Program-made: the position numbers and the translations under genes
Shown here: piece by piece, positions 1 through 64,000 of the stretch
How the letters are laid out: each line of letters begins with the position of its first letter
Position numbering within the stretch: position 1 is the first letter of the stretch
Assembly (NCBI RefSeq): GCF_000427095.1
Contig: NC_021487.1
Coordinates: forward strand, 620,001 to 684,000
DNA length: 64,000 nt
Source: Chthonomonas calidirosea T49
GTDB lineage: Bacteria; Armatimonadota; Chthonomonadetes; Chthonomonadales; Chthonomonadaceae
Reading direction: 5' to 3'
The notes under the pieces: model-generated
The model's input: only the letters and a program-made list of their open reading frames with translations
What the model was told of the DNA's origin: nothing
Database searches by the model: none

Positions 1-1065
1 CTAGATAAACTGCCTTCCTCCTTGCAGCTGCCGGTGGCACAGACGCTCCTGAACGACGCGTTTCAGATGCTCCTCCAACAACGCTTCGCTATTGAAACTC
101 CAACAGCTAGCACCGTTGAACAGAAGGCTAGGACTCTAGGTATACCGCTTACCTGGCCTGTTAATCCTGTCCAAATTTGTAAGCTTTGTAGGGCATTGCA
201 TATGAACTATGCGATTGTCCTTCACGTAGATAACCTGAAGATTCAAGATGGAAGCTTCCGCATCGTCATCCTACACGCTACCCTGCATGTGCTCTCTGTC
301 TCATCTGCGGACAAGCTCTCCTTCACCCCGCTTCCTATCGTTGGGTTCGCACAGATCGCTCACGTCTTCCTCCACTCAAACTACGAACTCACCCAGGCTG
401 ATGCTATCCGCCTCGCGGCGCTACAAGCTGCTCAAATGGGCCTTCATGCCTTAGAAACAGGACAGACCTCGCCGTTCGCTCCTCCCTCCGTACACCTCGC
501 CATCTTACCTGTCCCCGCCCCTCAAATGGCAGATGCCATCCTTTTTAAATCCTCCGGTCGCGTTCTGCTCGTAGGCGCACAAAACCTCCCAACCGATCGT
601 AGTGACCTGCTCTCCATAAACCTCTTGCCTCTCTCAGCTCAGCAAATCTATACACCCGATGCAACTAAAAAAACTCTGGTAGAGCTCCACTTGACTCCCC
701 TCTCCCTTTGGCACGATGAAACACCGGATACTCAGCATCTTCAAAGCGTCGAAAAACAGATGAAAGCAGACTACCTCCTCTGCTTTCGGATAACCGACCT
801 GGAACTGCGCAGTTGGATAGAGCAGAGCGTCACAACGGATATTTCTACCCCTCAACTTGAAGGCAGCGCTGAAGCCGTAGGGTATCTTATAGACGGTAAG
901 AATCTGCAGACTCTTTGGCACCACCGTGTCATAGACACAATGCGCGTATCGGCTCCCATATCCGATCAACAGGCCGTGCAGACCGTTCTACGGGATGCTA
1001 TGCGGTTCGCACTTAGCGATCTCTCCGTATCGATGCAGAACTATCTCAAATCGTTTACCCGATGA
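1..1065 (+). CDS. Unknown protein, 5' end outside window
   Basis: The frame is open from base 1, so the start probably lies upstream; the first possible internal start is a TTG at 22. About 350 residues are visible. I do not recognise a family. The protein has no obvious signal peptide or membrane helix in the visible part, is rich in Leu, Ala and Gln, and ends in an ordinary mixed alpha/beta sequence. It stops at 1065, nine bases before recO, on the same strand, so the two are probably co-transcribed. Function unknown; possibly a lineage-specific conserved protein. Confidence 0.75.
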   Translation, partial: LDKLPSSLQLPVAQTLLNDAFQMLLQQRFAIETPTASTVEQKARTLGIPLTWPVNPVQICKLCRALHMNYAIVLHVDNLKIQDGSFRIVILHATLHVLSVSSADKLSFTPLPIVGFAQIAHVFLHSNYELTQADAIRLAALQAAQMGLHALETGQTSPFAPPSVHLAILPVPAPQMADAILFKSSGRVLLVGAQNLPTDRSDLLSINLLPLSAQQIYTPDATKKTLVELHLTPLSLWHDETPDTQHLQSVEKQMKADYLLCFRITDLELRSWIEQSVTTDISTPQLEGSAEAVGYLIDGKNLQTLWHHRVIDTMRVSAPISDQQAVQTVLRDAMRFALSDLSVSMQNYLKSFTR

Positions 1066-1074
1066 GGAACCACC

Positions 1075-1839
1075 ATGCCGACTTACACCGCTCAGGCCCT
1101 TGTGCTTCATCGCCGAAGTCTAGGTGAGCACGATCGTATTCTCACCCTCTTTACGAAAGAACACGGGAAAATATCGGCTGTTGCAAAAGGTTCCCAACGC
1201 ACTACCAGTCGCCTTGTTGGTGCCACCGAGCCATTTACGCACGTCCGTCTTCTTCTTGCCACCGCACGCAGTCTTGACATCATTACCCAATGTGAGATCG
1301 TCAATGCTTATCCTGCCCTACGAACCGACATCGAACGCCTCTCCCGTGCTGCCTACATCTGTGACCTGCTCGACGCTTTCTCTCACCCTCACGATGCCTC
1401 TTCCAGTGAAGCCGTTTTCGAACTTACCTGCGCTGCCCTGTTCCTCCTCACACAACCCTCCGCGTGGCTCGATTCCATCATCTACGCCTATGACATTCGC
1501 CTTTTGGAGATCTTAGGCTACGCTCCCGCTCTTGAATACTGCGCACACTGCGGCGAACCGCTTCAGGAACCCCCCTTTGGGTTTAGCCCTGCGGCTGGTG
1601 GCGCACTGTGCGCGCGTTGCCGACATACCTCGCTTGATGTCTTCCCTTTACCCGCCGATACCCTCATCGCGCTGCAAACGTTGCGAACGGCCCCTCCAGA
1701 GGCGCTGCTCCACTATTTGCCGCCTAAAACGGTGGTCTCTTCCATCGAACGTGCTCTCAGAAGTTTCATTCGCTTCCGCGCCGAGCGACCTCTTCACACG
1801 GTTGAGTTTCTCGACTCTCTACGCATTGCCAGAAATTAA
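1075..1839 (+). CDS. recO: DNA repair protein RecO
   Basis: RecO loads RecA on SSB-coated single-stranded DNA together with RecR in the RecFOR gap-repair pathway and can anneal complementary strands. The 254-residue length is normal. The N-terminal OB fold opens with the typical pattern (ALVLHRRSLGEHDRILTLFT, residues 8-27). A zinc site is formed by C156, C159, C179 and C182 (CAHC and CARC), the arrangement seen in many RecO proteins. The ATG follows a weak gagga element and lies 9 bases after the preceding gene. Family assignment is confident. Confidence 0.93.
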   Translation: MPTYTAQALVLHRRSLGEHDRILTLFTKEHGKISAVAKGSQRTTSRLVGATEPFTHVRLLLATARSLDIITQCEIVNAYPALRTDIERLSRAAYICDLLDAFSHPHDASSSEAVFELTCAALFLLTQPSAWLDSIIYAYDIRLLEILGYAPALEYCAHCGEPLQEPPFGFSPAAGGALCARCRHTSLDVFPLPADTLIALQTLRTAPPEALLHYLPPKTVVSSIERALRSFIRFRAERPLHTVEFLDSLRIARN

Positions 1840-1868
1840 AGGTGTATCCAAATTAGGAAGCTCTTGTG

Positions 1869-4800
1869 CTATTTCTCCAACGTGATCGCTGCGATACGAA
1901 AATCAGGCGCGTTCGGCAGCTGAATGGCAACCAACTTGCTCGTCTCGGTAACTGGCACCACATAGTGATAAAGTCCAACCGCCCCCGGCTGAGGGCCACT
2001 CGGCCCATTGTGCCAACGACAGTAGAACCCCACCTTCTGCAAATTGGACTCCAAAGCGTTCCATGGGTCCACGCTCAGTGCCCATAGATCGGCCGAATCA
2101 CCTCCTCCCGGAATGGCAAATACCAGTCGCAGCTGGGTGGGAAGAGATTTCGACGCGCTAGCGCCCAAAATGTGAATAAACCGATAGACCCCGCTCTGCT
2201 TTCCTAGCTCAAGGCGTTGACCCATACAGGCCAAAAAGTCTTCCCCCTTCGCGTTAGGGCTACCCCATAGAAAGGCTATACGGCGATTGGAGTCTGGTCC
2301 GCCATGGTCTACAGGCATCCAGATATTAGAGGGTATGGGCCCGCTGACGGCATAGTTCGGTATTAACGCTCTAGGAAACGACAGCCCCTGATCATCAAAA
2401 CTCCCTATGCCAGGCATCATCTCACTTGTGACACCCTTAATATTGTAGAGTGTTGAAAGATCCACAAACTGCAACTTGCCGTCCACCACACGCACAAGCT
2501 GCACCAAACGGTCATCTACGCGTGTGCAGGACGTTGTAGATGACCAGGTATCGCCCACTTGTAAATCCCAAACAAGATAGTACAGACCATCATAAGGAGG
2601 CGCCGTTACCCATGCAAGGAAACCGTTCAGCTTTTGCCCCGGAGCGATATCCTGGGGGATCGGGGTGGTCTCATCGTTAAATACATACTCCGTGCCGTCG
2701 AGGTAGTACCAGTGATAACCTACCCGTACAAGGTTCTTCTTCCATATCTGCGGGCCGTCGTTCATCAAAGAGATCGGCACCGGCAGCCGATGAGCGGCAG
2801 GTAGTTCGCCTGGAATCTGAGTAGATAGAAAACGTGGACCAAAATCGTAGGGTACCACGCAGATGGGCATTGCATCTATCGAGACTCCATTCCCTTTGCC
2901 ATCCGCTATCTCCCAACGGGCGAGATAGGTCCAGTTGTCACGCTGATGCCACACTGGCAGCGGTTTCCCATCCGGCGTCATCAAAGGCAACTGTAGGGTA
3001 ACCGCTATTACACTGCCGGGCACCTCATCTTTAGTGAGCGTCATGGAAGCATCGGCCATATCAACGGGTATCTCCGTTTCGTGCCCCGACACCGCCTCCT
3101 CCACCCGATAAAGCCGCAGCGTTACACGAAACCCTTCCGAGGCCTTCCACGCCACTGCCCCATCATTTCTTAGAAGCGCGTGAACCGTATAGACGCTCCC
3201 ACTCTCCATTATTGGGCGCAAATCGGATTGGATAACCTCGGCAGCTATTGATGGCAACTCGGATGCGTTTTCAACCTGTTCCGGCAGACGAACCATTCCA
3301 CCTGGCAAATTCGTATCGAGGAAGGGACTATCTGCGGTGGCGCGTTGGAGTGTGGTCAAACCGATCTCAAGAGTATAGGCACCCGGCGTCAGAGGGGCCC
3401 CATTGGGGCTAATCACATGTACTTGCAAAGGAATACTGACGTTTTGGCCAGGAGCCACCGATTCGGGCAACGGAATAGGTTCACCGTAAGCAACGGGTGT
3501 ACCGTTTTTTACCCACCGATAGGCCAATGCTATCGGTGCCTGTTTTGCACCCCAAACCTCCGTGCCGGTATTTTCCACACGGATCAAGGCGTCCACCGTG
3601 GAGCCTGCTTCAACGCGCTGTGGCAACCCGACCGCAAAGAAACGTGCCGACGTCCGATGCAGTCCTATCCACCTCTGAGCATACTCGCGGGTAATATCCA
3701 CCATAATGTAACCGTCTTCTAGGGAGGGAGCCACTTCTGTGGCATCAGTATAGCCATTCCAGCTATCCACCAAAATCCAGTTCGGGTCTGCCGAAAGCGC
3801 TGCGTTCCAGTGATCGCGATAGGTCGCGCCGTCATTTCGAGACACATATCGCTTCAGTGCCTCTGCACTATGGTCACTCACGGTGGGGTCATATCCTGGC
3901 GACAAAGTCGCAAGTCGTATCCACCCTCCCTGCTCCGCAGTCACGCCTTTGTCACGAGCTAACTCGAACAAACCGTCCAACGGCATCCCGCGGTAATCGG
4001 GCGTACCGATAAAGAGGAGATCGGCTCCTGCAAACTCCTCAGAAAACCGCCGACGTAAGTCGGCGAAAAGCGAGGGTGTGGGCGATGAAATAGCATCCTC
4101 ATGGTTGATAAAGATCGGATAGGCAATGCCACCACCATTCTCTGCATCTAGCGGTACACTAAAGCGAAACTCAGACGGAAGGTGCCGATAAAAGTCACGA
4201 ATTCCACTATATAAAGCCTCTTCTGTTAGTTCACGAGCGTCCTTCAGATCGAGGTAGAGGGCAACAAGAGGATAGTCCTGGCGTGAGGCCCTTGCAGCTA
4301 ACAAAGCCACCACCAACGCACTTAGCCCTTTATCTGCGTATTCCTTTCGTGCCGTTAAGCGGTACACCGGCAAAATCACATCTATGCCCGCTTGACGTGC
4401 TGCCACAATCTGCTGCAAGTGCCAGTCTGCGCAATCATAAGAAAACCAAGGGCCTGAGCCATCTAGCGGATGATGAGCTAATGCAGTACTTCCATCATTA
4501 CCCACCACCCCCATAGGAGGCGCCTCTTTTCTTGGATCGGCTTGATAGTTATAGTAATAGAGGGCCATGAGTGCAGGTGTAACAGGCTGAGGCTTATGCG
4601 GAACAACCTGCCGGCTAGGATAAGAAGTTACTGGAATAATCGGTCGGGGAGCTTGCGGCTGAAACGGTGGATGCTCACGAGCCTGTTGTGTGTTGAGGAC
4701 TACTAAGCCAGCACTTGTCTCTCCACCGAACACAAAGGCCGATTCGGCATTCCACTCTCCTGGGCTAACAGTGCCATCAATAACCGGCTTGGCGGCTGCA

Positions 4801-5576
4801 AAACGTGGGCAAATAAGGGTATCAATATGTGCAGGTTCTGCAGCCTCGCTCAACACAAGCTGCCCCCACAAAGAAGGGTTGTAAAGGTCTGCCCGGCTGG
4901 TAATCCGAGGCGACAAACAGAGCAACTTGGGGCTATCCGGCGTGGTAGACTGTGTTGCAACCGTAAATCCCAAACGCAATCCTGGCGATGGTTTCACTCC
5001 TAAATCTACCCAAGGAATCGCTGCTTCTAGCGTGTAGCCCGGCACATAGGTTCCTGTAATACGCTGTGCCCCGTGAGGTGCTACAGCATATTTGATGATC
5101 TGCGAAAGCAAGGCAATGCGCGCGGCCTCGCGCTGCTTCTCATCTTCCTTGCTCTCCTGTATCTGCTTGAGGCGATCGTTGATATCCTCCATCCCGTTAA
5201 ATAACGGCTTGAAATCAGGGCCGCGATACAGCTGCAGTCCACCAACGGCACTTGCGGCCACCATTACAGTCTTGGCATTCGGCTTGGTAATCGTGTGGTC
5301 ATCATCTGTTTGGATGAGCACAAGGATCGCATCGTCTTTGAGGGGATCGCTAAAAGGGGCCGAGTTTGTGCCTTGAAGCGTCGCTTTATTGACTACGACC
5401 CCAATGTAGAGATACTGATCGTCCCACCCTGTATAGCCAACAACTCGATTAGGACGCTCGGGCTCAGCCAACTCTAACGCCGTGCTGTTGGAAGGCGGGG
5501 AGGTTTGTGCAGAAGCTCGTAGGAGCGTGAATGAACATCCGATGATAAGTGCTATAATAGCTGCAATACGCTTCAC
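1869..5576 (-). CDS. Large secreted multidomain protein with CBM9-like and glycosidase-like modules
   Basis: The 1235-residue protein starts at a GTG with GGAGG 9 bases upstream and has a signal peptide (residues 1-24, ending ASAQ). Residues about 28-230 resemble the beta-sandwich of CBM9-type domains, and the IDGTVSPGEW motif that usually opens such a domain appears near residue 265. A segment around residues 325-640 (ALMALYYYNY, then a repeated pattern of strands and helices) looks like a TIM barrel related to endo-mannosidase-like families; I cannot name the family. From about 650 on there are several 90-110 residue beta domains with N-D-G/N-T-G and Trp patterns, like CARDB or NBR1-type modules. 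Probably an extracellular glycan-active or glycan-binding protein. It is divergently transcribed from the GH20 gene. Confidence 0.85.
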   Translation of the reverse strand: MKRIAAIIALIIGCSFTLLRASAQTSPPSNSTALELAEPERPNRVVGYTGWDDQYLYIGVVVNKATLQGTNSAPFSDPLKDDAILVLIQTDDDHTITKPNAKTVMVAASAVGGLQLYRGPDFKPLFNGMEDINDRLKQIQESKEDEKQREAARIALLSQIIKYAVAPHGAQRITGTYVPGYTLEAAIPWVDLGVKPSPGLRLGFTVATQSTTPDSPKLLCLSPRITSRADLYNPSLWGQLVLSEAAEPAHIDTLICPRFAAAKPVIDGTVSPGEWNAESAFVFGGETSAGLVVLNTQQAREHPPFQPQAPRPIIPVTSYPSRQVVPHKPQPVTPALMALYYYNYQADPRKEAPPMGVVGNDGSTALAHHPLDGSGPWFSYDCADWHLQQIVAARQAGIDVILPVYRLTARKEYADKGLSALVVALLAARASRQDYPLVALYLDLKDARELTEEALYSGIRDFYRHLPSEFRFSVPLDAENGGGIAYPIFINHEDAISSPTPSLFADLRRRFSEEFAGADLLFIGTPDYRGMPLDGLFELARDKGVTAEQGGWIRLATLSPGYDPTVSDHSAEALKRYVSRNDGATYRDHWNAALSADPNWILVDSWNGYTDATEVAPSLEDGYIMVDITREYAQRWIGLHRTSARFFAVGLPQRVEAGSTVDALIRVENTGTEVWGAKQAPIALAYRWVKNGTPVAYGEPIPLPESVAPGQNVSIPLQVHVISPNGAPLTPGAYTLEIGLTTLQRATADSPFLDTNLPGGMVRLPEQVENASELPSIAAEVIQSDLRPIMESGSVYTVHALLRNDGAVAWKASEGFRVTLRLYRVEEAVSGHETEIPVDMADASMTLTKDEVPGSVIAVTLQLPLMTPDGKPLPVWHQRDNWTYLARWEIADGKGNGVSIDAMPICVVPYDFGPRFLSTQIPGELPAAHRLPVPISLMNDGPQIWKKNLVRVGYHWYYLDGTEYVFNDETTPIPQDIAPGQKLNGFLAWVTAPPYDGLYYLVWDLQVGDTWSSTTSCTRVDDRLVQLVRVVDGKLQFVDLSTLYNIKGVTSEMMPGIGSFDDQGLSFPRALIPNYAVSGPIPSNIWMPVDHGGPDSNRRIAFLWGSPNAKGEDFLACMGQRLELGKQSGVYRFIHILGASASKSLPTQLRLVFAIPGGGDSADLWALSVDPWNALESNLQKVGFYCRWHNGPSGPQPGAVGLYHYVVPVTETSKLVAIQLPNAPDFRIAAITLEK

Positions 5577-5618
5577 AGAGTTATTCCTCCAAAACCGGCA
5601 GAGTTGCTAGGATTTGGG

Positions 5619-5648
5619 AATGTAGCATTTTTGCACTTCCTCTGTCAA
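5619..5648 (-). promoter_or_regulatory. Sigma-70 type promoter for the 1235-aa secreted protein
   Basis: On the minus strand TTGACA (5643-5648) is followed after 18 bases by TACATT (5619-5624). The GTG start lies about 42 bases downstream of the -10 box. The match is read directly from the sequence; activity is inferred. Confidence 0.65.
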
Positions 5649-5660
5649 GAAGACCTGCTG

Positions 5661-5710
5661 CCCTATCAAAACGACAGATAAGAGCCCCTTGATAGGGGCT
5701 TCCATTTTTC
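5661..5710 (+). terminator. Hairpin with T-run, with a competing upstream helix (attenuator-like)
   Basis: A 7-bp stem with a 4-base loop (5683-5689 with 5694-5700) is followed by TCCATTTTTC, the form of an intrinsic terminator on the plus strand. The 9-base element at 5661-5669 (CCCTATCAA) is perfectly complementary to 5689-5697, so an alternative helix would destroy the terminator stem. It lies 50-100 bases before the GH20 start. Whether a transcript runs through it is not known. Confidence 0.4.
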
Positions 5711-5760
5711 GTTCGAGACAGCATGCAGGATTTTTCGTGGGCTTTCTTTAATTAAAATGT

Positions 5761-8661
5761 ATGATACGTTCTGTGACGTCTGTTCTTGCGGTTTTAGCCC
5801 TCTCGCTCTTCTCTAGCATTGCAGCCATGGCACAAGCCTCTACACCTCATCCTGAAACACCTACCTCTATTGGACCGTGGAAAGCTTGGATGGAAAACGG
5901 GGCGCTTTCTTTAGACTACCAAGGCATTCCGTTTGCCCGTGGTGGTCAACTACAACTTTTTGCTCCAAACTATGCACAAGGCTACTTTAGCTCTGGGGCT
6001 CATCCTCCGGATGTTTCCGTAATCACTCAGCCTGATGGCGGTCTTACCTATCGTGCCGACTTTCATTACGATGAGGCCAGTCGCCATTTCACCGGTGTAC
6101 AACAGATCACGGTTTCGCCAAACGGGACGATTCGCGCTACCCTCCAAGCCAACTGGCAAGATACAACTCCAGCGCTTATAGAGTGGAATCCGCTTCGAAT
6201 TTGGGCCTACTTGCTGGTCGGTTCTACCCAAAAATGGGTTACCCGTGATGGTCAGCAAAACCAGCAGCCCATCTCTTACTTTCCGGTTCCCTGGCGCGCT
6301 GCCGAAATTCCCTTTCTTAACACTACTTTCCAACACACCGCCATCGGAGAGATAGATGTAGCCTTTCAAGGAGATCAGGGGGTCTGCTTTGATGCTCGCT
6401 CCGACCCCTACCTTGAAGGAGAGCCGTTTTTCTGGTGTGGGCTTGCCGGGAGCACACTGTCCCCAGGAGAGACATTTAACGAAACGCTATCGTTGAAAGT
6501 CGTTCCTTCTCCAACTCTGCCGTCTCTACAGACCGTCGCGAGAGGCGAAACGCTCCCTGCAAAGCGGCTCGATACACAACAAGCCCAAGTAGGCCCACCA
6601 CCGCTCACCGATGCGCAAGGGCACCCCGTCCTCGTACCCCAGCCCAAGCAGGTGGAATTCTCACAGACCGACTATCTACTCCCTAAAAAGCTACCGATCT
6701 ACCTCTATCTGCCGCATAACCAGCAGGGTCAGCGCGTTAACAAAGCCCTTATAGAGCTAGCACGTGAATGGGCATTGGAGGGCGTTCAATTTGTAACCGC
6801 CCATGGCGCTTGGGAAAACCAAGGGCTTCTTGTGGCCATAGCGGATAGGCCTTTGCCCGTGCAAGCGCCCGTGCCTCCTGTCGTCCCCGAAAGCTACGCA
6901 CTGGAGGTAACTCCAACCGCTGTTATGGTTGTCGGCAGAGACGCAGCAGGTGCCTTCTACGGCCTGCAAACCCTTCGTCAACTTCTACAACGAGATAAAG
7001 CTGGACAACCGATGCTACCTCAAGTCTCCATTTCAGATTGGCCTACGCTCGCCTTTCGCGGTGCCCATCTCTTTGTGGGAAAGCAGGCGCTTCCTTTCCA
7101 TGAAAAGCTCATCGAACGTGTTCTCTCACGCCTTAAGCTTAATAGAATGGTAATCGAGTGTGAATACACGGCATGGAAATCGCATCCTGAGCTCCATGTT
7201 CCCTTTGCAATGGCACCTCACGATCTTGCCAAAGAGATCGCTTTCTGTCGTGATCACTTTATGGAACCCATTCCGCTCATCGAAACGCTAGGCCATGCCC
7301 AATGGCTCTTCGTGAATAACCAACATAAAGAGCTTGCAGAAGACGTCACCACTCCTTATGCCTATAACGTAAATGACCCACGTACTTACCAAATCGTTTT
7401 TGATATTTTCAATGAGGCGATCTCTCTATTTCATCCTCATCTCTTCCATATCGGGCATGACGAGGTCACCCTTTTTGGGAAGTATCCGGCTCGACCTGAA
7501 AATCAACAGGAGGGACTCGTCAAACTTTTTGTAACCGACACGAAACGCTTGCACGACTGGCTCGCTAAGCGTGACATCCGTACTATGATCTGGTCGGATA
7601 TGCTGCTCAATCCACTAGAGGGAAAGCCAACACCACAAAACCCCTCACTATCTGCAGCCAACGCTCCCACAATAGCCGATGCTCAGGCGATGCGTGCTGC
7701 CTTACCAAAGGACATCATTATCTGTGATTGGCGCTATGCCCCCGGTAGTGAGCAGCGAAATGGTCTTGATCTCTTTCAAAAGGATGGTTTTCAGACCATC
7801 GGCAGCGCATGGTACGAGCCGGAGAATATCCGTGGCTGGGCTCAACAGGTCATACAAAACCGCTCCTTAGGCACGCTCCAAACGACTTGGGCAGGCTATA
7901 ACAGCAATGAAAGCCTTCTCTCTGAAGATTTCCCACAGTTCAGCGCCTTCGTTTTGGCCGCCGAATATGCTTGGAGCGGCTCAAATCTAAAGCCTCTCTC
8001 TCTAGGCCAGTCCCCTAATGCGGATACCCTGCCCTACTCGCCTTCCGAGCTTTTTACACGGCTCTACGGCGATCTACCGCCTCCCGGAGTATCGCGTCCA
8101 GGGTGGCTTGTTTCACTTTCAGACTCGGCTAACATTCAATTAGCACAAGCAGACAATGGCCTACCTTGGCAGACGGTCCTTACCCCATCGCAAACGCCCA
8201 CTCCAGAAGTGAACGACGCGACGACGGGTATCCTCTATGCCAACGATGGCCGCGGTATTCTGTTACGCGGACTTTACACTGCAGGCCCCGATAACTCCCC
8301 CCCAACAAGTCTTAACATTCCCATAGACCGACCTGCACGTACTATTGCCCTTCTCAGCGCCCTCACCTGCGACATTGGGCCAGGAAAAGTGGCAGCCTCT
8401 CTGATCGTCACCTATACCGATGGTACTAAGATCACCATCCCTCTTCGCTCGGGATATGAGACAGCGGCGCTAAGCGATCTCACGCACTCACGCTCCTATT
8501 TTGTCTCTACCATTCCCTACAGCATCGGGGCACGTACCGTGGCACTTCGCCTCTTTCGCTGGCACAACCCCTATCCGCGCAAAGACATCCGCTCCCTTAC
8601 TTTTCGTGCCGATAACCCGTTCGCGGGGCCCCTGCTTTTTAGCATAACCGGCGTTGAATAG
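5761..8661 (+). CDS. Secreted glycoside hydrolase family 20 (beta-hexosaminidase-like)
   Basis: This 966-residue protein would release terminal N-acetylhexosamine or related sugars from glycans outside the cytoplasm. Residues 1-25 form a signal peptide ending AMAQ. Residues about 30-270 are a beta-rich domain I do not recognise. Residues about 285-415 match the GH20b alpha/beta domain (ending FYGLQTLRQLL), then a TIM barrel carries the HIGHDE motif at 563-568 with D567-E568 as the catalytic pair of substrate-assisted hydrolysis. The C-terminal 170 residues are a beta sandwich. The ATG lacks a clear ribosome site. It is longer than typical hexosaminidases because of the N- and C-terminal additions; the true substrate is open. 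Confidence 0.88.
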   Translation: MIRSVTSVLAVLALSLFSSIAAMAQASTPHPETPTSIGPWKAWMENGALSLDYQGIPFARGGQLQLFAPNYAQGYFSSGAHPPDVSVITQPDGGLTYRADFHYDEASRHFTGVQQITVSPNGTIRATLQANWQDTTPALIEWNPLRIWAYLLVGSTQKWVTRDGQQNQQPISYFPVPWRAAEIPFLNTTFQHTAIGEIDVAFQGDQGVCFDARSDPYLEGEPFFWCGLAGSTLSPGETFNETLSLKVVPSPTLPSLQTVARGETLPAKRLDTQQAQVGPPPLTDAQGHPVLVPQPKQVEFSQTDYLLPKKLPIYLYLPHNQQGQRVNKALIELAREWALEGVQFVTAHGAWENQGLLVAIADRPLPVQAPVPPVVPESYALEVTPTAVMVVGRDAAGAFYGLQTLRQLLQRDKAGQPMLPQVSISDWPTLAFRGAHLFVGKQALPFHEKLIERVLSRLKLNRMVIECEYTAWKSHPELHVPFAMAPHDLAKEIAFCRDHFMEPIPLIETLGHAQWLFVNNQHKELAEDVTTPYAYNVNDPRTYQIVFDIFNEAISLFHPHLFHIGHDEVTLFGKYPARPENQQEGLVKLFVTDTKRLHDWLAKRDIRTMIWSDMLLNPLEGKPTPQNPSLSAANAPTIADAQAMRAALPKDIIICDWRYAPGSEQRNGLDLFQKDGFQTIGSAWYEPENIRGWAQQVIQNRSLGTLQTTWAGYNSNESLLSEDFPQFSAFVLAAEYAWSGSNLKPLSLGQSPNADTLPYSPSELFTRLYGDLPPPGVSRPGWLVSLSDSANIQLAQADNGLPWQTVLTPSQTPTPEVNDATTGILYANDGRGILLRGLYTAGPDNSPPTSLNIPIDRPARTIALLSALTCDIGPGKVAASLIVTYTDGTKITIPLRSGYETAALSDLTHSRSYFVSTIPYSIGARTVALRLFRWHNPYPRKDIRSLTFRADNPFAGPLLFSITGVE

Positions 8662-8737
8662 AGCATCGGAAGGCACATCATCCGTCGTTGTTCACCGCGT
8701 AGTTCCGCACGGTAGCTACATTTTTTGGTGAAACGGT

Positions 8738-8767
8738 AAAAGGCAGACCCTAGCTACCGGGTCTGCC
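8738..8767 (-). terminator. Intrinsic terminator of the ccm operon
   Basis: A perfect 9-bp stem (8742-8750 with 8759-8767, GGCAGACCC/GGGTCTGCC) with an 8-base loop is followed on the minus strand by TTTT (8738-8741). It sits 40 bases past the ccmF stop, between convergent genes. Confidence 0.7.
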
Positions 8768-8805
8768 TACTAACAGAGGAGAACGAAATAACTCAAAACC
8801 GTTTG

Positions 8806-11424
8806 TTAGGGACGGCTTGCCCTCCGAATGGCAGCACGTACCGGCTCAGGGCGGGAGGGTTTACCTTGTTGTGTCGGTGGAGTTCGGGCAGGTTTTTCCC
8901 TATCGATCCCCTCCTCATCATCAGGATCGGCCGGTAAGAGGAAACCGGTCTCCTCAACCTCTTGAGCCTCGCGAGCACGCCGCACCATGGCTAAAAGAAT
9001 TCCGGCTACGGCCAAAAGTACACCCGTCCACACTAAGTTGATTCCGGGCTTATAGGTAACCGAAAGCGGAATCGTCCACATGGCAGGCAGATCGGGCAAG
9101 CTAAACGCTATACGTGCCTCGTCGCTTCCAACCTTTAGGCTATCCAAAATAGCTACCCCAGGTCTTCCCTGCGAGTCGGTAATCTGCGGGAGAGCTTCAC
9201 CGGTCTTTACTAACATGGGCATCCCTTGTGGGGTGCGCATGAGGGAACCGTCCGGGCCGTGCACGAACTCAATGCCTGGCTCGGCTGCAACAATATGGTC
9301 AGGTGTATTAAAGGGTTGTTCGGGATCGGTGATGCCGATGATGGCTCCCATGTATTGCAGGGGTCGTGTTACAGCTTTATAGTAGTAGATGCGATAGGGG
9401 CCTAACTGCGTCACCGACCGCGGTCGCATGGTAACATAGGGCAGTTCCACACCTGGCTGACTGGCCAGTGCTATGTACAGATCATGTCCCACATACTTCT
9501 TGATGGAAGGCCATATCATGGTATCTGGGTTGCCTTGTGCCTCCTCCTCCACCGAGGGGCGCGGCACGAACCACCGAGGCTCCATCAAAAACGTTTGACT
9601 GTTGCCCGAAGCATCAATCCTATCTCCACCAGGCGGAGTAATGCGCAACATCACCCGATTTTCTGGGTCGTACTCCGGATCGAGCGGACGCTCTGGTAAC
9701 GGCTTGCCGGTCATCCCTTCAAAGGAGATGGTATAGCCAAAAACCTTAACGGGTCCTTGCCCCTCCTTTAGAGTGACTAGGGCGGTTCGCTCAAAGGTAT
9801 TCGAGAGAATAACACCGATAATCAGCACACCAACCCCCACATGAGCGATCCAGGCCCCGGCCGATAAAGGCTTCTTGCGAAATACCCGATAGGCTAGCAT
9901 CGCGTTCGATAAAGCAGCCAAAAAGCCCAATGAGGCCATAGAAATAACCAAAACCCGCTGGCCCCCCGGCCCCATCCATTGATGCAGTGTATCCTTCAAT
10001 ACCTGCGGATCGCTCACAGCAGCTATCGCACGTTGAGAGCTTAGTACCCAGAAGAACAGTCCAAACCCGAACGCGATCATGATAAGCCAAGGAATAAGGA
10101 GCTTCTGCTTAAACTTCTCAGGGTCGGTTCTTCGCCATGCCAACCAAGGAACGCAGGCAATCACGAAGGCGGTGATTAGCACGATAGGGAACATCGCCTT
10201 ATTATAAAACACCGGTGCAGGTGCACTTGGTGGACGATGCAACCAACTGAGGAAGAGAGGTGTTGTCGAGCCAAGCGTCACAATTGCACAGGCGATACCC
10301 ATCAGCAAAACGGAGAGCATGAGAGCGAAGTCACGAGACAGAAGCGAATCCCCCATAGAGGGCCGCTTCGGCATTGTCCTTAGGCGCCATAACCATAACG
10401 CTAGGCCACCAATGCCATAAAACAGCAACATAGTAACCATCAGCACTAGGCCGCTTTTACCAATGTTATCAAAGGCATGAACCGACAGCAGCTGTCCATT
10501 AGGCATTTTCGAAGCCAGCGCTCCGGATCGTGTCAAAAAGGTACCCACCAAAAAAAGCCAAAACGCGAGAAGCCCGAAAAACAAGTTCGTGCGCACCATT
10601 GTCCGACGCGTGCGCTGGGCCAGCAATCCGTGTGCTAACGCCGTCACCGCTAACCAGGGAAAGAAAGAGGCGTTCTCTACAGGGTCCCATGCCCAAAAGC
10701 CGTGCCACCCTAGCGTCTCATAGGCCCAATAGCCTCCCATAAAAAGCCCAAGTCCCAACACTGCACTCGACAACAACGCATAAGGAAATACACGGGGAGC
10801 CCACCCCTCATAATCCCGCCAAATAAGGGCGGCAGCTGCATAGCTAAAGGGCACCGCTAATGAGGCAAAACCAAAGAAAATGGTGGGAGGATGGAGGGTC
10901 ATCCAATAGTTCTGAAGCGAGGGTGTTAACCCAAATCCATCCGAAGGAACGCCTGGTAGGCCCGGATGTGCCTTGAGGAACAGAGTATAGGGTGACTGCT
11001 TTATGAGAATAGCGCAGAGGAAGGCGATGACGGAAGTATAGATTGGCATTACGCGAGCCTCATAGCGTCGCGCCCGTAACATCACGACGCAGCCGATAAG
11101 GGCCGTCCAACAAGCCCATAAGAGGAAACTACCCTCCTGGCCCGACCAGGTTGCAGCCAAACGAAACCAGTGGTTATGCAGATCGTTGCCTGTATGCTGC
11201 ACCGCATAATCGTACTGATAGAGGCGATGATAGACGATGTAAGCTAACGCACCAAAGGCGGTGAGCACACTTACCGAAGTCAACGCATAGCAAGCTCGGG
11301 CAATAGAACGCCACAGGGCTTCGCCAGAAGGTCGCCAAAGCGCTAAGACATAGGCGATAATAACTAAAATAGACGCAACCAACCCCACAAAAACGGCCGT
11401 GCTGCCAATGGTTCCCGGTGTCAT
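8806..11424 (-). CDS. ccmF: Cytochrome c maturation haem lyase subunit CcmF
   Basis: CcmF is the polytopic membrane protein that takes haem from CcmE and attaches it to apocytochrome c on the outer side of the membrane. The haem-handling WWD domain is visible as GFWAWDPVENASFFPWL near residue 240, surrounded by many hydrophobic helices. At 872 residues it is longer than the usual 630-680; the extra part is a large extracytoplasmic domain (residues about 555-795) and an acidic then basic C-terminal tail. Its ATG overlaps the ccmE stop by one base (TAATG), so translation is probably coupled. Confidence 0.93.
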   Translation of the reverse strand: MTPGTIGSTAVFVGLVASILVIIAYVLALWRPSGEALWRSIARACYALTSVSVLTAFGALAYIVYHRLYQYDYAVQHTGNDLHNHWFRLAATWSGQEGSFLLWACWTALIGCVVMLRARRYEARVMPIYTSVIAFLCAILIKQSPYTLFLKAHPGLPGVPSDGFGLTPSLQNYWMTLHPPTIFFGFASLAVPFSYAAAALIWRDYEGWAPRVFPYALLSSAVLGLGLFMGGYWAYETLGWHGFWAWDPVENASFFPWLAVTALAHGLLAQRTRRTMVRTNLFFGLLAFWLFLVGTFLTRSGALASKMPNGQLLSVHAFDNIGKSGLVLMVTMLLFYGIGGLALWLWRLRTMPKRPSMGDSLLSRDFALMLSVLLMGIACAIVTLGSTTPLFLSWLHRPPSAPAPVFYNKAMFPIVLITAFVIACVPWLAWRRTDPEKFKQKLLIPWLIMIAFGFGLFFWVLSSQRAIAAVSDPQVLKDTLHQWMGPGGQRVLVISMASLGFLAALSNAMLAYRVFRKKPLSAGAWIAHVGVGVLIIGVILSNTFERTALVTLKEGQGPVKVFGYTISFEGMTGKPLPERPLDPEYDPENRVMLRITPPGGDRIDASGNSQTFLMEPRWFVPRPSVEEEAQGNPDTMIWPSIKKYVGHDLYIALASQPGVELPYVTMRPRSVTQLGPYRIYYYKAVTRPLQYMGAIIGITDPEQPFNTPDHIVAAEPGIEFVHGPDGSLMRTPQGMPMLVKTGEALPQITDSQGRPGVAILDSLKVGSDEARIAFSLPDLPAMWTIPLSVTYKPGINLVWTGVLLAVAGILLAMVRRAREAQEVEETGFLLPADPDDEEGIDREKPARTPPTQQGKPSRPEPVRAAIRRASRP

Positions 11425-11894
11425 TAAGATATCCCTCCCTTGCTATAGGGCAAGGGCTTTCGAGTGTCATCGTACTTCGAGGGACATTTTACCACCATGC
11501 TCGTAGAAACGAAAACCGTCTGACCGTTTGACAGGTGCTGTACCGTACCTGTGACCGCGGTTTCTGGCGCCGTATCAAAGCTCTCTGGCTTCGCCCCCTT
11601 ATAGACCACCTCAATGGTCTGATTATGGGGGTCCTGCAAAATGAAGGTAAGCGCTTTCATTTGAGGATCCCAACGCACGGTCTGGTGTAGAATCTTGCCA
11701 CGCACCTGCACTGGGCCAGTACTCCGCAGGGCGGTGGCGATGTCTACATAGGGCGTCATCGAACTGGTAAACGCCCAAAGCGTGAAACCGATGGCGATAC
11801 TGATGATCAACCCCGCGATGATCGGTCCGAGCTTAAACCCGCCCGCCCCACGCTTCGCAGGTAAAGTACCTAACTCTTCCGCTAGACCCTGCAT
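11424..11894 (-). CDS. ccmE: Haem chaperone CcmE, CxxxY variant
   Basis: CcmE is a membrane-anchored periplasmic OB-fold protein that carries haem from CcmC/ABCD to CcmF. The ATG at 11894 is preceded by AAGGAGG; a longer open frame upstream is not needed. The protein has 156 residues with one N-terminal helix (KLGPIIAGLIISIAIGFTLW) and then the beta barrel. Where canonical CcmE has the haem-binding His in an HxxxY motif, this one has CPSKY, that is Cys in place of His. Such CxxxY forms are known from archaea and some bacteria and go with a variant System I lacking CcmH. Confidence 0.92.
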   Translation of the reverse strand: MQGLAEELGTLPAKRGAGGFKLGPIIAGLIISIAIGFTLWAFTSSMTPYVDIATALRSTGPVQVRGKILHQTVRWDPQMKALTFILQDPHNQTIEVVYKGAKPESFDTAPETAVTGTVQHLSNGQTVFVSTSMVVKCPSKYDDTRKPLPYSKGGIS

Positions 11895-11899
11895 GGACG

Positions 11900-12037
11900 C
11901 TATAGAACCTCCTTCTCCTCTATACGAATTTCCATGCGCCGAATGGCACGATCTATAATGAAGAGGTAACAGAAGAGGCCTAACCACACAATCAGCGGCA
12001 CAAGCATCACGAAAAAGAGAACGGCTGAGTGACTCAT
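11900..12037 (-). CDS. ccmD: Small membrane protein CcmD
   Basis: A 45-residue frame lies between ccmC and ccmE. It starts at an ATG (12037) preceded by AGGAG at 10 bases and stops 5 bases before the ccmE start. It has one hydrophobic helix (residues about 5-28), then a basic stretch (DRAIRRMEIRIEEKE), the usual CcmD layout with the charged part in the cytoplasm. CcmD helps release haem-loaded CcmE from CcmABC. Assignment rests on position, size and topology; the family is too short for firm sequence matching. Confidence 0.85.
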   Translation of the reverse strand: MSHSAVLFFVMLVPLIVWLGLFCYLFIIDRAIRRMEIRIEEKEVL

Positions 12038-12050
12038 AGAATACATACTC

Positions 12051-12836
12051 CTATTCCTTAATTTTTTCAGCAGCCTGCTGCTCCATAGCCTTCTGCGTGC
12101 CTGGTCGAAGGCTTAGCTGTGCCTGTCGTACGCGAAGCTGAAAAAGCCATACAAACAGCAGGGTAAACGCAAGAAAGGACGGATAGAGCACCAATTTGTA
12201 GCTCAGACTTGTGTTGGACGGATCGGAGAGCGTAGTGGTTGGGTGCATTGTCTGCACCAAGCGCGGCACAGCCCAAATAAGATATTGAGCCGGCACTAGA
12301 GCCACGAGAGCGTACACGCTACTAAGCCGCATTCTCCGGTCTAAACGCTCCGCTAGGGCACCCCGTAGCACGAGATAAGAGGCATAAAGCAGCAGCATGA
12401 TCACAATCGAGGTCTCACGAGGGTCCCAGTTCCAAAAGCTGCCCCATTGCACACCAGCAAATAGGGAGCCGGTAATTGTAGCCAATAGACAAAAGAGAAA
12501 CCCAAGCTCCATCGCCGTTGCCGATTTTATATCGTTCAGAGTAGCTTTGCTTCGCTCTCCTCGCCGAACGGCCGATAAACAGAGAACCGCATAGACAACC
12601 CCCACAAAATAGGCGATAGAAGATAAAACGGCACAGGGTACGTGGAAGAAGACGATTCGAGCCGGATCGCCTTGTTTTCCAAACCCTACGGCGCCTTTCG
12701 CAATAAAGAAGGCTCCTACTATGACATAGGTCATCAAAAGACCCGTGCCGATCTTCCACCAAGCGCCCGACAGTGTACCTGAACGTCGTTCAGACCGAAC
12801 TTGGGCCTCACTCAGCTCTTTATGTATAGCGGTCAT
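12051..12836 (-). CDS. ccmC: Haem exporter/handling protein CcmC
   Basis: CcmC is a six-helix membrane protein that presents haem to CcmE. The 261-residue product contains the tryptophan-rich WWD signature as WGSFWNWDPRET near residues 130-141, with hydrophobic helices on both sides and the conserved PARIVFFHVP before it (residues about 57-66). The gene lies 2 bases after ccmB and 13 bases before ccmD. The first 30 residues are a hydrophilic extension. Confidence 0.94.
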   Translation of the reverse strand: MTAIHKELSEAQVRSERRSGTLSGAWWKIGTGLLMTYVIVGAFFIAKGAVGFGKQGDPARIVFFHVPCAVLSSIAYFVGVVYAVLCLSAVRRGERSKATLNDIKSATAMELGFLFCLLATITGSLFAGVQWGSFWNWDPRETSIVIMLLLYASYLVLRGALAERLDRRMRLSSVYALVALVPAQYLIWAVPRLVQTMHPTTTLSDPSNTSLSYKLVLYPSFLAFTLLFVWLFQLRVRQAQLSLRPGTQKAMEQQAAEKIKE

Positions 12837-12838
12837 CC

Positions 12839-13618
12839 CTAATCTTCCCAGATATAGTTAAAAAGGAGCGCCGAAACCGCCACGATCAGCACACCGAAAC
12901 TTAGCGCTCCCCCAATATTCTTTACGTGCAGTATCGTCGGCGCCCCTTGTATATAAAGTGTCCCCGCAGCGTTTAGCAAAAGCAGCAGAAATACCACCAG
13001 CATCGGCAGCCCTACCGCTCCATAGAGCGCTCCACTGCCTCGCGCTTTGGCCGTGAGAGCGGCGATAATGGTGGCCGTGCTGGCCAAACCTAAACAACCG
13101 CTCAGCATGAGCACCAGAAAGGCGATGGGTTCGCCCATCGGCAAACCGGTAATCGCCATATAGATTGGTGTCACAACGAGCGCGACGCCGCACAGCAGTA
13201 GTAGATTAAAAAGCAGCTTCCCGGCGTAAACAGCCTCTGGGGTTGCATAAAGCCGCAACGTCAGCGCGGTACCGGTCTCCTCCTCATGTACAAAGGCATG
13301 AGACAAACCGGAGAACGCTGCAAAACAGAGCAGCACCCACAGCATTCCCATCTTCGCCGGCGCGTTCCAGGCCGGTCGCATTACGCCACGTGGATCGACA
13401 ACGAACTCTTGTCTTAGACTTTCCGTAGCCAACGCCAACAATAGCAGCGCAGCAAAGGTAAAGAGACCTACGGCACAGAGAGCAACCCGCGTGCGCAACT
13501 CGGCCTTTATGTCTTTCCTCAGGATCGTATACGCTTGGCGAAACCATCCCTTCCGTTTTTTTAGACAGATGCTACGCCATTCTGTTGCAGATGCCCGTGC
13601 GGCACCGACCTCCGTCAC
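12839..13618 (-). CDS. ccmB: Haem ABC-type exporter permease subunit CcmB
   Basis: CcmB is the membrane subunit that pairs with the ATPase CcmA in the complex that frees holo-CcmE. The 259-residue protein has six hydrophobic segments and the family's opening (LRKDIKAELRTR, followed by a helix). It starts at GTG with GAGGAG about 11 bases upstream. It is the first gene of the ccmBCDEF run. No ccmA is present in the window, so the ATPase must be encoded elsewhere if the system is complete. Confidence 0.9.
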   Translation of the reverse strand: MTEVGAARASATEWRSICLKKRKGWFRQAYTILRKDIKAELRTRVALCAVGLFTFAALLLLALATESLRQEFVVDPRGVMRPAWNAPAKMGMLWVLLCFAAFSGLSHAFVHEEETGTALTLRLYATPEAVYAGKLLFNLLLLCGVALVVTPIYMAITGLPMGEPIAFLVLMLSGCLGLASTATIIAALTAKARGSGALYGAVGLPMLVVFLLLLLNAAGTLYIQGAPTILHVKNIGGALSFGVLIVAVSALLFNYIWED

Positions 13619-13997
13619 CCTGGTCTACGCTCCTCTCCCCTTCCGCACATATCATGAGGCCACAAACGCACCACCCTGCTCTGCTTCAGCGCTTTCTAAA
13701 GTATCGGCAAAATCGCCGAAACCTACAGAGTCATTGGTAACCCGGCTTATCTCTCTGTAATTATACCAGCAGCCCGTGATGATAACTTCCGATCATACTC
13801 GGTTTAGGGCTTCCAGTGAAAAAGGCTGTCGCCTTTCTTCTCACACGTGTTGGCACAAGGAACCGGAAGAAGGCATGTCTACCTAAAATGAGGCTCGGTG
13901 CAGGCTGCGGACGCTCAAAGGTTGGAGGACGAATGGCGAACGCGCCGACTTGTGCTAAAATGGAAGCGGTCATTCTCAGAGATACAGTGGAAACGGA
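13619..13997. other. Intergenic region between ccmB and the divergent permease gene
   Basis: These 379 bases hold the leader of the ccm operon and an extended -10 promoter candidate at 13760-13768. Short open frames exist on both strands, but none has a ribosome site plus recognisable sequence. I see no repeat or RNA gene. Confidence 0.6.
13760..13768 (-). promoter_or_regulatory. Extended -10 promoter candidate for ccmBCDEF
   Basis: The minus strand reads TGGTATAAT, a perfect TATAAT with the TGn extension, about 140 bases before the ccmB GTG. No good -35 box is present at 16-18 bases, which is tolerated with an extended -10. Confidence 0.4.
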
Positions 13998-15638
13998 ATG
14001 CTTTTTTTTCTGTTGCGCCTACACCTGCTGACGCTCAAAAACAGCTGTAGAACCTCTCTACACAACCAACCGGTTGGAGCGATGGCCGTTCTCGTCGCCG
14101 GTCTGGCTACTTTCGGCTTCACCTGTGTCTTCTTTCTCTGGGCTTTAGTCGCAGCTCAGAAACTTGGCGTCCTACGAGAAAGTCTCTTCCTGCTCTATTA
14201 TTACCTCTTTTTGCTGCTGCTGGCCGGCTCCGTCCCCTTTGTGGCCTCGACTCTCCTGCTTGCCGAGGACTATACCCTCCTTTTTTCAACCCCACTTCCC
14301 TCTTGGGCTATCCTTACAGCCCGCCTTATTGAGGCCACCATCATCAACTCCCTACAGTTCTCTGCCCTAGGCGTACCGGCTGTTCTTGCATCAGGCCTCG
14401 CTCTCTCCCTATCCCCCATTGCCTGGATGCTACTTATGCCACTTACTTTCCTTTTTCTACTCCTACCCGCGTTGCTGGTGGCCTTGGGGCTCATCATTCT
14501 GCTCCGCATCGTGGGTCTTGCGCGCATACGTGCCTCCATCAGTCTCCTGAATGTGCTCATGGGGGCCCTCATCTGCCTCGACATTGCCATAGCGCTACCT
14601 CATTCGCCGATCTTCGCGCTCCTTGCCAATGCTCATTCGCTTCCCTACCCTGTTGTTCTGCATACCGTGCCTATTACCGCCCGTTTAGCGCCTTCAGGCT
14701 GGTTTGTCACGATGCTTATTGCACTGGGCGGCCAACAACCTTTAAGCAGTGCCCTCTTGCCTACAATCGTCTTGCTTGTTAGCAACGGCCTGCTCTTCGG
14801 GACAGTGCTTCTCATAGGTCGTCATATCATCTCGGACGAAACGCTCTCCATGGAGCGTTCGCACACAGTTCACGTGTCTAACACCCAAGGCCAAAACCTA
14901 CTCCGACGGCTGCTGCCAGATCAGCTCGGTGGGCTTGTTGAACGTGACCTCCGCCTTATCTTACGCGACCCGGTGCTCCTCTCCCAGTTAGCCGTACCGG
15001 CCATTCTTTTCGCGGTGCCCTTTGTGCTTGCCCTACACGATCACTCCCCAGACACTTTCGCCCTCCTCTTCTATCTAGCGGCACTTCTACTCGGGATTAT
15101 CCTCTATACGCAAACATCTATCCTTAGCCTGTCTCTGCTGGGTATGGAGGGACGCGGTTACTGGCTCGTTCTTACAGCTCCCATCACGATTCGTCGCAAT
15201 CTTTTTGCTAAATGGCTTACCAGCACCAGCCTTTCTGGTGGTTTCGGCCTGTTTCTAGGCACTCTCGATGGCCTTTTCTTCCGAGGAAAGTTCCTGGAAG
15301 TGATACTGCTCATGGGAATCGTCCTCATCTTATCGGCAGGACTTTGCGGCATTGGTGTGGGCTTCTCCGCCATCTTCCCTCGATTTCTTCATGATAACCC
15401 TGCCGTGCGGGTCAGCCCTTGGGCGCTTATCCTTGGTTTTGTAGCCGCAACCCTCTATGTTCTTAGCGCCGGCGCCGCGCTCGCCCTTTCCGCCTTTGCC
15501 GCTGCAGACTATCTACCCGCCAAAACTTTGCTTATCCCAACGGGCGTCTGTCTGTTTCTCGTTATCTCTCTACTGGCGATCATCATCCCCATAGAGATCG
15601 GCTCGCGAAGGTTGGAGGCCTATGAGTGGCCCTACTGA
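13998..15638 (+). CDS. ABC-2 type transporter permease of unknown substrate
   Basis: A 546-residue integral membrane protein with about 12 hydrophobic segments. Features of large ABC-2 type permeases are an N-terminal helix pair, the conserved amphipathic stretch EDYTLLFSTPLPSWAILTAR (residues about 88-107) and a second half beginning GGLVERDLRLILRDP (about residue 310). This resembles the two-domain 'putative ABC exporter' permeases. No ATPase gene lies next to it. It overlaps the following pseudopilin-like gene by 17 bases, suggesting translational coupling. Substrate unknown. Confidence 0.8.
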   Translation: MLFFLLRLHLLTLKNSCRTSLHNQPVGAMAVLVAGLATFGFTCVFFLWALVAAQKLGVLRESLFLLYYYLFLLLLAGSVPFVASTLLLAEDYTLLFSTPLPSWAILTARLIEATIINSLQFSALGVPAVLASGLALSLSPIAWMLLMPLTFLFLLLPALLVALGLIILLRIVGLARIRASISLLNVLMGALICLDIAIALPHSPIFALLANAHSLPYPVVLHTVPITARLAPSGWFVTMLIALGGQQPLSSALLPTIVLLVSNGLLFGTVLLIGRHIISDETLSMERSHTVHVSNTQGQNLLRRLLPDQLGGLVERDLRLILRDPVLLSQLAVPAILFAVPFVLALHDHSPDTFALLFYLAALLLGIILYTQTSILSLSLLGMEGRGYWLVLTAPITIRRNLFAKWLTSTSLSGGFGLFLGTLDGLFFRGKFLEVILLMGIVLILSAGLCGIGVGFSAIFPRFLHDNPAVRVSPWALILGFVAATLYVLSAGAALALSAFAAADYLPAKTLLIPTGVCLFLVISLLAIIIPIEIGSRRLEAYEWPY

Positions 15639-16389
15639 ACCAACCTCACCCTCACCTCTCTCACTAGCGATCATCGCTCTTATCCTTCTAGGCCTCATGT
15701 TGGCGCTATTGCCCCTTCTCCACTGGCAGCAAGCAGAGATCGCTCAAGAAAGAAGCCTGTCGAATCTTAGACGCCTGGCCGACTCGCTGCAGCTCTACGC
15801 CCAAGACTACGATGGCTGCCTCATGCCACCGGTAGAGTTCCGTAAAGAGGCTCCGCCTCTCACATGGCCGGTACGTGCACAAGGCTACCTCTCTTCGCTC
15901 CCAGGGCTGCTGGATAACCCGGCCAATCCCGTTAGCGCCGCCCCCAAACCACTTACCGATCCAACCCATCGCTACCGTATCCCTACATCCTATGCCCTCA
16001 ACCGCCGTTTCTTCGGAGTCTTTAGCAAAGGCCCCTTCTCGCTCGATAATCTAGAGCTACCGGAACAAACCGTCCTGCTGGTTGAGGCCGGCCCCATGTG
16101 GAGTCATACCGGACGAGGAACCAACAGAACCCCAACCCCACACTCTATCGCGCGCATTGACTACGGTGATACAACCGACCGGGTACAAGGACTTGTGTGT
16201 TATCCATCCACACACTTTGGCAAAATGGCCGTCGTTGCGGCCGATGGGCATGCAAAATCGCTTCGCGTGGCACACTACGGCCCCGCCGATGGTCCGCACG
16301 ACTCGCTCTATGGTCGTATTGGCGATGACATCTACAACTGGAACGGCGGTCATCCCAATGGTCTAACGGATACTCCGCCACACGAATAA
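15622..16389 (+). CDS. Pseudopilin-like membrane-anchored protein lacking the prepilin cleavage motif
   Basis: The 255-residue protein has one N-terminal membrane helix (residues about 14-32), then RSLSNLRRLADSLQLYAQDY, which is like the Q-L-x-x-A-L-x-x-Y-x-Q-D-Y-D part of the type II pseudopilins of this lineage. The C-terminus has HFGKMAVVAADGHAKS, matching the H-x(9)-D-G-H region of DUF1559-type pseudopilins. The G/A-F-T-L-I-E cleavage site is absent; the helix is preceded by a Pro/Ser-rich leader. It is therefore either a permanently anchored paralogue or a degenerate one. GGAGG lies three bases before the ATG, inside the upstream permease gene. Confidence 0.75.
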   Translation: MSGPTEPTSPSPLSLAIIALILLGLMLALLPLLHWQQAEIAQERSLSNLRRLADSLQLYAQDYDGCLMPPVEFRKEAPPLTWPVRAQGYLSSLPGLLDNPANPVSAAPKPLTDPTHRYRIPTSYALNRRFFGVFSKGPFSLDNLELPEQTVLLVEAGPMWSHTGRGTNRTPTPHSIARIDYGDTTDRVQGLVCYPSTHFGKMAVVAADGHAKSLRVAHYGPADGPHDSLYGRIGDDIYNWNGGHPNGLTDTPPHE

Positions 16390-16403
16390 TGGTATATCGA
16401 TTG

Positions 16404-18371
16404 TCAAGCGCCGATCAAGCCGTGATAACGCCCCATCCAATACGGCAACAACCAATGCGATCCGTCTAACTCCACCTCACCCTCCCCCTCTGTGTCGGCC
16501 ACAAACGGATTCGCGTTCCACTTATAGACTCCCACCTCGGCAGGAGATAGCACCTCCTCTAACTGTAACCTACCAAATCTATCGCGTTCTGTAGCAAGTT
16601 TTACATCGCGCCGGTGGCTGTTTTTCATCGCCCAGTTTCTTAGATCAAGAGGGCTCTCTTCCAACCAGGTAATAGCCGCACCGACATCTTCTTTCCTACC
16701 AGTACATGCTGCGTAAAGAATGTTGTGAAAAGCTGAACGCTGCGGCCGGAGTATTCGCTGAGTACGCTCTAAGCTTAAAAGATACAACGCACGTAACGAC
16801 GGATCGGACTCAAGTTGAAGAAGCGGATAGTAAGCACAAGCTGCTAGCTCATCGTCGGAGTGATTATTAACCCCTAGAGGAGGCAATACCTTCTGTAAGA
16901 GTGTGTTGAGCGCGTAGTGGTGTTTCCTTACAAGCTCGCTATAGGCCTCCTCATAGCGCAGACTCGGACACAAATAGAGGGCTACTCGCAAGTGGGATAG
17001 AATCTCTAAAGCATTTAGCCCCCGCTCATCTACCCAATCTGGATCATCATTGATCTTCTCGGGTGTCCAAACTCCCCAAGAGGTCACTTTACCGTCAGGA
17101 CCAACTAATGTGAAGCCATTATCAAGAATATGATCGGTCACTGCACGACACACTTCCGCGATCTCTGTCTTTTCCTCTTCATTTGCTACAAGTTTGTAGT
17201 AGAGATACCAAGCGAGGTAGTGGCCATCAATCTCATCGGAAGAGGTATCCCCTTTAAAAAAGGTGCCCGGCATAGTGGGAGATAGGTACCAATTCGGACC
17301 GGGGTCTGACTGAAACACCCGCTCGCCAGGCCGGATGAGCGCACGAGCAGGAAAACCGGGAACGCCTGTAACATAAACGAGGTCAAGAAGTGCCCGCAAC
17401 GAGCGCCGCGCTCGCTCTGCCGCTTCCTTCTCTCCTGTAACCGCATAGCGAAAACTTTGCGCCGCCAAATACAGCCCCGTCCATAGGCCATCGTTATCCG
17501 TGGCATGCAGTAACACGCTCTCTAAGTCGCCCGGCCGAGTCAAAAAACATTCGGCCACATACCCGTTACGCTCATGTCGCTGCTCCGTGAGACGTTGGTA
17601 GTGCTCTGCCTTTTGTAACAACGTCATGGGCCGTCGTTCTAAATGCACAACACCGCTGCGTGTCATGATCCACGCTCCTCCCTTCTGGTCGGCTGCGACA
17701 GAGAGCACCTCGTTATCCGGTAGCCAGCGCCTCCCGGCATAGTATCTCCAGACTCCGTCGCGCAAACAGGCAGCGCCCTGCCGTGTCCCTATCCACAAAA
17801 CGCCATCAGCTCCTAAATCCATGCAGCGCACGGGAAGAACCGGCGGAGGGGCTACTGCATCTACATCCTGCAACACACCGCCCTCATATACATAAAGCCG
17901 CTTGTTGCCTGCTATCCAGATGGTTGTGTAGGCACCCACGGCGAAAGAGCAGAGAGAGACATCTATTCCAAAAGACTCCCACTTTCCCTTCACCCGTCTC
18001 CATATCTCTGAACGGGTTGCGATGTAGATGTCTCCTTCAGGAGAAATAGACATTCCAACGACGTGTATCCCTTGCGGCAAAACTAGCGGCTCTTCTCCTT
18101 CAATAACGAGCTGATCAGATCCCAACAGGACGAGGCGGTTATCCGGTAAAAAACCAAAGCTAAGGAGCTTAGGAATGACCGAGTAGGCGCGGCGCCGATT
18201 TTGGTAAAAAATACCCTCCTCCGTGCCGAAACATAACGTTCCGTTGCGATTGACTGCCAATCGGCAAACATTTTTGCTAAAAAAATCGTCTAATGCAGTA
18301 AGAGGCGTCGCGACGTCTTGCAGATAGGTATCCAGCGATCGTGCAGCAGATGATTTCGTAAGCGCTCTCAT
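16404..18371 (-). CDS. Beta-propeller plus alpha-toroid protein of unknown function
   Basis: The 655-residue protein starts at an ATG with AAGGAG 8 bases upstream and has no signal peptide. Residues about 30-250 contain repeats of the two-component-regulator propeller type (for example DGVLWIGTRQGAACL and KGGAWIMTRSGVVHL). Residues about 260-640 are helical with HATDNDGLWTGLYLAAQSF and SSDEIDGHYLAWYLYYK, resembling alpha/alpha-barrel proteins acting on sugars. It lacks histidine kinase or DNA-binding domains. Possibly a cytoplasmic carbohydrate-related enzyme or sensor; I cannot assign a reaction. Confidence 0.82.
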   Translation of the reverse strand: MRALTKSSAARSLDTYLQDVATPLTALDDFFSKNVCRLAVNRNGTLCFGTEEGIFYQNRRRAYSVIPKLLSFGFLPDNRLVLLGSDQLVIEGEEPLVLPQGIHVVGMSISPEGDIYIATRSEIWRRVKGKWESFGIDVSLCSFAVGAYTTIWIAGNKRLYVYEGGVLQDVDAVAPPPVLPVRCMDLGADGVLWIGTRQGAACLRDGVWRYYAGRRWLPDNEVLSVAADQKGGAWIMTRSGVVHLERRPMTLLQKAEHYQRLTEQRHERNGYVAECFLTRPGDLESVLLHATDNDGLWTGLYLAAQSFRYAVTGEKEAAERARRSLRALLDLVYVTGVPGFPARALIRPGERVFQSDPGPNWYLSPTMPGTFFKGDTSSDEIDGHYLAWYLYYKLVANEEEKTEIAEVCRAVTDHILDNGFTLVGPDGKVTSWGVWTPEKINDDPDWVDERGLNALEILSHLRVALYLCPSLRYEEAYSELVRKHHYALNTLLQKVLPPLGVNNHSDDELAACAYYPLLQLESDPSLRALYLLSLERTQRILRPQRSAFHNILYAACTGRKEDVGAAITWLEESPLDLRNWAMKNSHRRDVKLATERDRFGRLQLEEVLSPAEVGVYKWNANPFVADTEGEGEVELDGSHWLLPYWMGRYHGLIGA

Positions 18372-18879
18372 TGATTTATCTCCTTGTCGTCTGCACGTCG
18401 TGCCTCGACCAGCCGCCTGGTCAAAACGTTCTGCCTCAGAGATAGCACCCTAGGCAGAAGGGATGGCCTGAGGAGGCAAAGTGAGGCTACATGGTTCGGA
18501 TGCGACCGGCAGAACGCGAACGCCGTGCTTCCATGACCCGGAAGCCAAAGGAGGGGCAGCCAGGGTCGTCTCCGCTTCGTATTGCGGTCAACGGCCATAG
18601 AACGGGAAACACTCAGAAAAATCTTACTACTCGTATTTTGCTCTTCTCGTGTCAAACACGAGTATTTACTGGTTTTTCGCAAGCGGTGTAGGTTTCTAAC
18701 GATGAGGTGAACTCTCCTATGGAAAAAAATAGGTTGGGGATGTTCTCTTACCTGCCCCGATATGACGATAGAATGTACTATGCTGTACGCATAGAGAGGA
18801 TACACTATGGAGCATCCCTCTATTTGAGACACGCTCATCCTAGAACCTCCATCCGATTTGAACGAAAGGCGTTCGCAAG
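18372..18879. other. Long divergent intergenic region with several helices
   Basis: These 508 bases separate the propeller gene from the sigma factor gene. Open frames on both strands here lack ribosome sites and recognisable sequence. The proximal part (18429-18566) can form several helices: TTCTGCC (18429-18435) with GGCAGAA (18453-18459), in competition with CCTCAG (18434-18439) pairing CTGAGG (18468-18473), and GACCC/GGGTC near 18534-18566. A further hairpin-forming stretch (18791-18824) lies before the sigma gene. No known RNA family was recognised. Confidence 0.5.
18646..18662. repeat. Perfect 7-bp inverted repeat
   Basis: CTCGTGT at 18646-18652 pairs with ACACGAG at 18656-18662 around a 3-base centre. 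No T-run follows on either strand, so it looks more like an operator or RNA hairpin than a terminator. Confidence 0.4.
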
Positions 18880-19794
18880 ATGATGAATGAGCGAAAAAAA
18901 GAATCGTCACGCAAGTCTATTAACTGCATTGACTCTCCGTCGAAACCGGCTCATGAGAGCGCAGAAGTACCTCAAGAGGGGGTTTCCTATTTGCGCTTCC
19001 TCACACGTAGGCGCCTGCTGACGGCCGAAGAGGAGATCGAGTTGGCAAACCGTGCTCGCCAAGGCGATCAACAGGCACGCAACCTGCTCGTCGAGGCAAA
19101 TATGCGACTGGTTGTTGGTATTGCTCACCATTATCATACATCTCTCATCTCCTTTGAGGATATTGTCCAAGAAGGTGCGATCGGGCTGATGAAAGCAGTC
19201 GAACGCTTCGACCCACAGCGTGGCTGTCGTCTCAGCACCTATGCCACCCCATGGATACGCCAGGCCATTAGCCGAGCCATAGATACGAAGGCAAAAGCCA
19301 TTCGCGTGCCTGCCCACGTGGCCGAATCGTTAAGGCGCCTAGAAAAAGCCCGTCTGCAGCTTCTCACCGAACTCCAGGAAGAGCCTACCGCCGAACAACT
19401 CGCTGAACGCTTAGGAATGCCGGTGGCTAAGGTTCGCCTCCTGCTGCAAACGGCGCAAGAGCCACTGTCGCTCGATACTCTGGTCGGTGAAGATGAGAGC
19501 ACACCGCTTCTTACGCTCCTTAACGACCAGGATACCGTAGACCCCCAAGAGGTTGTGATCGAAGAGGAGCGGCGTCAACAGATAGAGAGTCTCTTCTCCG
19601 TTCTCACCCCACGGGAAGCCGAGGTCATGCGCCTTCGGCTTGGCTTTGAGGGAAACTGCGAACAGATGCTCCAAAAGATAGGAGAAACTCTCCATCTTTC
19701 GCGGGAGCGTGTGCGCCAAATAGAGATACTAGCTATAAAAAAACTGAAATCCGCCGCACGCTTGCGTGCATTAGAGGAGTACCTTGGCACCTAA
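18880..19794 (+). CDS. Sigma-70 family RNA polymerase sigma factor, group-2 type
   Basis: The 304-residue protein directs RNA polymerase to promoters. Region 1.2 and 2 are visible (YLRFLTRRRLLTAEEEIELA at about 32; RLVVGIAHHY; FEDIVQEGAIGLMKAVERFD; YATPWIRQAISRAI at about 122-135), then region 3 (PTAEQLAERLGMPVAKVR) and region 4 (LTPREAEVMRLRLG and LSRERVRQIEILAIKKLK). It lacks region 1.1, and region 2.4 differs from primary sigma factors (IDTKAKAIRVPAHVAE instead of the usual ADQ-RTIRIP form), so it is more likely an accessory group-2 factor. A terminator follows. Confidence 0.92.
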   Translation: MMNERKKESSRKSINCIDSPSKPAHESAEVPQEGVSYLRFLTRRRLLTAEEEIELANRARQGDQQARNLLVEANMRLVVGIAHHYHTSLISFEDIVQEGAIGLMKAVERFDPQRGCRLSTYATPWIRQAISRAIDTKAKAIRVPAHVAESLRRLEKARLQLLTELQEEPTAEQLAERLGMPVAKVRLLLQTAQEPLSLDTLVGEDESTPLLTLLNDQDTVDPQEVVIEEERRQQIESLFSVLTPREAEVMRLRLGFEGNCEQMLQKIGETLHLSRERVRQIEILAIKKLKSAARLRALEEYLGT

Positions 19795-19814
19795 AACGCC
19801 AAAGATCCGGCTAT

Positions 19815-19852
19815 ACGCCTCCCGCTAACTTTGCGCGTGGAGGCGTTTTTAT
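19815..19852 (+). terminator. Intrinsic terminator of the sigma factor gene
   Basis: An 8-bp stem (19815-19822 ACGCCTCC with 19839-19846 GGAGGCGT) is followed by TTTTATTTT. It lies 20 bases after the stop codon and next to the end of the convergent trpF. Confidence 0.85.
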
Positions 19853-19853
19853 T

Positions 19854-20513
19854 TTACCCGCTTGCTTTACAAATGTCTGCACGGCGTGCGTTGACCACAA
19901 ATTGCCGGACTTTTTGGGGGTCTTTCTTTCCAGGCGCAACCTCAACCCCACTCGATACATCCACACCCCAAGGGCCTACCTGCCGAATCGCAGCCTCCAC
20001 ATTCTCCGGAGTTAATCCCCCGGCTAATATCACAGGCACTGAAACCCGGCTCTTGGCAAGACACGCTAAATTCCAATCAAAAACCACTCCACCTCCTCCT
20101 AACCGCTTCTCGTCATAGGCATCAAACAGTACACCAGAAATCGCTAAACCTTCCAAACGACTTCCTATTTCCAAAGCATCCTCTACACTGCGCATTCGAC
20201 AGGCTAATATGAGCCCTCGGCCCTGCAACACCACCGAAAGCAGCGCCCGCTCCTCCATACGCGGCGGCTCGTAAAGCTGAATCGCATCTAGCGGAACGCC
20301 ACGTAAACGCGACGCATCCGATAGGTTGCGACAAACTCCTACCCGTGTCACAAATGGTGGAAGATTCTCCAATAGATCCTCTAGATCGCTTCGATCGCCT
20401 ATATAGCGAGGAGTGTTCGGCACAAAGATAAAACCGAGAGCATCGGCGCCCGCCTCAGCAGCAACCCATGCATCTTCCTTATTTGTAATGCCGCAAATTT
20501 TAATGCGAATCAA
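19854..20513 (-). CDS. trpF: Phosphoribosylanthranilate isomerase TrpF
   Basis: TrpF converts N-(5-phosphoribosyl)anthranilate to the ribulosyl form (Amadori rearrangement) in tryptophan synthesis. The 219-residue length is normal. The N-terminus IRIKICGIT carries the general base Cys (C7); DALGFIFVPNTPRYI is the typical second strand, and GVLFDAY contains the Asp acting as general acid. The phosphate-binding end is PVILAGGLTPENV and GVDVSSGVE. The start is TTG, with AAGGAG 8 bases upstream. No other trp gene is adjacent. Confidence 0.95.
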   Translation of the reverse strand: MIRIKICGITNKEDAWVAAEAGADALGFIFVPNTPRYIGDRSDLEDLLENLPPFVTRVGVCRNLSDASRLRGVPLDAIQLYEPPRMEERALLSVVLQGRGLILACRMRSVEDALEIGSRLEGLAISGVLFDAYDEKRLGGGGVVFDWNLACLAKSRVSVPVILAGGLTPENVEAAIRQVGPWGVDVSSGVEVAPGKKDPQKVRQFVVNARRADICKASG

Positions 20514-20667
20514 ACGCTCTTCTCCTTCCGTTTAATAGACAGAAATCGCATAGATTCTAGCAAAGTTTTGGTATACTGCTTCTATACTTATTCACTCTCC
20601 CCCAAACGATTTCGATGGCCGATGGACACAACACCTAGTAAACTCCTTACAAACGGTATGTAACGCC

Positions 20668-22674
20668 ATGACTACAGAAAGAGTACCCCAGTCGTATTCG
20701 ACAGCCGATCCTTCTGAGGCGTTCAATTCAAAGGCTGTTACTCCTGCAAGGGGGTTTTCTTTACGTGCCGTCCTCTTAGGTCTCTTGCTTACCATTCCTG
20801 CAACGTTTTGGACTACCGTTATTGAAGTCCGTTGGTACTCCCTGGACGGCACCTGCCTACCGTTGTTCATCATGCCTATCTTCTTCCTTTTTTGGCTCGT
20901 TCTTCTCAATCGTGGCTTAAAATCGCTTAAACCGAGTTGGGCGCTCTCGCAACAGGAGCTGCTCCTCGTCTATATCATTCTTGTTGTGGGCACCGTTATG
21001 GCAGCACACGATATGCTTCAAAACCTCTTTGGCTCCATCGGTCACGCTTCCTATTTTGCCACTCCAGAAAACCATTGGAAGACTCTCTTTTTTCCTCTGC
21101 TTCCCAACTTTTGGCTTGTGCGCGATCCGGTGGCATTAAAAGGCTTCTACCGTGGTGATGTTTCCCCCTACGATCCACACTACTGGGTGCCCTTTATTGC
21201 GCCTCTGTTCTGGTGGCTCCTCTTTATCGGTACGCTCATCGGCATCTGCCTCTGTCTGAATGTGCTTATTCGTACCCGCTGGAGTGGCCACGAACGCCTT
21301 GCTTTTCCCATCGTAGAGTTGCCCGTTGCTCTTACCTCTCATCCCCAAACTGCTGCTTCCGATCTGCTAGCCAGTCGCGCTATGTGGGCGGGCTTTCTCC
21401 TTGCAGCCATTTTAGATCTCATCAACGGCATGCATAACCTTTATCCCTCCTGGCCCTTTATCCCTATATTGAAACTTTATAACATTGGCCAATACTTCAC
21501 CAGCCGACCTTGGAACGCCATTCGCGACACAAACATCTCTATGTACCCGTTCGCCATCGGCTTAGCCTACTTCGTCCCTCTGGATCTCTCCTTCTCCTGC
21601 TGGTTCTTCTTCGTTGCACGTAAGCTTTTCCAAGTATTCGGTGCTATAACTGGCCTCGATGGCCCTGGCAGCGGTGGTTTTCCCTACTTCCCTCAACAGG
21701 CGAGCGGCGCTTGGATCGCTTGGGGGCTGACGGTCGTTTGGGCCTTGCGTGGGCAGTTTCGCCATGCCTGGCGCGTGGCTTTTCAGCGTGAGCCGCTCAA
21801 CCCGCTCGAAGAGCCAGAAATGGTTCGCCACTACAGAGGGGCTTTCTTCGGTTTAGCGATTGGCACGTTGATTCTCGCTATCTATAGCTGGCGCATCAAC
21901 CTGTCTCCATGGGTCGCCATTCTCTTTTTCGGTCTCTATTTTCTGCTTGCCATTACCATCACCCGAGCCCGCGCAGAACTAGGAACCCCACACGAAATCT
22001 ACTTTGTGAACCCACGCCTTATCCTAGTTACGCTCTTCGGAAGCCAAACGTTGGGCGCTCAAAACCTGACCGATCTCTCCGTCATGTACTGGTTTAATCG
22101 AGGCTACCGATGTCATCCGATGCCCAACCAGTTGGAAGCCATGCGCATGGGTGAAATGGCACGTATTCGTCAAAGCGCCATCATCACCACTCTCGTGATC
22201 GCCTTCGTTTGGGGAGCCCTAGTTGCGTGCTGGGCCAACATCCACGTCACTTTTACCAATGGCGCCACCGCAAAGTGCATCGGCTTCAAAGTGTGGGTTG
22301 GTGGAGAAAGCTACAATAACCTTCAACAGTGGCTACAAACTCCTGCACGTGTGGATATTCGCCAAATCTCCTACCTTATCGGTGGCTTTCTGTTGGTGCT
22401 GTTCCTACGTCTCATGCGGGGAGCTTTTCTCTGGTGGCCATTCCATCCGGCCGGCTACGCCCTGGCCGTCTCTTTTGCCATGGACTACTTCTGGTTCTGC
22501 TTTTTCATCGCCTGGCTAGTAAAGTTCTTTCTAGTACGCGCCGGTGGTATGAAAGCCTATCAAGCCGCCATTCCCTTCTTCCTAGGCCTTATCCTCGGCG
22601 ACTACGTTATGGGCGCCTCCTGGGCGCTCTTTGGAGCCTATAACCACCTTCAAGCCTATAAAATCTATATCTAG
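20668..22674 (+). CDS. DUF6785-type polytopic membrane protein
   Basis: A 668-residue protein with about 14 hydrophobic segments. It resembles the large membrane proteins annotated DUF6785/DUF6784, which are common in Planctomycetota and Armatimonadota. Recognisable parts are SWALSQQELLLVYIILVVGT (residues about 91-110), the RWSGHERLAFPIVELP loop, the ARAELGTPHE segment and a C-terminal helical part ending GLILGDYVMGASWALFG. Distant similarity to transporters has been suggested for the family, but function is unknown. No ribosome site is clear at the ATG. Confidence 0.82.
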   Translation: MTTERVPQSYSTADPSEAFNSKAVTPARGFSLRAVLLGLLLTIPATFWTTVIEVRWYSLDGTCLPLFIMPIFFLFWLVLLNRGLKSLKPSWALSQQELLLVYIILVVGTVMAAHDMLQNLFGSIGHASYFATPENHWKTLFFPLLPNFWLVRDPVALKGFYRGDVSPYDPHYWVPFIAPLFWWLLFIGTLIGICLCLNVLIRTRWSGHERLAFPIVELPVALTSHPQTAASDLLASRAMWAGFLLAAILDLINGMHNLYPSWPFIPILKLYNIGQYFTSRPWNAIRDTNISMYPFAIGLAYFVPLDLSFSCWFFFVARKLFQVFGAITGLDGPGSGGFPYFPQQASGAWIAWGLTVVWALRGQFRHAWRVAFQREPLNPLEEPEMVRHYRGAFFGLAIGTLILAIYSWRINLSPWVAILFFGLYFLLAITITRARAELGTPHEIYFVNPRLILVTLFGSQTLGAQNLTDLSVMYWFNRGYRCHPMPNQLEAMRMGEMARIRQSAIITTLVIAFVWGALVACWANIHVTFTNGATAKCIGFKVWVGGESYNNLQQWLQTPARVDIRQISYLIGGFLLVLFLRLMRGAFLWWPFHPAGYALAVSFAMDYFWFCFFIAWLVKFFLVRAGGMKAYQAAIPFFLGLILGDYVMGASWALFGAYNHLQAYKIYI

Positions 22675-22736
22675 GCTGAAAAACCTCTCACCCATCGGAA
22701 CGTATGGGTCAAGATTTTGAAGAGCGGATAGGAATC

Positions 22737-24038
22737 CTACTCATGTCGTAGTGCCTCGATGGGGTCGAGCCGAGCTGCCCGAATGGCCGGAGCGACCCCA
22801 AAAAGCACACCAATGAGCGTGCAAACGAACAGAGCTAACAAAACGAGAGTCGGTGAAATGAGGGGATGAAGCACGGAAAAGTGACCGACTATATCGCAAA
22901 TTCCCCATGATAAAACCAATCCTATCCATCCTCCTACCAAAGATAAAACGACGGCCTCCGTTAAAAACTGCACAAATATGTCGCTGCGGCGTGCCCCTAC
23001 CGTCTTGCGAATACCGATCTCGCGCGTCCGCTCCGTTACGGTCACCAACATAATGTTCATAATTCCTATCCCTGCCACAAATAGGGAGATCGTCGCGATC
23101 AGCCCAAGCAAAGCTTGTGCCATGTTGATCAGCTTGTAAACGATCTTAAGCCCCGTACGCTGCGTGATAAGCCCAAAATCTTCCACCCCGTGATGATTCA
23201 CCAACAGCGTGCTTTCGATGGCATGGATCAACTTATCTGGGGGATGCCTGTAATCGGTCTGCAATACAATTCGATTGACTTGTACGTGGGGTATCACGCG
23301 CCGTACTAAGTTCGCAGGTAAATAGACAAGGGTATCGAAACCCGGCACAGGCCCTCCGGGCATATCGCTGCCAGGAGGCTTTCCTAAAACTCCTACAACT
23401 TTCCAGCGATGCCCTGCAATAAAAACTTGCTGACCAACCGCTGAACGCTTTCCGAAAAGCGACGCATTCGGCTTAGCCCCCAAAATACATACGTAGCCCG
23501 CATCATCCGAAAAATAGTGACCCGCCACTAAGGGCGTGCGATTCATCTGAACGCCAGCCTCATTCGTGGCTACCACAAATGCTGAGGCCACAACTCCGTT
23601 TGGACCTTTTACGGTTCCGCTTACAAAATAGACCGGGGAGACACGCATCACTCCAGGTACACGCCGCAGAGCGGCTACGTCGTTCTCCGTAAGCGGTGAC
23701 ACGCCCAACAACGCCGCTGGATTGGGCTGCCCATTCTCATCAAGCTGGCCGGGTACGATCATTGCCAGATTTGCTCCCAGACCATCCACCTGTTTGGCGA
23801 TCTCGGCGCGCACCCCTTGTAAGATGGCGATGAGGGTTACAATAACTAAAACTCCGATCACGATGCCGCTGATGGTAAGAGCCGATCTGAGCGGGTTGTT
23901 GAGCAGCATGCCAAATGCATCACGTATAAGCTCCCCCAGCCTGCCCGTGTGTAGCGTGCAGACAGGTCGGGAGACAAAAGATGTAGGCGTATCTTCTGGA
24001 GTGAAAGCAGCAGTGCCTTTTTTATTGCCCTCGATCAT
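22737..24038 (-). CDS. MacB-type ABC transporter permease
   Basis: The 433-residue protein has the MacB/FtsX layout: N-terminal helix after a cytoplasmic leader (NNPLRSALTISGIVIGVLVIV, shortened here), an extracytoplasmic MacB_PCD domain (residues about 80-290), then three C-terminal helices with the signature TERTREIGIRKTVGARRSDI and the end APAIRAARLDPIEALRHE. Such permeases drive mechanotransmission for export of lipoproteins, peptides or drugs. The first 30 residues are a hydrophilic extension. Neither the ATPase nor a MacA-like adaptor lies beside it. AAGGAG is 12 bases before the ATG. Confidence 0.9.
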   Translation of the reverse strand: MIEGNKKGTAAFTPEDTPTSFVSRPVCTLHTGRLGELIRDAFGMLLNNPLRSALTISGIVIGVLVIVTLIAILQGVRAEIAKQVDGLGANLAMIVPGQLDENGQPNPAALLGVSPLTENDVAALRRVPGVMRVSPVYFVSGTVKGPNGVVASAFVVATNEAGVQMNRTPLVAGHYFSDDAGYVCILGAKPNASLFGKRSAVGQQVFIAGHRWKVVGVLGKPPGSDMPGGPVPGFDTLVYLPANLVRRVIPHVQVNRIVLQTDYRHPPDKLIHAIESTLLVNHHGVEDFGLITQRTGLKIVYKLINMAQALLGLIATISLFVAGIGIMNIMLVTVTERTREIGIRKTVGARRSDIFVQFLTEAVVLSLVGGWIGLVLSWGICDIVGHFSVLHPLISPTLVLLALFVCTLIGVLFGVAPAIRAARLDPIEALRHE

Positions 24039-24129
24039 CTAGGTGATCTTCTCCTTTCAGAGTCACCTTTGAATACGTATAGACCCACTCGCAAACTTCA
24101 CCCTAGCCGCCTTTAACGGTCGGTGCAAT

Positions 24130-24159
24130 AAAAAGAGAGGCAGTGCAATACTGCCTCTC
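24130..24159 (-). terminator. Intrinsic terminator of the peroxiredoxin gene
   Basis: A 9-bp stem (24135-24143 with 24151-24159, GAGAGGCAG/CTGCCTCTC) with a 7-base loop is followed on the minus strand by TTTTTATT. It is 22 bases past the stop codon. Confidence 0.85.
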
Positions 24160-24181
24160 CTAGTACGCTTCGTCGGTGAAG

Positions 24182-24838
24182 CTAAATCTTCTTCTTAGCA
24201 AAGTACCAGTCTTTAACCTCTACACCCTCCTCTTGGCTAAGCCGCTTCTCCACACCTTCCAGTGTGGTAGGCGCGGGGACGATCACCTCATCCCCAGGCT
24301 TCCAGTTAACTGGGGTAGATACCTTGTAGGCATCAGTTGTCTGCAGCGCCTTCACCAATCGCAAGATCTCGTCTACATTGCGTCCGGTGGTGAGAGGATA
24401 GTAGATCATCGCGCGCAGAATGCCTTTGTCATCAATCACAAACACCGCTCTTACTGTGGCCGTGGAGCTAGCACCAGGATGGATCATCCCGTAGAGCTGC
24501 GCTACGTTGGTGTTCAAATCCGCTATCATTGGATAGGGTATCTTGACCCCAAAGTTCTCCTCCATGTTGCGCACCCAAGCTAGATGAGCATAGACGCTGT
24601 CTACGCTCAAACCGATGAGCTGGGTGTTAATTTCCTTGAACTCCTCGTAACGGCGCGCAAACTCGACAAGCTCCGTGGTACACACGGGAGTGAAATCTGC
24701 CGGATGGGAAAAAAGAACCACCCACTTGCCACGAAAACTGGAAAGCGTAATCGGGCCTTGTGTGCTCTCCGCCGTAAAATCCGGCGCTGGCTCGTTGAGC
24801 CGTGGGAGCGAACGCTGTGTTACCACTTCCTCACTCAT
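24182..24838 (-). CDS. 1-Cys peroxiredoxin (Prx6-like)
   Basis: The enzyme reduces hydrogen peroxide and organic hydroperoxides. The ATG at 24838 has a perfect GAGGAGG 8 bases upstream; a longer frame reaching 24895 is not needed. The 218-residue product has the peroxidatic Cys C53 in HPADFTPVCTTEL. No other Cys is present, so it is a 1-Cys form that needs an external reductant. The long C-terminal arm (from about residue 160, with the TPVNWKPGDEVIVPAP motif) is typical of Prx6-type dimers and decamers. A sigma-70 promoter with a PerR-box-like palindrome lies upstream, which suggests peroxide control. Confidence 0.93.
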   Translation of the reverse strand: MSEEVVTQRSLPRLNEPAPDFTAESTQGPITLSSFRGKWVVLFSHPADFTPVCTTELVEFARRYEEFKEINTQLIGLSVDSVYAHLAWVRNMEENFGVKIPYPMIADLNTNVAQLYGMIHPGASSTATVRAVFVIDDKGILRAMIYYPLTTGRNVDEILRLVKALQTTDAYKVSTPVNWKPGDEVIVPAPTTLEGVEKRLSQEEGVEVKDWYFAKKKI

Positions 24839-24955
24839 CGAAATCACCTCCTCGAAATCTCTGTACTTTAATACGGTTCTCTTACTCAGCGGCAAGCTGA
24901 GCTAGGAATGGACCAGGTTCGCCAGCATGATAAATGTTGACTTACTTGGTCTGTA

Positions 24956-24993
24956 TTATAAACATTATAGTCTTTTCTACGACGCGCTGTCAA
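24956..24993 (-). promoter_or_regulatory. Promoter with PerR-box-like operator for the peroxiredoxin gene
   Basis: On the minus strand TTGACA (24988-24993) and TATAAT (24964-24969) are 18 bases apart, both perfect. The 15-base element CTATAATGTTTATAA (24956-24970) overlaps the -10 box and differs from the PerR consensus TTATAATnATTATAA at two positions. A Fur-family repressor bound here would block polymerase. The promoter is well supported; the operator is inference. Confidence 0.7.
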
Positions 24994-25091
24994 CAGAGGT
25001 TCCTCTTGCTGACCCCATAGATTCTACCTAAATTTCCCAAGGAATAGCCTTGCTTAGCCGACGAACTCTCTAGGTTTACCTAAGGAATGGG

Positions 25092-25097
25092 TATAAT
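25092..25097 (+). promoter_or_regulatory. -10 element candidate upstream of the GT2 gene
   Basis: A perfect TATAAT lies 76 bases before the TTG start. No good -35 box stands at 16-18 bases. Confidence 0.35.
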
Positions 25098-25173
25098 GCT
25101 ACCAAAGTGTTCAAAGCTCCCTAGCGCCGCTTATCTCAAAGAAGTCCTTCGCATGCTTTAAGGAGGAGCCCAG

Positions 25174-25881
25174 TTGGCGAAACCCGCCTATCGCCTTTCC
25201 GTGCTGATACCCGTATATAACGAACAGCAAACAATTTTAGAGATCTTGCGACGCGTGCGCTCGGTTAATATCCCTAAAGAGATCATCATTGTAGACGACG
25301 GCAGCACAGACGGCACACGGGAGCTATTGCGTACACATGTGGAGGGCCAATTCGACGACGTGGCTGTCATTTACCACGAGCGTAATCGTGGTAAAGGCGC
25401 TGCTATCCGTACCGCTATCGCTCACGCTACAGGGGACTACGTGATCATTCAGGATGCCGATCTCGAATACGACCCCCGCGAATATCCATCCCTCCTTGAA
25501 CCTCTCCTAGATGGAAGGGCCGACGTGGTTTTCGGAAGTCGATTTCTTGGAGGCGGACCCCATCGTGTTCTCTATTTCTGGCACCGCGTAGGTAATGGCT
25601 TCCTCACGCTGCTCTCCAATATGCTTACCAACCTTAATCTCACGGACATGGAGGCCTGCTACAAGGTATTTAAACGAGAGATCATCCAGTCACTTCCTCT
25701 TCGCTGTAACCGCTTCGACTTCGAGCCGGAAGTCACAGCCAAAGTCGCCAAACGACACTATCGCATTTATGAAGTGCCCATATCCTATAGCGGTCGTGAC
25801 TATACGGAAGGCAAAAAAGTGAGCTGGAAAGATGGACTCATCGCCATCTGGACTATAATAAAATATCGTCTGACAGATTAA
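25174..25881 (+). CDS. Family 2 glycosyltransferase, polyprenyl-phosphate sugar transferase type
   Basis: The 235-residue protein resembles dolichyl/undecaprenyl-phosphate mannosyl- or glucosyltransferases, which charge a lipid carrier with a sugar from a nucleotide donor. The GT-A fold is seen in [29 protein letters not shown] (Asp41-Asp42) and the metal-binding [15 protein letters not shown] (DAD 94-96). There is no C-terminal membrane helix. The start is TTG with AGGAGG 7 bases upstream. It is followed closely by galE and rfbA, so a role in surface or lipid-linked glycan synthesis is likely. Confidence 0.9.
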
Positions 25882-25899
25882 CCAAAAGGAGAAGAAGTT

Positions 25900-26874
25900 T
25901 TGATTCTAGTTACCGGAGGTGCCGGCTACATCGGTAGTCATTACGTTTTGTACGCGATGGAACGGGGCGAACAGATCGTCGTCCTCGACAACCTGGTCTA
26001 TGGACACAAGGAGGCTGTACCGAAAAACGTCCCCCTTGTCATCGGTGATATGGCAGATATAGCGCTGCTCGATCACCTCTTTCAAACCTACCCAATTGAA
26101 GCGGTCGTCCATTTCGCTGCCTACGCTTATGTTGGGGAATCGGTGCTGCAACCGGCCAAGTACTATCAGAACAACGCCCTTGCGACTTTCCAGGTACTCG
26201 AAGCTATGCGCCGCCATGGTGTTCGCTATTTCGTTTTCTCTTCCACATGTGCCACCTATGGTCTTCCTCAATATGTTCCTATAGATGAAAACCATCCACA
26301 AAACCCCATCAACCCTTACGGTGAATCCAAGCTTTTTGTCGAGCGTGTCCTTCACTCCTACGACCGTGCCTATAACATGCGCTTTGTCTCCCTGCGCTAC
26401 TTCAATGCGGCCGGCGCCGATCCTCAAGGGCGTATTGGTGAAAGTCATGATCCTGAAACCCATCTCATTCCCCTAGCCCTCCAAGTTGCGCTGGGTAAGC
26501 GTGAACATATCACCGTCTACGGCACCGACTACGACACTCCAGATGGAACCTGCATTCGCGACTACATTCATATTCTCGATTTGGCACAAGCCCATGCCCT
26601 TGCCCTAGAACGTCTGCGCAGGGGGTTGCCGAGTGCCTGTTACAACCTCGGTACCGAACAAGGCTATTCAGTACGCGAGGTCATCCGCACCTGTGAAACG
26701 ATCAGCGGTCGCCCAATAAAAACCCTCGATGGCCCTCGCCGCGCCGGAGATCCACCACGGCTCATCGCTAGCTCCACAAAAGCCAAACAAGAGCTGGGCT
26801 GGCATCCTCAGTTTCAAACGCTGGAAGAGATCGTACAGACGGCCTGGAACTGGGAACAAGCACGTCGCTACTAA
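25900..26874 (+). CDS. galE: UDP-glucose 4-epimerase
   Basis: GalE interconverts UDP-glucose and UDP-galactose using bound NAD. The 324-residue protein is an extended SDR: Rossmann motif GGAGYIGS (6-13), the NLVYGH segment, [13 protein letters not shown], catalytic Ser/Thr region FSSTCATYG and YxxxK as Y140-K144 (PYGESK). [10 protein letters not shown] is the usual C-terminal substrate-binding signature. The start is TTG after an AAAGGAG element, 18 bases past the GT2 stop. Close homologues may also act on arabinose or N-acetyl sugars. Confidence 0.93.
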
Positions 26875-26899
26875 AACCTACATTCGGAGGGCTTCATCA

Positions 26900-27772
26900 A
26901 TGAAAGGTATCATTTTGGCGGGAGGCGAGGGAACACGCCTGTATCCCGCAACTCTTGCCATCTCGAAGCAGCTGCTGCCAGTATACGATAAACCCATGAT
27001 CTACTACCCTCTCTCCACACTTATGTTGGCCGGTATTCGTGACATCCTGCTTATCTCTACACCTCATCACCTGCCCCTCTTTCAAAAACTGTTGGGCGAC
27101 GGCAGTCAGTTCGGTATCTCACTAAGCTATGCTCCACAACCGCGCCCAGAAGGGCTTGCCCAAGCTTTTCTCATTGGCAAAAGCTTTCTCAATGGCTCCC
27201 CCGCCTGTCTTATCTTAGGCGACAATATTTTCTATGGGCACGGACTGCCTGCCATGCTACGAGCAGCCGCCTCTCGAACCACAGGCGCAACGATATTTGG
27301 CTATTGGGTGAAAGATCCACAGCGCTACGGCGTTATAGAGTTTGACCAGCAAGGCCATGTGCTCTCGATAGAAGAGAAACCAGAAACTCCAAAGTCCAAC
27401 TACGCAGTGGTCGGCCTTTACTTCTACGATGCACAGATCACAGAGATCGCAGCCCAAGTAAAGCCCTCCTGGCGAGGTGAACTAGAGATCACTGATGTCA
27501 ATAATATCTACCTCCAGATGGGACGCCTGCACGCCGAGCTAATGGGCCGCGGATTCGCTTGGCTCGACACCGGCACCCACGAGGCGCTCCTCGAAGCTTC
27601 TAACTTCGTGCGCGTTATTGAAGAACGACAAGGCTTAAAGATCGCCTGCCTCGAAGAGATAGCCTACCAACTCGGCTACATCTCCGCCGAACAGGTACAA
27701 AGCCAAGCCGATCGCCTCAAAAACACCGACTATGGGGCCTACCTCCTACGCCTTATTTCCAAAGAGCGTTAA
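26900..27772 (+). CDS. rfbA: Glucose-1-phosphate thymidylyltransferase
   Basis: RfbA makes dTDP-glucose from dTTP and glucose 1-phosphate, the first step to dTDP-L-rhamnose. The ATG at 26900 follows GGAGG by 9 bases and gives 290 residues, the usual length; a longer frame begins inside galE and is not needed. The nucleotide-binding signature is [45 protein letters not shown] and YGVIEFD follow as expected. The other dTDP-rhamnose genes (rfbBCD) are not in the window. Confidence 0.95.
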
Positions 27773-27813
27773 ATACCTACCTCCTACCGTCAAAACTCAA
27801 GTAAAAACACCAG

Positions 27814-27842
27814 TTGTCTCAACCCTGCAGACGTGATATAAT
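27814..27842 (+). promoter_or_regulatory. Sigma-70 type promoter for the diguanylate cyclase gene
   Basis: TTGTCT (27814-27819) and TATAAT (27837-27842) are separated by 17 bases, about 36 bases before the GTG start. The -35 box matches four of six positions. Confidence 0.6.
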
Positions 27843-27878
27843 GACAAGCAAGCTGTTGTTGTAGTAGTAGCTGCCGAT

Positions 27879-29432
27879 GTGGAAATCTCGATGGTTGTTG
27901 ATAAGATCGCCGAAAGAATGGACCCAAACACACTTTTGGAACGGTTACTGCGGCTTGAAGAGAAGATCGAGGAGTTAAAACGCGAAAATGCTCTTCTACG
28001 TCAAGCTCAGCAAGCCCAAGCCGCCTCAAAAAAGGGAGAAGAAACCGCCGCCGCAGCCTCACGCCCCGAAGCGGTTGCCGCAGCCGGCACCATTCGCCTT
28101 TCCGTGGATCCAGCAACAGGACAGATCGTTGATGCTAGCCCCGCCGCCGTTCGCTTTTTTGGCTACGGTGTGGAGGCCCTCCGAGGTCGGCATATTGCAG
28201 ACCTCGATCTCCTTTCACAAAAGGGGGCACCTCTCCCAACCCCAGGAGAGGCAGCCTCACTCTTTCGCGCCCGTTACCGCCTCGCGCAGGGCGAAGTGCG
28301 TGATGCCGATGTCTTTATCTACCCGATTGTTCGCGAAGGACAGCCACTGCTGCAATATACGATCTTTGATGTCACCGAGCGCGAAAGCGACATCCGCGCC
28401 CTTCGTCGTAGCGAGCGGCGCTTTCGTCAGATCGTTGAACAAGCTGCCGATCTCATCTACCGCACCGATCCCTCCGGCTACATCACCTACATTAACCCTG
28501 CCGCCCTGAGACTTTTTGGTTACTCTCTCGAAGAGCTGCGCCGAGTGCACTTCTCCGAGCTGATCCATCCGGACTATCGAGCAGAAATACTCGCTTTCTA
28601 TGCGCGCCAGGTCTCTTCGCGCACCCCATCAACTTACTGTGAATTCCCTATCATTACCCAACCAGGAAAAGTCGTATGGATTGGGCAGAGTGTGCAGCTC
28701 TTTACCCGTGACGACCGTATTCTTGGTTTCCAGGCTATTGCACGCGACATATCGGAGCGAAAGCAAGCTGAAAAACTGATTACCGACCATGTCGCACGCC
28801 TCCATCGTCATAACCGCCGGCTCCATGAGCGCCTACAAAAACTCGAACGGATTAATATCGATCTCGGCGGCATGGCGATGACCGACTATCTCACAGGGCT
28901 ACGCAACTACCGTGCCTTCCGAGATCGCCTAAACCATGCTTTCCAACATGCCCGCAATACCCGAACACCTCTCTCACTCCTGCTTATAGACCTCGATCAT
29001 TTTAAACGTGTTAACGATACGCGTGGTCATGCTGCGGGCGATGCCCTCCTTAATACCCTTGGCTCATTGCTCCAAACTCGCGCACGTTCCACCGATGTGG
29101 TAGCTCGCTATGGAGGCGAGGAGTTTGCTGTCATCCTTCCCTTTACCGATCAAAGCGGGGCCATCGCTCAAGCTGAACGCCTAAGAGCGATTATTGAGCA
29201 TACTTTTTCCAACGATGGAGTTACGGCCAGCATCGGTGTTGCCTCTCTCTCCGAAACAGTTCATAGCCCAGAAGATCTGATACGCCAAGCCGATATCGCG
29301 CTCTATGCCGCAAAACAACAACGGAACGCCGTGCGCCATTACACTCAGCTGACCCCAGAAACGCAGCAAAACATCCTCCAGATCGTAACACGCCAGCCGG
29401 CCGCAGAAGGCACAAACGTCTCTGAAGAGTAA
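27879..29432 (+). CDS. PAS-PAS-GGDEF diguanylate cyclase
   Basis: This 517-residue protein would make cyclic di-GMP from two GTP. A short coiled coil (residues about 15-50) is followed by a PAS domain (about 68-165), a second PAS/PAC domain (about 175-300) and the GGDEF domain (about 345-505). The active-site motif is GGEEF at 412-416, and the inhibitory I-site RxxD is present five residues before it (RSTD), so activity with product inhibition is likely. There is no membrane helix, so it is cytoplasmic; PAS ligands are unknown. The GTG start is uncertain: ATGs at 27891 and 27918 are alternatives, and none has a strong ribosome site. It follows sugar-nucleotide genes. Confidence 0.93.
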   Translation: MEISMVVDKIAERMDPNTLLERLLRLEEKIEELKRENALLRQAQQAQAASKKGEETAAAASRPEAVAAAGTIRLSVDPATGQIVDASPAAVRFFGYGVEALRGRHIADLDLLSQKGAPLPTPGEAASLFRARYRLAQGEVRDADVFIYPIVREGQPLLQYTIFDVTERESDIRALRRSERRFRQIVEQAADLIYRTDPSGYITYINPAALRLFGYSLEELRRVHFSELIHPDYRAEILAFYARQVSSRTPSTYCEFPIITQPGKVVWIGQSVQLFTRDDRILGFQAIARDISERKQAEKLITDHVARLHRHNRRLHERLQKLERINIDLGGMAMTDYLTGLRNYRAFRDRLNHAFQHARNTRTPLSLLLIDLDHFKRVNDTRGHAAGDALLNTLGSLLQTRARSTDVVARYGGEEFAVILPFTDQSGAIAQAERLRAIIEHTFSNDGVTASIGVASLSETVHSPEDLIRQADIALYAAKQQRNAVRHYTQLTPETQQNILQIVTRQPAAEGTNVSEE

Positions 29433-29579
29433 TGCCATTATGTCCGGTGTTACGCATAGGGTGTGAACGCCTGTTTTCACTAACCATTTTGCCTAATTGA
29501 CTAACATATATCGTATTCCATCATGATCTCCTCTCGCTGTAAGTCCGGTACAATTAGGATAGTGGCTAAGGAGCGAAAT

Positions 29580-30854
29580 ATGCAGAGACAAAGTGTCATC
29601 GTGATCGGGGCCGGCCTTTCGGGATTAGCGTGCGCTCGCATTATTCAGCGTGCTGGTCATTACGCACATCTCTATGAAGCCTCGGATGCTGTGGGCGGCC
29701 GCGTTCGTACGGATTACATGGATGGCTTTTTACTCGATAGGGGCTTTCAAGTGCTCTTTCCGGCCTATCCGGCTGTACAAACAGAGCTCGATCTCAATGC
29801 CCTCCGTCTGCACTCCTTTCTTCCTGGAGCCCTCATTCATCTCCAAGACAAACTCTACCTGGTCGCCGACCCAAGCCGTGCACCCTCCACGCTTCTGGCC
29901 ACCGCTTTTGCCCCCATCTTTACCCTAAAAGATCGATTTCTCGTGCTACGCCTGAAATCCCAGGTCAAAAAACTTTCCGTTGAAAATCTCTTTCAACAGC
30001 CCGATAAAACTACGGAGCAGTTCCTCAAAGAGTATGGTTTCACCAACGCCTTCATCAACCACTTCATCCGCCCCTTCTATGGCAGTATTTTTTTAGAAAC
30101 ACGCCTACATACCAGCGTCCGAATGTTTGCATTTGTGTTTAAAATGCTGGCCGAATCACAAGCGACCTTACCTGAGAACGGCATGGGCGCCATTGCTCAA
30201 CAGATCGCCAGCAGCTTAGCTGCCAACAGCCTTCACCTTAACAGTCCCGTTGCTGCCCTCTGGAAAGAACGAGATCGTGTCAAGGGAATCATTTTGGAAA
30301 ATGGAGAACATATCGAAGCCGACAAGGTGGTGCTAGCAACCGAGTTCCACCAGGCTGCAAAACTGGCGGGACTTCATCTTCCTGCCACGTGGCGCAGCGC
30401 CACAACGGTCTATTTTGCTCTTCCCCAAGCCCTCTATCCGGAGAAAGCTGTGGTTCTGTTTCCCGGCGTCGGCCGGTTGGTTACGAGTGCAGCGCTTGTC
30501 TCTAACATCGCTCCATCCTATGCACCACCCCGTCAACACCTCCTTGCCTGCAACATTGTAGGGGATCCCGCCATGGAGGACGAAGAGCTCGTTCAGCGTG
30601 CCAAACAAGAGCTTGCTGCTGCCTTTCCATACGCCGACACCGGCTCTTGGCGACACTTGCGCACCTATCGTATCCGTCACGCTCAGTTTGCCCAGCCTCC
30701 AGGTATCTGGGAACTGCTGCCGTCCGCACAAACACCTTATTCTGGGCTTATCCTTGCTGGAGAGATAACGGTCTCAAGCTCCATTCATGGGGCGCTGGTT
30801 TCAGGACGTCGAGCAGCGGAGCTTGCCCTTGAAACCACCGATCTGCCCGTCTGA
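29580..30854 (+). CDS. FAD-dependent amine oxidase/desaturase-like oxidoreductase
   Basis: The ATG at 29580 is preceded by AAGGAG at 6 bases and gives 424 residues. The dinucleotide-binding motif is VIVIGAGLSGLACARI near the N-terminus, followed by LYEASDAVGGRVRTD, the FAD ribose/pyrophosphate loop typical of flavin amine oxidases, protoporphyrinogen oxidases and phytoene desaturases. The C-terminal FAD signature reads LILAGEITVSSSIHGALVSG. In many bacteria this type is annotated simply as NAD(P)/FAD-dependent oxidoreductase. The substrate cannot be told. It lies 5 bases before the phosphopantetheinyl transferase-like gene. Confidence 0.88.
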   Translation: MQRQSVIVIGAGLSGLACARIIQRAGHYAHLYEASDAVGGRVRTDYMDGFLLDRGFQVLFPAYPAVQTELDLNALRLHSFLPGALIHLQDKLYLVADPSRAPSTLLATAFAPIFTLKDRFLVLRLKSQVKKLSVENLFQQPDKTTEQFLKEYGFTNAFINHFIRPFYGSIFLETRLHTSVRMFAFVFKMLAESQATLPENGMGAIAQQIASSLAANSLHLNSPVAALWKERDRVKGIILENGEHIEADKVVLATEFHQAAKLAGLHLPATWRSATTVYFALPQALYPEKAVVLFPGVGRLVTSAALVSNIAPSYAPPRQHLLACNIVGDPAMEDEELVQRAKQELAAAFPYADTGSWRHLRTYRIRHAQFAQPPGIWELLPSAQTPYSGLILAGEITVSSSIHGALVSGRRAAELALETTDLPV

Positions 30855-30859
30855 CCATC

Positions 30860-31609
30860 ATGATAACCCCAGATCGGTTAGCCGAACTGTGCAAAATATG
30901 CCGCCTCGAAACTCAACTTCATACGGCCGCCATCCGCTGGCTATCCCACTTGCGCTCACCCACCACCCTCGTCTGGCTGCCTGAAACCGTTGGAACCGAC
31001 GCAGACGCGCTGCTGCTCGCCGCGCATTTTCTTGGCGAATCGCTCGATGGTCTCTCTTTTACTCACGATCCCCTGGGAAAACCTTACCCAGCCCGCCAAG
31101 GGAATCCAATTCCGTACCTACATATCTCCAACACTCACGATGGGGGTCAACGCCTCCTCCTAGCGGCCAAACACGAAAACCTAGCCGGTGTTGGGCTTGA
31201 CGTGGTCTACCTTCCACGACTGCGTAGTCCACACAAAGACAAGACCTATCTTTACCGTTTAGCAGCCCGCTTCATGGGACCTCTAGAGTTTGAGCGGTTT
31301 CAGAGCGCAGCCCAACAAGATGATGAAGAGGCTTTACGCCGTCGCGTAGCGGCCCATTTCTCGCTGATGGAGGCTTCCGCAAAGGCACTTGGCACCGGCC
31401 TCAAGATCGGAGCGTTTATGGGACATTCTGCTTCCCTTCCTCTTCCAACGATCGGAGCCCTCCAAATCGAACCCTCTGTGCAACTTTTTTTTGATGGTAT
31501 CGCCCAAACTTGGCTCGCTACCCTCAACGTTCAAAGATGGGAGGCCTACTGGGGAGCCGACGATATGTATCTCGTCACCGGCGTGTTTCTTTTTAGGGCG
31601 GATGTATAG
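30860..31609 (+). CDS. 4'-phosphopantetheinyl transferase superfamily protein, divergent
   Basis: Members transfer the phosphopantetheine arm of CoA to carrier proteins. The 249-residue product shows the Sfp-type pattern: LGKPYP (72-77), HISNTHDGG (88-96) in place of the N-x-S-H-x-x-G strand, the metal-binding GVGLDVV (Asp114), and FSLMEASAKALGTGL (167-181) at the place of W-x-x-K-E-x-x-x-K. Glu171 and Lys175 are kept, but the Trp is Phe and the first Lys is Met. The enzyme may be active with altered specificity or be catalytically weak. It lies directly after the FAD oxidoreductase gene. Confidence 0.75.
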   Translation: MITPDRLAELCKICRLETQLHTAAIRWLSHLRSPTTLVWLPETVGTDADALLLAAHFLGESLDGLSFTHDPLGKPYPARQGNPIPYLHISNTHDGGQRLLLAAKHENLAGVGLDVVYLPRLRSPHKDKTYLYRLAARFMGPLEFERFQSAAQQDDEEALRRRVAAHFSLMEASAKALGTGLKIGAFMGHSASLPLPTIGALQIEPSVQLFFDGIAQTWLATLNVQRWEAYWGADDMYLVTGVFLFRADV

Positions 31610-31702
31610 CGTATATAATGCTGCCACGCGTTGGCTTGTTGGACGGCTGCGATCCTCGCTTGACGTAGAGGCCGCTTTCATGCCATATTATAAATGCAGC
31701 AT

Positions 31703-31773
31703 GCGGGAGTAGCTTAATGGTAAAGCTCCTGCCTTCCAAGCAGGCGACGCGGGTTCGATTCCCGTCTCCCGCT
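31703..31773 (+). tRNA. tRNA-Gly (TCC)
   Basis: A 71-base cloverleaf: acceptor GCGGGAG/CTCCCGC, D arm AGCTTAATGGTAAAGCT, anticodon loop CTTCCAA with anticodon TCC, T arm GCGGGTTCGATTCCCGT. CCA is not encoded. Confidence 0.97.
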
Positions 31774-31944
31774 TCCGCATATGGGTGCCCCGAAATCGCA
31801 CCGCAGCCTCCTATGTCATCCCCTCCTTAGCTGATGCGGCATTTGCCCTCCTCAGCAGGAATATGATATACTTTTGCTCGGCGTGTAAAGACAGTGCTTC
31901 ATCGCCGATAATGGTCTCGAGCACAAATGGTCCGCTCTCTATAA

Positions 31945-32017
<73 letters not shown>

Positions 32018-32265
32018 TAGCTCTCCAACTTGACTTTCCACGCTGCCCTAGTGAGCCTTGATCGGCCTCAGCACCTCTATCTCGTTGTTAGCCTCCGCTT
32101 GAAGAGACGGGCCCCAGTTTTCTTTAAAACATTTTGTATGGCCTCGACAATAAGCCGACGCTCTCCCCATTAAAAGCAGGAAAACAACGGAAAAACCACG
32201 AATTTGAAGAATAACAAGGTGTTTGAAAAATCTCTCAAGGGAGCGGTTTCCGTCTGGAAATTTCT

Positions 32266-33033
32266 ATGAAGATACTTGTCTCTATCAAGCGGGTGCCAGA
32301 CCCCTATGCCAAGATTCGGCTGACTCCGCAGGGAGCTCTTGATACCGTTGGCCTAAATTGGACAATGAATCCTTTCGATGCCATTGCCCTTGAGGAAGCC
32401 CTCCGAATACGTGAGAAAGGCGTCGCCACTGAAATTATTGTGGTAAGCATTGGTGGTCCTGAAGTCGAAGAAACGCTGCGCACGGCCCTCGCCATGGGGG
32501 CAGATCGGGCGATCTGTATTCTAGAAGAACGGCCACCAGATCCCCAAAGAGTAAGTCAACTTCTCGCTGCCATCTATCATCGCGAACAACCCCGCCTCAT
32601 TCTTATGGGTAAACAGGCTACCGATGACGATTCAAATCAAGTAGGCCAGCGCCTTGCTGCTCTTCTGCAGCTGCCACAAGCCACCTTTGCTTCCTCCATC
32701 CATTTGGCATCCGATGGACAAACCGCCCAAGTGACACGCGAGGTGGATAGCGGTAGAGAGATACTTGAGCTTACACTCCCTGCTGTCATTACCGCCGATC
32801 TACGCCTGAATGAACCGCGTTATGTGGCCCTACCCGCCATTTTGAAAGCGCGCACTAAACCGCTCCTACGCCTCTCCGGCTTCGAGCTGGTGCCTCTCAC
32901 CTCGCCCGGCTTTCTTCTGGTGAAACGTGAAACTCCCCCGCCACGCAAACCTGGGCGCAAAGTTCAAAACGTAGAGGAGCTTATCGCTGCCCTGCGCGAG
33001 GAAGCCAAAGTCTTGCCGAACAAGACCTCTTAA
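32266..33033 (+). CDS. etfB: Electron transfer flavoprotein beta subunit
   Basis: EtfB with EtfA forms the FAD/AMP heterodimer that accepts electrons from acyl-CoA and related dehydrogenases. The 255-residue protein begins MKILVSIKRVPDPYAKIRLT and has the family patterns MNPFDAIALEEALR, ALAMGADRAI and GKQATDDDSNQVGQRLAALL. The C-terminal KARTKPL is the usual AMP-side region. Weak ribosome site at the ATG. It is followed after 15 bases by etfA. Confidence 0.95.
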   Translation: MKILVSIKRVPDPYAKIRLTPQGALDTVGLNWTMNPFDAIALEEALRIREKGVATEIIVVSIGGPEVEETLRTALAMGADRAICILEERPPDPQRVSQLLAAIYHREQPRLILMGKQATDDDSNQVGQRLAALLQLPQATFASSIHLASDGQTAQVTREVDSGREILELTLPAVITADLRLNEPRYVALPAILKARTKPLLRLSGFELVPLTSPGFLLVKRETPPPRKPGRKVQNVEELIAALREEAKVLPNKTS

Positions 33034-33048
33034 GAACGGAGGTATGGG

Positions 33049-34005
33049 ATGACCAAGTGGATAGTTTTGGCAGACACCAACGGCGAAACCGTGCTACAGA
33101 CTACGTTGTCTGCGATCGGCTTCGCACAACAGTTTGCTCCTAACAACTTTTCACTCCTCATTATCGGAGGAACAACCGTTCTTGACGCCCTGGAGCCGTG
33201 GCGCCGCTATGGAGCCGAAAAACTGCTAATTGGCTCTCTAACGGAGTTGGCTCATCCTACAGCTGACAAGGTCGCCCCCATCGTCGTCAAAGCCATGCAA
33301 TCGGAAGGAGCAAGTTGGCTCGTAGGTCCCGCCTCCTCCTTTGGACGCGATCTTTTGCCTCGCGTAGCTGGGCTGCTAGATCTTCCAATGCTTTCCGAGA
33401 TCATGCGTGCCGAACGAGATGAGGCTGGCTTCTTGTTCCAGCGCCCTGCCTACGCCGGGAACCTTATTGAAACCTATAGGCCGGTGGCCAATAGAGGCAT
33501 CCTAAGCATACGTACCTCAGCCTTCTATGCAGCTACCACCGACTCACTGAGTCCGGTCGAAATACTGCAGCTCGATCCTTCCGAGCTGCCAACCTCGACC
33601 CGCTGGATGGGGCAAGAAAAATCCCATAAACAACGCCCCGAACTAAGCTCCGCGCGTGTCGTTGTCTCGGGAGGCCGTCCCTTAAAAGATGCCGAGACCT
33701 TCGAACGCCTTATCGGCGGTCTTGCCGACCGCCTAGGCGGGGCTGTAGGCGCCACTCGCGCCGCCGTGGACAGTGGTATCGCCCCAAACGAGCTGCAGAT
33801 CGGCCAAACCGGTCGCGTGGTTGCTCCAGACCTCTATATCGCCGTGGGGATATCCGGCAGCGTACAGCACCTAGCCGGCATGAAAGATTCTAAAGTTATT
33901 GTGGCTATCAATAACGATCCGAATGCACCTATCTTCGAGGTTGCGGACTATGGGCTCGTAGCCGACCTTTACGAGGCCGTTCCCGAACTGCTTGAAAAAC
34001 TCTGA
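33049..34005 (+). CDS. etfA: Electron transfer flavoprotein alpha subunit
   Basis: The 318-residue protein has the N-terminal EtfA/B fold and the C-terminal FAD-binding domain. The latter shows VVSGGRPLKDAETFERLIGGLADRLGG (split here), GATRAAVDSG, QIGQTGRVVAPDLYIAVGISG and the NDPNAPIFEVADYG loop. These contact the FAD. GGAGG stands 6 bases before the ATG. The gene lies between etfB and the membrane-bound partner gene, with 2 bases before the latter. Confidence 0.96.
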   Translation: MTKWIVLADTNGETVLQTTLSAIGFAQQFAPNNFSLLIIGGTTVLDALEPWRRYGAEKLLIGSLTELAHPTADKVAPIVVKAMQSEGASWLVGPASSFGRDLLPRVAGLLDLPMLSEIMRAERDEAGFLFQRPAYAGNLIETYRPVANRGILSIRTSAFYAATTDSLSPVEILQLDPSELPTSTRWMGQEKSHKQRPELSSARVVVSGGRPLKDAETFERLIGGLADRLGGAVGATRAAVDSGIAPNELQIGQTGRVVAPDLYIAVGISGSVQHLAGMKDSKVIVAINNDPNAPIFEVADYGLVADLYEAVPELLEKL

Positions 34006-34007
34006 AT

Positions 34008-35996
34008 ATGCCAACTCGCACGATCTTTTTTCATATTAGCGTCTTCCAACAGGCCTGTTTCTACACTCTGGCGCTGATCAGCACTGGTATTGCTCTCATC
34101 CCCATCGTACGTCATGCGCGAATCTGGCTTCGAGGCGGTCTCCCCTTCGCCTTACAGCAAGCCCTTCAACACCTTGCATCCTTCAGCCGTGAAGTCTTTG
34201 CACATCGCCATGTTCTGCGACGCCGTTACGCTGGCATAGCCCATCTTCTGCTCTTCTACGGCATGCTCGTTCTCTTCATTGGAACCTGCATTGTCGCTAT
34301 CGAACACTACGGAGCCTTCTTTTTCGGCCCTCACTGGCTCTACTATGGTGGGTTCTACCTAACCTGTAAAGTTACCCTAGACATCTTTGGACTAGCTCTC
34401 GTCATTGGCATCTTGCTCACTCTGTTGCGCCGTCTCTGCTTTCGCCCTGAGATGCTCGGCCACACGCCATGGGATACCGGTTTTCTACTCCTCCTCCTCG
34501 CAGCCACATTTACCGGTTTTCTTTTGGAAGGAGCCGGGCTAGCCGCCGATCCCTCACGCCATGCCTATATGGCCTACTCTCCCATCGGGCGCTGGTTTGC
34601 TCTGCTATTTCCCCATCTATCGCCAACCGGTTATGTCCTCATCTGGTGGGTTCATGCGCCGCTCGTGCTCATCACCATCGCCGCTCTTCCTTATGGACGA
34701 CGGCTTCATCTATTTACCGCCCCTCTCTCCATCCTCCTCCAACCTAACCGAAACATGGGCGTTTTAGAACCGGAAACCATGGAGAAAGTCGAGCAAACCG
34801 GCCATATTGGCTTGAGAACCCTCGCTGATCTCAACGGCACCTACCTTCTGAACCTTGATGCTTGCATGGAGTGCGGCCGATGCACCGAAGCCTGCCCAGC
34901 CCACGCGGTAGGTAAACCGCTCGATCCCAAACAGATCGTGCTTTCCCTAAGACAACAGATGTGGGCAGCCGATCTCTTAGAAACAACTACCGATGTTATT
35001 GATGAAGAATCGCTTTGGGCCTGCACCAACTGCCATGCATGTGTGCAAGAATGCCCTGCGGCCATCCGCCACGTAGATCTTATCAATGGCATCCGTAGAT
35101 ATCGTGTGGGTGAGGGACACCTAAGTGGCTCGGCAGGCACCATGCTGCGCCAGCTAGCAAGCCAAAAGAACCCGTGGGGACTTCCGGCTTCTCAAAGAAT
35201 GGAGTGGGCAAAAGGGCTAGATGTCCCTATCGTAGAACCCGGACAAAAACCAGATATCCTGCTTTGGGTGGGATGCGCCGGAGCTTTTGAGCCTCGTGCG
35301 CAAGCCACTATGAGAGCACTGGTATCCTTGCTACATGCCGCCAACGTCTCGTTTGCTGTTCTAGGTCACCAAGAATGCTGTACGGGCGACCCTGCCCGTC
35401 GAATGGGAGAAGAGTTTCTTTTTCAAGAGCTGGCAGCGGAGAATATCGCCGTACTAAATCGCACTGGTGCCTCCAGCATTCTTACTGCCTGCCCTCACTG
35501 CTTTCACACGCTTAAACACGAATATCCCCAGTTCGGGGGTAACTACCAGGTTATGCACCACACTCAATTTCTAAAACAACTCGTGCAGAATGGTCGCCTT
35601 CAACTAGAGCGTGGCGCACAGACGAACGTTACCTATCACGATCCCTGTTTTCTGGCACGGGTTAACGGTGAGGTGAGGGCCCCTCGGGCCCTGCTGCAAA
35701 CGCTCACTCATCAGCCCCTAAAAGAGCCGGAGCACCACGCCGATCGCACTCTGTGCTGCGGTGCTGGAGGAGGACGCATGTGGATGGAAGAGCCCAGCAC
35801 CCAGCGGCCTAGCAACCGAAGAGTGAAGGAGCTTTTATCTACCGGTGCCCAAACCATAGCGGTCAGTTGCCCTTTCTGCAAAGTCATGCTAGGCGATAGC
35901 CTCGCTACCTCAGAACAAAATACCGCCCACCTTGCCGATATTGCAGAAATACTGCTCGCCTCTATCGCTAAAACCGATCTATCGCTTCCTCAGTAG
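34008..35996 (+). CDS. etfD: EtfD-type membrane ETF:quinone oxidoreductase
   Basis: The 662-residue protein probably passes electrons from EtfAB to the quinone pool. Residues about 1-245 contain five to six membrane helices like the haem-b NarI-type domain. Two 4Fe-4S motifs follow: C286-C289-C292-C296 (CMECGRCTEACP) and C339-C342-C345-C349 (CTNCHACVQECP). The C-terminal half has two CCG-type domains (CCTGDPARRMG; CCGAGGGRMWMEE) as in HdrD/GlpC/LutA. This is the arrangement of EtfD, which replaces the ETF-QO dehydrogenase in mycobacteria and many other bacteria. Its position right after etfBA supports the role; the name is inferred from the family and context. Confidence 0.9.
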   Translation: MPTRTIFFHISVFQQACFYTLALISTGIALIPIVRHARIWLRGGLPFALQQALQHLASFSREVFAHRHVLRRRYAGIAHLLLFYGMLVLFIGTCIVAIEHYGAFFFGPHWLYYGGFYLTCKVTLDIFGLALVIGILLTLLRRLCFRPEMLGHTPWDTGFLLLLLAATFTGFLLEGAGLAADPSRHAYMAYSPIGRWFALLFPHLSPTGYVLIWWVHAPLVLITIAALPYGRRLHLFTAPLSILLQPNRNMGVLEPETMEKVEQTGHIGLRTLADLNGTYLLNLDACMECGRCTEACPAHAVGKPLDPKQIVLSLRQQMWAADLLETTTDVIDEESLWACTNCHACVQECPAAIRHVDLINGIRRYRVGEGHLSGSAGTMLRQLASQKNPWGLPASQRMEWAKGLDVPIVEPGQKPDILLWVGCAGAFEPRAQATMRALVSLLHAANVSFAVLGHQECCTGDPARRMGEEFLFQELAAENIAVLNRTGASSILTACPHCFHTLKHEYPQFGGNYQVMHHTQFLKQLVQNGRLQLERGAQTNVTYHDPCFLARVNGEVRAPRALLQTLTHQPLKEPEHHADRTLCCGAGGGRMWMEEPSTQRPSNRRVKELLSTGAQTIAVSCPFCKVMLGDSLATSEQNTAHLADIAEILLASIAKTDLSLPQ

Positions 35997-36035
35997 CTGC
36001 AGAGCAAAGTACTTAAGACCACTATGCTCTCTATT

Positions 36036-36857
36036 CTATTGTGCCTCTTGCTCACTCGTTTCATGAGGGCCGAACGTCCACTGAAAACCGATATAACTCA
36101 TAAAACTGGTATCGCCACTGAACGTCCTGCCGAAAGAGAAGAGGAGATGATGTCCATCATCAAAGTTGTACTGCCCACCAAAGTTAAAGCCCATTGTCTC
36201 ACTTTCCCCTACCGCCGGTGAGGTGTTATAATACACTTCCCCACCAAGGGTCAAATGAGAATTGAGGTCTTTCTGCAGCAGCCATCCCAAGTAGAGATAA
36301 TTATGATTGCCTGCTCCCGGATTAATCCAGTATCCTCCGCCACCATAGGTCGTCCAAGTCCTCCAGCTCTTTTGCAACCAGATAGGCAGAAAGGTCTGAA
36401 GATGGCCGGAGCCTAATCCGCGGTTGGCGTCGCCTGTAGGCACCTCGAGCAGTGGAAAAATGCCAACCATAGGGCGCCTACGCCCCTCCTGCACGAAACG
36501 ATATTTCACCCCCAGCTCTATATCTCCAAAGCCATAAAGCAGGGGGCCACCTGTCGCTTGAGAAAAAGCCATTGGCAGAATAAGATGTAGTTGTACATTG
36601 GGAACGATACCATTGTTTATCTCAACATGAGGCAGCGTTCCGCTGGTGCCATCCTTCGTATGCTCGTAGATCGAGGAGATGTAAACCTCCCAATGATGCC
36701 ATTCTACTGGCTCCGGATCGTCGGTAATGAATGGAGGGCCTGCGAAGGCAACTCGTAACGTAAGCGACAATAGAAAGCCACAAATGAAGAGAAGACGACA
36801 AACGGAATGCCATGTTTTGCATACAACCAGCACAAACGGTATCCTCCTCTTTTTCAA
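36036..36857 (-). CDS. Secreted beta-barrel-like protein, transporter (MetA-pathway-like) family
   Basis: The 273-residue protein has a long N-terminal leader with a hydrophobic helix ending RVAFA (residues about 20-39) and then GPPFITDDPEPVEWHHWEVY, the usual start of the family often annotated as 'transporter' and related to Phenol_MetA_deg. The rest consists of alternating strands rich in aromatic and Gly residues, ending in F at GFQWTFGP, as for a small outer membrane beta barrel. Function unknown. It probably follows the MoaB/LarC fusion gene in the same leftward unit, 26 bases downstream. Confidence 0.78.
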   Translation of the reverse strand: MKKRRIPFVLVVCKTWHSVCRLLFICGFLLSLTLRVAFAGPPFITDDPEPVEWHHWEVYISSIYEHTKDGTSGTLPHVEINNGIVPNVQLHLILPMAFSQATGGPLLYGFGDIELGVKYRFVQEGRRRPMVGIFPLLEVPTGDANRGLGSGHLQTFLPIWLQKSWRTWTTYGGGGYWINPGAGNHNYLYLGWLLQKDLNSHLTLGGEVYYNTSPAVGESETMGFNFGGQYNFDDGHHLLFSFGRTFSGDTSFMSYIGFQWTFGPHETSEQEAQ

Positions 36858-36883
36858 AATAGTGGATAGAAGTATTGGGAGTA

Positions 36884-37909
36884 TTAGGAAGACGTACCCT
36901 GTCGGTTCTGCCGCGCCGCATAGGCCTGCAGAGCGGCATGATAGACCTGCTTCAAAGGCACGTTATGCGCCACGGCGGCTGCCTTAACATCCTCGTACTC
37001 CGGTGATGCCGTTCGCTCCACGCCACGCCAGCTCCCGATCTTGATACGAATCGGGCCATAGGGCGTCTCTATACTCTCCCATCGCCGTGCCAGCACATAG
37101 CGCGCCATTAAAGTATGACGAATGCCGAAAGTGGTCGTTTCGGTAAAAATAACCTCCGCAAGTGTTTCGCTTTTTTCCTGCGGCCCTAACACGGTTAGCA
37201 GAGTTGCCGGGCGCCCTTTTTTCATATAGATGGGCGTTAGATAGACATCGAGCGCTCCGACTGCAAATAGACGCTCCAGAAGCGGCTCATAGAACTCCGG
37301 AGAAAAATCGTCGAGGTTGGTCTCCAAAACGGCCACGGTCTGCGGAGTCTCCCCTCCTGAATCCTCGGATGAAGCCTCCTGTCCGGTAGCTAGCTCGCGT
37401 GGCAACTCTTCCCATGATAAGGATGGCACCGGCTCATCACGCAGTTCGGCAATCGCGCGTGGAAGCAGTGGCATAAGAACCCTTAAGGCGGCCTGAACCT
37501 CCTCTAAGCTAAATGGCAAGTTCACAATAAGAACCCGATTTCGTAGGCCTGCAACACCTCGCGAGAGCAGCAGTGTAGGCGCCTGCATAGCGCCCCACAG
37601 ACGTATGCACTCCATCACCCCCGGTGCTTCCCTTTGTATCACCTGTCTCGTAGCCTCCGGCGCTGACGCACGCGGAGAAAAGCCGGTCCCTCCCAACGTC
37701 AATAGCAGATCACAGCGACCATCGCTCCAACGGCGAAGGGTCTCGGCGATCTGCGGAGGGTTATCCGGAACAGCCTGCTTCTCCACGAGCTCCCAACCAC
37801 GCGTTTGGAAGGTCTCCTCTACCCAGTTTCCTACAGCCTTTGCCTCCTCTTCTCCCCTAGCAACATCATCGCCAATGAACAGAAGACAGAAGCGAATCGT
37901 CTGGCTCAC
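36884..37909 (-). CDS. Fusion of MoaB/MogA-type domain with LarC C-terminal (LarC2) domain
   Basis: Residues about 1-165 are a molybdopterin-binding MoaB/MogA domain: LLTLGGTGFSPRASAPEATR (GGTG 73-76), LLSRGVAGLRNRVLIVNLP. After an acidic linker (about 168-190), residues 191-335 match the C-terminal domain of LarC, with VAVLETNLDDFSPE (196-201 ETNLDD). LarC inserts nickel, with CTP, in the nickel-pincer cofactor of lactate racemase-type enzymes. The LarC N-terminal domain is absent. The start is GTG, overlapping the stop of the HEAT-TlpA gene (GTGA). Both halves look complete for their parts, so this is a genuine fusion and not a frameshift. The combined function is unknown. Confidence 0.88.
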   Translation of the reverse strand: MSQTIRFCLLFIGDDVARGEEEAKAVGNWVEETFQTRGWELVEKQAVPDNPPQIAETLRRWSDGRCDLLLTLGGTGFSPRASAPEATRQVIQREAPGVMECIRLWGAMQAPTLLLSRGVAGLRNRVLIVNLPFSLEEVQAALRVLMPLLPRAIAELRDEPVPSLSWEELPRELATGQEASSEDSGGETPQTVAVLETNLDDFSPEFYEPLLERLFAVGALDVYLTPIYMKKGRPATLLTVLGPQEKSETLAEVIFTETTTFGIRHTLMARYVLARRWESIETPYGPIRIKIGSWRGVERTASPEYEDVKAAAVAHNVPLKQVYHAALQAYAARQNRQGTSS

Positions 37910-39105
37910 GATCCCTTCACCCCCGTTAATAGCTGATCGATAACTTTACTATAAGGCTCTGGGTCCCGTGGCGCTCCCTGCCAAATACGACAGATGCGCC
38001 CTTGAGGATCTATCAACACGTTTACCGGAACATCCTCAATGCACCCAAATTGACGTAATAGCAGCGGAGTTGCCATCCCCTGAGGTGGGATCACGTTATT
38101 ACGCCGACAGTAGTTGCGTACCTCGGAGGCCGTGTTGTTCCCAACAACTACCCCGATAATGTCTACTGGTTTGCCCACATAGCGTTCGTAGAGGGCATTG
38201 AGATCCGGCTGCTCCGCCATACAGGGGCCGCAGTTGAACCCCCAAAAGGTGAGCAGGGTAATTCGTCCACGCTGTGTCCGCGGGGTCAAAGTGCGTCCAT
38301 CTATCATTCGCAGGGTGAAATCTGGGCAGGGAACCGTTAGGGTAGGTGCCACAGGACCAGTAGCGACAAATTGGCGACTTACCGGCCAATGTGTTCGTTT
38401 GGTCTGCCACCACCTGATCCACTGAGCTGCCATCTTTTGGCGCAACGTCTGAGGTGCCAGCATCGAGACATGCCAAGGCCTATGCAGCCAATGCGCTAAG
38501 GCACTCATGGCCATCTGGGAAACGTTTATATCTGGATCTTCCGTCGCTTGTACTAACGCCGGCACCAAGCTAGGATCAAGCTTCTGCTTATGACGCTCCG
38601 TAATAAGTGCGAGCTGCGTAGCCGCATCTTCTCGAACCCAGGGATCCTCATCCTGCAGAGCCGCAGCCAACAACTGCTGTCCTTTCAAAAAGTCCATGCG
38701 CGGCAGTTCGTAAAGCGCCCTTCGGCGCACCTCCGAATCATAATCCTGAAAAGCCTGCTTCACCGCAGCAATGGCCTCAGGAGTTTTCCAGTTCCCAAGC
38801 TGGTCTACCGCCGCATAGCGCAAGCCCGCACTTGCGCTGTGTACATACTGCAGTAACAAGGGCAACTGCTGCTCTTTCGACAGCCCGTTGAGCTTCGTTA
38901 TGAGCGCTGGCAAGGCGTCCTCGCTATTTCCATAGAGGGGATCCAGCGGTGGCAGAGCCGGTTGTTCATGCAGATGACGCAGAACCAACGCCACCACGAT
39001 CGCAAAAACGGCAGCCCAGAGGAAGGTTGGCCGCAGCGCAGAGCGCGTGCCAATCGATTCACGGGCAGGGGCAATTTTACTAGATAGCATTTTAAATGAC
39101 ATCAT
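37906..39105 (-). CDS. Membrane-anchored HEAT-repeat and TlpA-like thioredoxin protein
   Basis: The 399-residue protein has one N-terminal membrane helix (residues about 27-43). Residues about 60-235 contain HEAT/PBS-type helical repeats (for example SAGLRYAAVDQLGNW, DSEVRRRALYELPRMD, DPWVREDAATQLALI). Residues about 257-395 are a TlpA/redoxin domain with the active site C292-G-P-C295 (GFNCGPC) and the cis-Pro near DVPVNVLIDPQG. It likely acts as an extracytoplasmic thiol-disulphide reductase with a protein-binding arm, perhaps in cytochrome c maturation or repair. The two ATGs are adjacent; the second (39102) is better spaced from GGAGG. Confidence 0.88.
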   Translation of the reverse strand: MMSFKMLSSKIAPARESIGTRSALRPTFLWAAVFAIVVALVLRHLHEQPALPPLDPLYGNSEDALPALITKLNGLSKEQQLPLLLQYVHSASAGLRYAAVDQLGNWKTPEAIAAVKQAFQDYDSEVRRRALYELPRMDFLKGQQLLAAALQDEDPWVREDAATQLALITERHKQKLDPSLVPALVQATEDPDINVSQMAMSALAHWLHRPWHVSMLAPQTLRQKMAAQWIRWWQTKRTHWPVSRQFVATGPVAPTLTVPCPDFTLRMIDGRTLTPRTQRGRITLLTFWGFNCGPCMAEQPDLNALYERYVGKPVDIIGVVVGNNTASEVRNYCRRNNVIPPQGMATPLLLRQFGCIEDVPVNVLIDPQGRICRIWQGAPRDPEPYSKVIDQLLTGVKGS

Positions 39106-39138
39106 TCCCTCCTATAAAACGAAGGCTAACAAGCATCT

Positions 39139-40233
39139 CTAGAGCCGTTGCAGGGCTCCAGCAACCGCGTTGGCAAAAAGACGACGCAACCGCAAAACCC
39201 CCGATCCGTCGTTCTGTTTTTCATAGTAAACCCGATTCGTCAATAAAATGAGCCCAAGGTCTAGCAGTGGGTCAACCATCAAAAGCGTTCCGGTAAACCC
39301 CGTATGTGCGTAGGTTTTCTCTGAGAGAAGATCACCTTTTGGGAGATAACCACTCGGATAGGCGAACCAACCGATGGTATGGCCGTTGAGGGGTGATGGA
39401 TTCTGATTCGTTTCCATAAGCCGGCGCGTTAGCGGGCTTAGGAGCGGAGGCAAGAGAGGGATTTCACCCTCCGGCGGCCGTAGCCCCAACAGGTAACGGG
39501 CCAAATCGGAGACTGTGGTATAAAGCCCGGCATGTCCTGCTGCTCCCCCCATTCCTCGTGCGTTTGGGTCGTGCACCTGTCCTAAGGGCGCAGAGGTCGC
39601 GGCAAGATGGGATTTCAGGTGCTCGCATGGAAAATAGCCGCTACGCTCCATCCCAAGAGGGTCGAAAATTCGCTTCTTGGCTAAATTGGGCAATGTCTCG
39701 CCCAGCTCACGCTCAAGCACAAATCCCAAAAGGATGTAGCCAAGGTCGCTATACGCATATCTTGTGCCAGGCTCTGCCTCCAGCGGCGTAGCCAAAATAT
39801 GCTCTAAAGCGTTGCCCGTTTCGTTGACATCACGCCAAGAGGGTAAACCGCTTGTGTGGGTCGCCAACTGCTTGAGAGTCACCTCGCCTAACGGCGTCTC
39901 TTTCGATTCGGGTAAAGTCCATCGTAGCGGCTGTTCGAGATGAAGCTGCCCTGCTTCCACACATTGGAGAAGAAGGGTAGCCGTGATCGTTTTGGTGAGA
40001 GAGGCAGCATCAAAAATGGTATCTAGCTGTGCGGCAACGGGTGGGGTCGCGTCTGGCTGTGCTAGGCCTCCGGCTCCCATAATGGCCACCTTCCCGTGGC
40101 GCATCACAAGATAAGCATAAGCGGTGTAGAGCTGCTCCTCTATACCTCGATGGAGCATTTTCTCTACAGCCTTTAGACGTTCGGGATCAAAGCCTAGAAG
40201 CTCCGGCGAACGCACGAGTCTCTCAAGCAACAT
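39139..40233 (-). CDS. Serine hydrolase, class C beta-lactamase/penicillin-binding family
   Basis: The 364-residue protein has the motifs of the family: nucleophile S78-L-T-K81 (AASLTKT), Y161-S-D163 in place of YxN, and HTGFTGT in place of KTG near residue 303. There is no signal peptide, so it may be a cytoplasmic esterase or peptidase instead of an antibiotic resistance enzyme. GGGGGAG lies 7 bases before the ATG. It lies 34 bases upstream of the HEAT-TlpA gene on the same strand. Confidence 0.9.
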   Translation of the reverse strand: MLLERLVRSPELLGFDPERLKAVEKMLHRGIEEQLYTAYAYLVMRHGKVAIMGAGGLAQPDATPPVAAQLDTIFDAASLTKTITATLLLQCVEAGQLHLEQPLRWTLPESKETPLGEVTLKQLATHTSGLPSWRDVNETGNALEHILATPLEAEPGTRYAYSDLGYILLGFVLERELGETLPNLAKKRIFDPLGMERSGYFPCEHLKSHLAATSAPLGQVHDPNARGMGGAAGHAGLYTTVSDLARYLLGLRPPEGEIPLLPPLLSPLTRRLMETNQNPSPLNGHTIGWFAYPSGYLPKGDLLSEKTYAHTGFTGTLLMVDPLLDLGLILLTNRVYYEKQNDGSGVLRLRRLFANAVAGALQRL

Positions 40234-40325
40234 AAAAACTCTCCCCCATTGGCCCCAAAATGCTTAGCTCATCTACCTGTTCGTCAGTTGTAGCCTCTTA
40301 TCCTTCTTTCGGTTACAATCGATCG

Positions 40326-41861
40326 TTATCGTCTGCGAAAAATGAGAAAGATCGGAGCGTGCGCCCGCTGCCAACGCACGATCCGTACAAGCCTATAATC
40401 CTGTTTCAAAACGATCGACGACTCTTGTCCTAATATGTCTGCTTCCTTCGGCCGCAAGCACAGCCATGTAGGATGAAACCGCGTGATCATACAGAGTAGC
40501 GGCTCTGATGTACGATAGCAAGGTAACACTTGTGGGGTCACCAAACCGATCATATCAAGAATGGGCCTCTCTGAGTAATATCCGATGGTACCAATAGGCT
40601 CTAGCAAAATAAGCTCGTTCGGTGCAGCATGGCGCCGAAACCAAAGACCTGTGGGGCGTAGCACCTCGTCCTCCTCCTGCTGAGGCCTCTGGATCTCAAC
40701 GATCAAGCGCGGCAAATGTAGCAGCCCTAGGAGAGCGATAAGTCCAAGCCCTCCCGCTCTCATGTATCGCCATGACGGCGCAGGAGCAAATCGCTTTGAC
40801 AGGAGATACGTCCAGCCTACTCCCGCTACAAGGCACCCGCCTAACGCTGACGTTATCAGATAGAGTGGCCATGGGGGGAGAAAATACCAGCTAAAAGCTG
40901 GAACGGGTGAGGCAAGCATTGTGCCATAGTAGATCCCTACCCAACACAACGGTACGAGCAGTTGCCAACGCTTTTTTGCTAGGCTTTCACCAACGCCAAT
41001 TCCAAAAAGCAGAGTTAATAGATCTTGAAATAGACCGCTATCAAACTGGGTTCTAAATGCCCTCAGAATCGCTCCATGAGCCCCAGCCATCGTTACCTTG
41101 TAGACCGTAAGTTTCGCCACAACCGAAGATGGTAACGGCGAGCCGAAATAGAACAGTGCAAAGAGGAGCCAAGGCAGCACGATAAGAACGGCTATCAGGG
41201 CATCTCGTGCCTCGAAACGCCGCATCCGATAGGTCTGAGCTGCCAAAAGCAAGCCACCCAATACCAACCCGTCAATACGTAACAAGAAAAGCACGGCAGT
41301 ACAAACCCATAGCGCGCGCGAATTGGAGCGTGCAAAAGCAACTATGGCTGCCATACCTACACAGGTTACCAACCCGGTCTCCATGCCGCTGATACTTACA
41401 CTGATCGGTGTGACTCCATCGGCATAAAGGAGAGCGGCGAGCAGCCCCACGGTTGGTATTCCCATCTCATCGGCAAATTTGCCCATGAGCCAACAGGTAA
41501 TCCCATCGGCCACAATATTAAGAAGTTTGCCCAAAAAGATCGCGGGAAGATGCAGCCATAGCAAAAAGGCCAGCACAAGCGTATAGAGCGGTGTCGTGGT
41601 TCCTAAAACGTGCTGGCCCGCGTTATAGGTAAATCCTTTTCCTATCGCGATCTCGTGCGCATATCGTAGGGTAATGAAAAAATCTTCTCCAGTGGAGTGC
41701 GTCCGCAAAGATACATAGAATCGAATAGCAATAGCAAAAGCGACAATAATCCAAATATAGACACGTGTCTCTAGAAACGAGAGGCGCCGTATCTCATTCG
41801 TTTGGTCTGTCATAGAAAGGTGTGCATTTATATGCCCGACATGCCTTTCAGCGATCTTCAC
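40326..41861 (-). CDS. Polytopic membrane glycosyltransferase-like protein (GT-C type)
   Basis: The 511-residue protein has about nine hydrophobic segments and a C-terminal soluble part. The first loop reads GEDFFITLRYAHEIAIGKGF and then YNAGQHVLGTTTPLYT, the pattern of GT-C type transferases and the related conserved membrane proteins that use lipid-phosphate sugars. The soluble end has PNELILLEPIGTIGYYSERP. It may add sugars to lipids or proteins outside the membrane. The start is uncertain: GTG at 41861 overlaps the preceding gene by 14 bases; an ATG at 41813 is possible and also lacks a good ribosome site. Confidence 0.78.
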   Translation of the reverse strand: MKIAERHVGHINAHLSMTDQTNEIRRLSFLETRVYIWIIVAFAIAIRFYVSLRTHSTGEDFFITLRYAHEIAIGKGFTYNAGQHVLGTTTPLYTLVLAFLLWLHLPAIFLGKLLNIVADGITCWLMGKFADEMGIPTVGLLAALLYADGVTPISVSISGMETGLVTCVGMAAIVAFARSNSRALWVCTAVLFLLRIDGLVLGGLLLAAQTYRMRRFEARDALIAVLIVLPWLLFALFYFGSPLPSSVVAKLTVYKVTMAGAHGAILRAFRTQFDSGLFQDLLTLLFGIGVGESLAKKRWQLLVPLCWVGIYYGTMLASPVPAFSWYFLPPWPLYLITSALGGCLVAGVGWTYLLSKRFAPAPSWRYMRAGGLGLIALLGLLHLPRLIVEIQRPQQEEDEVLRPTGLWFRRHAAPNELILLEPIGTIGYYSERPILDMIGLVTPQVLPCYRTSEPLLCMITRFHPTWLCLRPKEADILGQESSIVLKQDYRLVRIVRWQRAHAPIFLIFRRR

Positions 41862-42663
41862 GCTGTCGGTGCAAAGTTAAGAGATCCTTCAAATCGGCAA
41901 GCGAATAAGGCTCTTTTGCTCGCCCACGCGCCTTGCGCTGCTCACTGAAAAAGGCCCAGCGGAGAAGCCAGCGATTCTGCAATAAAAAACGCTCACGTCG
42001 TGCCCGCAAAGATAGGCGCCGCCCTTGCCGTGGAAGTGCCGCCATCATGCTGTCTTGAGCGAGTGCAGACGTGCGCCGACGCCGACGCTTCACCGATGTC
42101 GGCTTCGCTTCCTCAAGTTTAGCAGCTGCCTTTCTCACAGTCCGACGTGCCAACATCGCCTCTGTTAATAGTGTTCCCATTATCAGATCGGCCAACGGCA
42201 AGAGCACACAAAAGTTCCACCGATGGTAGCGGTGATGCAGTTTATGGTGCGTCCGCAAAAACTGGAACCATCGAAGGCGCTCGATAAAATGCCCACGCGG
42301 AACGTGTATGTTCCAGTGAACATATTCATAGGTAAAGAAGTAGAGCAACATCGTTCCTAAAGCAATCCATAAAGTGTGGTGGACGAGAAATCTATCCACG
42401 AGCCATGCGACGGGGAGATGCGCTGCCAAAATAGCCGGCAGCGCATAGGGCTTCAAAAGGACATGATCGGGATGCCCGGTTTCCTGAAAATAGAAACTCT
42501 CATCCCCCTTATATCGCGTGTGGTGAACAAGCGTATGCCGATGAAACGCCTCCCGCGGAAAACGAGGGCGGTGCATCCAGCAGCAATGCCAGTACCACTC
42601 GAAGAAGCTCCCATAGAGTATCCAAAAGAGCGCTGTGCCCAATTGTGCCAAAGTCGTGATCAT
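41848..42663 (-). CDS. Fatty acid hydroxylase/carotenoid hydroxylase superfamily membrane protein
   Basis: The ATG at 42663 has GAAGGAGG 8 bases upstream and gives 271 residues; a longer upstream frame is not needed. Di-iron histidine motifs are clear: HRPRFPREAFHRHTLVHH, HWNIHVPRGHF and THHKLHHRYHRWNF. Hydrophobic segments lie between them (residues about 4-20, 70-115). The family hydroxylates or desaturates sterols, fatty acids or carotenoids. The C-terminal 85 residues are unusually basic (SVKRRRRRTS) with no counterpart in the core family. Product unknown; a carotenoid or hopanoid substrate would fit pigmented bacteria. Confidence 0.87.
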   Translation of the reverse strand: MITTLAQLGTALFWILYGSFFEWYWHCCWMHRPRFPREAFHRHTLVHHTRYKGDESFYFQETGHPDHVLLKPYALPAILAAHLPVAWLVDRFLVHHTLWIALGTMLLYFFTYEYVHWNIHVPRGHFIERLRWFQFLRTHHKLHHRYHRWNFCVLLPLADLIMGTLLTEAMLARRTVRKAAAKLEEAKPTSVKRRRRRTSALAQDSMMAALPRQGRRLSLRARRERFLLQNRWLLRWAFFSEQRKARGRAKEPYSLADLKDLLTLHRQREDR

Positions 42664-42786
42664 TCTATTGCCTCCTTCAAAGCGGACGTTGAGGTTGTCG
42701 AAAAGTGCATCCCCTACCAACGGTATCGCTTCTTGGCGTAGATTTTACCCGAAAGCGATTTTAATACGGCAATGGCATAGCCACAA

Positions 42787-42981
42787 TCAGTGAGGATTAC
42801 AGCAGCTTTCAAGATAACCACAGCGGCGACAGTGCAGCTTTGTCCCCAACTGCTCTTCAGGAATGGGATGGTAGCACACAGGACAGCGCAACACTTCCTC
42901 CTCCGTTCGCCTAGAGCTCTCGGCAGCCTCAAACTTCGTTTTTTCCAGCGGTTCTTCTGTAAGTTTCTTCGTCCTCTCCAC
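42787..42981 (-). CDS. Small zinc-ribbon protein
   Basis: A 64-residue frame begins at GTG with GGAGG 6 bases upstream. The N-terminal 30 residues are charged (many Lys and Glu), then two CxxC knuckles follow: C33/C36 (CPVC) and C51/C54 (CRRC), with C60 and C61 near the end. It probably binds one zinc ion. It lies 123 bases upstream of the fatty acid hydroxylase-like gene on the same strand. The role cannot be told. The good ribosome site and Cys spacing support a real gene. Confidence 0.65.
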   Translation of the reverse strand: MERTKKLTEEPLEKTKFEAAESSRRTEEEVLRCPVCYHPIPEEQLGTKLHCRRCGYLESCCNPH

Positions 42982-43032
42982 CGTTTGCCTCCAACATTGC
43001 TACAGGAAAACTCCTTCCTAATTATCCCATAA

Positions 43033-44547
<1,515 letters not shown>

Positions 44548-44550
44548 TAA

Positions 44551-44973
44551 ATGGCAGAGACGTTTCAATTCGATCTCGTCACACCTGAAAGGCTCTTGCT
44601 TTCCGAACCCGTACGACAGGTCAGCGCACCCGGTGTGGAAGGCTCGTTCGGTATTCTCGCCGGTCATGCGCCCCTTCTCGCAGAATTGGGCATCGGTGTT
44701 ATTCGAGTAGAACGCCCTAACGGCCAAGTAGAACTCGTGGCTACGAGTGGAGGATTTCTACAGGCCACTCGAGATCGAGTGGTCATTCTGGCTGATACGG
44801 CAGAGCTGGCTTCAGAAATTGACTTGGAACGAGCACGTGCTGCCGAGGAGAAAGCTCGTCAACTGCTTGAGATCCCAGGCGAGCTTAGCGCTGAGGAGAT
44901 ACGAAAAATGATCGAGCGCGCACAAAACCGCATTCGCGTTGCACAGATGCACCAAGAACAATCACCTTCTTGA
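44551..44973 (+). CDS. atpC: ATP synthase F1 subunit epsilon
   Basis: The epsilon subunit links F1 to the rotor and inhibits ATP hydrolysis. The 140-residue protein has the N-terminal beta sandwich (FQFDLVTPERLLLSEPVRQV; GSFGILAGHAPLLAELGIGV) and the C-terminal helical hairpin (ERARAAEEKARQLL). The ATG is 3 bases past the atpD stop, with GGGAG upstream. An intrinsic terminator ends the pair. Confidence 0.96.
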   Translation: MAETFQFDLVTPERLLLSEPVRQVSAPGVEGSFGILAGHAPLLAELGIGVIRVERPNGQVELVATSGGFLQATRDRVVILADTAELASEIDLERARAAEEKARQLLEIPGELSAEEIRKMIERAQNRIRVAQMHQEQSPS

Positions 44974-44987
44974 TGCTTCTAATTCAC

Positions 44988-45025
44988 AACCCCCTATCGT
45001 TTGATAGGGGGTTGTTTGTTCTTTT
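44988..45025 (+). terminator. Intrinsic terminator of atpDC
   Basis: An 11-bp stem (44988-44998 with 45003-45013) with a 4-base loop is followed by GTTTGTTCTTTT. It lies between atpC and the convergent rplA and has no clear T-run in the opposite direction. Confidence 0.88.
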
Positions 45026-45044
45026 GCAAGTGTTATCGCAACTT

Positions 45045-45854
45045 TTAGCTGTGTTCGGCAAGGCGCTGTACTTCTGAAGGGTCTATATGAATGCCAGGCC
45101 CCATAGTAGAAGAGAGCGTAATGCGCTTTAGATACTTCCCTTTAGCAGAGGCTGGGCGAGCCTTAAGGAGGGCAGAAACCAAAGCGATCAGATTGGCCTT
45201 AAGGTGCTCGGCCGGAAAGCTCGCTTTCCCTATAGGCGCATGGATAATACCGTTTTTGTCTACCCTATACTCTACGCGTTTAGCCTGCTTGATCTCTCGT
45301 ACCACCTGAGCCACATTGGGAGAGACCGTACCAGCCTTCGCATTGGGCATGCGCTGTTTAAGTATCTGCCCCAACCGGAACACAAGGGGCATAACATCCG
45401 GATCGGCTACCAAAATATCGCAGTTCGCTCCTCCCTCCTTCTGGATACGCTCCACGAGGTCTTCGGCGCCAACGAGGTCAGCGCCGGCAGCCTTAGCCTC
45501 CTCAGCCTTTTCACCGCGAGCAAATACCCACACCACGCGCGATTTACCCGTACCGTAGGGCAAGGTTGTGGTGCCTCGCACCATCTGGTCGCCATGACGA
45601 GGGTCTACGCCTAAATTGATAGCGGCCTCTATCGTCTCATCAAATTTCGCGGTCGCCTTCTTCTTCACAAGCTCCACAGCTTCATCCAAAGAGTATATTT
45701 CCCCGGATTTTATGTCCTTAGTGAGATCGAGGAAACGCAGGCTGTGTCGTCTCGGTCGGCTTGCTCTCACCTTTCTACGAGCCGCAGTAGAAAGCCCATG
45801 TTTCTCTTCGGTCGCACTCTCAGTGGTGGATACCACAACGTCTGTATCTGCCAT
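45045..45854 (-). CDS. rplA: 50S ribosomal protein L1
   Basis: L1 forms the mobile L1 stalk at the tRNA exit site and often represses its own mRNA. The 269-residue length is about 35 more than usual, because of a basic N-terminal extension (residues 1-43). The core matches throughout: DEAVELVKKKATAKFDETIEAAINLGVDPRHGDQMVRGTTTLPYGTGK (split into known segments), the domain II turn and GKASFPAEHL at the end. The last gene of the leftward translation block; rplJ does not follow. Confidence 0.97.
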   Translation of the reverse strand: MADTDVVVSTTESATEEKHGLSTAARRKVRASRPRRHSLRFLDLTKDIKSGEIYSLDEAVELVKKKATAKFDETIEAAINLGVDPRHGDQMVRGTTTLPYGTGKSRVVWVFARGEKAEEAKAAGADLVGAEDLVERIQKEGGANCDILVADPDVMPLVFRLGQILKQRMPNAKAGTVSPNVAQVVREIKQAKRVEYRVDKNGIIHAPIGKASFPAEHLKANLIALVSALLKARPASAKGKYLKRITLSSTMGPGIHIDPSEVQRLAEHS

Positions 45855-45900
45855 AAATCTCCTCCAGTGGTCGTTACAAAGCCGTTTAGGCTTCTCCCAA

Positions 45901-46305
45901 CTATTTTTTCCTCTTCGGTAAAACGAGTTTCACGGATGCGGGAGTTTCCCCATCCAACGTCAGCTCTGAGGCACGCTTTCCAATCGACAGCCAGATAAGC
46001 GCGACGATTGTTAACCCCCAAAGCCCCAGCCCATACAAGATACCGAGAAGATAGGGCTGCCAAGGCTCGTGAGGTATCTCCCAATCCACTACCCGCGCGA
46101 TGCAGGCAAGACTTATCAGTGTGGTGCAAAGCGCTACCCACACCGACCAGAAGTAAAACCTTGCGCGCCGCTTGTTCCTCTGATCAACCCCTACGTGATA
46201 AACCAGATGATAATCTATCCGGCAGACCCACTCTCGCACTACTCCCCATAGTACGGAGAGGACGGACAACACGGTCATGGAACAAGCGAACGGCTGTAGA
46301 TGCAT
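45901..46305 (-). CDS. Unknown three-helix membrane protein inside the ribosomal operon
   Basis: The 134-residue protein starts at an ATG with AGGAGAG 7 bases upstream. It has hydrophobic segments at residues about 8-22, 52-70 and 84-107, with a basic loop (QRNKRRARFYF) between the first two and a basic C-terminus (LPKRKK). I do not recognise a family. It lies between rplK and rplA, which are normally adjacent and co-regulated, and seems to be co-transcribed. The spacing (33 bases after rplK and 46 before rplA) argues for a real gene. Confidence 0.75.
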   Translation of the reverse strand: MHLQPFACSMTVLSVLSVLWGVVREWVCRIDYHLVYHVGVDQRNKRRARFYFWSVWVALCTTLISLACIARVVDWEIPHEPWQPYLLGILYGLGLWGLTIVALIWLSIGKRASELTLDGETPASVKLVLPKRKK

Positions 46306-46338
46306 AACAGAACTCTCCTAGGTAGCCCTCTTTCGTGC

Positions 46339-46764
46339 TCAGCCCACGATCTCCAGCCCCATCGAGCGAGCCGTTCCCTCGATGATTTTCACGGCTCCCT
46401 CCAAGTCCACCGCATTGAGATCGGGCAGCTTCGTCTGTGCGATCTGCAGAAGCTGCTCACGCGTTATCTTACCGACTCGCTCGTGTCCGGCGCGTCCCGA
46501 TCCTTTCTCCACACCAGCAGCCTTTTTGAGCAGATCGGTTGCCGGCGGGGTTTTCGTGACAAAGGTAAAAGAGCGGTCCTCATAAATGGTGATCTCAACC
46601 GGGATCACAGACCCCGCATACTGCGCAGTCTTCTCATTGTAGCTGTCAATAAAGTTCTTTAAATTGATACCGTAGTGGCCCAACGTCGAGCCAACCGGCG
46701 GAGCTGGGGTCGCCTTCCCCGCCGGCAGCTGTAGCTTCACCACAGCGGTCACCTTTTTTGCCAT
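46339..46764 (-). CDS. rplK: 50S ribosomal protein L11
   Basis: L11 binds the GTPase-associated region of 23S rRNA and is part of the stalk base. The 141-residue length is normal. The N-terminal [25 protein letters not shown] and [18 protein letters not shown] match, and so does the C-terminal rRNA-binding domain up to [10 protein letters not shown]. It follows nusG after 38 bases. Confidence 0.97.
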
Positions 46765-46802
46765 TCCTTCTTCCTCGCTTTAGAACCTCGTTTAAAATGA
46801 AC

Positions 46803-47336
46803 TTAATCCAAGCGCTCGATCTGTTGAAAATCTAGCTCGACCGGTGTATCCCGCCCAAAGATGGAGATGAGCACGCGTACCTTTTCCTTATCCGGGTGAA
46901 CCTCCTCAATAGTGCCGGTGAAATCCGCAAACGGCCCGGAAACCACGCGAATCACCTCTCCCTTTTCAAAACGTACCACCGGCGTTGGGGCAGCCCCCTC
47001 GGCTGTATTGAGAAGAGCCTGAACCTCATGCTCTTGAAGCGGTACCGGCTTGCCACCAGGCGGAATAAAATCTATGACGCCCGTTGTAGATTTCACAAGA
47101 TACCAGGTATCGTTATCCAGTACCATCTCTATTAGCACATAGCCTGGATAGAGCTTGCGCTTGACTTCCATCTTCTTTCCGCCCCGCGAGCGAAGCTCGA
47201 CCTCGGTCGGAACCAGAATTCGACCTATTTTGTCGTCGAGATGCATCGACTCAGCTCGGCGCTGAATATTAGTCATCACCTTGTTTTCATGACCGGTGTA
47301 AACATATACCGCGTACCACTGTTTTTGCATAGGCAT
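46803..47336 (-). CDS. nusG: Transcription termination/antitermination factor NusG
   Basis: NusG binds RNA polymerase and couples it to Rho or the ribosome. With the ATG at 47336 the protein has 177 residues: NGN domain (KQWYAVYVYTGHENKV to about 110) and C-terminal KOW domain (GEVIRVVSGPFADFTGTIEEV). The frame continues upstream; another ATG at 47384 overlaps the secE stop as ATGA and would add 16 residues. Neither has a clear ribosome site, so the overlap makes the longer form possible by coupling. Confidence 0.95.
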   Translation of the reverse strand: MPMQKQWYAVYVYTGHENKVMTNIQRRAESMHLDDKIGRILVPTEVELRSRGGKKMEVKRKLYPGYVLIEMVLDNDTWYLVKSTTGVIDFIPPGGKPVPLQEHEVQALLNTAEGAAPTPVVRFEKGEVIRVVSGPFADFTGTIEEVHPDKEKVRVLISIFGRDTPVELDFQQIERLD

Positions 47337-47380
47337 CTGTTGTGTTACAAAAAGGTCACTCTCAAACGCTTCATGGCCTC

Positions 47381-47609
47381 TCATTGTGGCAGAATGTGCT
47401 TTATGAGCCAAGCGAACACGACATTCAAAATCCACATGTAAGCACCAATCACCACGACCACGGCAATCACTTGCCATGTCAGTCGGTTCGCCTGCTGCCA
47501 GCTAGGCCATGTGGTTTTCTTAAGCTCGCTCTTGCCATACCTCACGAATAAACACGATGGGGTTTTGGCTCGATTTAACCACAGAGAGATGCTGTTTCTC
47601 TATCGCCAT
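47381..47609 (-). CDS. secE: Protein translocase subunit SecE, frame interrupted
   Basis: SecE is the essential membrane subunit that clamps SecY. Two frames together make a normal SecE: an ATG at 47609 opens a 29-residue frame containing NPIVFIREVWQE, the usual amphipathic helix, which ends at TAA (47520-47522). The +1 frame continues as ELKKTTWPSWQQANRL, one membrane helix and a stop at 47381-47383. The junction contains GAGCGAGC, a 4-bp tandem duplication; without one copy the reading would be uninterrupted (WQELKKTTWPS). A shorter product could start at the GTG at 47545 (54 residues). It may be a sequencing error, a recent mutation or a real frameshift. Confidence 0.85.
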
Positions 47610-47735
47610 CTTTGTGTCGCTCTTTTCCTTGTCTAAACGGGTCTATATACCCTTTCATTGTGAGCATAGCGCCTTATAACGGCTCGAAAACGGCGCCAAT
47701 CCTCACCCGCCCTACCTTTTACCTTAAGGAGACAA

Positions 47736-47808
47736 CAGGGGCAGAGAGACTCGAACTCCCGACCTGCGGTTTTGGAGACCGCTGCTCTACCAGCTGAGCT
47801 ATACCCCT
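47736..47808 (-). tRNA. tRNA-Trp (CCA)
   Basis: A 73-base cloverleaf on the minus strand: acceptor AGGGGTA/TGCCCCT, D arm with AGCTCAGCTGGTAGAGC, anticodon CCA in the loop TCCAAA, T arm with GTTCGAGTC. It lies upstream of secE, a common arrangement. Confidence 0.97.
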
Positions 47809-47857
47809 TCACTTCTTTTTACGCACGCTACACCTTCACTTACACCAAGACGCGTGC

Positions 47858-48037
47858 TTAACGAGCCTCACGATGAAGCGTGTGCTTACGGCATGATGGC
47901 TGAGGACAGTATTTCCGCAGCTCTAGTCGCAATTGTTGGTTGTTATTTCCTGTTCGGCGGCGCGTTGTCGTGTAGTTGCGCGACTTACATTCGCTGCAAG
48001 CTAGCACAACAATTACCCGCGCTTCTTTCTGTGGCAT
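47858..48037 (-). CDS. rpmG: 50S ribosomal protein L33
   Basis: A 59-residue protein with GGGAGAG 6 bases before the ATG. The family pattern is seen in [20 protein letters not shown], then LELRKYCP and RKHTLHRE. The N-terminal CxxC (C14, C17) is intact, while the second knuckle reads CPQPSC, with four residues between the Cys instead of the usual two. It lies between tuf and tRNA-Trp, as in many bacteria. Confidence 0.93.
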
Positions 48038-48095
48038 CTAAAACTCTCCCTACGAAACTCGAAACCGAATACGCTCTATCCACAACGATGTTCAG

Positions 48096-48133
48096 ATAGA
48101 GGGAGGGCGCATTTTACGTCGCCCTCCCTCTAT
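48096..48133. terminator. Strong hairpin after tuf
   Basis: A perfect 14-bp stem (48096-48109 with 48120-48133) with a 10-base loop, 12 bases past the tuf stop. There is no T-run on either strand. It may stabilise the tuf mRNA end or mark RNA processing before rpmG instead of terminating. Confidence 0.55.
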
Positions 48134-48145
48134 AGCGCATCTTCC

Positions 48146-49345
<1,200 letters not shown>

Positions 49346-49460
49346 CTTCCTTTGATCCCTCCAGCATCCATACCCCTACCTAAGGGGTTCGCACCTACCC
49401 GTTTCGCAGGGCAGGCATCAGAGATATGCTTTACGTAACTTTGCCTTAGAATTTTTGGCC

Positions 49461-49532
49461 AGCCCACACTGGGAATCGGACCCAGGACCTCTTCTTTACC
49501 AAAGAAGTGCTCTACCACTGAGCTATGTGGGC
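49461..49532 (-). tRNA. tRNA-Thr (GGT)
   Basis: A 72-base cloverleaf on the minus strand: acceptor GCCCACA/TGTGGGC, D arm with AGCTCAGTGGTAGAGC, anticodon GGT in TTGGTAA, T arm with GGTCCGATTCC. It lies just upstream of tuf. Confidence 0.97.
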
Positions 49533-49540
49533 AGGAAAGG

Positions 49541-49621
49541 TGGGGAGAGGAGGATTCGAACCTCCGTAGCTTCCGCAGCTGATTTACAGTCAGCCCCCTT
49601 TAGCCACTCGGGCATCTCCCC
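49541..49621 (-). tRNA. tRNA-Tyr (GTA)
   Basis: An 81-base class II tRNA on the minus strand: acceptor GGGGAGA/TCTCCCC, D arm GCCCGAGTGGCTAAAGGGG, anticodon GTA in CTGTAAA, long variable arm, T arm with GGTTCGAATCC. First element of the tRNA-Tyr, tRNA-Thr, tuf transcript. Confidence 0.96.
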
Positions 49622-49693
49622 AAAACGGTGAGGTTCGTGACGCCTCACGCAAACTTTTACTCGGCGGAAATGGCTCCCACCGAGTTTGGTGTT

Positions 49694-49723
49694 AGTATAT
49701 CATACGCAAGCCCAAAAAGTCAA
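49694..49723 (-). promoter_or_regulatory. Promoter of the tRNA-Tyr/tRNA-Thr/tuf transcript
   Basis: On the minus strand TTGACT (49718-49723) and TATACT (49694-49699) are 18 bases apart, about 72 bases before tRNA-Tyr. Confidence 0.7.
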
Positions 49724-49865
49724 GGTTGCGCGGCCGCAAACGTAATGTCTTTGCCTACCCTGTCTATGAGACGCTGAGTCATCCCTGCAGACGCTTCATC
49801 ATACTTCTCACAAACATTTGCGTGCGAAATCTCAAGCTATTGGCAGCAAAAATCCGGCAAAACCC

Positions 49866-49894
49866 TTGACAACAAACCATATCTGGGTTACAAT
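49866..49894 (+). promoter_or_regulatory. Strong promoter of the prepilin gene
   Basis: TTGACA (49866-49871, perfect) and TACAAT (49889-49894, five of six) are 17 bases apart. The start codon is about 145 bases downstream, so there is a long leader. Confidence 0.75.
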
Positions 49895-50039
49895 TAAAAT
49901 AGTTTAGCGGGTGTGATCTGGGGTTATCGCAGAAGAGGCGCTATGTGGTTGCTTCCTCTGCACCAAACGATCGTTCAATTATGCGCTCGCTCCGACGCGT
50001 AGAAAAGCAAACCCAAACAGAAGAAAGGAAATCGAAACG

Positions 50040-50879
50040 ATGAAACGACCTAAACCCGCATTTACCCTCATCGAGTTGCTCGTCGTGATCGCCATTATAG
50101 CGATCCTTGCTGCCATTCTCTTCCCCGTTTTTGCACAGGCACGTGAAAAGGCACGGGCTATCTCCTGTGTCTCCAATATGAAGCAACTGGGCACAGCACT
50201 ACTCATGTATCAACAGGACTATGACGATAGCTTCTGTCCTCCGCTGGCCTGGATGCCGCCCTCTGGCAACTTTGATACCGTTAACAGTCCGCAAACTTGG
50301 GACCGCCTTATCTACCCCTACACCAAAAATATGCAGATTATCTCATGCCCTAGCGACATCTACTCTCCTACCGTACAAACCACTTACGGGCAAGTTAAAC
50401 GCTCCTACACCATGCCGGGTACCTTTGGATGGTGCTGGTTCTGCGGTAATGGCGGCATTGAAAACAATTACGCCTGTGCGAACAACGGCAAGTTCGGCTG
50501 CGAATTCAATGTCCCGGTCGCTGCGGCCGGCTTTCCAGCAATTACCGTTATGCTCTATGAGCGCGACAACTGCAACTGGCCTAATGGTTGGTGGAACTGG
50601 TGCTCCGTAGGTGATGGCACCAACGAGCTCGCTCTGCGCCATAACGGCACCAGCAATCTCCTTTATGCCGACGGGCACGTCCACAACGTCAGAGGCTTCC
50701 CCAACAACAACTCCGGATGGCCTAATAAGGGCCAATACCCTGTATTGCCTGGCTACCGATGCTGGTATCACGACAACCCCCATCAAGCCTCTCGTTGGTC
50801 AGGGAACTGGCACGACATTCTGCCCTACCATGACGGTATAGACGTGACCTGCGGTGGAAACCAAGGCACCATGCCTTAA
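50040..50879 (+). CDS. Type II secretion/type IV pilus-like major pseudopilin
   Basis: The 279-residue protein has a class III signal: a short basic leader (MKRPKPA) and then [19 protein letters not shown], with cleavage expected before Phe8 and Glu at mature position 5. The mid part includes [21 protein letters not shown] and MYQQDYDD, the DUF1559-like pattern of this lineage. The C-terminal globular part is unusually rich in Trp, Cys and Asn and has [21 protein letters not shown], the H...D-G-H motif. A strong promoter and AAAGGAAA before the start suggest high expression. Likely part of a pseudopilus or surface fibre. Confidence 0.9.
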
Positions 50880-50951
50880 CAAAAATCCGTCAAACTCTCT
50901 TAGCACTTCTGCGTGAAGCGCTAGAGAAGATTTGAAAGGAAGGTAAAAACG

Positions 50952-51227
50952 GTGAACAAGCAAGTCTCTCCTGTTATCGTGGCGATTGTCGTAGTGGTAG
51001 TGGTGATTGTACTAGGGTTCTGGCTCTACAAGGCGATGCAGCCTAGTTACTATCCACCTTCGCCAGGAGTTGCAGGGAACCCTGCAGCTCCAGTACCCAA
51101 CTACGGTCAACCATCCCAATCGAACACACAAAGTGATACCCGTGGTGGTACACCAGCGGCACCGCCACCTAATGCGATACCAGGAGCACCACCCGGCTAT
51201 ACCCAACCAACAGGTGGGAACAAATAG
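50952..51227 (+). CDS. Small membrane protein with Pro/Gly-rich tail
   Basis: A 91-residue protein with a GTG start and GGAAGG 8 bases upstream. Residues about 7-26 form one very hydrophobic Val/Ile-rich helix, followed by a Pro, Gly, Asn and Gln-rich tail without charge until the last Lys. The tail is extracytoplasmic if the helix acts as an uncleaved signal. It follows the prepilin gene by 72 bases and probably shares its transcript. Function unknown. Confidence 0.72.
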   Translation: MNKQVSPVIVAIVVVVVVIVLGFWLYKAMQPSYYPPSPGVAGNPAAPVPNYGQPSQSNTQSDTRGGTPAAPPPNAIPGAPPGYTQPTGGNK

Positions 51228-51256
51228 CTCATATCTCCAGATCATCCCCGCTAAGC

Positions 51257-51294
51257 AAACCCGAGCCTCCTCACAAACGGAGACTCGGGTTTTG
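51257..51294 (+). terminator. Intrinsic terminator after the pilin gene pair
   Basis: The stem ACCCGAG (51259-51265) with CTCGGGT (51284-51290) and inner pairs is followed by TTTG. It lies between convergent genes and may act both ways. Confidence 0.65.
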
Positions 51295-51380
51295 CCAAAT
51301 ATTCACAAAACAGAGCACCTCTTTCTTATTTCATCTCTTCTCTTTGAGCCTATAAGGAGCTGTTTGTGTTATCCCGTCTC

Positions 51381-51746
51381 CTATTGCACCTCCTTCGGAG
51401 CAAAGGAGGTTCCACAGCCGCAACTGCGCTGGGCATTGGGATTGCTCCACTTCCATCCGCCCTCCAACAAGTTAAGCATGTTGTAGTCCAGAGAGGCCCC
51501 CTCAAGAAAACGGGCGCTACGCTTATCAATCATTACACGAATGCCTTCAACTTCATACACATAATCACGCTCTGTAGGCGTTTTGTCTAAAGACATCGTA
51601 TAGGATAGGCCTGAGCATCCTCCGCCCTTTACCCCCAACCTCAAACCGAGATCGGGGTCGCCCTGTTTGGCAATAAGAGCCTTCACTCGGGCCACTGCCG
51701 CAGGGGTTAAATGCACGATCGGTCTGTTGAGTACAACTTCAGACAT
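51381..51746 (-). CDS. A-type iron-sulphur carrier (IscA/SufA/ErpA family)
   Basis: This 121-residue carrier receives Fe-S clusters and hands them to apoproteins. The three conserved Cys are present: C44 (GGGCSGLSY), C109 and C111 (SCGCG). The length is normal. It is the last gene of the leftward suf operon, 31 bases after sufT. I leave the symbol blank because SufA, IscA and ErpA cannot be separated by sequence alone. Confidence 0.95.
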   Translation of the reverse strand: MSEVVLNRPIVHLTPAAVARVKALIAKQGDPDLGLRLGVKGGGCSGLSYTMSLDKTPTERDYVYEVEGIRVMIDKRSARFLEGASLDYNMLNLLEGGWKWSNPNAQRSCGCGTSFAPKEVQ

Positions 51747-51777
51747 CGCTTTCCCTCTTCCTATCTACCAGAGTTTC

Positions 51778-52152
51778 CTAGAAAATACCAAGCTCTAACT
51801 TGGCCTCCTCGCTCATCATGTCGAGGTTCCATGGTGGGTCCCATACCACCGTTACATTTACGTTTTTTACCCCAGGAACCGATGCAACCTTCTCCTGTAC
51901 CTCACCAGGCAAGCTTCCCGCAACTGGACATGCTGGAGAGGTCAGCGTCATGCGAATGTTCACTTCTCCCTCTGGGGTGACATCGAGGTCATAGATCAAA
52001 CCCAACTCATAAATATTGACCGGTATCTCTGGATCGTACACCGTCCTCAAAGCCTCGATGACCTCGCCCTTTAAAATCGTTACATCCATTGGGGAAAGAG
52101 GCTCAGAAGGACTCGTAGCTCCTTGTTCTTGTTCACGTGCTTGTTCACTCAT
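51778..52152 (-). CDS. sufT: SufT / MIP18 family Fe-S assembly protein
   Basis: The ATG at 52152 has GGGAGG upstream and gives 124 residues; a longer frame begins inside sufU and is not needed. The DUF59 pattern is clear: VYDPEIPVNIYELGLIYD (38-55), then MTLTSPACPVAGSLP with the conserved C75, and VWDPPWN. SufT-type proteins help in maturation of Fe-S proteins. A hydrophilic 20-residue N-terminal stretch precedes the domain. It lies 16 bases after sufU. Confidence 0.93.
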   Translation of the reverse strand: MSEQAREQEQGATSPSEPLSPMDVTILKGEVIEALRTVYDPEIPVNIYELGLIYDLDVTPEGEVNIRMTLTSPACPVAGSLPGEVQEKVASVPGVKNVNVTVVWDPPWNLDMMSEEAKLELGIF

Positions 52153-52168
52153 AGCTTCCTCCCTTGTC

Positions 52169-52630
52169 CTATTCGGTCCGAACGATTTCGTTGGACTGGT
52201 GCAGGGCGGCGCGGAGGGTGTGCCAAGCAAGACTGGCGCATTTGACCCTAGTGGGGAACTCGCGGACTCCGGCGAAAACAGCCAGCTTGCCAAGTTTCTC
52301 CATCGTTTGCTCATCTAAATCCTCATCCGAAGTCACCATTTTGTGAAAAGCCTCAAAAATGGCTTCGGCCTCCCCTCTGGTCTTCCCCTTAAGCGATGTT
52401 GTCATGAGAGAAGCGGAGGCCTTCGAGATGGCACAGCCCTGCCCCACAAAGCGTATATCCTTAATGTAGTCGCCATCCATCTTCAGATAGACCGTTACTT
52501 GATCGCCACATAATGGGTTATGCCCGCTTGCAGTAAAATCAGCGTCCTCAAGGGCTCCGAAGTTCCGCGGGTTTCGGTTATGCTCTAAAATGATCTCCTG
52601 GTAGAGCTCTCTCAAACTTTCATCCATCAT
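52169..52630 (-). CDS. sufU: SufU sulphur-transfer/scaffold protein
   Basis: SufU receives sulphur from SufS via a zinc site (or acts as scaffold). The 153-residue protein has the conserved ligands C41, D43 (PLCGD), C66 (GCAIS) and C131 (RVKCASLAW). The insertion between the second and third Cys is present as usual for SufU as opposed to IscU. Start ATG overlaps the sufS stop (ATGA). Confidence 0.95.
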   Translation of the reverse strand: MMDESLRELYQEIILEHNRNPRNFGALEDADFTASGHNPLCGDQVTVYLKMDGDYIKDIRFVGQGCAISKASASLMTTSLKGKTRGEAEAIFEAFHKMVTSDEDLDEQTMEKLGKLAVFAGVREFPTRVKCASLAWHTLRAALHQSNEIVRTE

Positions 52631-53886
52631 CCGAAGACCTCCACCGTTCGCTTGAGGCTCTCCACCAACGCATCTATCTCCTCTTTTGTGTTATAACAGG
52701 CCAGTGAAACGCGGACGGTGGCCGGTACCCCAAAACATTGTAACAAGGGATGGGCGCAGTGTTGCCCAGTTCTCACAGCGATACCATCTCGATCGAGAAA
52801 CGTCCCCACATCGTGGGGATGAATATCGCCCAGCATAAAGGAGAAAACGGTCGCGAATCGCTCCGGTTTGCCGATTCGTTTAAGCTTTGGTACCTCCTCC
52901 AACCGCCGAGCAGTGTACTCCGTGAGCTGTGCCTCGTACACGGCGATGTTATCCAAACCTAGCTCATCGAGAAAGTCTATGGCCGCTCCCAAACCAACAG
53001 CCCCCGCAATATGAGGGGTCCCCGCCTCAAACCGATAAGGAATCTCGTTATAAATCGTTTTCTCGAAAGTGACGGAGAGGATCATATCACCGCCACCCAT
53101 CCAAGGAGGTAAGGTTTCTAAAATTTCCCGCTTCGCATAGAGGACTCCAATGCCTGTTGGTCCGTATAGCTTATGCCCCGAGAACACAAAGAAATCGCAG
53201 TCCATCTCCTGAACATCTATGGGCATGTGATAGGCCGATTGCGCTCCGTCTACTAACACCGGCACCCCCTTCGCATGGGCCATACGAATAAGCTCTTCTA
53301 CCGGGTTGATGGTTCCTATCACATTGGACATGTGTACAATACCGACGAGCTTTGTGCGAGGCCCGATGAGCTTCTCCGCCTCCTCCAGTACTAGCTCGCC
53401 CTCAGCGGAGATGGGGATCACCCGCAACTTTGCCCCCTTTTCCTCACATAGCATCTGCCAAGGCACGATGTTGGCGTGATGTTCCATTGCTGAGATCAGG
53501 ATCTCATCTCCTTCACCTACAAAGCGCCGACCAAAGGTCTGAGCAATGAGATTGACTCCCTCTGTGGCGTTGCGGACAAAGACGATCTCTTCAAAGTAGC
53601 GAGCGTTTAAAAAACGCCTGACCTTCTCTCGGGCATCATCGTATGCAACCGTGGCACGCTCGCTTAAGAGGTGCGTCGCGCGATGAATATTCGCATTCTG
53701 CTGGGAGTAGAAGCGTTGAATGGCCTCTAGCACTCTTAACGGCTTCTGCGTTGTGTTCGCGTTATCAAGATAGATAAGCGGCTTTCCGTGAATCTTCTCC
53801 TGTAGGATAGGAAACTCCGCCCGCACCTTTTCCACATCGTAGCATATAGCGGCTTGTTGAGATAAAACCGTCGTCTTGTCGGCCAT
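52627..53886 (-). CDS. sufS: Cysteine desulphurase SufS
   Basis: SufS takes sulphur from cysteine as persulphide, using PLP. The 419-residue protein has LIYLDNANTTQKP, the PLP Lys K239 in FSGHKLYGP, and the catalytic Cys C377 in RTGQHCAHPL. The usual AEANIHRATH-like loop is present (NANIHRATH). A 20-residue N-terminal extension carries one Cys. It precedes sufU, its normal partner. Confidence 0.96.
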   Translation of the reverse strand: MADKTTVLSQQAAICYDVEKVRAEFPILQEKIHGKPLIYLDNANTTQKPLRVLEAIQRFYSQQNANIHRATHLLSERATVAYDDAREKVRRFLNARYFEEIVFVRNATEGVNLIAQTFGRRFVGEGDEILISAMEHHANIVPWQMLCEEKGAKLRVIPISAEGELVLEEAEKLIGPRTKLVGIVHMSNVIGTINPVEELIRMAHAKGVPVLVDGAQSAYHMPIDVQEMDCDFFVFSGHKLYGPTGIGVLYAKREILETLPPWMGGGDMILSVTFEKTIYNEIPYRFEAGTPHIAGAVGLGAAIDFLDELGLDNIAVYEAQLTEYTARRLEEVPKLKRIGKPERFATVFSFMLGDIHPHDVGTFLDRDGIAVRTGQHCAHPLLQCFGVPATVRVSLACYNTKEEIDALVESLKRTVEVFG

Positions 53887-53890
53887 TGTG

Positions 53891-55222
53891 TTACTTCCTC
53901 GCTTCCACCACTCTACCCTTGCTGAGCCGTTCCAATAGCACTGTGTCGAGGGCCTCCTTCAAACTCTCCAAACGCATACGGTTGATAATGTCCATTGCAA
54001 AAGCCCTAATGAGGATCGCTTCCGCCTCCTCTTTGTCTATTCCTCGAGTACGCAGGTAGAACAGAGCCTCTTTGCTTAGCTGACCAACGGTAGCGCCGTG
54101 GGTACACTTCACATCATCGGCATAAATCTTGAGCTGAGGCATCGAGTTGATCTGGGCGTTGCGTGACAACAGCAACCCTTGATTCGTCTGCTTCGCGTCC
54201 GTCTTTTGAGCCTGGGGGCGCACGTATATCTTTCCGTTAAAAATGCCGTGCGAGTGGCCGTCGAGAATCCCCTTGTAAAACTCATGACTTTCACAAGCAG
54301 GAGCTGCGTGATCAATGGTTGTGTGATTGTCAATAATTTGCTGCTCCGTACCTAAATAAAGCCCGTTGAGCAGGCAATAGCCTTTCTCACCTTGCAACTT
54401 CGCATAGACCTCGTTACGAACCCATCGTCCTCCAAGCGTAAGTGAATGCGACGTAAAACTCGCCTCCCGATGAATCTCCGCATGCGTGTACGAAACATGG
54501 AATGCCGAAGCCCCTTCGAGATTTACCCGATAATGGTCGAGAATACTTCCTGGAGCAGCCACGATCTCGGTAACGGAGTTGGTAAAATAGGCTTTATCTG
54601 AAGCACCAGCGTAACACTCGATCACAGAGGCTTCACTTGCTTCCTCCGCCACCACAAGCACTCGAGGTGTGGACATTATAGCCTCTTCGGTTCCTGCCGA
54701 AATAAAGAGTAGGTAAATAGGCTTTTCCAACTGCGCCTCATGGGGAAGATAGATCACTGCGGCATCGTCGAAAAAGGCGGTGTTGAGAGCGACGAATGTA
54801 TGCAGGGTTAAGGGCGTATATTGCGCTAGATGACGTCGCAGAAGCTCAGGGTGTGCTTGTAAAGCAGTTCGTAAATCTGAGATGATTGCACCATCGCCCT
54901 CGCTTACTGCCGAAAGCTGCGGCTGAAATCTCCCGTTGAGGAACACCAGCACCGCAGAAGCCCCCTGAACGAGGAGCCACGATTGAATATCCTGCGCGAC
55001 AAGGGAGGCCGCAGTTACTGGCAGATGAAACGGTGTCTGAACAAGGGGAGCGATAGGGGTGAACCGCCACTCCTCATCATCTTTTTGCGGAAACCCTAGC
55101 GACTCAAAAGCCGTAAAGGCCTCCTGCTGGCGTCCAATAAGCCATTCCGGCCCGGGCGCACTCCGACGAAACCTTTCGTACTCTGCGCGATAGAGCGGAA
55201 GCGTGTCTGTAACCACAGTCAT
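53891..55222 (-). CDS. sufD: Fe-S assembly protein SufD
   Basis: SufD is part of the SufBC2D scaffold complex. The ATG at 55222 has GGGAGG 5 bases upstream and gives 443 residues. The C-terminal half has the beta-helix typical of SufB/D, with THGATVGQLSKEALFYLRTRG and EEAEAILIRAF. The conserved His in CTHGAT is at the SufB-SufD interface. The N-terminus has EEWRFTPI, shared by SufD proteins. It overlaps nothing; sufC ends 10 bases upstream. Confidence 0.95.
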   Translation of the reverse strand: MTVVTDTLPLYRAEYERFRRSAPGPEWLIGRQQEAFTAFESLGFPQKDDEEWRFTPIAPLVQTPFHLPVTAASLVAQDIQSWLLVQGASAVLVFLNGRFQPQLSAVSEGDGAIISDLRTALQAHPELLRRHLAQYTPLTLHTFVALNTAFFDDAAVIYLPHEAQLEKPIYLLFISAGTEEAIMSTPRVLVVAEEASEASVIECYAGASDKAYFTNSVTEIVAAPGSILDHYRVNLEGASAFHVSYTHAEIHREASFTSHSLTLGGRWVRNEVYAKLQGEKGYCLLNGLYLGTEQQIIDNHTTIDHAAPACESHEFYKGILDGHSHGIFNGKIYVRPQAQKTDAKQTNQGLLLSRNAQINSMPQLKIYADDVKCTHGATVGQLSKEALFYLRTRGIDKEEAEAILIRAFAMDIINRMRLESLKEALDTVLLERLSKGRVVEARK

Positions 55223-55232
55223 AAAGCCCTCC

Positions 55233-56009
55233 CTAAACCGCACTCGCCGCAGCACGGCGTACCTCTTCTTCTAACCATCCATAGCCCTCTGCCTCTAGAC
55301 GCTTGGCCAGTGAGGCATCGCCCGTGCGTACAATGCGACCGTCCATCATCACATGCACAAAATCTGGCTCTACGTAGTTTAGAAGGCGCTGATAGTGGGT
55401 AATAACCAGAAAGGCTCGATCAGGACTGCGAAGTTTCGTTACGGCCGACCCTACAGCTCGCAACGCATCTATATCCAGACCGGTGTCGGCCTCATCTAAA
55501 ATGGCCAACCGTGGTTCCATAAGAGCGAGCTGAAAAATCTCGTTACGCTTTTTCTCACCGCCTGAAAAGCCAAAATTGACATCTCGCTTTAAAAACGATT
55601 CGTCTATCCCCAACAACTTCAGCCGCTCTCGAGCCATTTTCATAAAGTCTATGGCATCTAGTTCCTCTAAACCTCTTGCCTTGCGCACCGCATTGATGGC
55701 GGCCTTGAGGAAATAGGCATTATTGACCCCTGGTATCTCGATGGGACTTTGAAACGCCATGAAGATGCCTCTTTGTGCTCGCTCCTCAGGGTCGAGTTCA
55801 AGAAGGTTCTCTCCTTCGTAGAGCACTTCTCCTTCTGTCACCTCATACACATCTCGTCCTGCGAGCACATTAGCTAGTGTGGACTTTCCGGAGCCGTTCA
55901 ATCCCATAATCGCATGAACCTCTCCGGCGTTCACCTGCAAATTGACCCCTCGTAGTATCTCTTTATCCCCTACACGCGCATGCAGGTTTTTGATCTCAAG
56001 CAAACTCAT
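55233..56009 (-). CDS. sufC: Fe-S assembly ATPase SufC
   Basis: SufC is the ABC-type ATPase of the SufBC2D complex. The 258-residue protein has Walker A GLNGSGKST (36-44), the Q-loop AFQSPIEIPGV (85-95), the signature FSGGEKKR (148-155) and Walker B LAILDEADTGLD (168-179), with the D-loop. All are normal. GGAGGAG stands 10 bases before the ATG. Confidence 0.97.
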   Translation of the reverse strand: MSLLEIKNLHARVGDKEILRGVNLQVNAGEVHAIMGLNGSGKSTLANVLAGRDVYEVTEGEVLYEGENLLELDPEERAQRGIFMAFQSPIEIPGVNNAYFLKAAINAVRKARGLEELDAIDFMKMARERLKLLGIDESFLKRDVNFGFSGGEKKRNEIFQLALMEPRLAILDEADTGLDIDALRAVGSAVTKLRSPDRAFLVITHYQRLLNYVEPDFVHVMMDGRIVRTGDASLAKRLEAEGYGWLEEEVRRAAASAV

Positions 56010-56040
56010 TCTTTCTCGTCTCCTCCAGATATATCTTCGT

Positions 56041-57486
56041 TTAGCCTACGCTACCTTCAAGACTGACCCCCAGCAGTTTTTGCGCCTCTACGGCGAACTC
56101 CATGGGCAGCTCTCGAAATACCTCTTTGCAGAAACCATTCACGATCATATTCACCGCATCTTCAGTGGAAATGCCCCGCTGATTACAGTAGAAAATCTGA
56201 TCCTCCCCAATCTTCGAGGTAGTCGCCTCATGTTCTACCTGCGCCGTTGGATTCCGCACATCAATATAGGGGAAGGTGTGGGCACCGCACTTGTCTCCGA
56301 TAAGGAGCGAGTCGCACTGAGAGTAGTTTCGGGCACCATCCGCCCCAGGATTCACTCGTACTAACCCCCGGTAGGTATTCTGACCATGGCCGGCTGAAAT
56401 CCCCTTCGACACGATGGTACTGCGGGTATTTTTGCCAATATGGATCATCTTGGTTCCTGTGTCCGCCTGTTGGTAATGGTTTGTTAGCGCCACCGAATAG
56501 AACTCGCCCACCGAGTTATCACCTAGCAGGATGCAAGAAGGATACTTCCAGGTGATGGCAGAACCGGTCTCCACCTGCGTCCAGGTGATCTTGGAGTTCT
56601 CACCAGCACACTTCCCGCGCTTGGTCACGAAGTTGTAGATGCCTCCGCGCCCCTCCTTGTCGCCCGGATACCAGTTTTGAACCGTGCTGTATTTGATCGT
56701 GGCATCCTTCAGTGCGATCAACTCAACCACTGCCGCGTGCAGTTGGTGCTCATCACGCATGGGAGCCGTACAGCCCTCAAGATAGGAGACATAAGCTCCC
56801 TCATCTGCGATGATCAATGTGCGTTCGAACTGCCCGGTATCTCTGGCATTGATACGGAAATAGGTGGAAAGCTCCATGGGACAGCGAACTCCCTTAGGAA
56901 CATAACAGAACGTTCCATCCGAGAACACCGCCGAGTTGAGCGCAGCAAAGAAGTTATCGGTTGGGGGCACGACCGAACCCAGATACTCCCGCACCAGATC
57001 GGGATGCTCTTGAACCGCCTCCGAAATAGAGCAGAAAATGATGCCAAGTTCGGCCAGTTTGTCTTTAAAGGTCGTCGCCACCGAGACGCTATCGAAAACA
57101 GCGTCTACGGCAACCCCGACCAACCGTTTCTGCTCTTCCAATGAAATGCCGAGCTTTTCAAAGGTGCGAATCAGTTCCGGATCGGCCTCTTCTAAACTGT
57201 TGAGCTTCGGCCGCTTCTTTGGTGCCGCGTAGTAGATGATATCTTGATAGTCTATAGGGTCGTATTTCACATTTGCCCAGTGGGGCTCTTTCATGGTAAG
57301 CCAGTGCCGATAGGCGTTCAATCGCCATTCTGTGAGCCATGCGGGCTCGTTCTTGCGCTCGGAGATCATGCGAATGATCTCCTCATTCAGACCTTTCGGC
57401 ACGGTCTCGATCTCTATTTGAGTCTCGAAGCCGTAAGCATACTCTTTGCGCGCAAACTCTTCGATGGTGGTTAATGCATCCGACAT
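56041..57486 (-). CDS. sufB: Fe-S assembly protein SufB
   Basis: SufB is the main scaffold subunit on which the cluster forms. The 481-residue protein matches throughout: [30 protein letters not shown], the beta-helix [25 protein letters not shown] (shown in parts), and [17 protein letters not shown] near the end. The Cys in EGCTAP and the C-terminal FCKEV are kept. It follows the Rrf2 regulator by 22 bases, with AGGAG before the ATG. Confidence 0.97.
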
Positions 57487-57508
57487 CTCTCTATTCTCCT
57501 ATCAAACC

Positions 57509-58003
57509 TTATTGGCAGGTCGTATTCTTCTTCGATACTTTCTGAGATGGCATAATATCGATCTCATCGGTAGGCACCTGGACAGCAGGTGCTTCACCGC
57601 CACATATCTCCGCAAGCGTGATAAGGTTCAGCATCTGCCGCAGTCGTGCGTTGATCCGCGCCAGAGGCGCGCGAATGGTACAACGCGGCATCTGCTCACA
57701 GGCGTTCAGATGCTCCTCTTTCATACAGTAGACAAAGGCAGGCGGCCCGTCTATCGCTTCGATCACCGCCCCGATGCTGATCTGCTCGGCCGGTTTTGCC
57801 AACCGATACCCTCCGTTGGGGCCGGCTGTGGAGACAACCAATCGCGCCCGGGCTAGCCGCTGCAGTATCTTGGCTAGCAGCTCCTGTGGAATGCCATACT
57901 CGATAGCGATCTCCCGAGCGTTAACGGCACGCCCCGTCTTGACATGAGCAAGATAGCTCAGCGCAAGAAGGCCATAGTCGGTCTGTTTACTGAGGCTGAT
58001 CAT
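57509..58003 (-). CDS. Rrf2 family regulator of the suf operon
   Basis: The 164-residue protein has the N-terminal winged helix (LSKQTDYGLLALSYLA, then IPQELLAKILQRLARARLV and GPNGGYRLAK). A Cys cluster C93-x8-C102-x5-C108 fits an Fe-S cluster site; the spacing differs from the C-x5-C-x5-C of E. coli IscR. Probably it senses Fe-S status and controls its own operon, which starts with it. It lies directly before sufB; symmetric DNA sites stand in its leader. Confidence 0.93.
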   Translation of the reverse strand: MISLSKQTDYGLLALSYLAHVKTGRAVNAREIAIEYGIPQELLAKILQRLARARLVVSTAGPNGGYRLAKPAEQISIGAVIEAIDGPPAFVYCMKEEHLNACEQMPRCTIRAPLARINARLRQMLNLITLAEICGGEAPAVQVPTDEIDIMPSQKVSKKNTTCQ

Positions 58004-58013
58004 CGGCCGCCCC

Positions 58014-58068
58014 TATCTCCGATACAAAATATCTCCGATAATTCTAGTCGGATTTACGTTTCATTATA
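58014..58068 (-). promoter_or_regulatory. Promoter and symmetric operator candidates for the suf operon
   Basis: On the minus strand TATAAT (58063-58068) lies about 60 bases before the regulator start, without a good -35 box. Downstream of it stand two copies of TATCGGAGATA (58014-58024 and 58030-58040; each is palindromic at its ends), 16 bases apart, and an inverted repeat TCCGA-n9-TCGGA (58034-58052). They are candidate sites for the Rrf2 regulator. The second copy also includes the ribosome site. Confidence 0.55.
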
Positions 58069-58343
58069 CCTTATAGTTGCACTTCTTAGCGGGCAGATTG
58101 AATCCAACCAGTTCAACGGGGGAGTTAGATAACTAGTTTGTTAGGTATCGCGCAATAATTTCTTACCACATTATTGCGAAACCAGAGGCCATGTAACGAT
58201 GGCCTTACTACTGTAGAAGCGACTACCCAAGAGTTTCCTGCCGTATTTATTGCTGCACCACTTAAAAGCTGTTAAAATGGAGAGCCAATGAACCGCAAAC
58301 GTTAGAGGTCGCCCCCACACTAACTCTCTAGCCGTCAATAACT
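58069..58343. other. Intergenic region between suf regulator and GHL6 gene
   Basis: With the operator region the gene-free stretch is 340 bases. It contains a perfect 9-bp inverted repeat with 10-base centre (58151-58159 with 58170-58178, CGCAATAAT). No T-run follows. I see no gene or RNA. Confidence 0.5.
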
Positions 58344-60374
58344 CTACTTCATGTCATAGCAGATTACTTCGTAAGACCCAACTTTTGGAACAAGCACCTC
58401 ACAGTAGTGGCCCTCCTGTCGAAACGCCAACTCCTGACCTGAGGGCGCTACATAGACGCGCGACGGCGCAACCTCCGTTCTGAGTGCGAAGCTGACCTCA
58501 TAAAGCGGCACCGTAGCCTCGATATACTCGTTGTTAGCAGTGCGTCGCTGAGGTTGAAATGGAACCAGGTGTACCACAAACCGACGCTGCGCCTCCTGCT
58601 TCAATACTGCGATCTCCATCGAGGACGGTATGTTTTGACCCGGACGCACCAACGGCTCCGGCAACAGACGCTCTAGCAACCGAGCGACCATCTCCTTGTA
58701 AACGAAAAACGCATCTTCCCGGTACCCCTGAAAAACGGCCGCATACAGGTAGCCGATCCGGTTATCTGCAGAAAGAACCCCCACAGGATGACCAGTAGGC
58801 CGATCGACAGGGGTCTGCGCATGCGATGAAAAATGCCCTGGCGCTCGGTTAAAGTAGGGTTGCCAAACCTCTCCGAGGCAGCTTGCACCTTCTAGCGCAG
58901 TCACATAAGAGCCGGCTCGATAGTTTACCAGCTCGGTGGCGGGCAACCCTGCTCCAAGTTCATCCCCAAGATGCATATAGGAAGGCGTGTATGGACAGGG
59001 CGCTAGATAACGAACAGGAGCTTTGGGCAGTGTAAAGCTTCCCTCCTGCAATGTTGCCTCATGAGAGAATAGTACGGCCCCTCCAGCATCTAGATAGCCC
59101 TCCAATCGGCGTTTTAATCCCTCATCCAACTGTCCTCGGTCGGGCAGGATAAGCAGTTTGTATTGCTTGAGATTATCTCGGTCGGGGGTCTCGCCATTCC
59201 ATTGCTGCTTCAGAGCCATCAGCATGGCTGCCGCCCCTTCGTAAGAGGAATTCATCCTTAACTCGCCTGCGTCCGGCCCATCCACAGCATCCGGCAATAG
59301 AAGGACTCCGATATCTGCAAGCGGTTTCGCTCCAATACAGTAAGGCTCTAGAGCCTCAACCTTTTTGTAAATCTCCCCAATGATGGCGTAAGCACCTTTA
59401 TCTAAACGCCCTCTCGGATGCAGTTGATCGCCAATGTTTACCGAACCACCGGCCGCTAGTATGGTGCCAGCCTCATACTCCAGCTGGGGAACGGTTTTAA
59501 GCCCGCCAAAATCAGCCCACGATTTATGAAAACGCGCTGTCATACCTTGGAGGGGTCGGGGATAGGTGCGTACCAAACGCGACCAGGCCGGGAAGTGAAG
59601 GTAGCCCCACCCCCCCGTACTAAGCGATTCGATCTCGAAATGCGTCAGAATATCCAACTCACGGTGAACGTTCGGCGTAATGCGTGCATTAAAAAAGATG
59701 GTGGCGTTGGGTCTAAGGTCTTTACAAAGCTTGGCAAGACGCGTGGTGTATTCCCTTGTGATCGCAAACTCCTGCGCACGATGTGCCTCAGCGTCGAAGC
59801 GGGAATGACCGCTGCGCTCCAAACGGGCCAAACACTTCTCACAAAAACATCCTGGATCTGGCGGCAAGTAACACATATCGTAAAAGATACCATCCGCCTC
59901 ATAGCCTTTTAAGATCTCTTCCGTCTGAGCTGCCACATAGTCAATGTACTCTTTGTTCCCAAGACATACCTGATACCATGAAGCCTGATGTGCATTCGGG
60001 CCCCATATACGACCATCTTCCAAACGAACAAGCAGGTCTGCCCGCGTTATGCCTATATGTTGATCTACCCGCACGGAAATGTAGACGGGGGTGGCAATGC
60101 CATGTTTCTTGCAGGCCTCGATCTGTTCCCCAAGAAGGTCGAACTTTAAGGAAGGGTGCCTTACTCCCACCTTGGTGGGATAGTAACTCATCCCATGATG
60201 ACACTTCCCAAACAGTGTGATCCAGTTTACCCGAGCCTCTACCAGCGTCTGCGCAAACTCCTCCGCGTCGAATTCGGAGCCCACATCGGGTATTTCAGGC
60301 GATGTATGAAAGTCCAGATGGATTTGGCGCAAACGGGTCGCCACCAGCTCCTCTGCAGGGATATCGAAAGCCAT
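58344..60374 (-). CDS. GHL6-type hypothetical glycoside hydrolase with trimerisation-like domain
   Basis: The 676-residue protein starts at an ATG with AAGGAGG 6 bases upstream and has no signal peptide, so it works in the cytoplasm. Residues about 10-345 look like the TIM barrel of the GHL6 family (VNWITLFGKCHHGMSYYPT, then DGIFYDMCYLPPDPGCFCEKC), and residues about 390-560 look like a beta-galactosidase trimerisation (GATase-like) domain (LLILPDRGQLDEGLKRRLEGYLDAGG, given in part). The C-terminus is a beta domain. The D of YDMCY is likely catalytic. It forms a pair with the GH38 gene, 64 bases upstream. Substrate unknown, perhaps a fucosylated or galactose-containing glycan. Confidence 0.83.
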   Translation of the reverse strand: MAFDIPAEELVATRLRQIHLDFHTSPEIPDVGSEFDAEEFAQTLVEARVNWITLFGKCHHGMSYYPTKVGVRHPSLKFDLLGEQIEACKKHGIATPVYISVRVDQHIGITRADLLVRLEDGRIWGPNAHQASWYQVCLGNKEYIDYVAAQTEEILKGYEADGIFYDMCYLPPDPGCFCEKCLARLERSGHSRFDAEAHRAQEFAITREYTTRLAKLCKDLRPNATIFFNARITPNVHRELDILTHFEIESLSTGGWGYLHFPAWSRLVRTYPRPLQGMTARFHKSWADFGGLKTVPQLEYEAGTILAAGGSVNIGDQLHPRGRLDKGAYAIIGEIYKKVEALEPYCIGAKPLADIGVLLLPDAVDGPDAGELRMNSSYEGAAAMLMALKQQWNGETPDRDNLKQYKLLILPDRGQLDEGLKRRLEGYLDAGGAVLFSHEATLQEGSFTLPKAPVRYLAPCPYTPSYMHLGDELGAGLPATELVNYRAGSYVTALEGASCLGEVWQPYFNRAPGHFSSHAQTPVDRPTGHPVGVLSADNRIGYLYAAVFQGYREDAFFVYKEMVARLLERLLPEPLVRPGQNIPSSMEIAVLKQEAQRRFVVHLVPFQPQRRTANNEYIEATVPLYEVSFALRTEVAPSRVYVAPSGQELAFRQEGHYCEVLVPKVGSYEVICYDMK

Positions 60375-60438
60375 TATTTCCTCCTTTCAGGCTAAATAAC
60401 CTATCTTCGTGTAAGCTGCCACCCCTTTAGCTCTCCAT

Positions 60439-63400
60439 CTACAATAATAACTTCACGGTGATGATCTCGAAAGGCTGAATGTACAGTTGCACCTCTCCAT
60501 TTACCGAAAGGGGCAGCTCCTCCAAGTTCGTTTCGAGCAGATCGGTAAGGAAGGCACGTCTCACGGGTAAAACCGTCTTCAAAACCACCATTCCACGCGT
60601 GTTGTGAGCCTCGTATAGCCGCACAATAACAGCATTTTCCTCCTTCTCTGCCCGCTTAATAGCCTCTATGAACACGGAGGCATTATCTACTTCGAAAAAG
60701 GAGCGCTGCAAGGGGAGACTTCCCTTGCGATTGCCAGGAAGCGGCACAACACGAAGAGGACAGTTGATGGCATAGGCGTTCTCCACGACCTCGCCCTCAC
60801 GTAGGTCTCCAGCATGGGGCAGCAGACTGTAGAGAAACTGATGATGTCCCATATCCGCCTCCGGATCGGGCGCCTTGGGCGAGCGCAGTAACGATAGACG
60901 CATCACATTTCCGTGAACGTCATGTCCATATTTGCAGTCGTTCAACAGAGCTACGCCATAATCCCCTTCTGAGAAATCTACCCACTTCTGCGCACATACC
61001 TCGAAGCGCGCCAAGTCCCAACTCGTGTTGTAGTGCGTGGGACGCTCAACATGCCCATACTGAATCTCGAAGGTGGCACGTGGACTGTTGATGCGCACGG
61101 GGAAAGCCACTTTCAAAAGCTGGTTTTCCTCATGCCAATCAACCTCGGTATGAAAATCGAGCCGTGTGCTGCCGCTACAGAGAGAAACCGTCTGCACGAT
61201 CCGCGAGTTTCCAAAGCGCCTTACCATGCGCAAAGCCCCGCGTACGGGCCCCCACTCAACAACCTCCAGGCTCTCCAACTCCACGAGAATGCGCCCTTTC
61301 TCTTGGTAGAAGATATCCACGTCCCAGGCATCCCAGAACAAGGGCTTGTCCTCGAAAAGCTGAAATTGGTTTGCACATCTCTCCGGTAGGAGACGCCCGT
61401 CTGCATCGCGCGTGGGCTCTAGCAACTCTCGCTCACAGTCTTTATCGTAAATGCGCGTGATCAAACCTGTTGCTTCGTCGAACTCCACACGGATCGCCTC
61501 GTTTTCTAAACTCGCTTTGGTGACGGTAACCCTATCCTCGATCTCTGGCGCAACACTGGTAGCTCCAAGGTCCCAAACCGCATAACCGTGAAGAGGCACG
61601 TTGCGAGCCAAGAAGAGCGCCTCTCGGCTTCCATCGGCCCGTGTCTCGATCTGCACCGGCATGATGTCTCCCTCAGGCCCTAATGCAGCCACAGGCTTTT
61701 CATTGGCACCAAGCGGCACACTTACCACCTCATTGGCAAAATGGCTGAGGTTGCTCCACACCATTACCGGCCGCCGAAGCCCTGTTGTGTCTATCTCTGC
61801 AGCCAAGGCCGTTTCGTTTTCGCGAATAATTGCGGTCGCCGTCTGCAAAATAGACGCATAGTCTTTCTCGCTGTCTCGGTAAACCTCATTCACACTCGAG
61901 CCGGGGATGATATCATGGAACTGATTCAACAGCGTTGTCTTCCATGCTCTGTCCAACGCTCCGTGCGGGTAGCTGGCAAGGCCTTTTGGATTGATCACGC
62001 TCAGAAACTCGGCGTCTCGGAGGGCGAACTCGCTTTTTCTATTGCCACGCTTATTGCGCGCCTGCGTGGTATAGGTGCCCCGATGCAGCTCAAGATATAG
62101 CTCCCCTACCCAAACAGGGAGATCCTTGGCCTCCGCCTCCGCTTTCTTAAAAAACTCAGAAGCCTTCTCTAGAGTAACTCGCGGCATGCCTTCCACATCT
62201 TTAAGGCGAGCGGCGTTCTCGATCATCTCGATGGTCGGCCCTCCGCCCCCATCTCCATAACCGTAGACGTAAAGCGAGCGAGTGGCCCGATCGTTTTCCC
62301 TAAAGTTGCGCACATTATATGCCAACTCTTTGGGAGTCATCATGGCGTTATAGGTATCCGCCGGAGGGAAATGGGTAAAGATCCGTGTGCCATCAATACC
62401 CTGCCAGAGAAAGGTGTGGTGCGGAAACTTATTAAATTGGTTCCAACTGATCTTCTGAGTGAGAAAATAGTCTATCCGCGCCTTCTTGAGAATCTGGGGT
62501 AAAGCCGCTGCGTAACCAAACACATCCGGCAGCCAAAGGTCTCTCGTTTCGATACCGAACTCGTCCATAAAGAAGTTCTTGCCATGCAAGATTTGGCGAA
62601 CCAGGCTCTCACCGCTGGAGAGGTTGCAGTCCGCTTCCACCCACATGCTTCCTGTTACCTCCCACTGACCGCTCTTTATCTTCTCCCGTATGCGCTCATA
62701 GAGCTTTGGCGCCATATGCTTGACCCACTCGTATTGAGCGGCCTGTGAACAGATGAATTTGTACTCCGGATAGAGATCCATGTAGCGCGTGGCCGTTGCA
62801 AAGGTGTGAATGCATTTGTACTGCGTTCGCTCCAGAGGCCAAAGCCACGCCGTATCAATATGCGCATGGCCGATGGCACTGATCTGGTGGGCAGAAGGAG
62901 AGGCCGAACGCTGATAGACCTCGGCCAATCTTCTGCGTGCCTCCCGCATGGTCTCACGATCGCCTGGCTCGTAGAGATTGACCACTTCATTCAGCGCATA
63001 AAGTAACTGTCCATAGCGAGGACTGTCTTGAGGCTGTTCTAGCATTACTTGATAGGCAATGTTGACATCGAAATAGAAGGCAAAAAGCTCACGATCATAA
63101 AGAGCTAGCTCCGCATACTGAAAGGTAAACGGAGTCGGGTCGGGATCGCGTGGTCGCCCGCTAACACTGACATACGGGTTCATGCCGGTAGCCTGAACAA
63201 AAAGCGTGATCTCCTCTCCCCCACGTGCCTCCTCGGTCACAAGCAACTCGCCATGATGATGATCTATTCCCTGCACGGGGTTATCCTCATCCCAAACAAT
63301 CGACTCGGCACCCGTGTTGATGCGGGCGACTACTGCCTGTCCGCGCCAAGCCTCCGGCACCCGTCCCTGAAGTCTAAACCAAGCGTCCGACCAAATAGGC

Positions 63401-63612
63401 CCCCAACGATAGCCGGGCGTTACCGGTGTGTACTCCGCTCGCTGTGCGGCTACAGGATCTATCTTCATCTCACGGTAGTCACGTGCCGATTCCCCATGTG
63501 GGCGATAGACAGCGGCCTCCATCGGCACGGTCTCTGCCCAAAGCAGAGGGCGCAGCGTACGTTGTAGAAACTGCTCAATGCGACGTTGTGTGATTTCGGG
63601 ATGCTTCAGCAT
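60439..63612 (-). CDS. Alpha-mannosidase, glycoside hydrolase family 38
   Basis: The enzyme releases alpha-linked mannose. The catalytic domain has GHAHIDTAWLWP (zinc-binding His and Asp) and LWLPDVFGYAAALPQI, whose Asp is the nucleophile. The middle helical domain and large C-terminal beta-sandwich region follow in the usual order; there is no signal peptide. I choose the ATG at 63612, which has AGGAG 7 bases upstream (1057 residues). A frame with ATGs at 63687 and 63720 is open, but 63720 abuts the T-run of an upstream terminator, so a leaderless or read-through start would be needed. Confidence 0.9.
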   Translation of the reverse strand: MLKHPEITQRRIEQFLQRTLRPLLWAETVPMEAAVYRPHGESARDYREMKIDPVAAQRAEYTPVTPGYRWGPIWSDAWFRLQGRVPEAWRGQAVVARINTGAESIVWDEDNPVQGIDHHHGELLVTEEARGGEEITLFVQATGMNPYVSVSGRPRDPDPTPFTFQYAELALYDRELFAFYFDVNIAYQVMLEQPQDSPRYGQLLYALNEVVNLYEPGDRETMREARRRLAEVYQRSASPSAHQISAIGHAHIDTAWLWPLERTQYKCIHTFATATRYMDLYPEYKFICSQAAQYEWVKHMAPKLYERIREKIKSGQWEVTGSMWVEADCNLSSGESLVRQILHGKNFFMDEFGIETRDLWLPDVFGYAAALPQILKKARIDYFLTQKISWNQFNKFPHHTFLWQGIDGTRIFTHFPPADTYNAMMTPKELAYNVRNFRENDRATRSLYVYGYGDGGGGPTIEMIENAARLKDVEGMPRVTLEKASEFFKKAEAEAKDLPVWVGELYLELHRGTYTTQARNKRGNRKSEFALRDAEFLSVINPKGLASYPHGALDRAWKTTLLNQFHDIIPGSSVNEVYRDSEKDYASILQTATAIIRENETALAAEIDTTGLRRPVMVWSNLSHFANEVVSVPLGANEKPVAALGPEGDIMPVQIETRADGSREALFLARNVPLHGYAVWDLGATSVAPEIEDRVTVTKASLENEAIRVEFDEATGLITRIYDKDCERELLEPTRDADGRLLPERCANQFQLFEDKPLFWDAWDVDIFYQEKGRILVELESLEVVEWGPVRGALRMVRRFGNSRIVQTVSLCSGSTRLDFHTEVDWHEENQLLKVAFPVRINSPRATFEIQYGHVERPTHYNTSWDLARFEVCAQKWVDFSEGDYGVALLNDCKYGHDVHGNVMRLSLLRSPKAPDPEADMGHHQFLYSLLPHAGDLREGEVVENAYAINCPLRVVPLPGNRKGSLPLQRSFFEVDNASVFIEAIKRAEKEENAVIVRLYEAHNTRGMVVLKTVLPVRRAFLTDLLETNLEELPLSVNGEVQLYIQPFEIITVKLLL

Positions 63613-63720
63613 CAACCACTCCTGTTTTGGAATATATAGACGGTCATAACAGTTCCACGCTGCCCCCTCTAGTTCCTGCTTTCTCATGTAGATTTTCGCC
63701 AACTTCGGCAAGACAGGCAT

Positions 63721-63745
63721 AAAAACTGCGCCTATACAGGCGCAG
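63721..63745 (-). terminator. Intrinsic terminator after fliP
   Basis: A perfect 8-bp stem (63726-63733 with 63738-63745) with 4-base loop is followed on the minus strand by TTTTT (63721-63725). It lies 33 bases past the fliP stop and directly before the ATG at 63720. Confidence 0.85.
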
Positions 63746-63778
63746 CTTCGCTTCGGAGGAACAGTTAAAGGTGTCTGC

Positions 63779-64000
63779 TCAATGAAAACTATGTGCTAAC
63801 GAGCCAATAAGCAACGTCCACCCATCGGCAAGCACGAAAAGCAGGAGCTTCGCCGGCAAGGAGATAATGGTCGGCGGCAACATCATCATCCCCATACTCA
63901 TAAGGGTGCTCGCCACCACGATATCAATGACCAAGAACGGCAAATAGATGTAGAAGCCGATGATAAACGCCGTTTTCAGTTCGCTGGTGAGAAAGGCAGG
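63779..64000 (-). CDS. fliP: Flagellar export protein FliP, C-terminal end
   Basis: The visible 73 residues begin [16 protein letters not shown] and continue with [20 protein letters not shown] and [20 protein letters not shown], the conserved C-terminal half of FliP, which forms the export gate of the flagellar type III apparatus with FliQ and FliR. The homologous injectisome protein SctR is similar, so a type III secretion gene is an alternative, though flagellar is more likely. The 5' part lies outside the window. It is the last gene of its operon, since a terminator follows. Confidence 0.9.

Follow-up and report, generated by a model that had tools for sequence, protein, structure and literature searches.

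A MogA–LarC2 fusion of the Chthonomonadaceae that probably unites two independent cofactor functions, with a MogA half that looks inactive in Chthonomonas calidirosea

The window analyzed here, a stretch of 64,000 nucleotides from the chromosome of C. calidirosea T49, encodes on its minus strand (36884..37909, stop codon included) a protein of 341 residues with a GTG start, in which a MogA-type domain is followed by the LarC2 domain of the nickel insertase LarC. The MogA/MoaB (MoCF_biosynth) domain, whose active site is degenerate, spans residues 1–165 (37415..37909, minus strand). It is followed by a linker of residues 166–189 (37343..37414, minus strand), which is modeled with low confidence and varies in length among relatives, and by the LarC2 domain of residues 190–330 (36920..37342, minus strand), as delimited by Pfam, NCBIfam, Foldseek and alignment. 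Immediately upstream lies a gene for HEAT repeats and a TlpA/ResA-like redoxin (37906..39105, minus strand), the stop codon of which overlaps the start of the fusion gene (GTGA). The same gene directly precedes the fusion in four further genomes (G045, G047, G048 and G050), and the two genes are probably co-transcribed; the conserved neighbors of the fusion offered no functional clue other than this gene. Elsewhere in the window (32266-35996, plus strand), two electron-transfer-flavoprotein-like genes are followed by one for a membrane/iron–sulfur heterodisulfide-reductase-like protein, as judged by reading the sequence.

The two-domain architecture is supported by several independent comparisons. 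The Pfam MoCF_biosynth profile matches residues 10–150 (E 1.6e-18; 67.2 bits, cut-off 26.6), and the Ni_insertion profile matches residues 182–323 (E 8e-49) with its positions 235–375 of 375, namely the C-terminal part of LarC. The NCBIfam profile for the LarC2 domain (NF052512) is matched over its entire length (1–118 of 118) by residues 192–309, at 151.7 bits against a cut-off of 50. Searches against PDB sequences recovered Thermus MoaB with the N-terminal half (E 1.5e-30), and LarC (E 4e-31) and LarC2 (E 1.4e-28) with the C-terminal half. An AlphaFold model, built from 23 window and locus sequences, contains two confident domains (mean pLDDT 86); its pTM of 0.50 leaves their relative placement unsure. 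Foldseek superimposes the LarC2 half on 6bwo (TM 0.94, rmsd 1.3) and the MogA half on the MoaB/MogA structure 2is8 (TM 0.83), and most blocks of the latter half exceed a pLDDT of 80, except for the GGTG and 105–120 loops. Thus, the initial annotation of residues 191-335 as a LarC2 domain with an ETNLDD motif agrees with the Pfam, NF052512 and 6bwo matches, and its MoaB/MogA fold with a GGTG loop in residues 1-165 is borne out by Pfam and by 2is8, although the rest of that active site is not preserved (see below). In comparison to LarC (LarC2, PDB: 6bwo; full-length, PDB: 12bi), the fusion shares the whole LarC2 domain, its invariant residues and its predicted fold, but has a MogA domain in the place of LarC1. 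The protein is accordingly not a full-length LarC, as LarC1 and LarC2 do not lie on one chain. The initial annotation was also right that the LarC1 domain is unfused: it is encoded by a separate gene of 257 codons at contig position 3233253, about 2.6 Mb away on the same chromosome.

The architecture, which the initial annotation had suggested looking for in other genomes, was found in all 17 Chthonomonadaceae genomes searched, spanning 11 genera, as open frames of 307–400 amino acids with both MogA and LarC2. This recurrence bears on the possibility of an assembly error, raised by the same annotation, or of an annotation error that had joined two neighboring genes. Nothing was found in favor of such an artefact; given a single-contig genome and the identical architecture in 16 other assemblies, its probability is negligible, and we regard it as excluded. 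In a survey of 291 genomes of the phylum, LarC2 was present in 164, and the LarC2 frames inspected outside the Chthonomonadaceae had no MogA domain. Likewise, among the 118 LarC2 frames listed from this and other phyla, only those of the Chthonomonadaceae carry MogA, and among the matches listed for 80 loci the only fusions are the three from this family. No published description of a MogA–LarC2 fusion was found in the literature searched, which lacked most subscription papers. A different and conventional MogA fusion occurs in the same order: a genome of a sister family (G036) encodes a MoaC–MogA protein beside MoaA and a MoeA-type gene (L236:4436-5413, plus strand).

A separate LarC1-only gene, whose product ends at about position 235 of the profile, is present in 15 of the 17 family genomes, whereas 13 genomes of two sister families (f2 and f3) have a single-chain LarC spanning the whole profile. 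In C. calidirosea (L238:7212-8813, minus strand) and four other genomes (G042, G045, G048 and G053) this gene is immediately preceded by one of the menaquinone pathway (PF02621). The LarC1 proteins of the Chthonomonadaceae form one clade in a phylogenetic tree (SH-aLRT 100), whereas the 144 columns of LarC2 alone are too few to locate the split, and the tree made from them does not recover the family as a single clade. The family-wide presence of the fusion, the single LarC1 clade and the full-length LarC of the sister families together suggest that the split of LarC and the fusion most simply arose once, in the ancestor of the Chthonomonadaceae. A sister-family genome (G055) encodes a stand-alone MogA ending in EPVDH, the point after which the linker of the fusion starts, and this protein is likely to picture the donor of the MogA half. 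A divided LarC is also found in L. plantarum, in which the LarC1 and LarC2 frames are joined by programmed frameshifting. There too they are separate reading frames (lp_0106/lp_0107; locus tags from PMC8305020); however, those frames are adjacent, while in C. calidirosea they lie far apart and LarC2 has acquired a new partner.

The fusion shares its fold, GGTG loop and one catalytic aspartate with MogA/MoaB proteins such as E. coli Mog, Thermus 2is8 and the G domains of Cnx1 and gephyrin. Two aspartates, which in the E. coli enzyme are Asp49 and Asp82, are essential for MogA to adenylylate molybdopterin (PMC9458074). Alignment of the C. calidirosea protein with E. coli MogA shows that the equivalent of Asp49 is kept, whereas that of Asp82 is Ala81 (codon 37667..37669, minus strand), a position occupied by Asp in 16 of 16 other fusions. 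In the family alignment, the glycine of the LPGS motif, invariant among the relatives, is replaced by Phe133 (37511..37513, minus strand), yielding LPFS. All 16 relatives' fusions retain both aspartates, GGTG and LPGS. The divergence extends well beyond these residues: the 16 relatives share 41 invariant MogA positions, 13 of which are broken in the C. calidirosea protein, as against 0–4 in each relative when left out in turn, and the LarC2 half of the same protein breaks one of 23 invariant positions (Fisher p 0.012 versus MogA). Mean identity to the other fusions shows the same asymmetry, with 41.5% for MogA, the lowest in the family, and 57.3% for LarC2, among the highest. Branch lengths for MogA, LarC2 and LarC1 were also fitted on a common topology derived solely from LarC1 and LarC2. 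With MogA, the terminal branch of C. calidirosea is the longest and measures 1.37 (22% of the tree); with LarC2 it measures 0.30, an ordinary rate of evolution, and with LarC1 0.26. Its TIGR00177 score of 81.5 bits falls under the cut-off of 85.35, while three relatives score 110–117. The MogA half looks inactive in C. calidirosea.

Despite the loss of its catalytic site, the MogA domain remains in frame without stops and is folded in the model, and a structural role for it in C. calidirosea may have been selected. This would fit the main rival to the explanation we favor, in which the MogA trimer fold serves as a non-catalytic structural or regulatory scaffold that LarC2 needs, organizing LarC2 and recruiting LarC1, so that the dead MogA would be kept on purpose. 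MogA-type proteins are trimers and some MoaB proteins are hexamers (PMC3896444), and Glp/MoeA provides a precedent for a fold of molybdenum cofactor enzymes being repurposed without activity (PMC11733289). If true, the assembly of molybdenum and nickel cofactors would be physically coupled in the Chthonomonadaceae, and the retention of a dead MogA would be explained. However, LarC in the sister families and in other bacteria has no MogA domain (PMC11796402), and the terminal branch of the MogA half, the longest of all, fits relaxed constraint at least equally well. We consider a scaffold of this kind rather unlikely. It should also be noted that a stop codon in the MogA domain would remove LarC2 as well.

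The genomic context of the MogA half differs in a corresponding manner. The C. calidirosea genome is a single contig of 3.44 Mb (99.6% complete), and profile searches of it recovered no MoaA, MoaC or MoeA (the last via PF00994); its only PF00994 proteins are the fusion and CinA. Among the 16 relatives, a MoeA-type match is present in 15, MoaA in 14 and MoaC in 13, most of the gaps occurring in assemblies that are incomplete. Apart from MoeA and CinA, these relatives have no MogA-type protein other than the fusion. Since the relatives have the other genes of the pathway and no further MogA, we infer that their fused MogA is the molybdopterin adenylyltransferase of the Chthonomonadaceae. Conversely, the MogA half of C. 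calidirosea appears to have decayed because its molybdenum cofactor pathway was lost. Of the genes that the initial annotation had singled out for the two pathways, larB, larE and larC1 are thus present in C. calidirosea (see below), while MoaA and MoeA are missing.

The LarC2 half shows the opposite pattern of conservation. In an alignment of 23 LarC2 rows that covers other phyla and includes the protein itself, 19 columns are invariant and all of them are kept, and the ETNLDD motif is present. Exactly two proteins of C. calidirosea match the Ni_insertion profile, namely the LarC1-only gene product and the fusion. The NCBIfam profiles identify LarB (291.4 bits, cut-off 175), LarE (334.7, cut-off 150) and LarC1 (217.7, cut-off 90). 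Around 1.445 Mb of the contig, larE, a gene for a LolA-like periplasmic protein and larB follow one another in this order, overlapping or adjacent and with neither larC nor larA beside them (L237:6911-9479, minus strand). A search for LarA with PF09861 (Lar_N) gave no match in C. calidirosea. A nickel-pincer route lacking a client was therefore considered and dropped, as an NPN-dependent isomerase of group 22 (NPN_iso_grp_22, NF052515) is present though PF09861 missed it (contig 1015693–1017000; L268:1483-2829, plus strand; 461.6 bits, cut-off 400). The protein was recovered with an alignment of two divergent LarA-like proteins from sister families, in which weak PF09861 matches occur, and a group-22 isomerase is present in all 10 genomes of the order that were searched. 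It is the likely client of the LarB/C/E route. By homology, then, C. calidirosea encodes a complete predicted nickel-pincer route along with a candidate client, and the LarC2 half has probably escaped decay because this pathway was kept.

These observations speak against the proposal of the initial annotation that the single chain implies a shared nucleotide-activated step of metal insertion, in which adenylylation by MogA would feed into the nickel insertion carried out by LarC2, or a role in a new metal cofactor. The proposal has a biochemical rationale in that both families activate a precursor with a nucleotide before the metal is inserted, as MPT-AMP in one case (PMC3896444) and as cytidylylated P2TMN in LarC in the other (PMC11796402), and the fusion is family-wide. 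Nevertheless, nickel insertion would depend on MogA activity if the step were shared, and C. calidirosea contradicts this provided that its nickel pathway is functional, which its conservation suggests: its LarC2 half and Lar genes are intact beside a decayed MogA without the Asp82 equivalent and the LPGS glycine. Furthermore, nickel insertion by LarC in other bacteria involves no MogA (PMC11796402), and since the relatives encode the known partners of either ordinary pathway, no new pathway is called for. We therefore consider a shared step or a new cofactor highly improbable.

The explanation that we regard as probable is a bifunctional, lineage-specific fusion of two independent functions, of which the MogA half persists as a relic or scaffold in C. 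calidirosea. The decay of MogA along with the lost molybdenum cofactor pathway, and the integrity of LarC2 along with the retained Lar pathway, suggest that each half follows its own pathway. According to this reconstruction, the LarC gene of the Chthonomonadaceae ancestor would have been split, with its LarC2 half joined behind a resident stand-alone MogA gene and LarC1 left as a gene of its own. In most members of the family, the N-terminal half of the fusion would function as a molybdopterin adenylyltransferase yielding MPT-AMP. The C-terminal half, judging from homology, would be the CTP-binding part of a nickel insertase that works with LarC1 in trans on the product of LarB and LarE. In the LarC of Moorella, CTP cytidylylates P2TMN before nickel insertion (PMC11796402), and the same order of events is presumed here. 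In C. calidirosea, where the searches show that the molybdenum pathway has been lost and the MogA catalytic site is gone as well, the MogA half would at most provide an N-terminal scaffold that still folds. The LarC2 half would have been retained for synthesis of the nickel-pincer nucleotide, with the group-22 isomerase as its likely client.

The association of a MogA-type domain with another cofactor-assembly enzyme has parallels in the MogA–MoeA proteins gephyrin and Cnx1 and in MoaC–MoaB proteins such as PRK03604. In these cases, however, the partners belong to the molybdenum pathway, whereas LarC2 belongs to that of a separate nickel cofactor. The relatives' fusions resemble MogA/MoaB in the Asp82 equivalent and LPGS too; the C. 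calidirosea protein differs from those enzymes in its alanine, its LPFS and its junction to LarC2. The fusion also indicates that LarC can be split and its LarC2 domain given a new partner. On the sequence evidence the answer to whether the fused domains share a function appears to be no, and this calls for caution when metabolic links are deduced from nothing more than a fusion. C. calidirosea represents a natural knock-out of one of the two pathways and makes the question of whether fused domains imply a shared function directly testable. Throughout one bacterial family, enzymes of two unrelated metal cofactors are carried on one chain, in an apparently unreported architecture assembled from known parts.

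Follow-up and report, generated by a model that had tools for sequence, protein, structure and literature searches.

The secE gene of Chthonomonas calidirosea T49 lies on the minus strand of the window (the whole 64,000-base stretch of DNA that was analysed) in the order tuf, rpmG, tRNA-Trp, secE, nusG, rplK, an unnamed membrane-protein-like gene and rplA. The nusG, rplK and rplA genes stand on one side of secE and the tRNA-Trp gene on the opposite side (Table 1). Both this gene order and the core sequence agree with those of the SecE (PF00584) encoded in tRNA-Trp-secE-nusG-rplK-rplA clusters, but unlike the cluster SecE of its relatives, the recorded frame in C. calidirosea is broken by what reads as one extra GAGC. 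The second EF-Tu gene is located at G000:C1:3372433-3373628, and the two 99% identical copies constitute a repeat of ~1.2 kb that starts ~0.6 kb from the break in secE. The unnamed gene between rplK and rplA has relatives in all 17 genomes of the family, its own included, with 26-40% identity in the other 16; in each of these 16 genomes, secE and the relative share a contig and are no more than ~2 kb apart.

Table 1. Features of the secE region, with positions in the window.
Feature	Position	Strand	Description
secE, 5' part	47520..47609	-	ATG 47609 to TAA 47522-47520; 29 aa in translation
secE, 3' part	47381..47545	-	+1 frame, open from GTG 47545 (54 aa); ends at TGA 47383-47381
4-bp tandem GAGCGAGC	47524..47531	-	gene nt 79-86, at the secE joint
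nusG	46803..47330	-	intact, usual downstream neighbour of secE; Pfam NusG and KOW
membrane-protein-like gene	45901..46305	-	134 aa, between rplK and rplA; no Pfam family
tRNA-Trp	47736..47808	-	upstream of secE; ARAGORN
EF-Tu gene	48146..49345	-	second copy elsewhere in the genome, 1196 of 1200 bases matched, 99% identical

The recorded secE gene is divided between two reading frames

Read on the reverse complement of positions 47381-47609, the first frame of secE consists of 29 sense codons (MAIEKQHLSVVKSSQNPIVFIREVWQERA) followed by the stop codon TAA at codon 30. This 5' part carries the family N-terminus (MAIE...) and the front half of the amphipathic helix (FIREVWQE), whereas the SecE core (ELKKTTWPSWQQANRLTWQ...) and the transmembrane helix are encoded by the 3' part in the +1 frame. 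The 3' part matched Pfam PF00584 with 54.4 bits (E = 1.2e-14; cut-off 22.7) and covers positions 7-54 of the 55 in the profile, which is nearly the whole core. In the record, no continuous frame places the amphipathic helix ahead of ELKK..WP. The sequence at the joint of the two frames is CAA GAG CGA GCT TAA G, within which GAGCGAGC forms the GAGC tandem. The early stop, the continuation of the gene in the +1 frame and the tandem at the joint had been reported in the preliminary description, and all three were confirmed at the positions given in Table 1.

SecE is essential in model bacteria. A second intact secE, which according to the preliminary description would make the break less important, was sought by profile matching across the genome (one contig, 3,437,861 bp) and was not found; the whole genome contains one SecE match, together with a single, intact copy of SecY. 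Given that SecE shields SecY from FtsH (available text of PMC8082313), the presence of an intact SecY beside this sole SecE match makes a broken secE biologically implausible. The amphipathic helix that is interrupted in the record is described in the accessible part of PMC4826270 as lying along the cytoplasmic face and moving as the channel opens.

Relatives encode SecE in one frame

We compared the locus with a set of 60 related genomes, the nearest of which belong to other genera of the same family. The set yielded 57 SecE places from 56 genomes (29 loci and 28 fetched stretches). SecE is a single open frame in all 57 places, with no split in any of them, and the helix residues ahead of ELKK are in frame with the core throughout. 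Relatives within the family start with MAIE or MAVE, and many run on to FLxETxxELKKTTWPTKxEAxRLT in one frame; the two frames of C. calidirosea secE, placed end to end, match this same pattern. The spacing from E to WP, which was counted by a script pattern (by eye for one row, L007), is the usual one in 51 of the 57 places, with one extra residue in four and two extra residues in two. The six places with additional residues are L082, L090, L076, L083, L008 and L080. The statement in the preliminary description that removal of one GAGC restores the exact family spacing therefore holds for the majority of relatives, but the spacing is less uniform than that wording implied.

No SecE match was present in the remaining four of the 60 relatives, three of which are estimated to be >90% complete. 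True loss of SecE in these four was rejected because NusG was also without a match in the same genomes, and the secE locus is probably missing from their assemblies. In one relative of the phylum (G034), two SecE matches were observed on one contig, ~86 kb apart (G034:C20:35972 and G034:C20:122228).

A single additional 4-bp block best accounts for the break

Non-trivial exact 4-bp tandems occur 211 times in the window (0.0033 per base), and GAGCGAGC is the only one between positions 47370 and 47615. The chance of such a tandem falling within the joint region of ~5-9 bases is 2-3% by a post hoc estimate. Deletions of 1, 4 and 7 nt and insertions of 2 nt that leave one open frame (333 candidates giving 190 distinct scored proteins) were scored with a model in which all 57 relative places were included. 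The top five repairs were 4-nt deletions at the joint, with 74.1-78.3 bits. The single-GAGC form ranked third with 77.4 bits; two different 4-nt removals at the joint scored higher, the better one by 0.9 bits, and these were treated as tied. The best 1-nt deletion reached 73.2 bits, so that 4-nt removal at the joint is preferred over any 1-nt removal by a modest margin of about 4 bits. This model replaced an earlier one of 32 sequences, which had been chosen by the usual-spacing pattern and hence favoured 4-nt removal; in that biased model the single-GAGC form ranked first and 4-nt removals were again on top. Spacing alone is no proof of the 4-bp reading, since the margin over 1-nt removal is modest and six of the 57 relative places have extra residues. 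With spacing and tandem taken together, one extra 4-bp block is the best reading of the break.

Origin of the additional GAGC

The break in secE is most likely either an error of the record or a recent slippage mutation private to the strain, and not a new way of making SecE; it constitutes no evidence of a new mechanism. Among the four options offered in the preliminary description, these two gained support from a 4-bp tandem that relatives do not share in an otherwise normal gene, while a functional GTG-started form and ribosomal frameshifting were disfavoured. The recognisable conserved N-terminus ahead of the joint suggests that the organism either lacks the duplication or acquired it very recently. 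We consider it somewhat more probable than not that the extra GAGC is an assembly error which the organism itself does not carry. Living cells would then hold one continuous, ordinary secE, and the additional block would have entered the deposited assembly, for example, from finishing or from a mutated template.

Several observations count against an error of the record. The usual error of 454 sequencing concerns homopolymer length and not duplication of a 4-bp tandem. A Pfam-coverage check of 28 proteins besides secE, drawn from the larger set of open reading frames in the window (one of the 28 without a family), revealed that the match to the top family spans 93% or more of the profile in 26 of the 27 family-matched proteins, the exception being a short repeat family; the record near secE is thus not error-ridden. 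A position of the joint within a repeat was also rejected, as the surrounding 421 bases occur once in the genome. An error is favoured, on the other hand, by the essential role and single copy of secE and by its intact frame in all 57 relative places. The T49T strain was sequenced by 454 Titanium and Sanger methods at 20x, and strain TKA4.10 was assembled on the T49T template (available text of PMC4959169). Also in favour of an error, the ~1.2 kb EF-Tu repeat ~0.6 kb away from the joint would be a probable break of the 454 assembly, finished by other means. Among literature on C. calidirosea and frameshifts, the accessible part of PMC4959169 concerns other loci, and a search on secE frameshifts in preprotein translocase returned no paper that by its title concerns a secE frameshift.

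The alternative that the duplication is a real, recent slippage event, private to the strain or culture, is possible but less likely. The lacI locus offers a comparison: its ancestral state is already a repeat, with three copies of CTGG, whereas secE would have gone from one copy to two. The gain of a 4-bp tandem unit belongs to a known class of spontaneous mutation, exemplified by the gain and loss of CTGG at the lacI repeat, where one unit is likewise gained and the frame lost (available text of PMC3485313). A cell bearing such a mutation in secE could survive on residual SecE through weak initiation at the GTG, through low-level spontaneous frameshifting or as part of a mixed population, and the +1 frame, with this GTG in frame, retains nearly the whole Pfam core. 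However, the gene is essential in model bacteria and has no second copy, and the GTG is without a ribosome-binding site, with no pairing to the 16S tail (+0.6 kcal/mol).

That the 54-aa GTG-started protein is the normal SecE and the front 29-aa frame a leftover is improbable. This form keeps the conserved core with the 54.4-bit match given above and can be aligned to solved SecE chains that are 56-65 residues long; the four nearest of these (56 or 65 residues) have 3 to 12 residues ahead of the matched stretch. It loses, however, the front half of the amphipathic helix, which all 57 relative places keep in frame, and in the family model the joined reading scores higher (77.4 bits versus 62.8 bits for the GTG form alone), partly through its greater length. 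Codon usage gave -1.02 between the GTG and the joint, compared with +1.82 for the ATG frame, although with few codons this is weak; the other two frames of the first part scored -3.81 and -3.36, also on few codons. Pairing of the 16S tail at the ATG is itself weak (-3.8, near the 25th percentile for random 20-mers), and nusG shows none (+0.4 and +0.9), which makes the test a weak one. As the example of nusG indicates, a gene of this genome can do without a visible ribosome-binding site.

Programmed or tolerated +1 ribosomal frameshifting that joins the two frames is the least probable of the explanations. The organism does have a classical programmed +1 site (GGGAGGGCATCTTTGAC) in prfB (L099, G000:C1:1846514-1847557), whose first frame runs for 23 codons to TGA with the rest in +1, and secE resembles it in having an early stop and its remainder in the +1 frame. 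The +1 product of secE would have one extra residue, as do four of the 57 relative places (two more have two), and the RNA of the joint and the region following it is more stably folded than shuffled sequences (z = -2.48; 4 of 200 shuffles as good), which counts against the reading preferred here, although the signal is not specific. In contrast to the slippery codon and weak stop of prfB (CTT TGA C), secE has CGA GCT TAA G, and by codon-pairing reasoning the codons before TAA would re-pair poorly one base on (GCT to CTT, CGA to GAG and GAG to AGC). The bases directly before GCT TAA (ATGGCAAGAGCGA) contain no Shine-Dalgarno-like run at the prfB spacing; a Shine-Dalgarno-like GAGGT lies ~13 bases before GCT, which by eye is too far. 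No very rare codon is present at the joint (CGA, 15% of Arg; GCT, 24% of Ala), and the split is not conserved among relatives. It is very improbable that the duplication is real and fixed, with SecE produced by a +1 frameshift unlike that of prfB or as the helix-truncated 54-aa form and translocon levels hanging on an inefficient event.

C. calidirosea is a thermophilic hot-soil bacterium from a little-studied phylum. Should the favoured explanation of an assembly error be correct, one correction is due in the genome record of a type strain from this phylum, and reports that a Sec system is incomplete should be checked against such breaks; should the duplication be real, it would provide a natural test of the minimum SecE for a thermophile. 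SecE and SecG are stated to be absent from Fimbriimonas ginsengisoli in the accessible part of PMC4072686, and the statement on SecE may deserve a re-check, as secE is short and easily missed.
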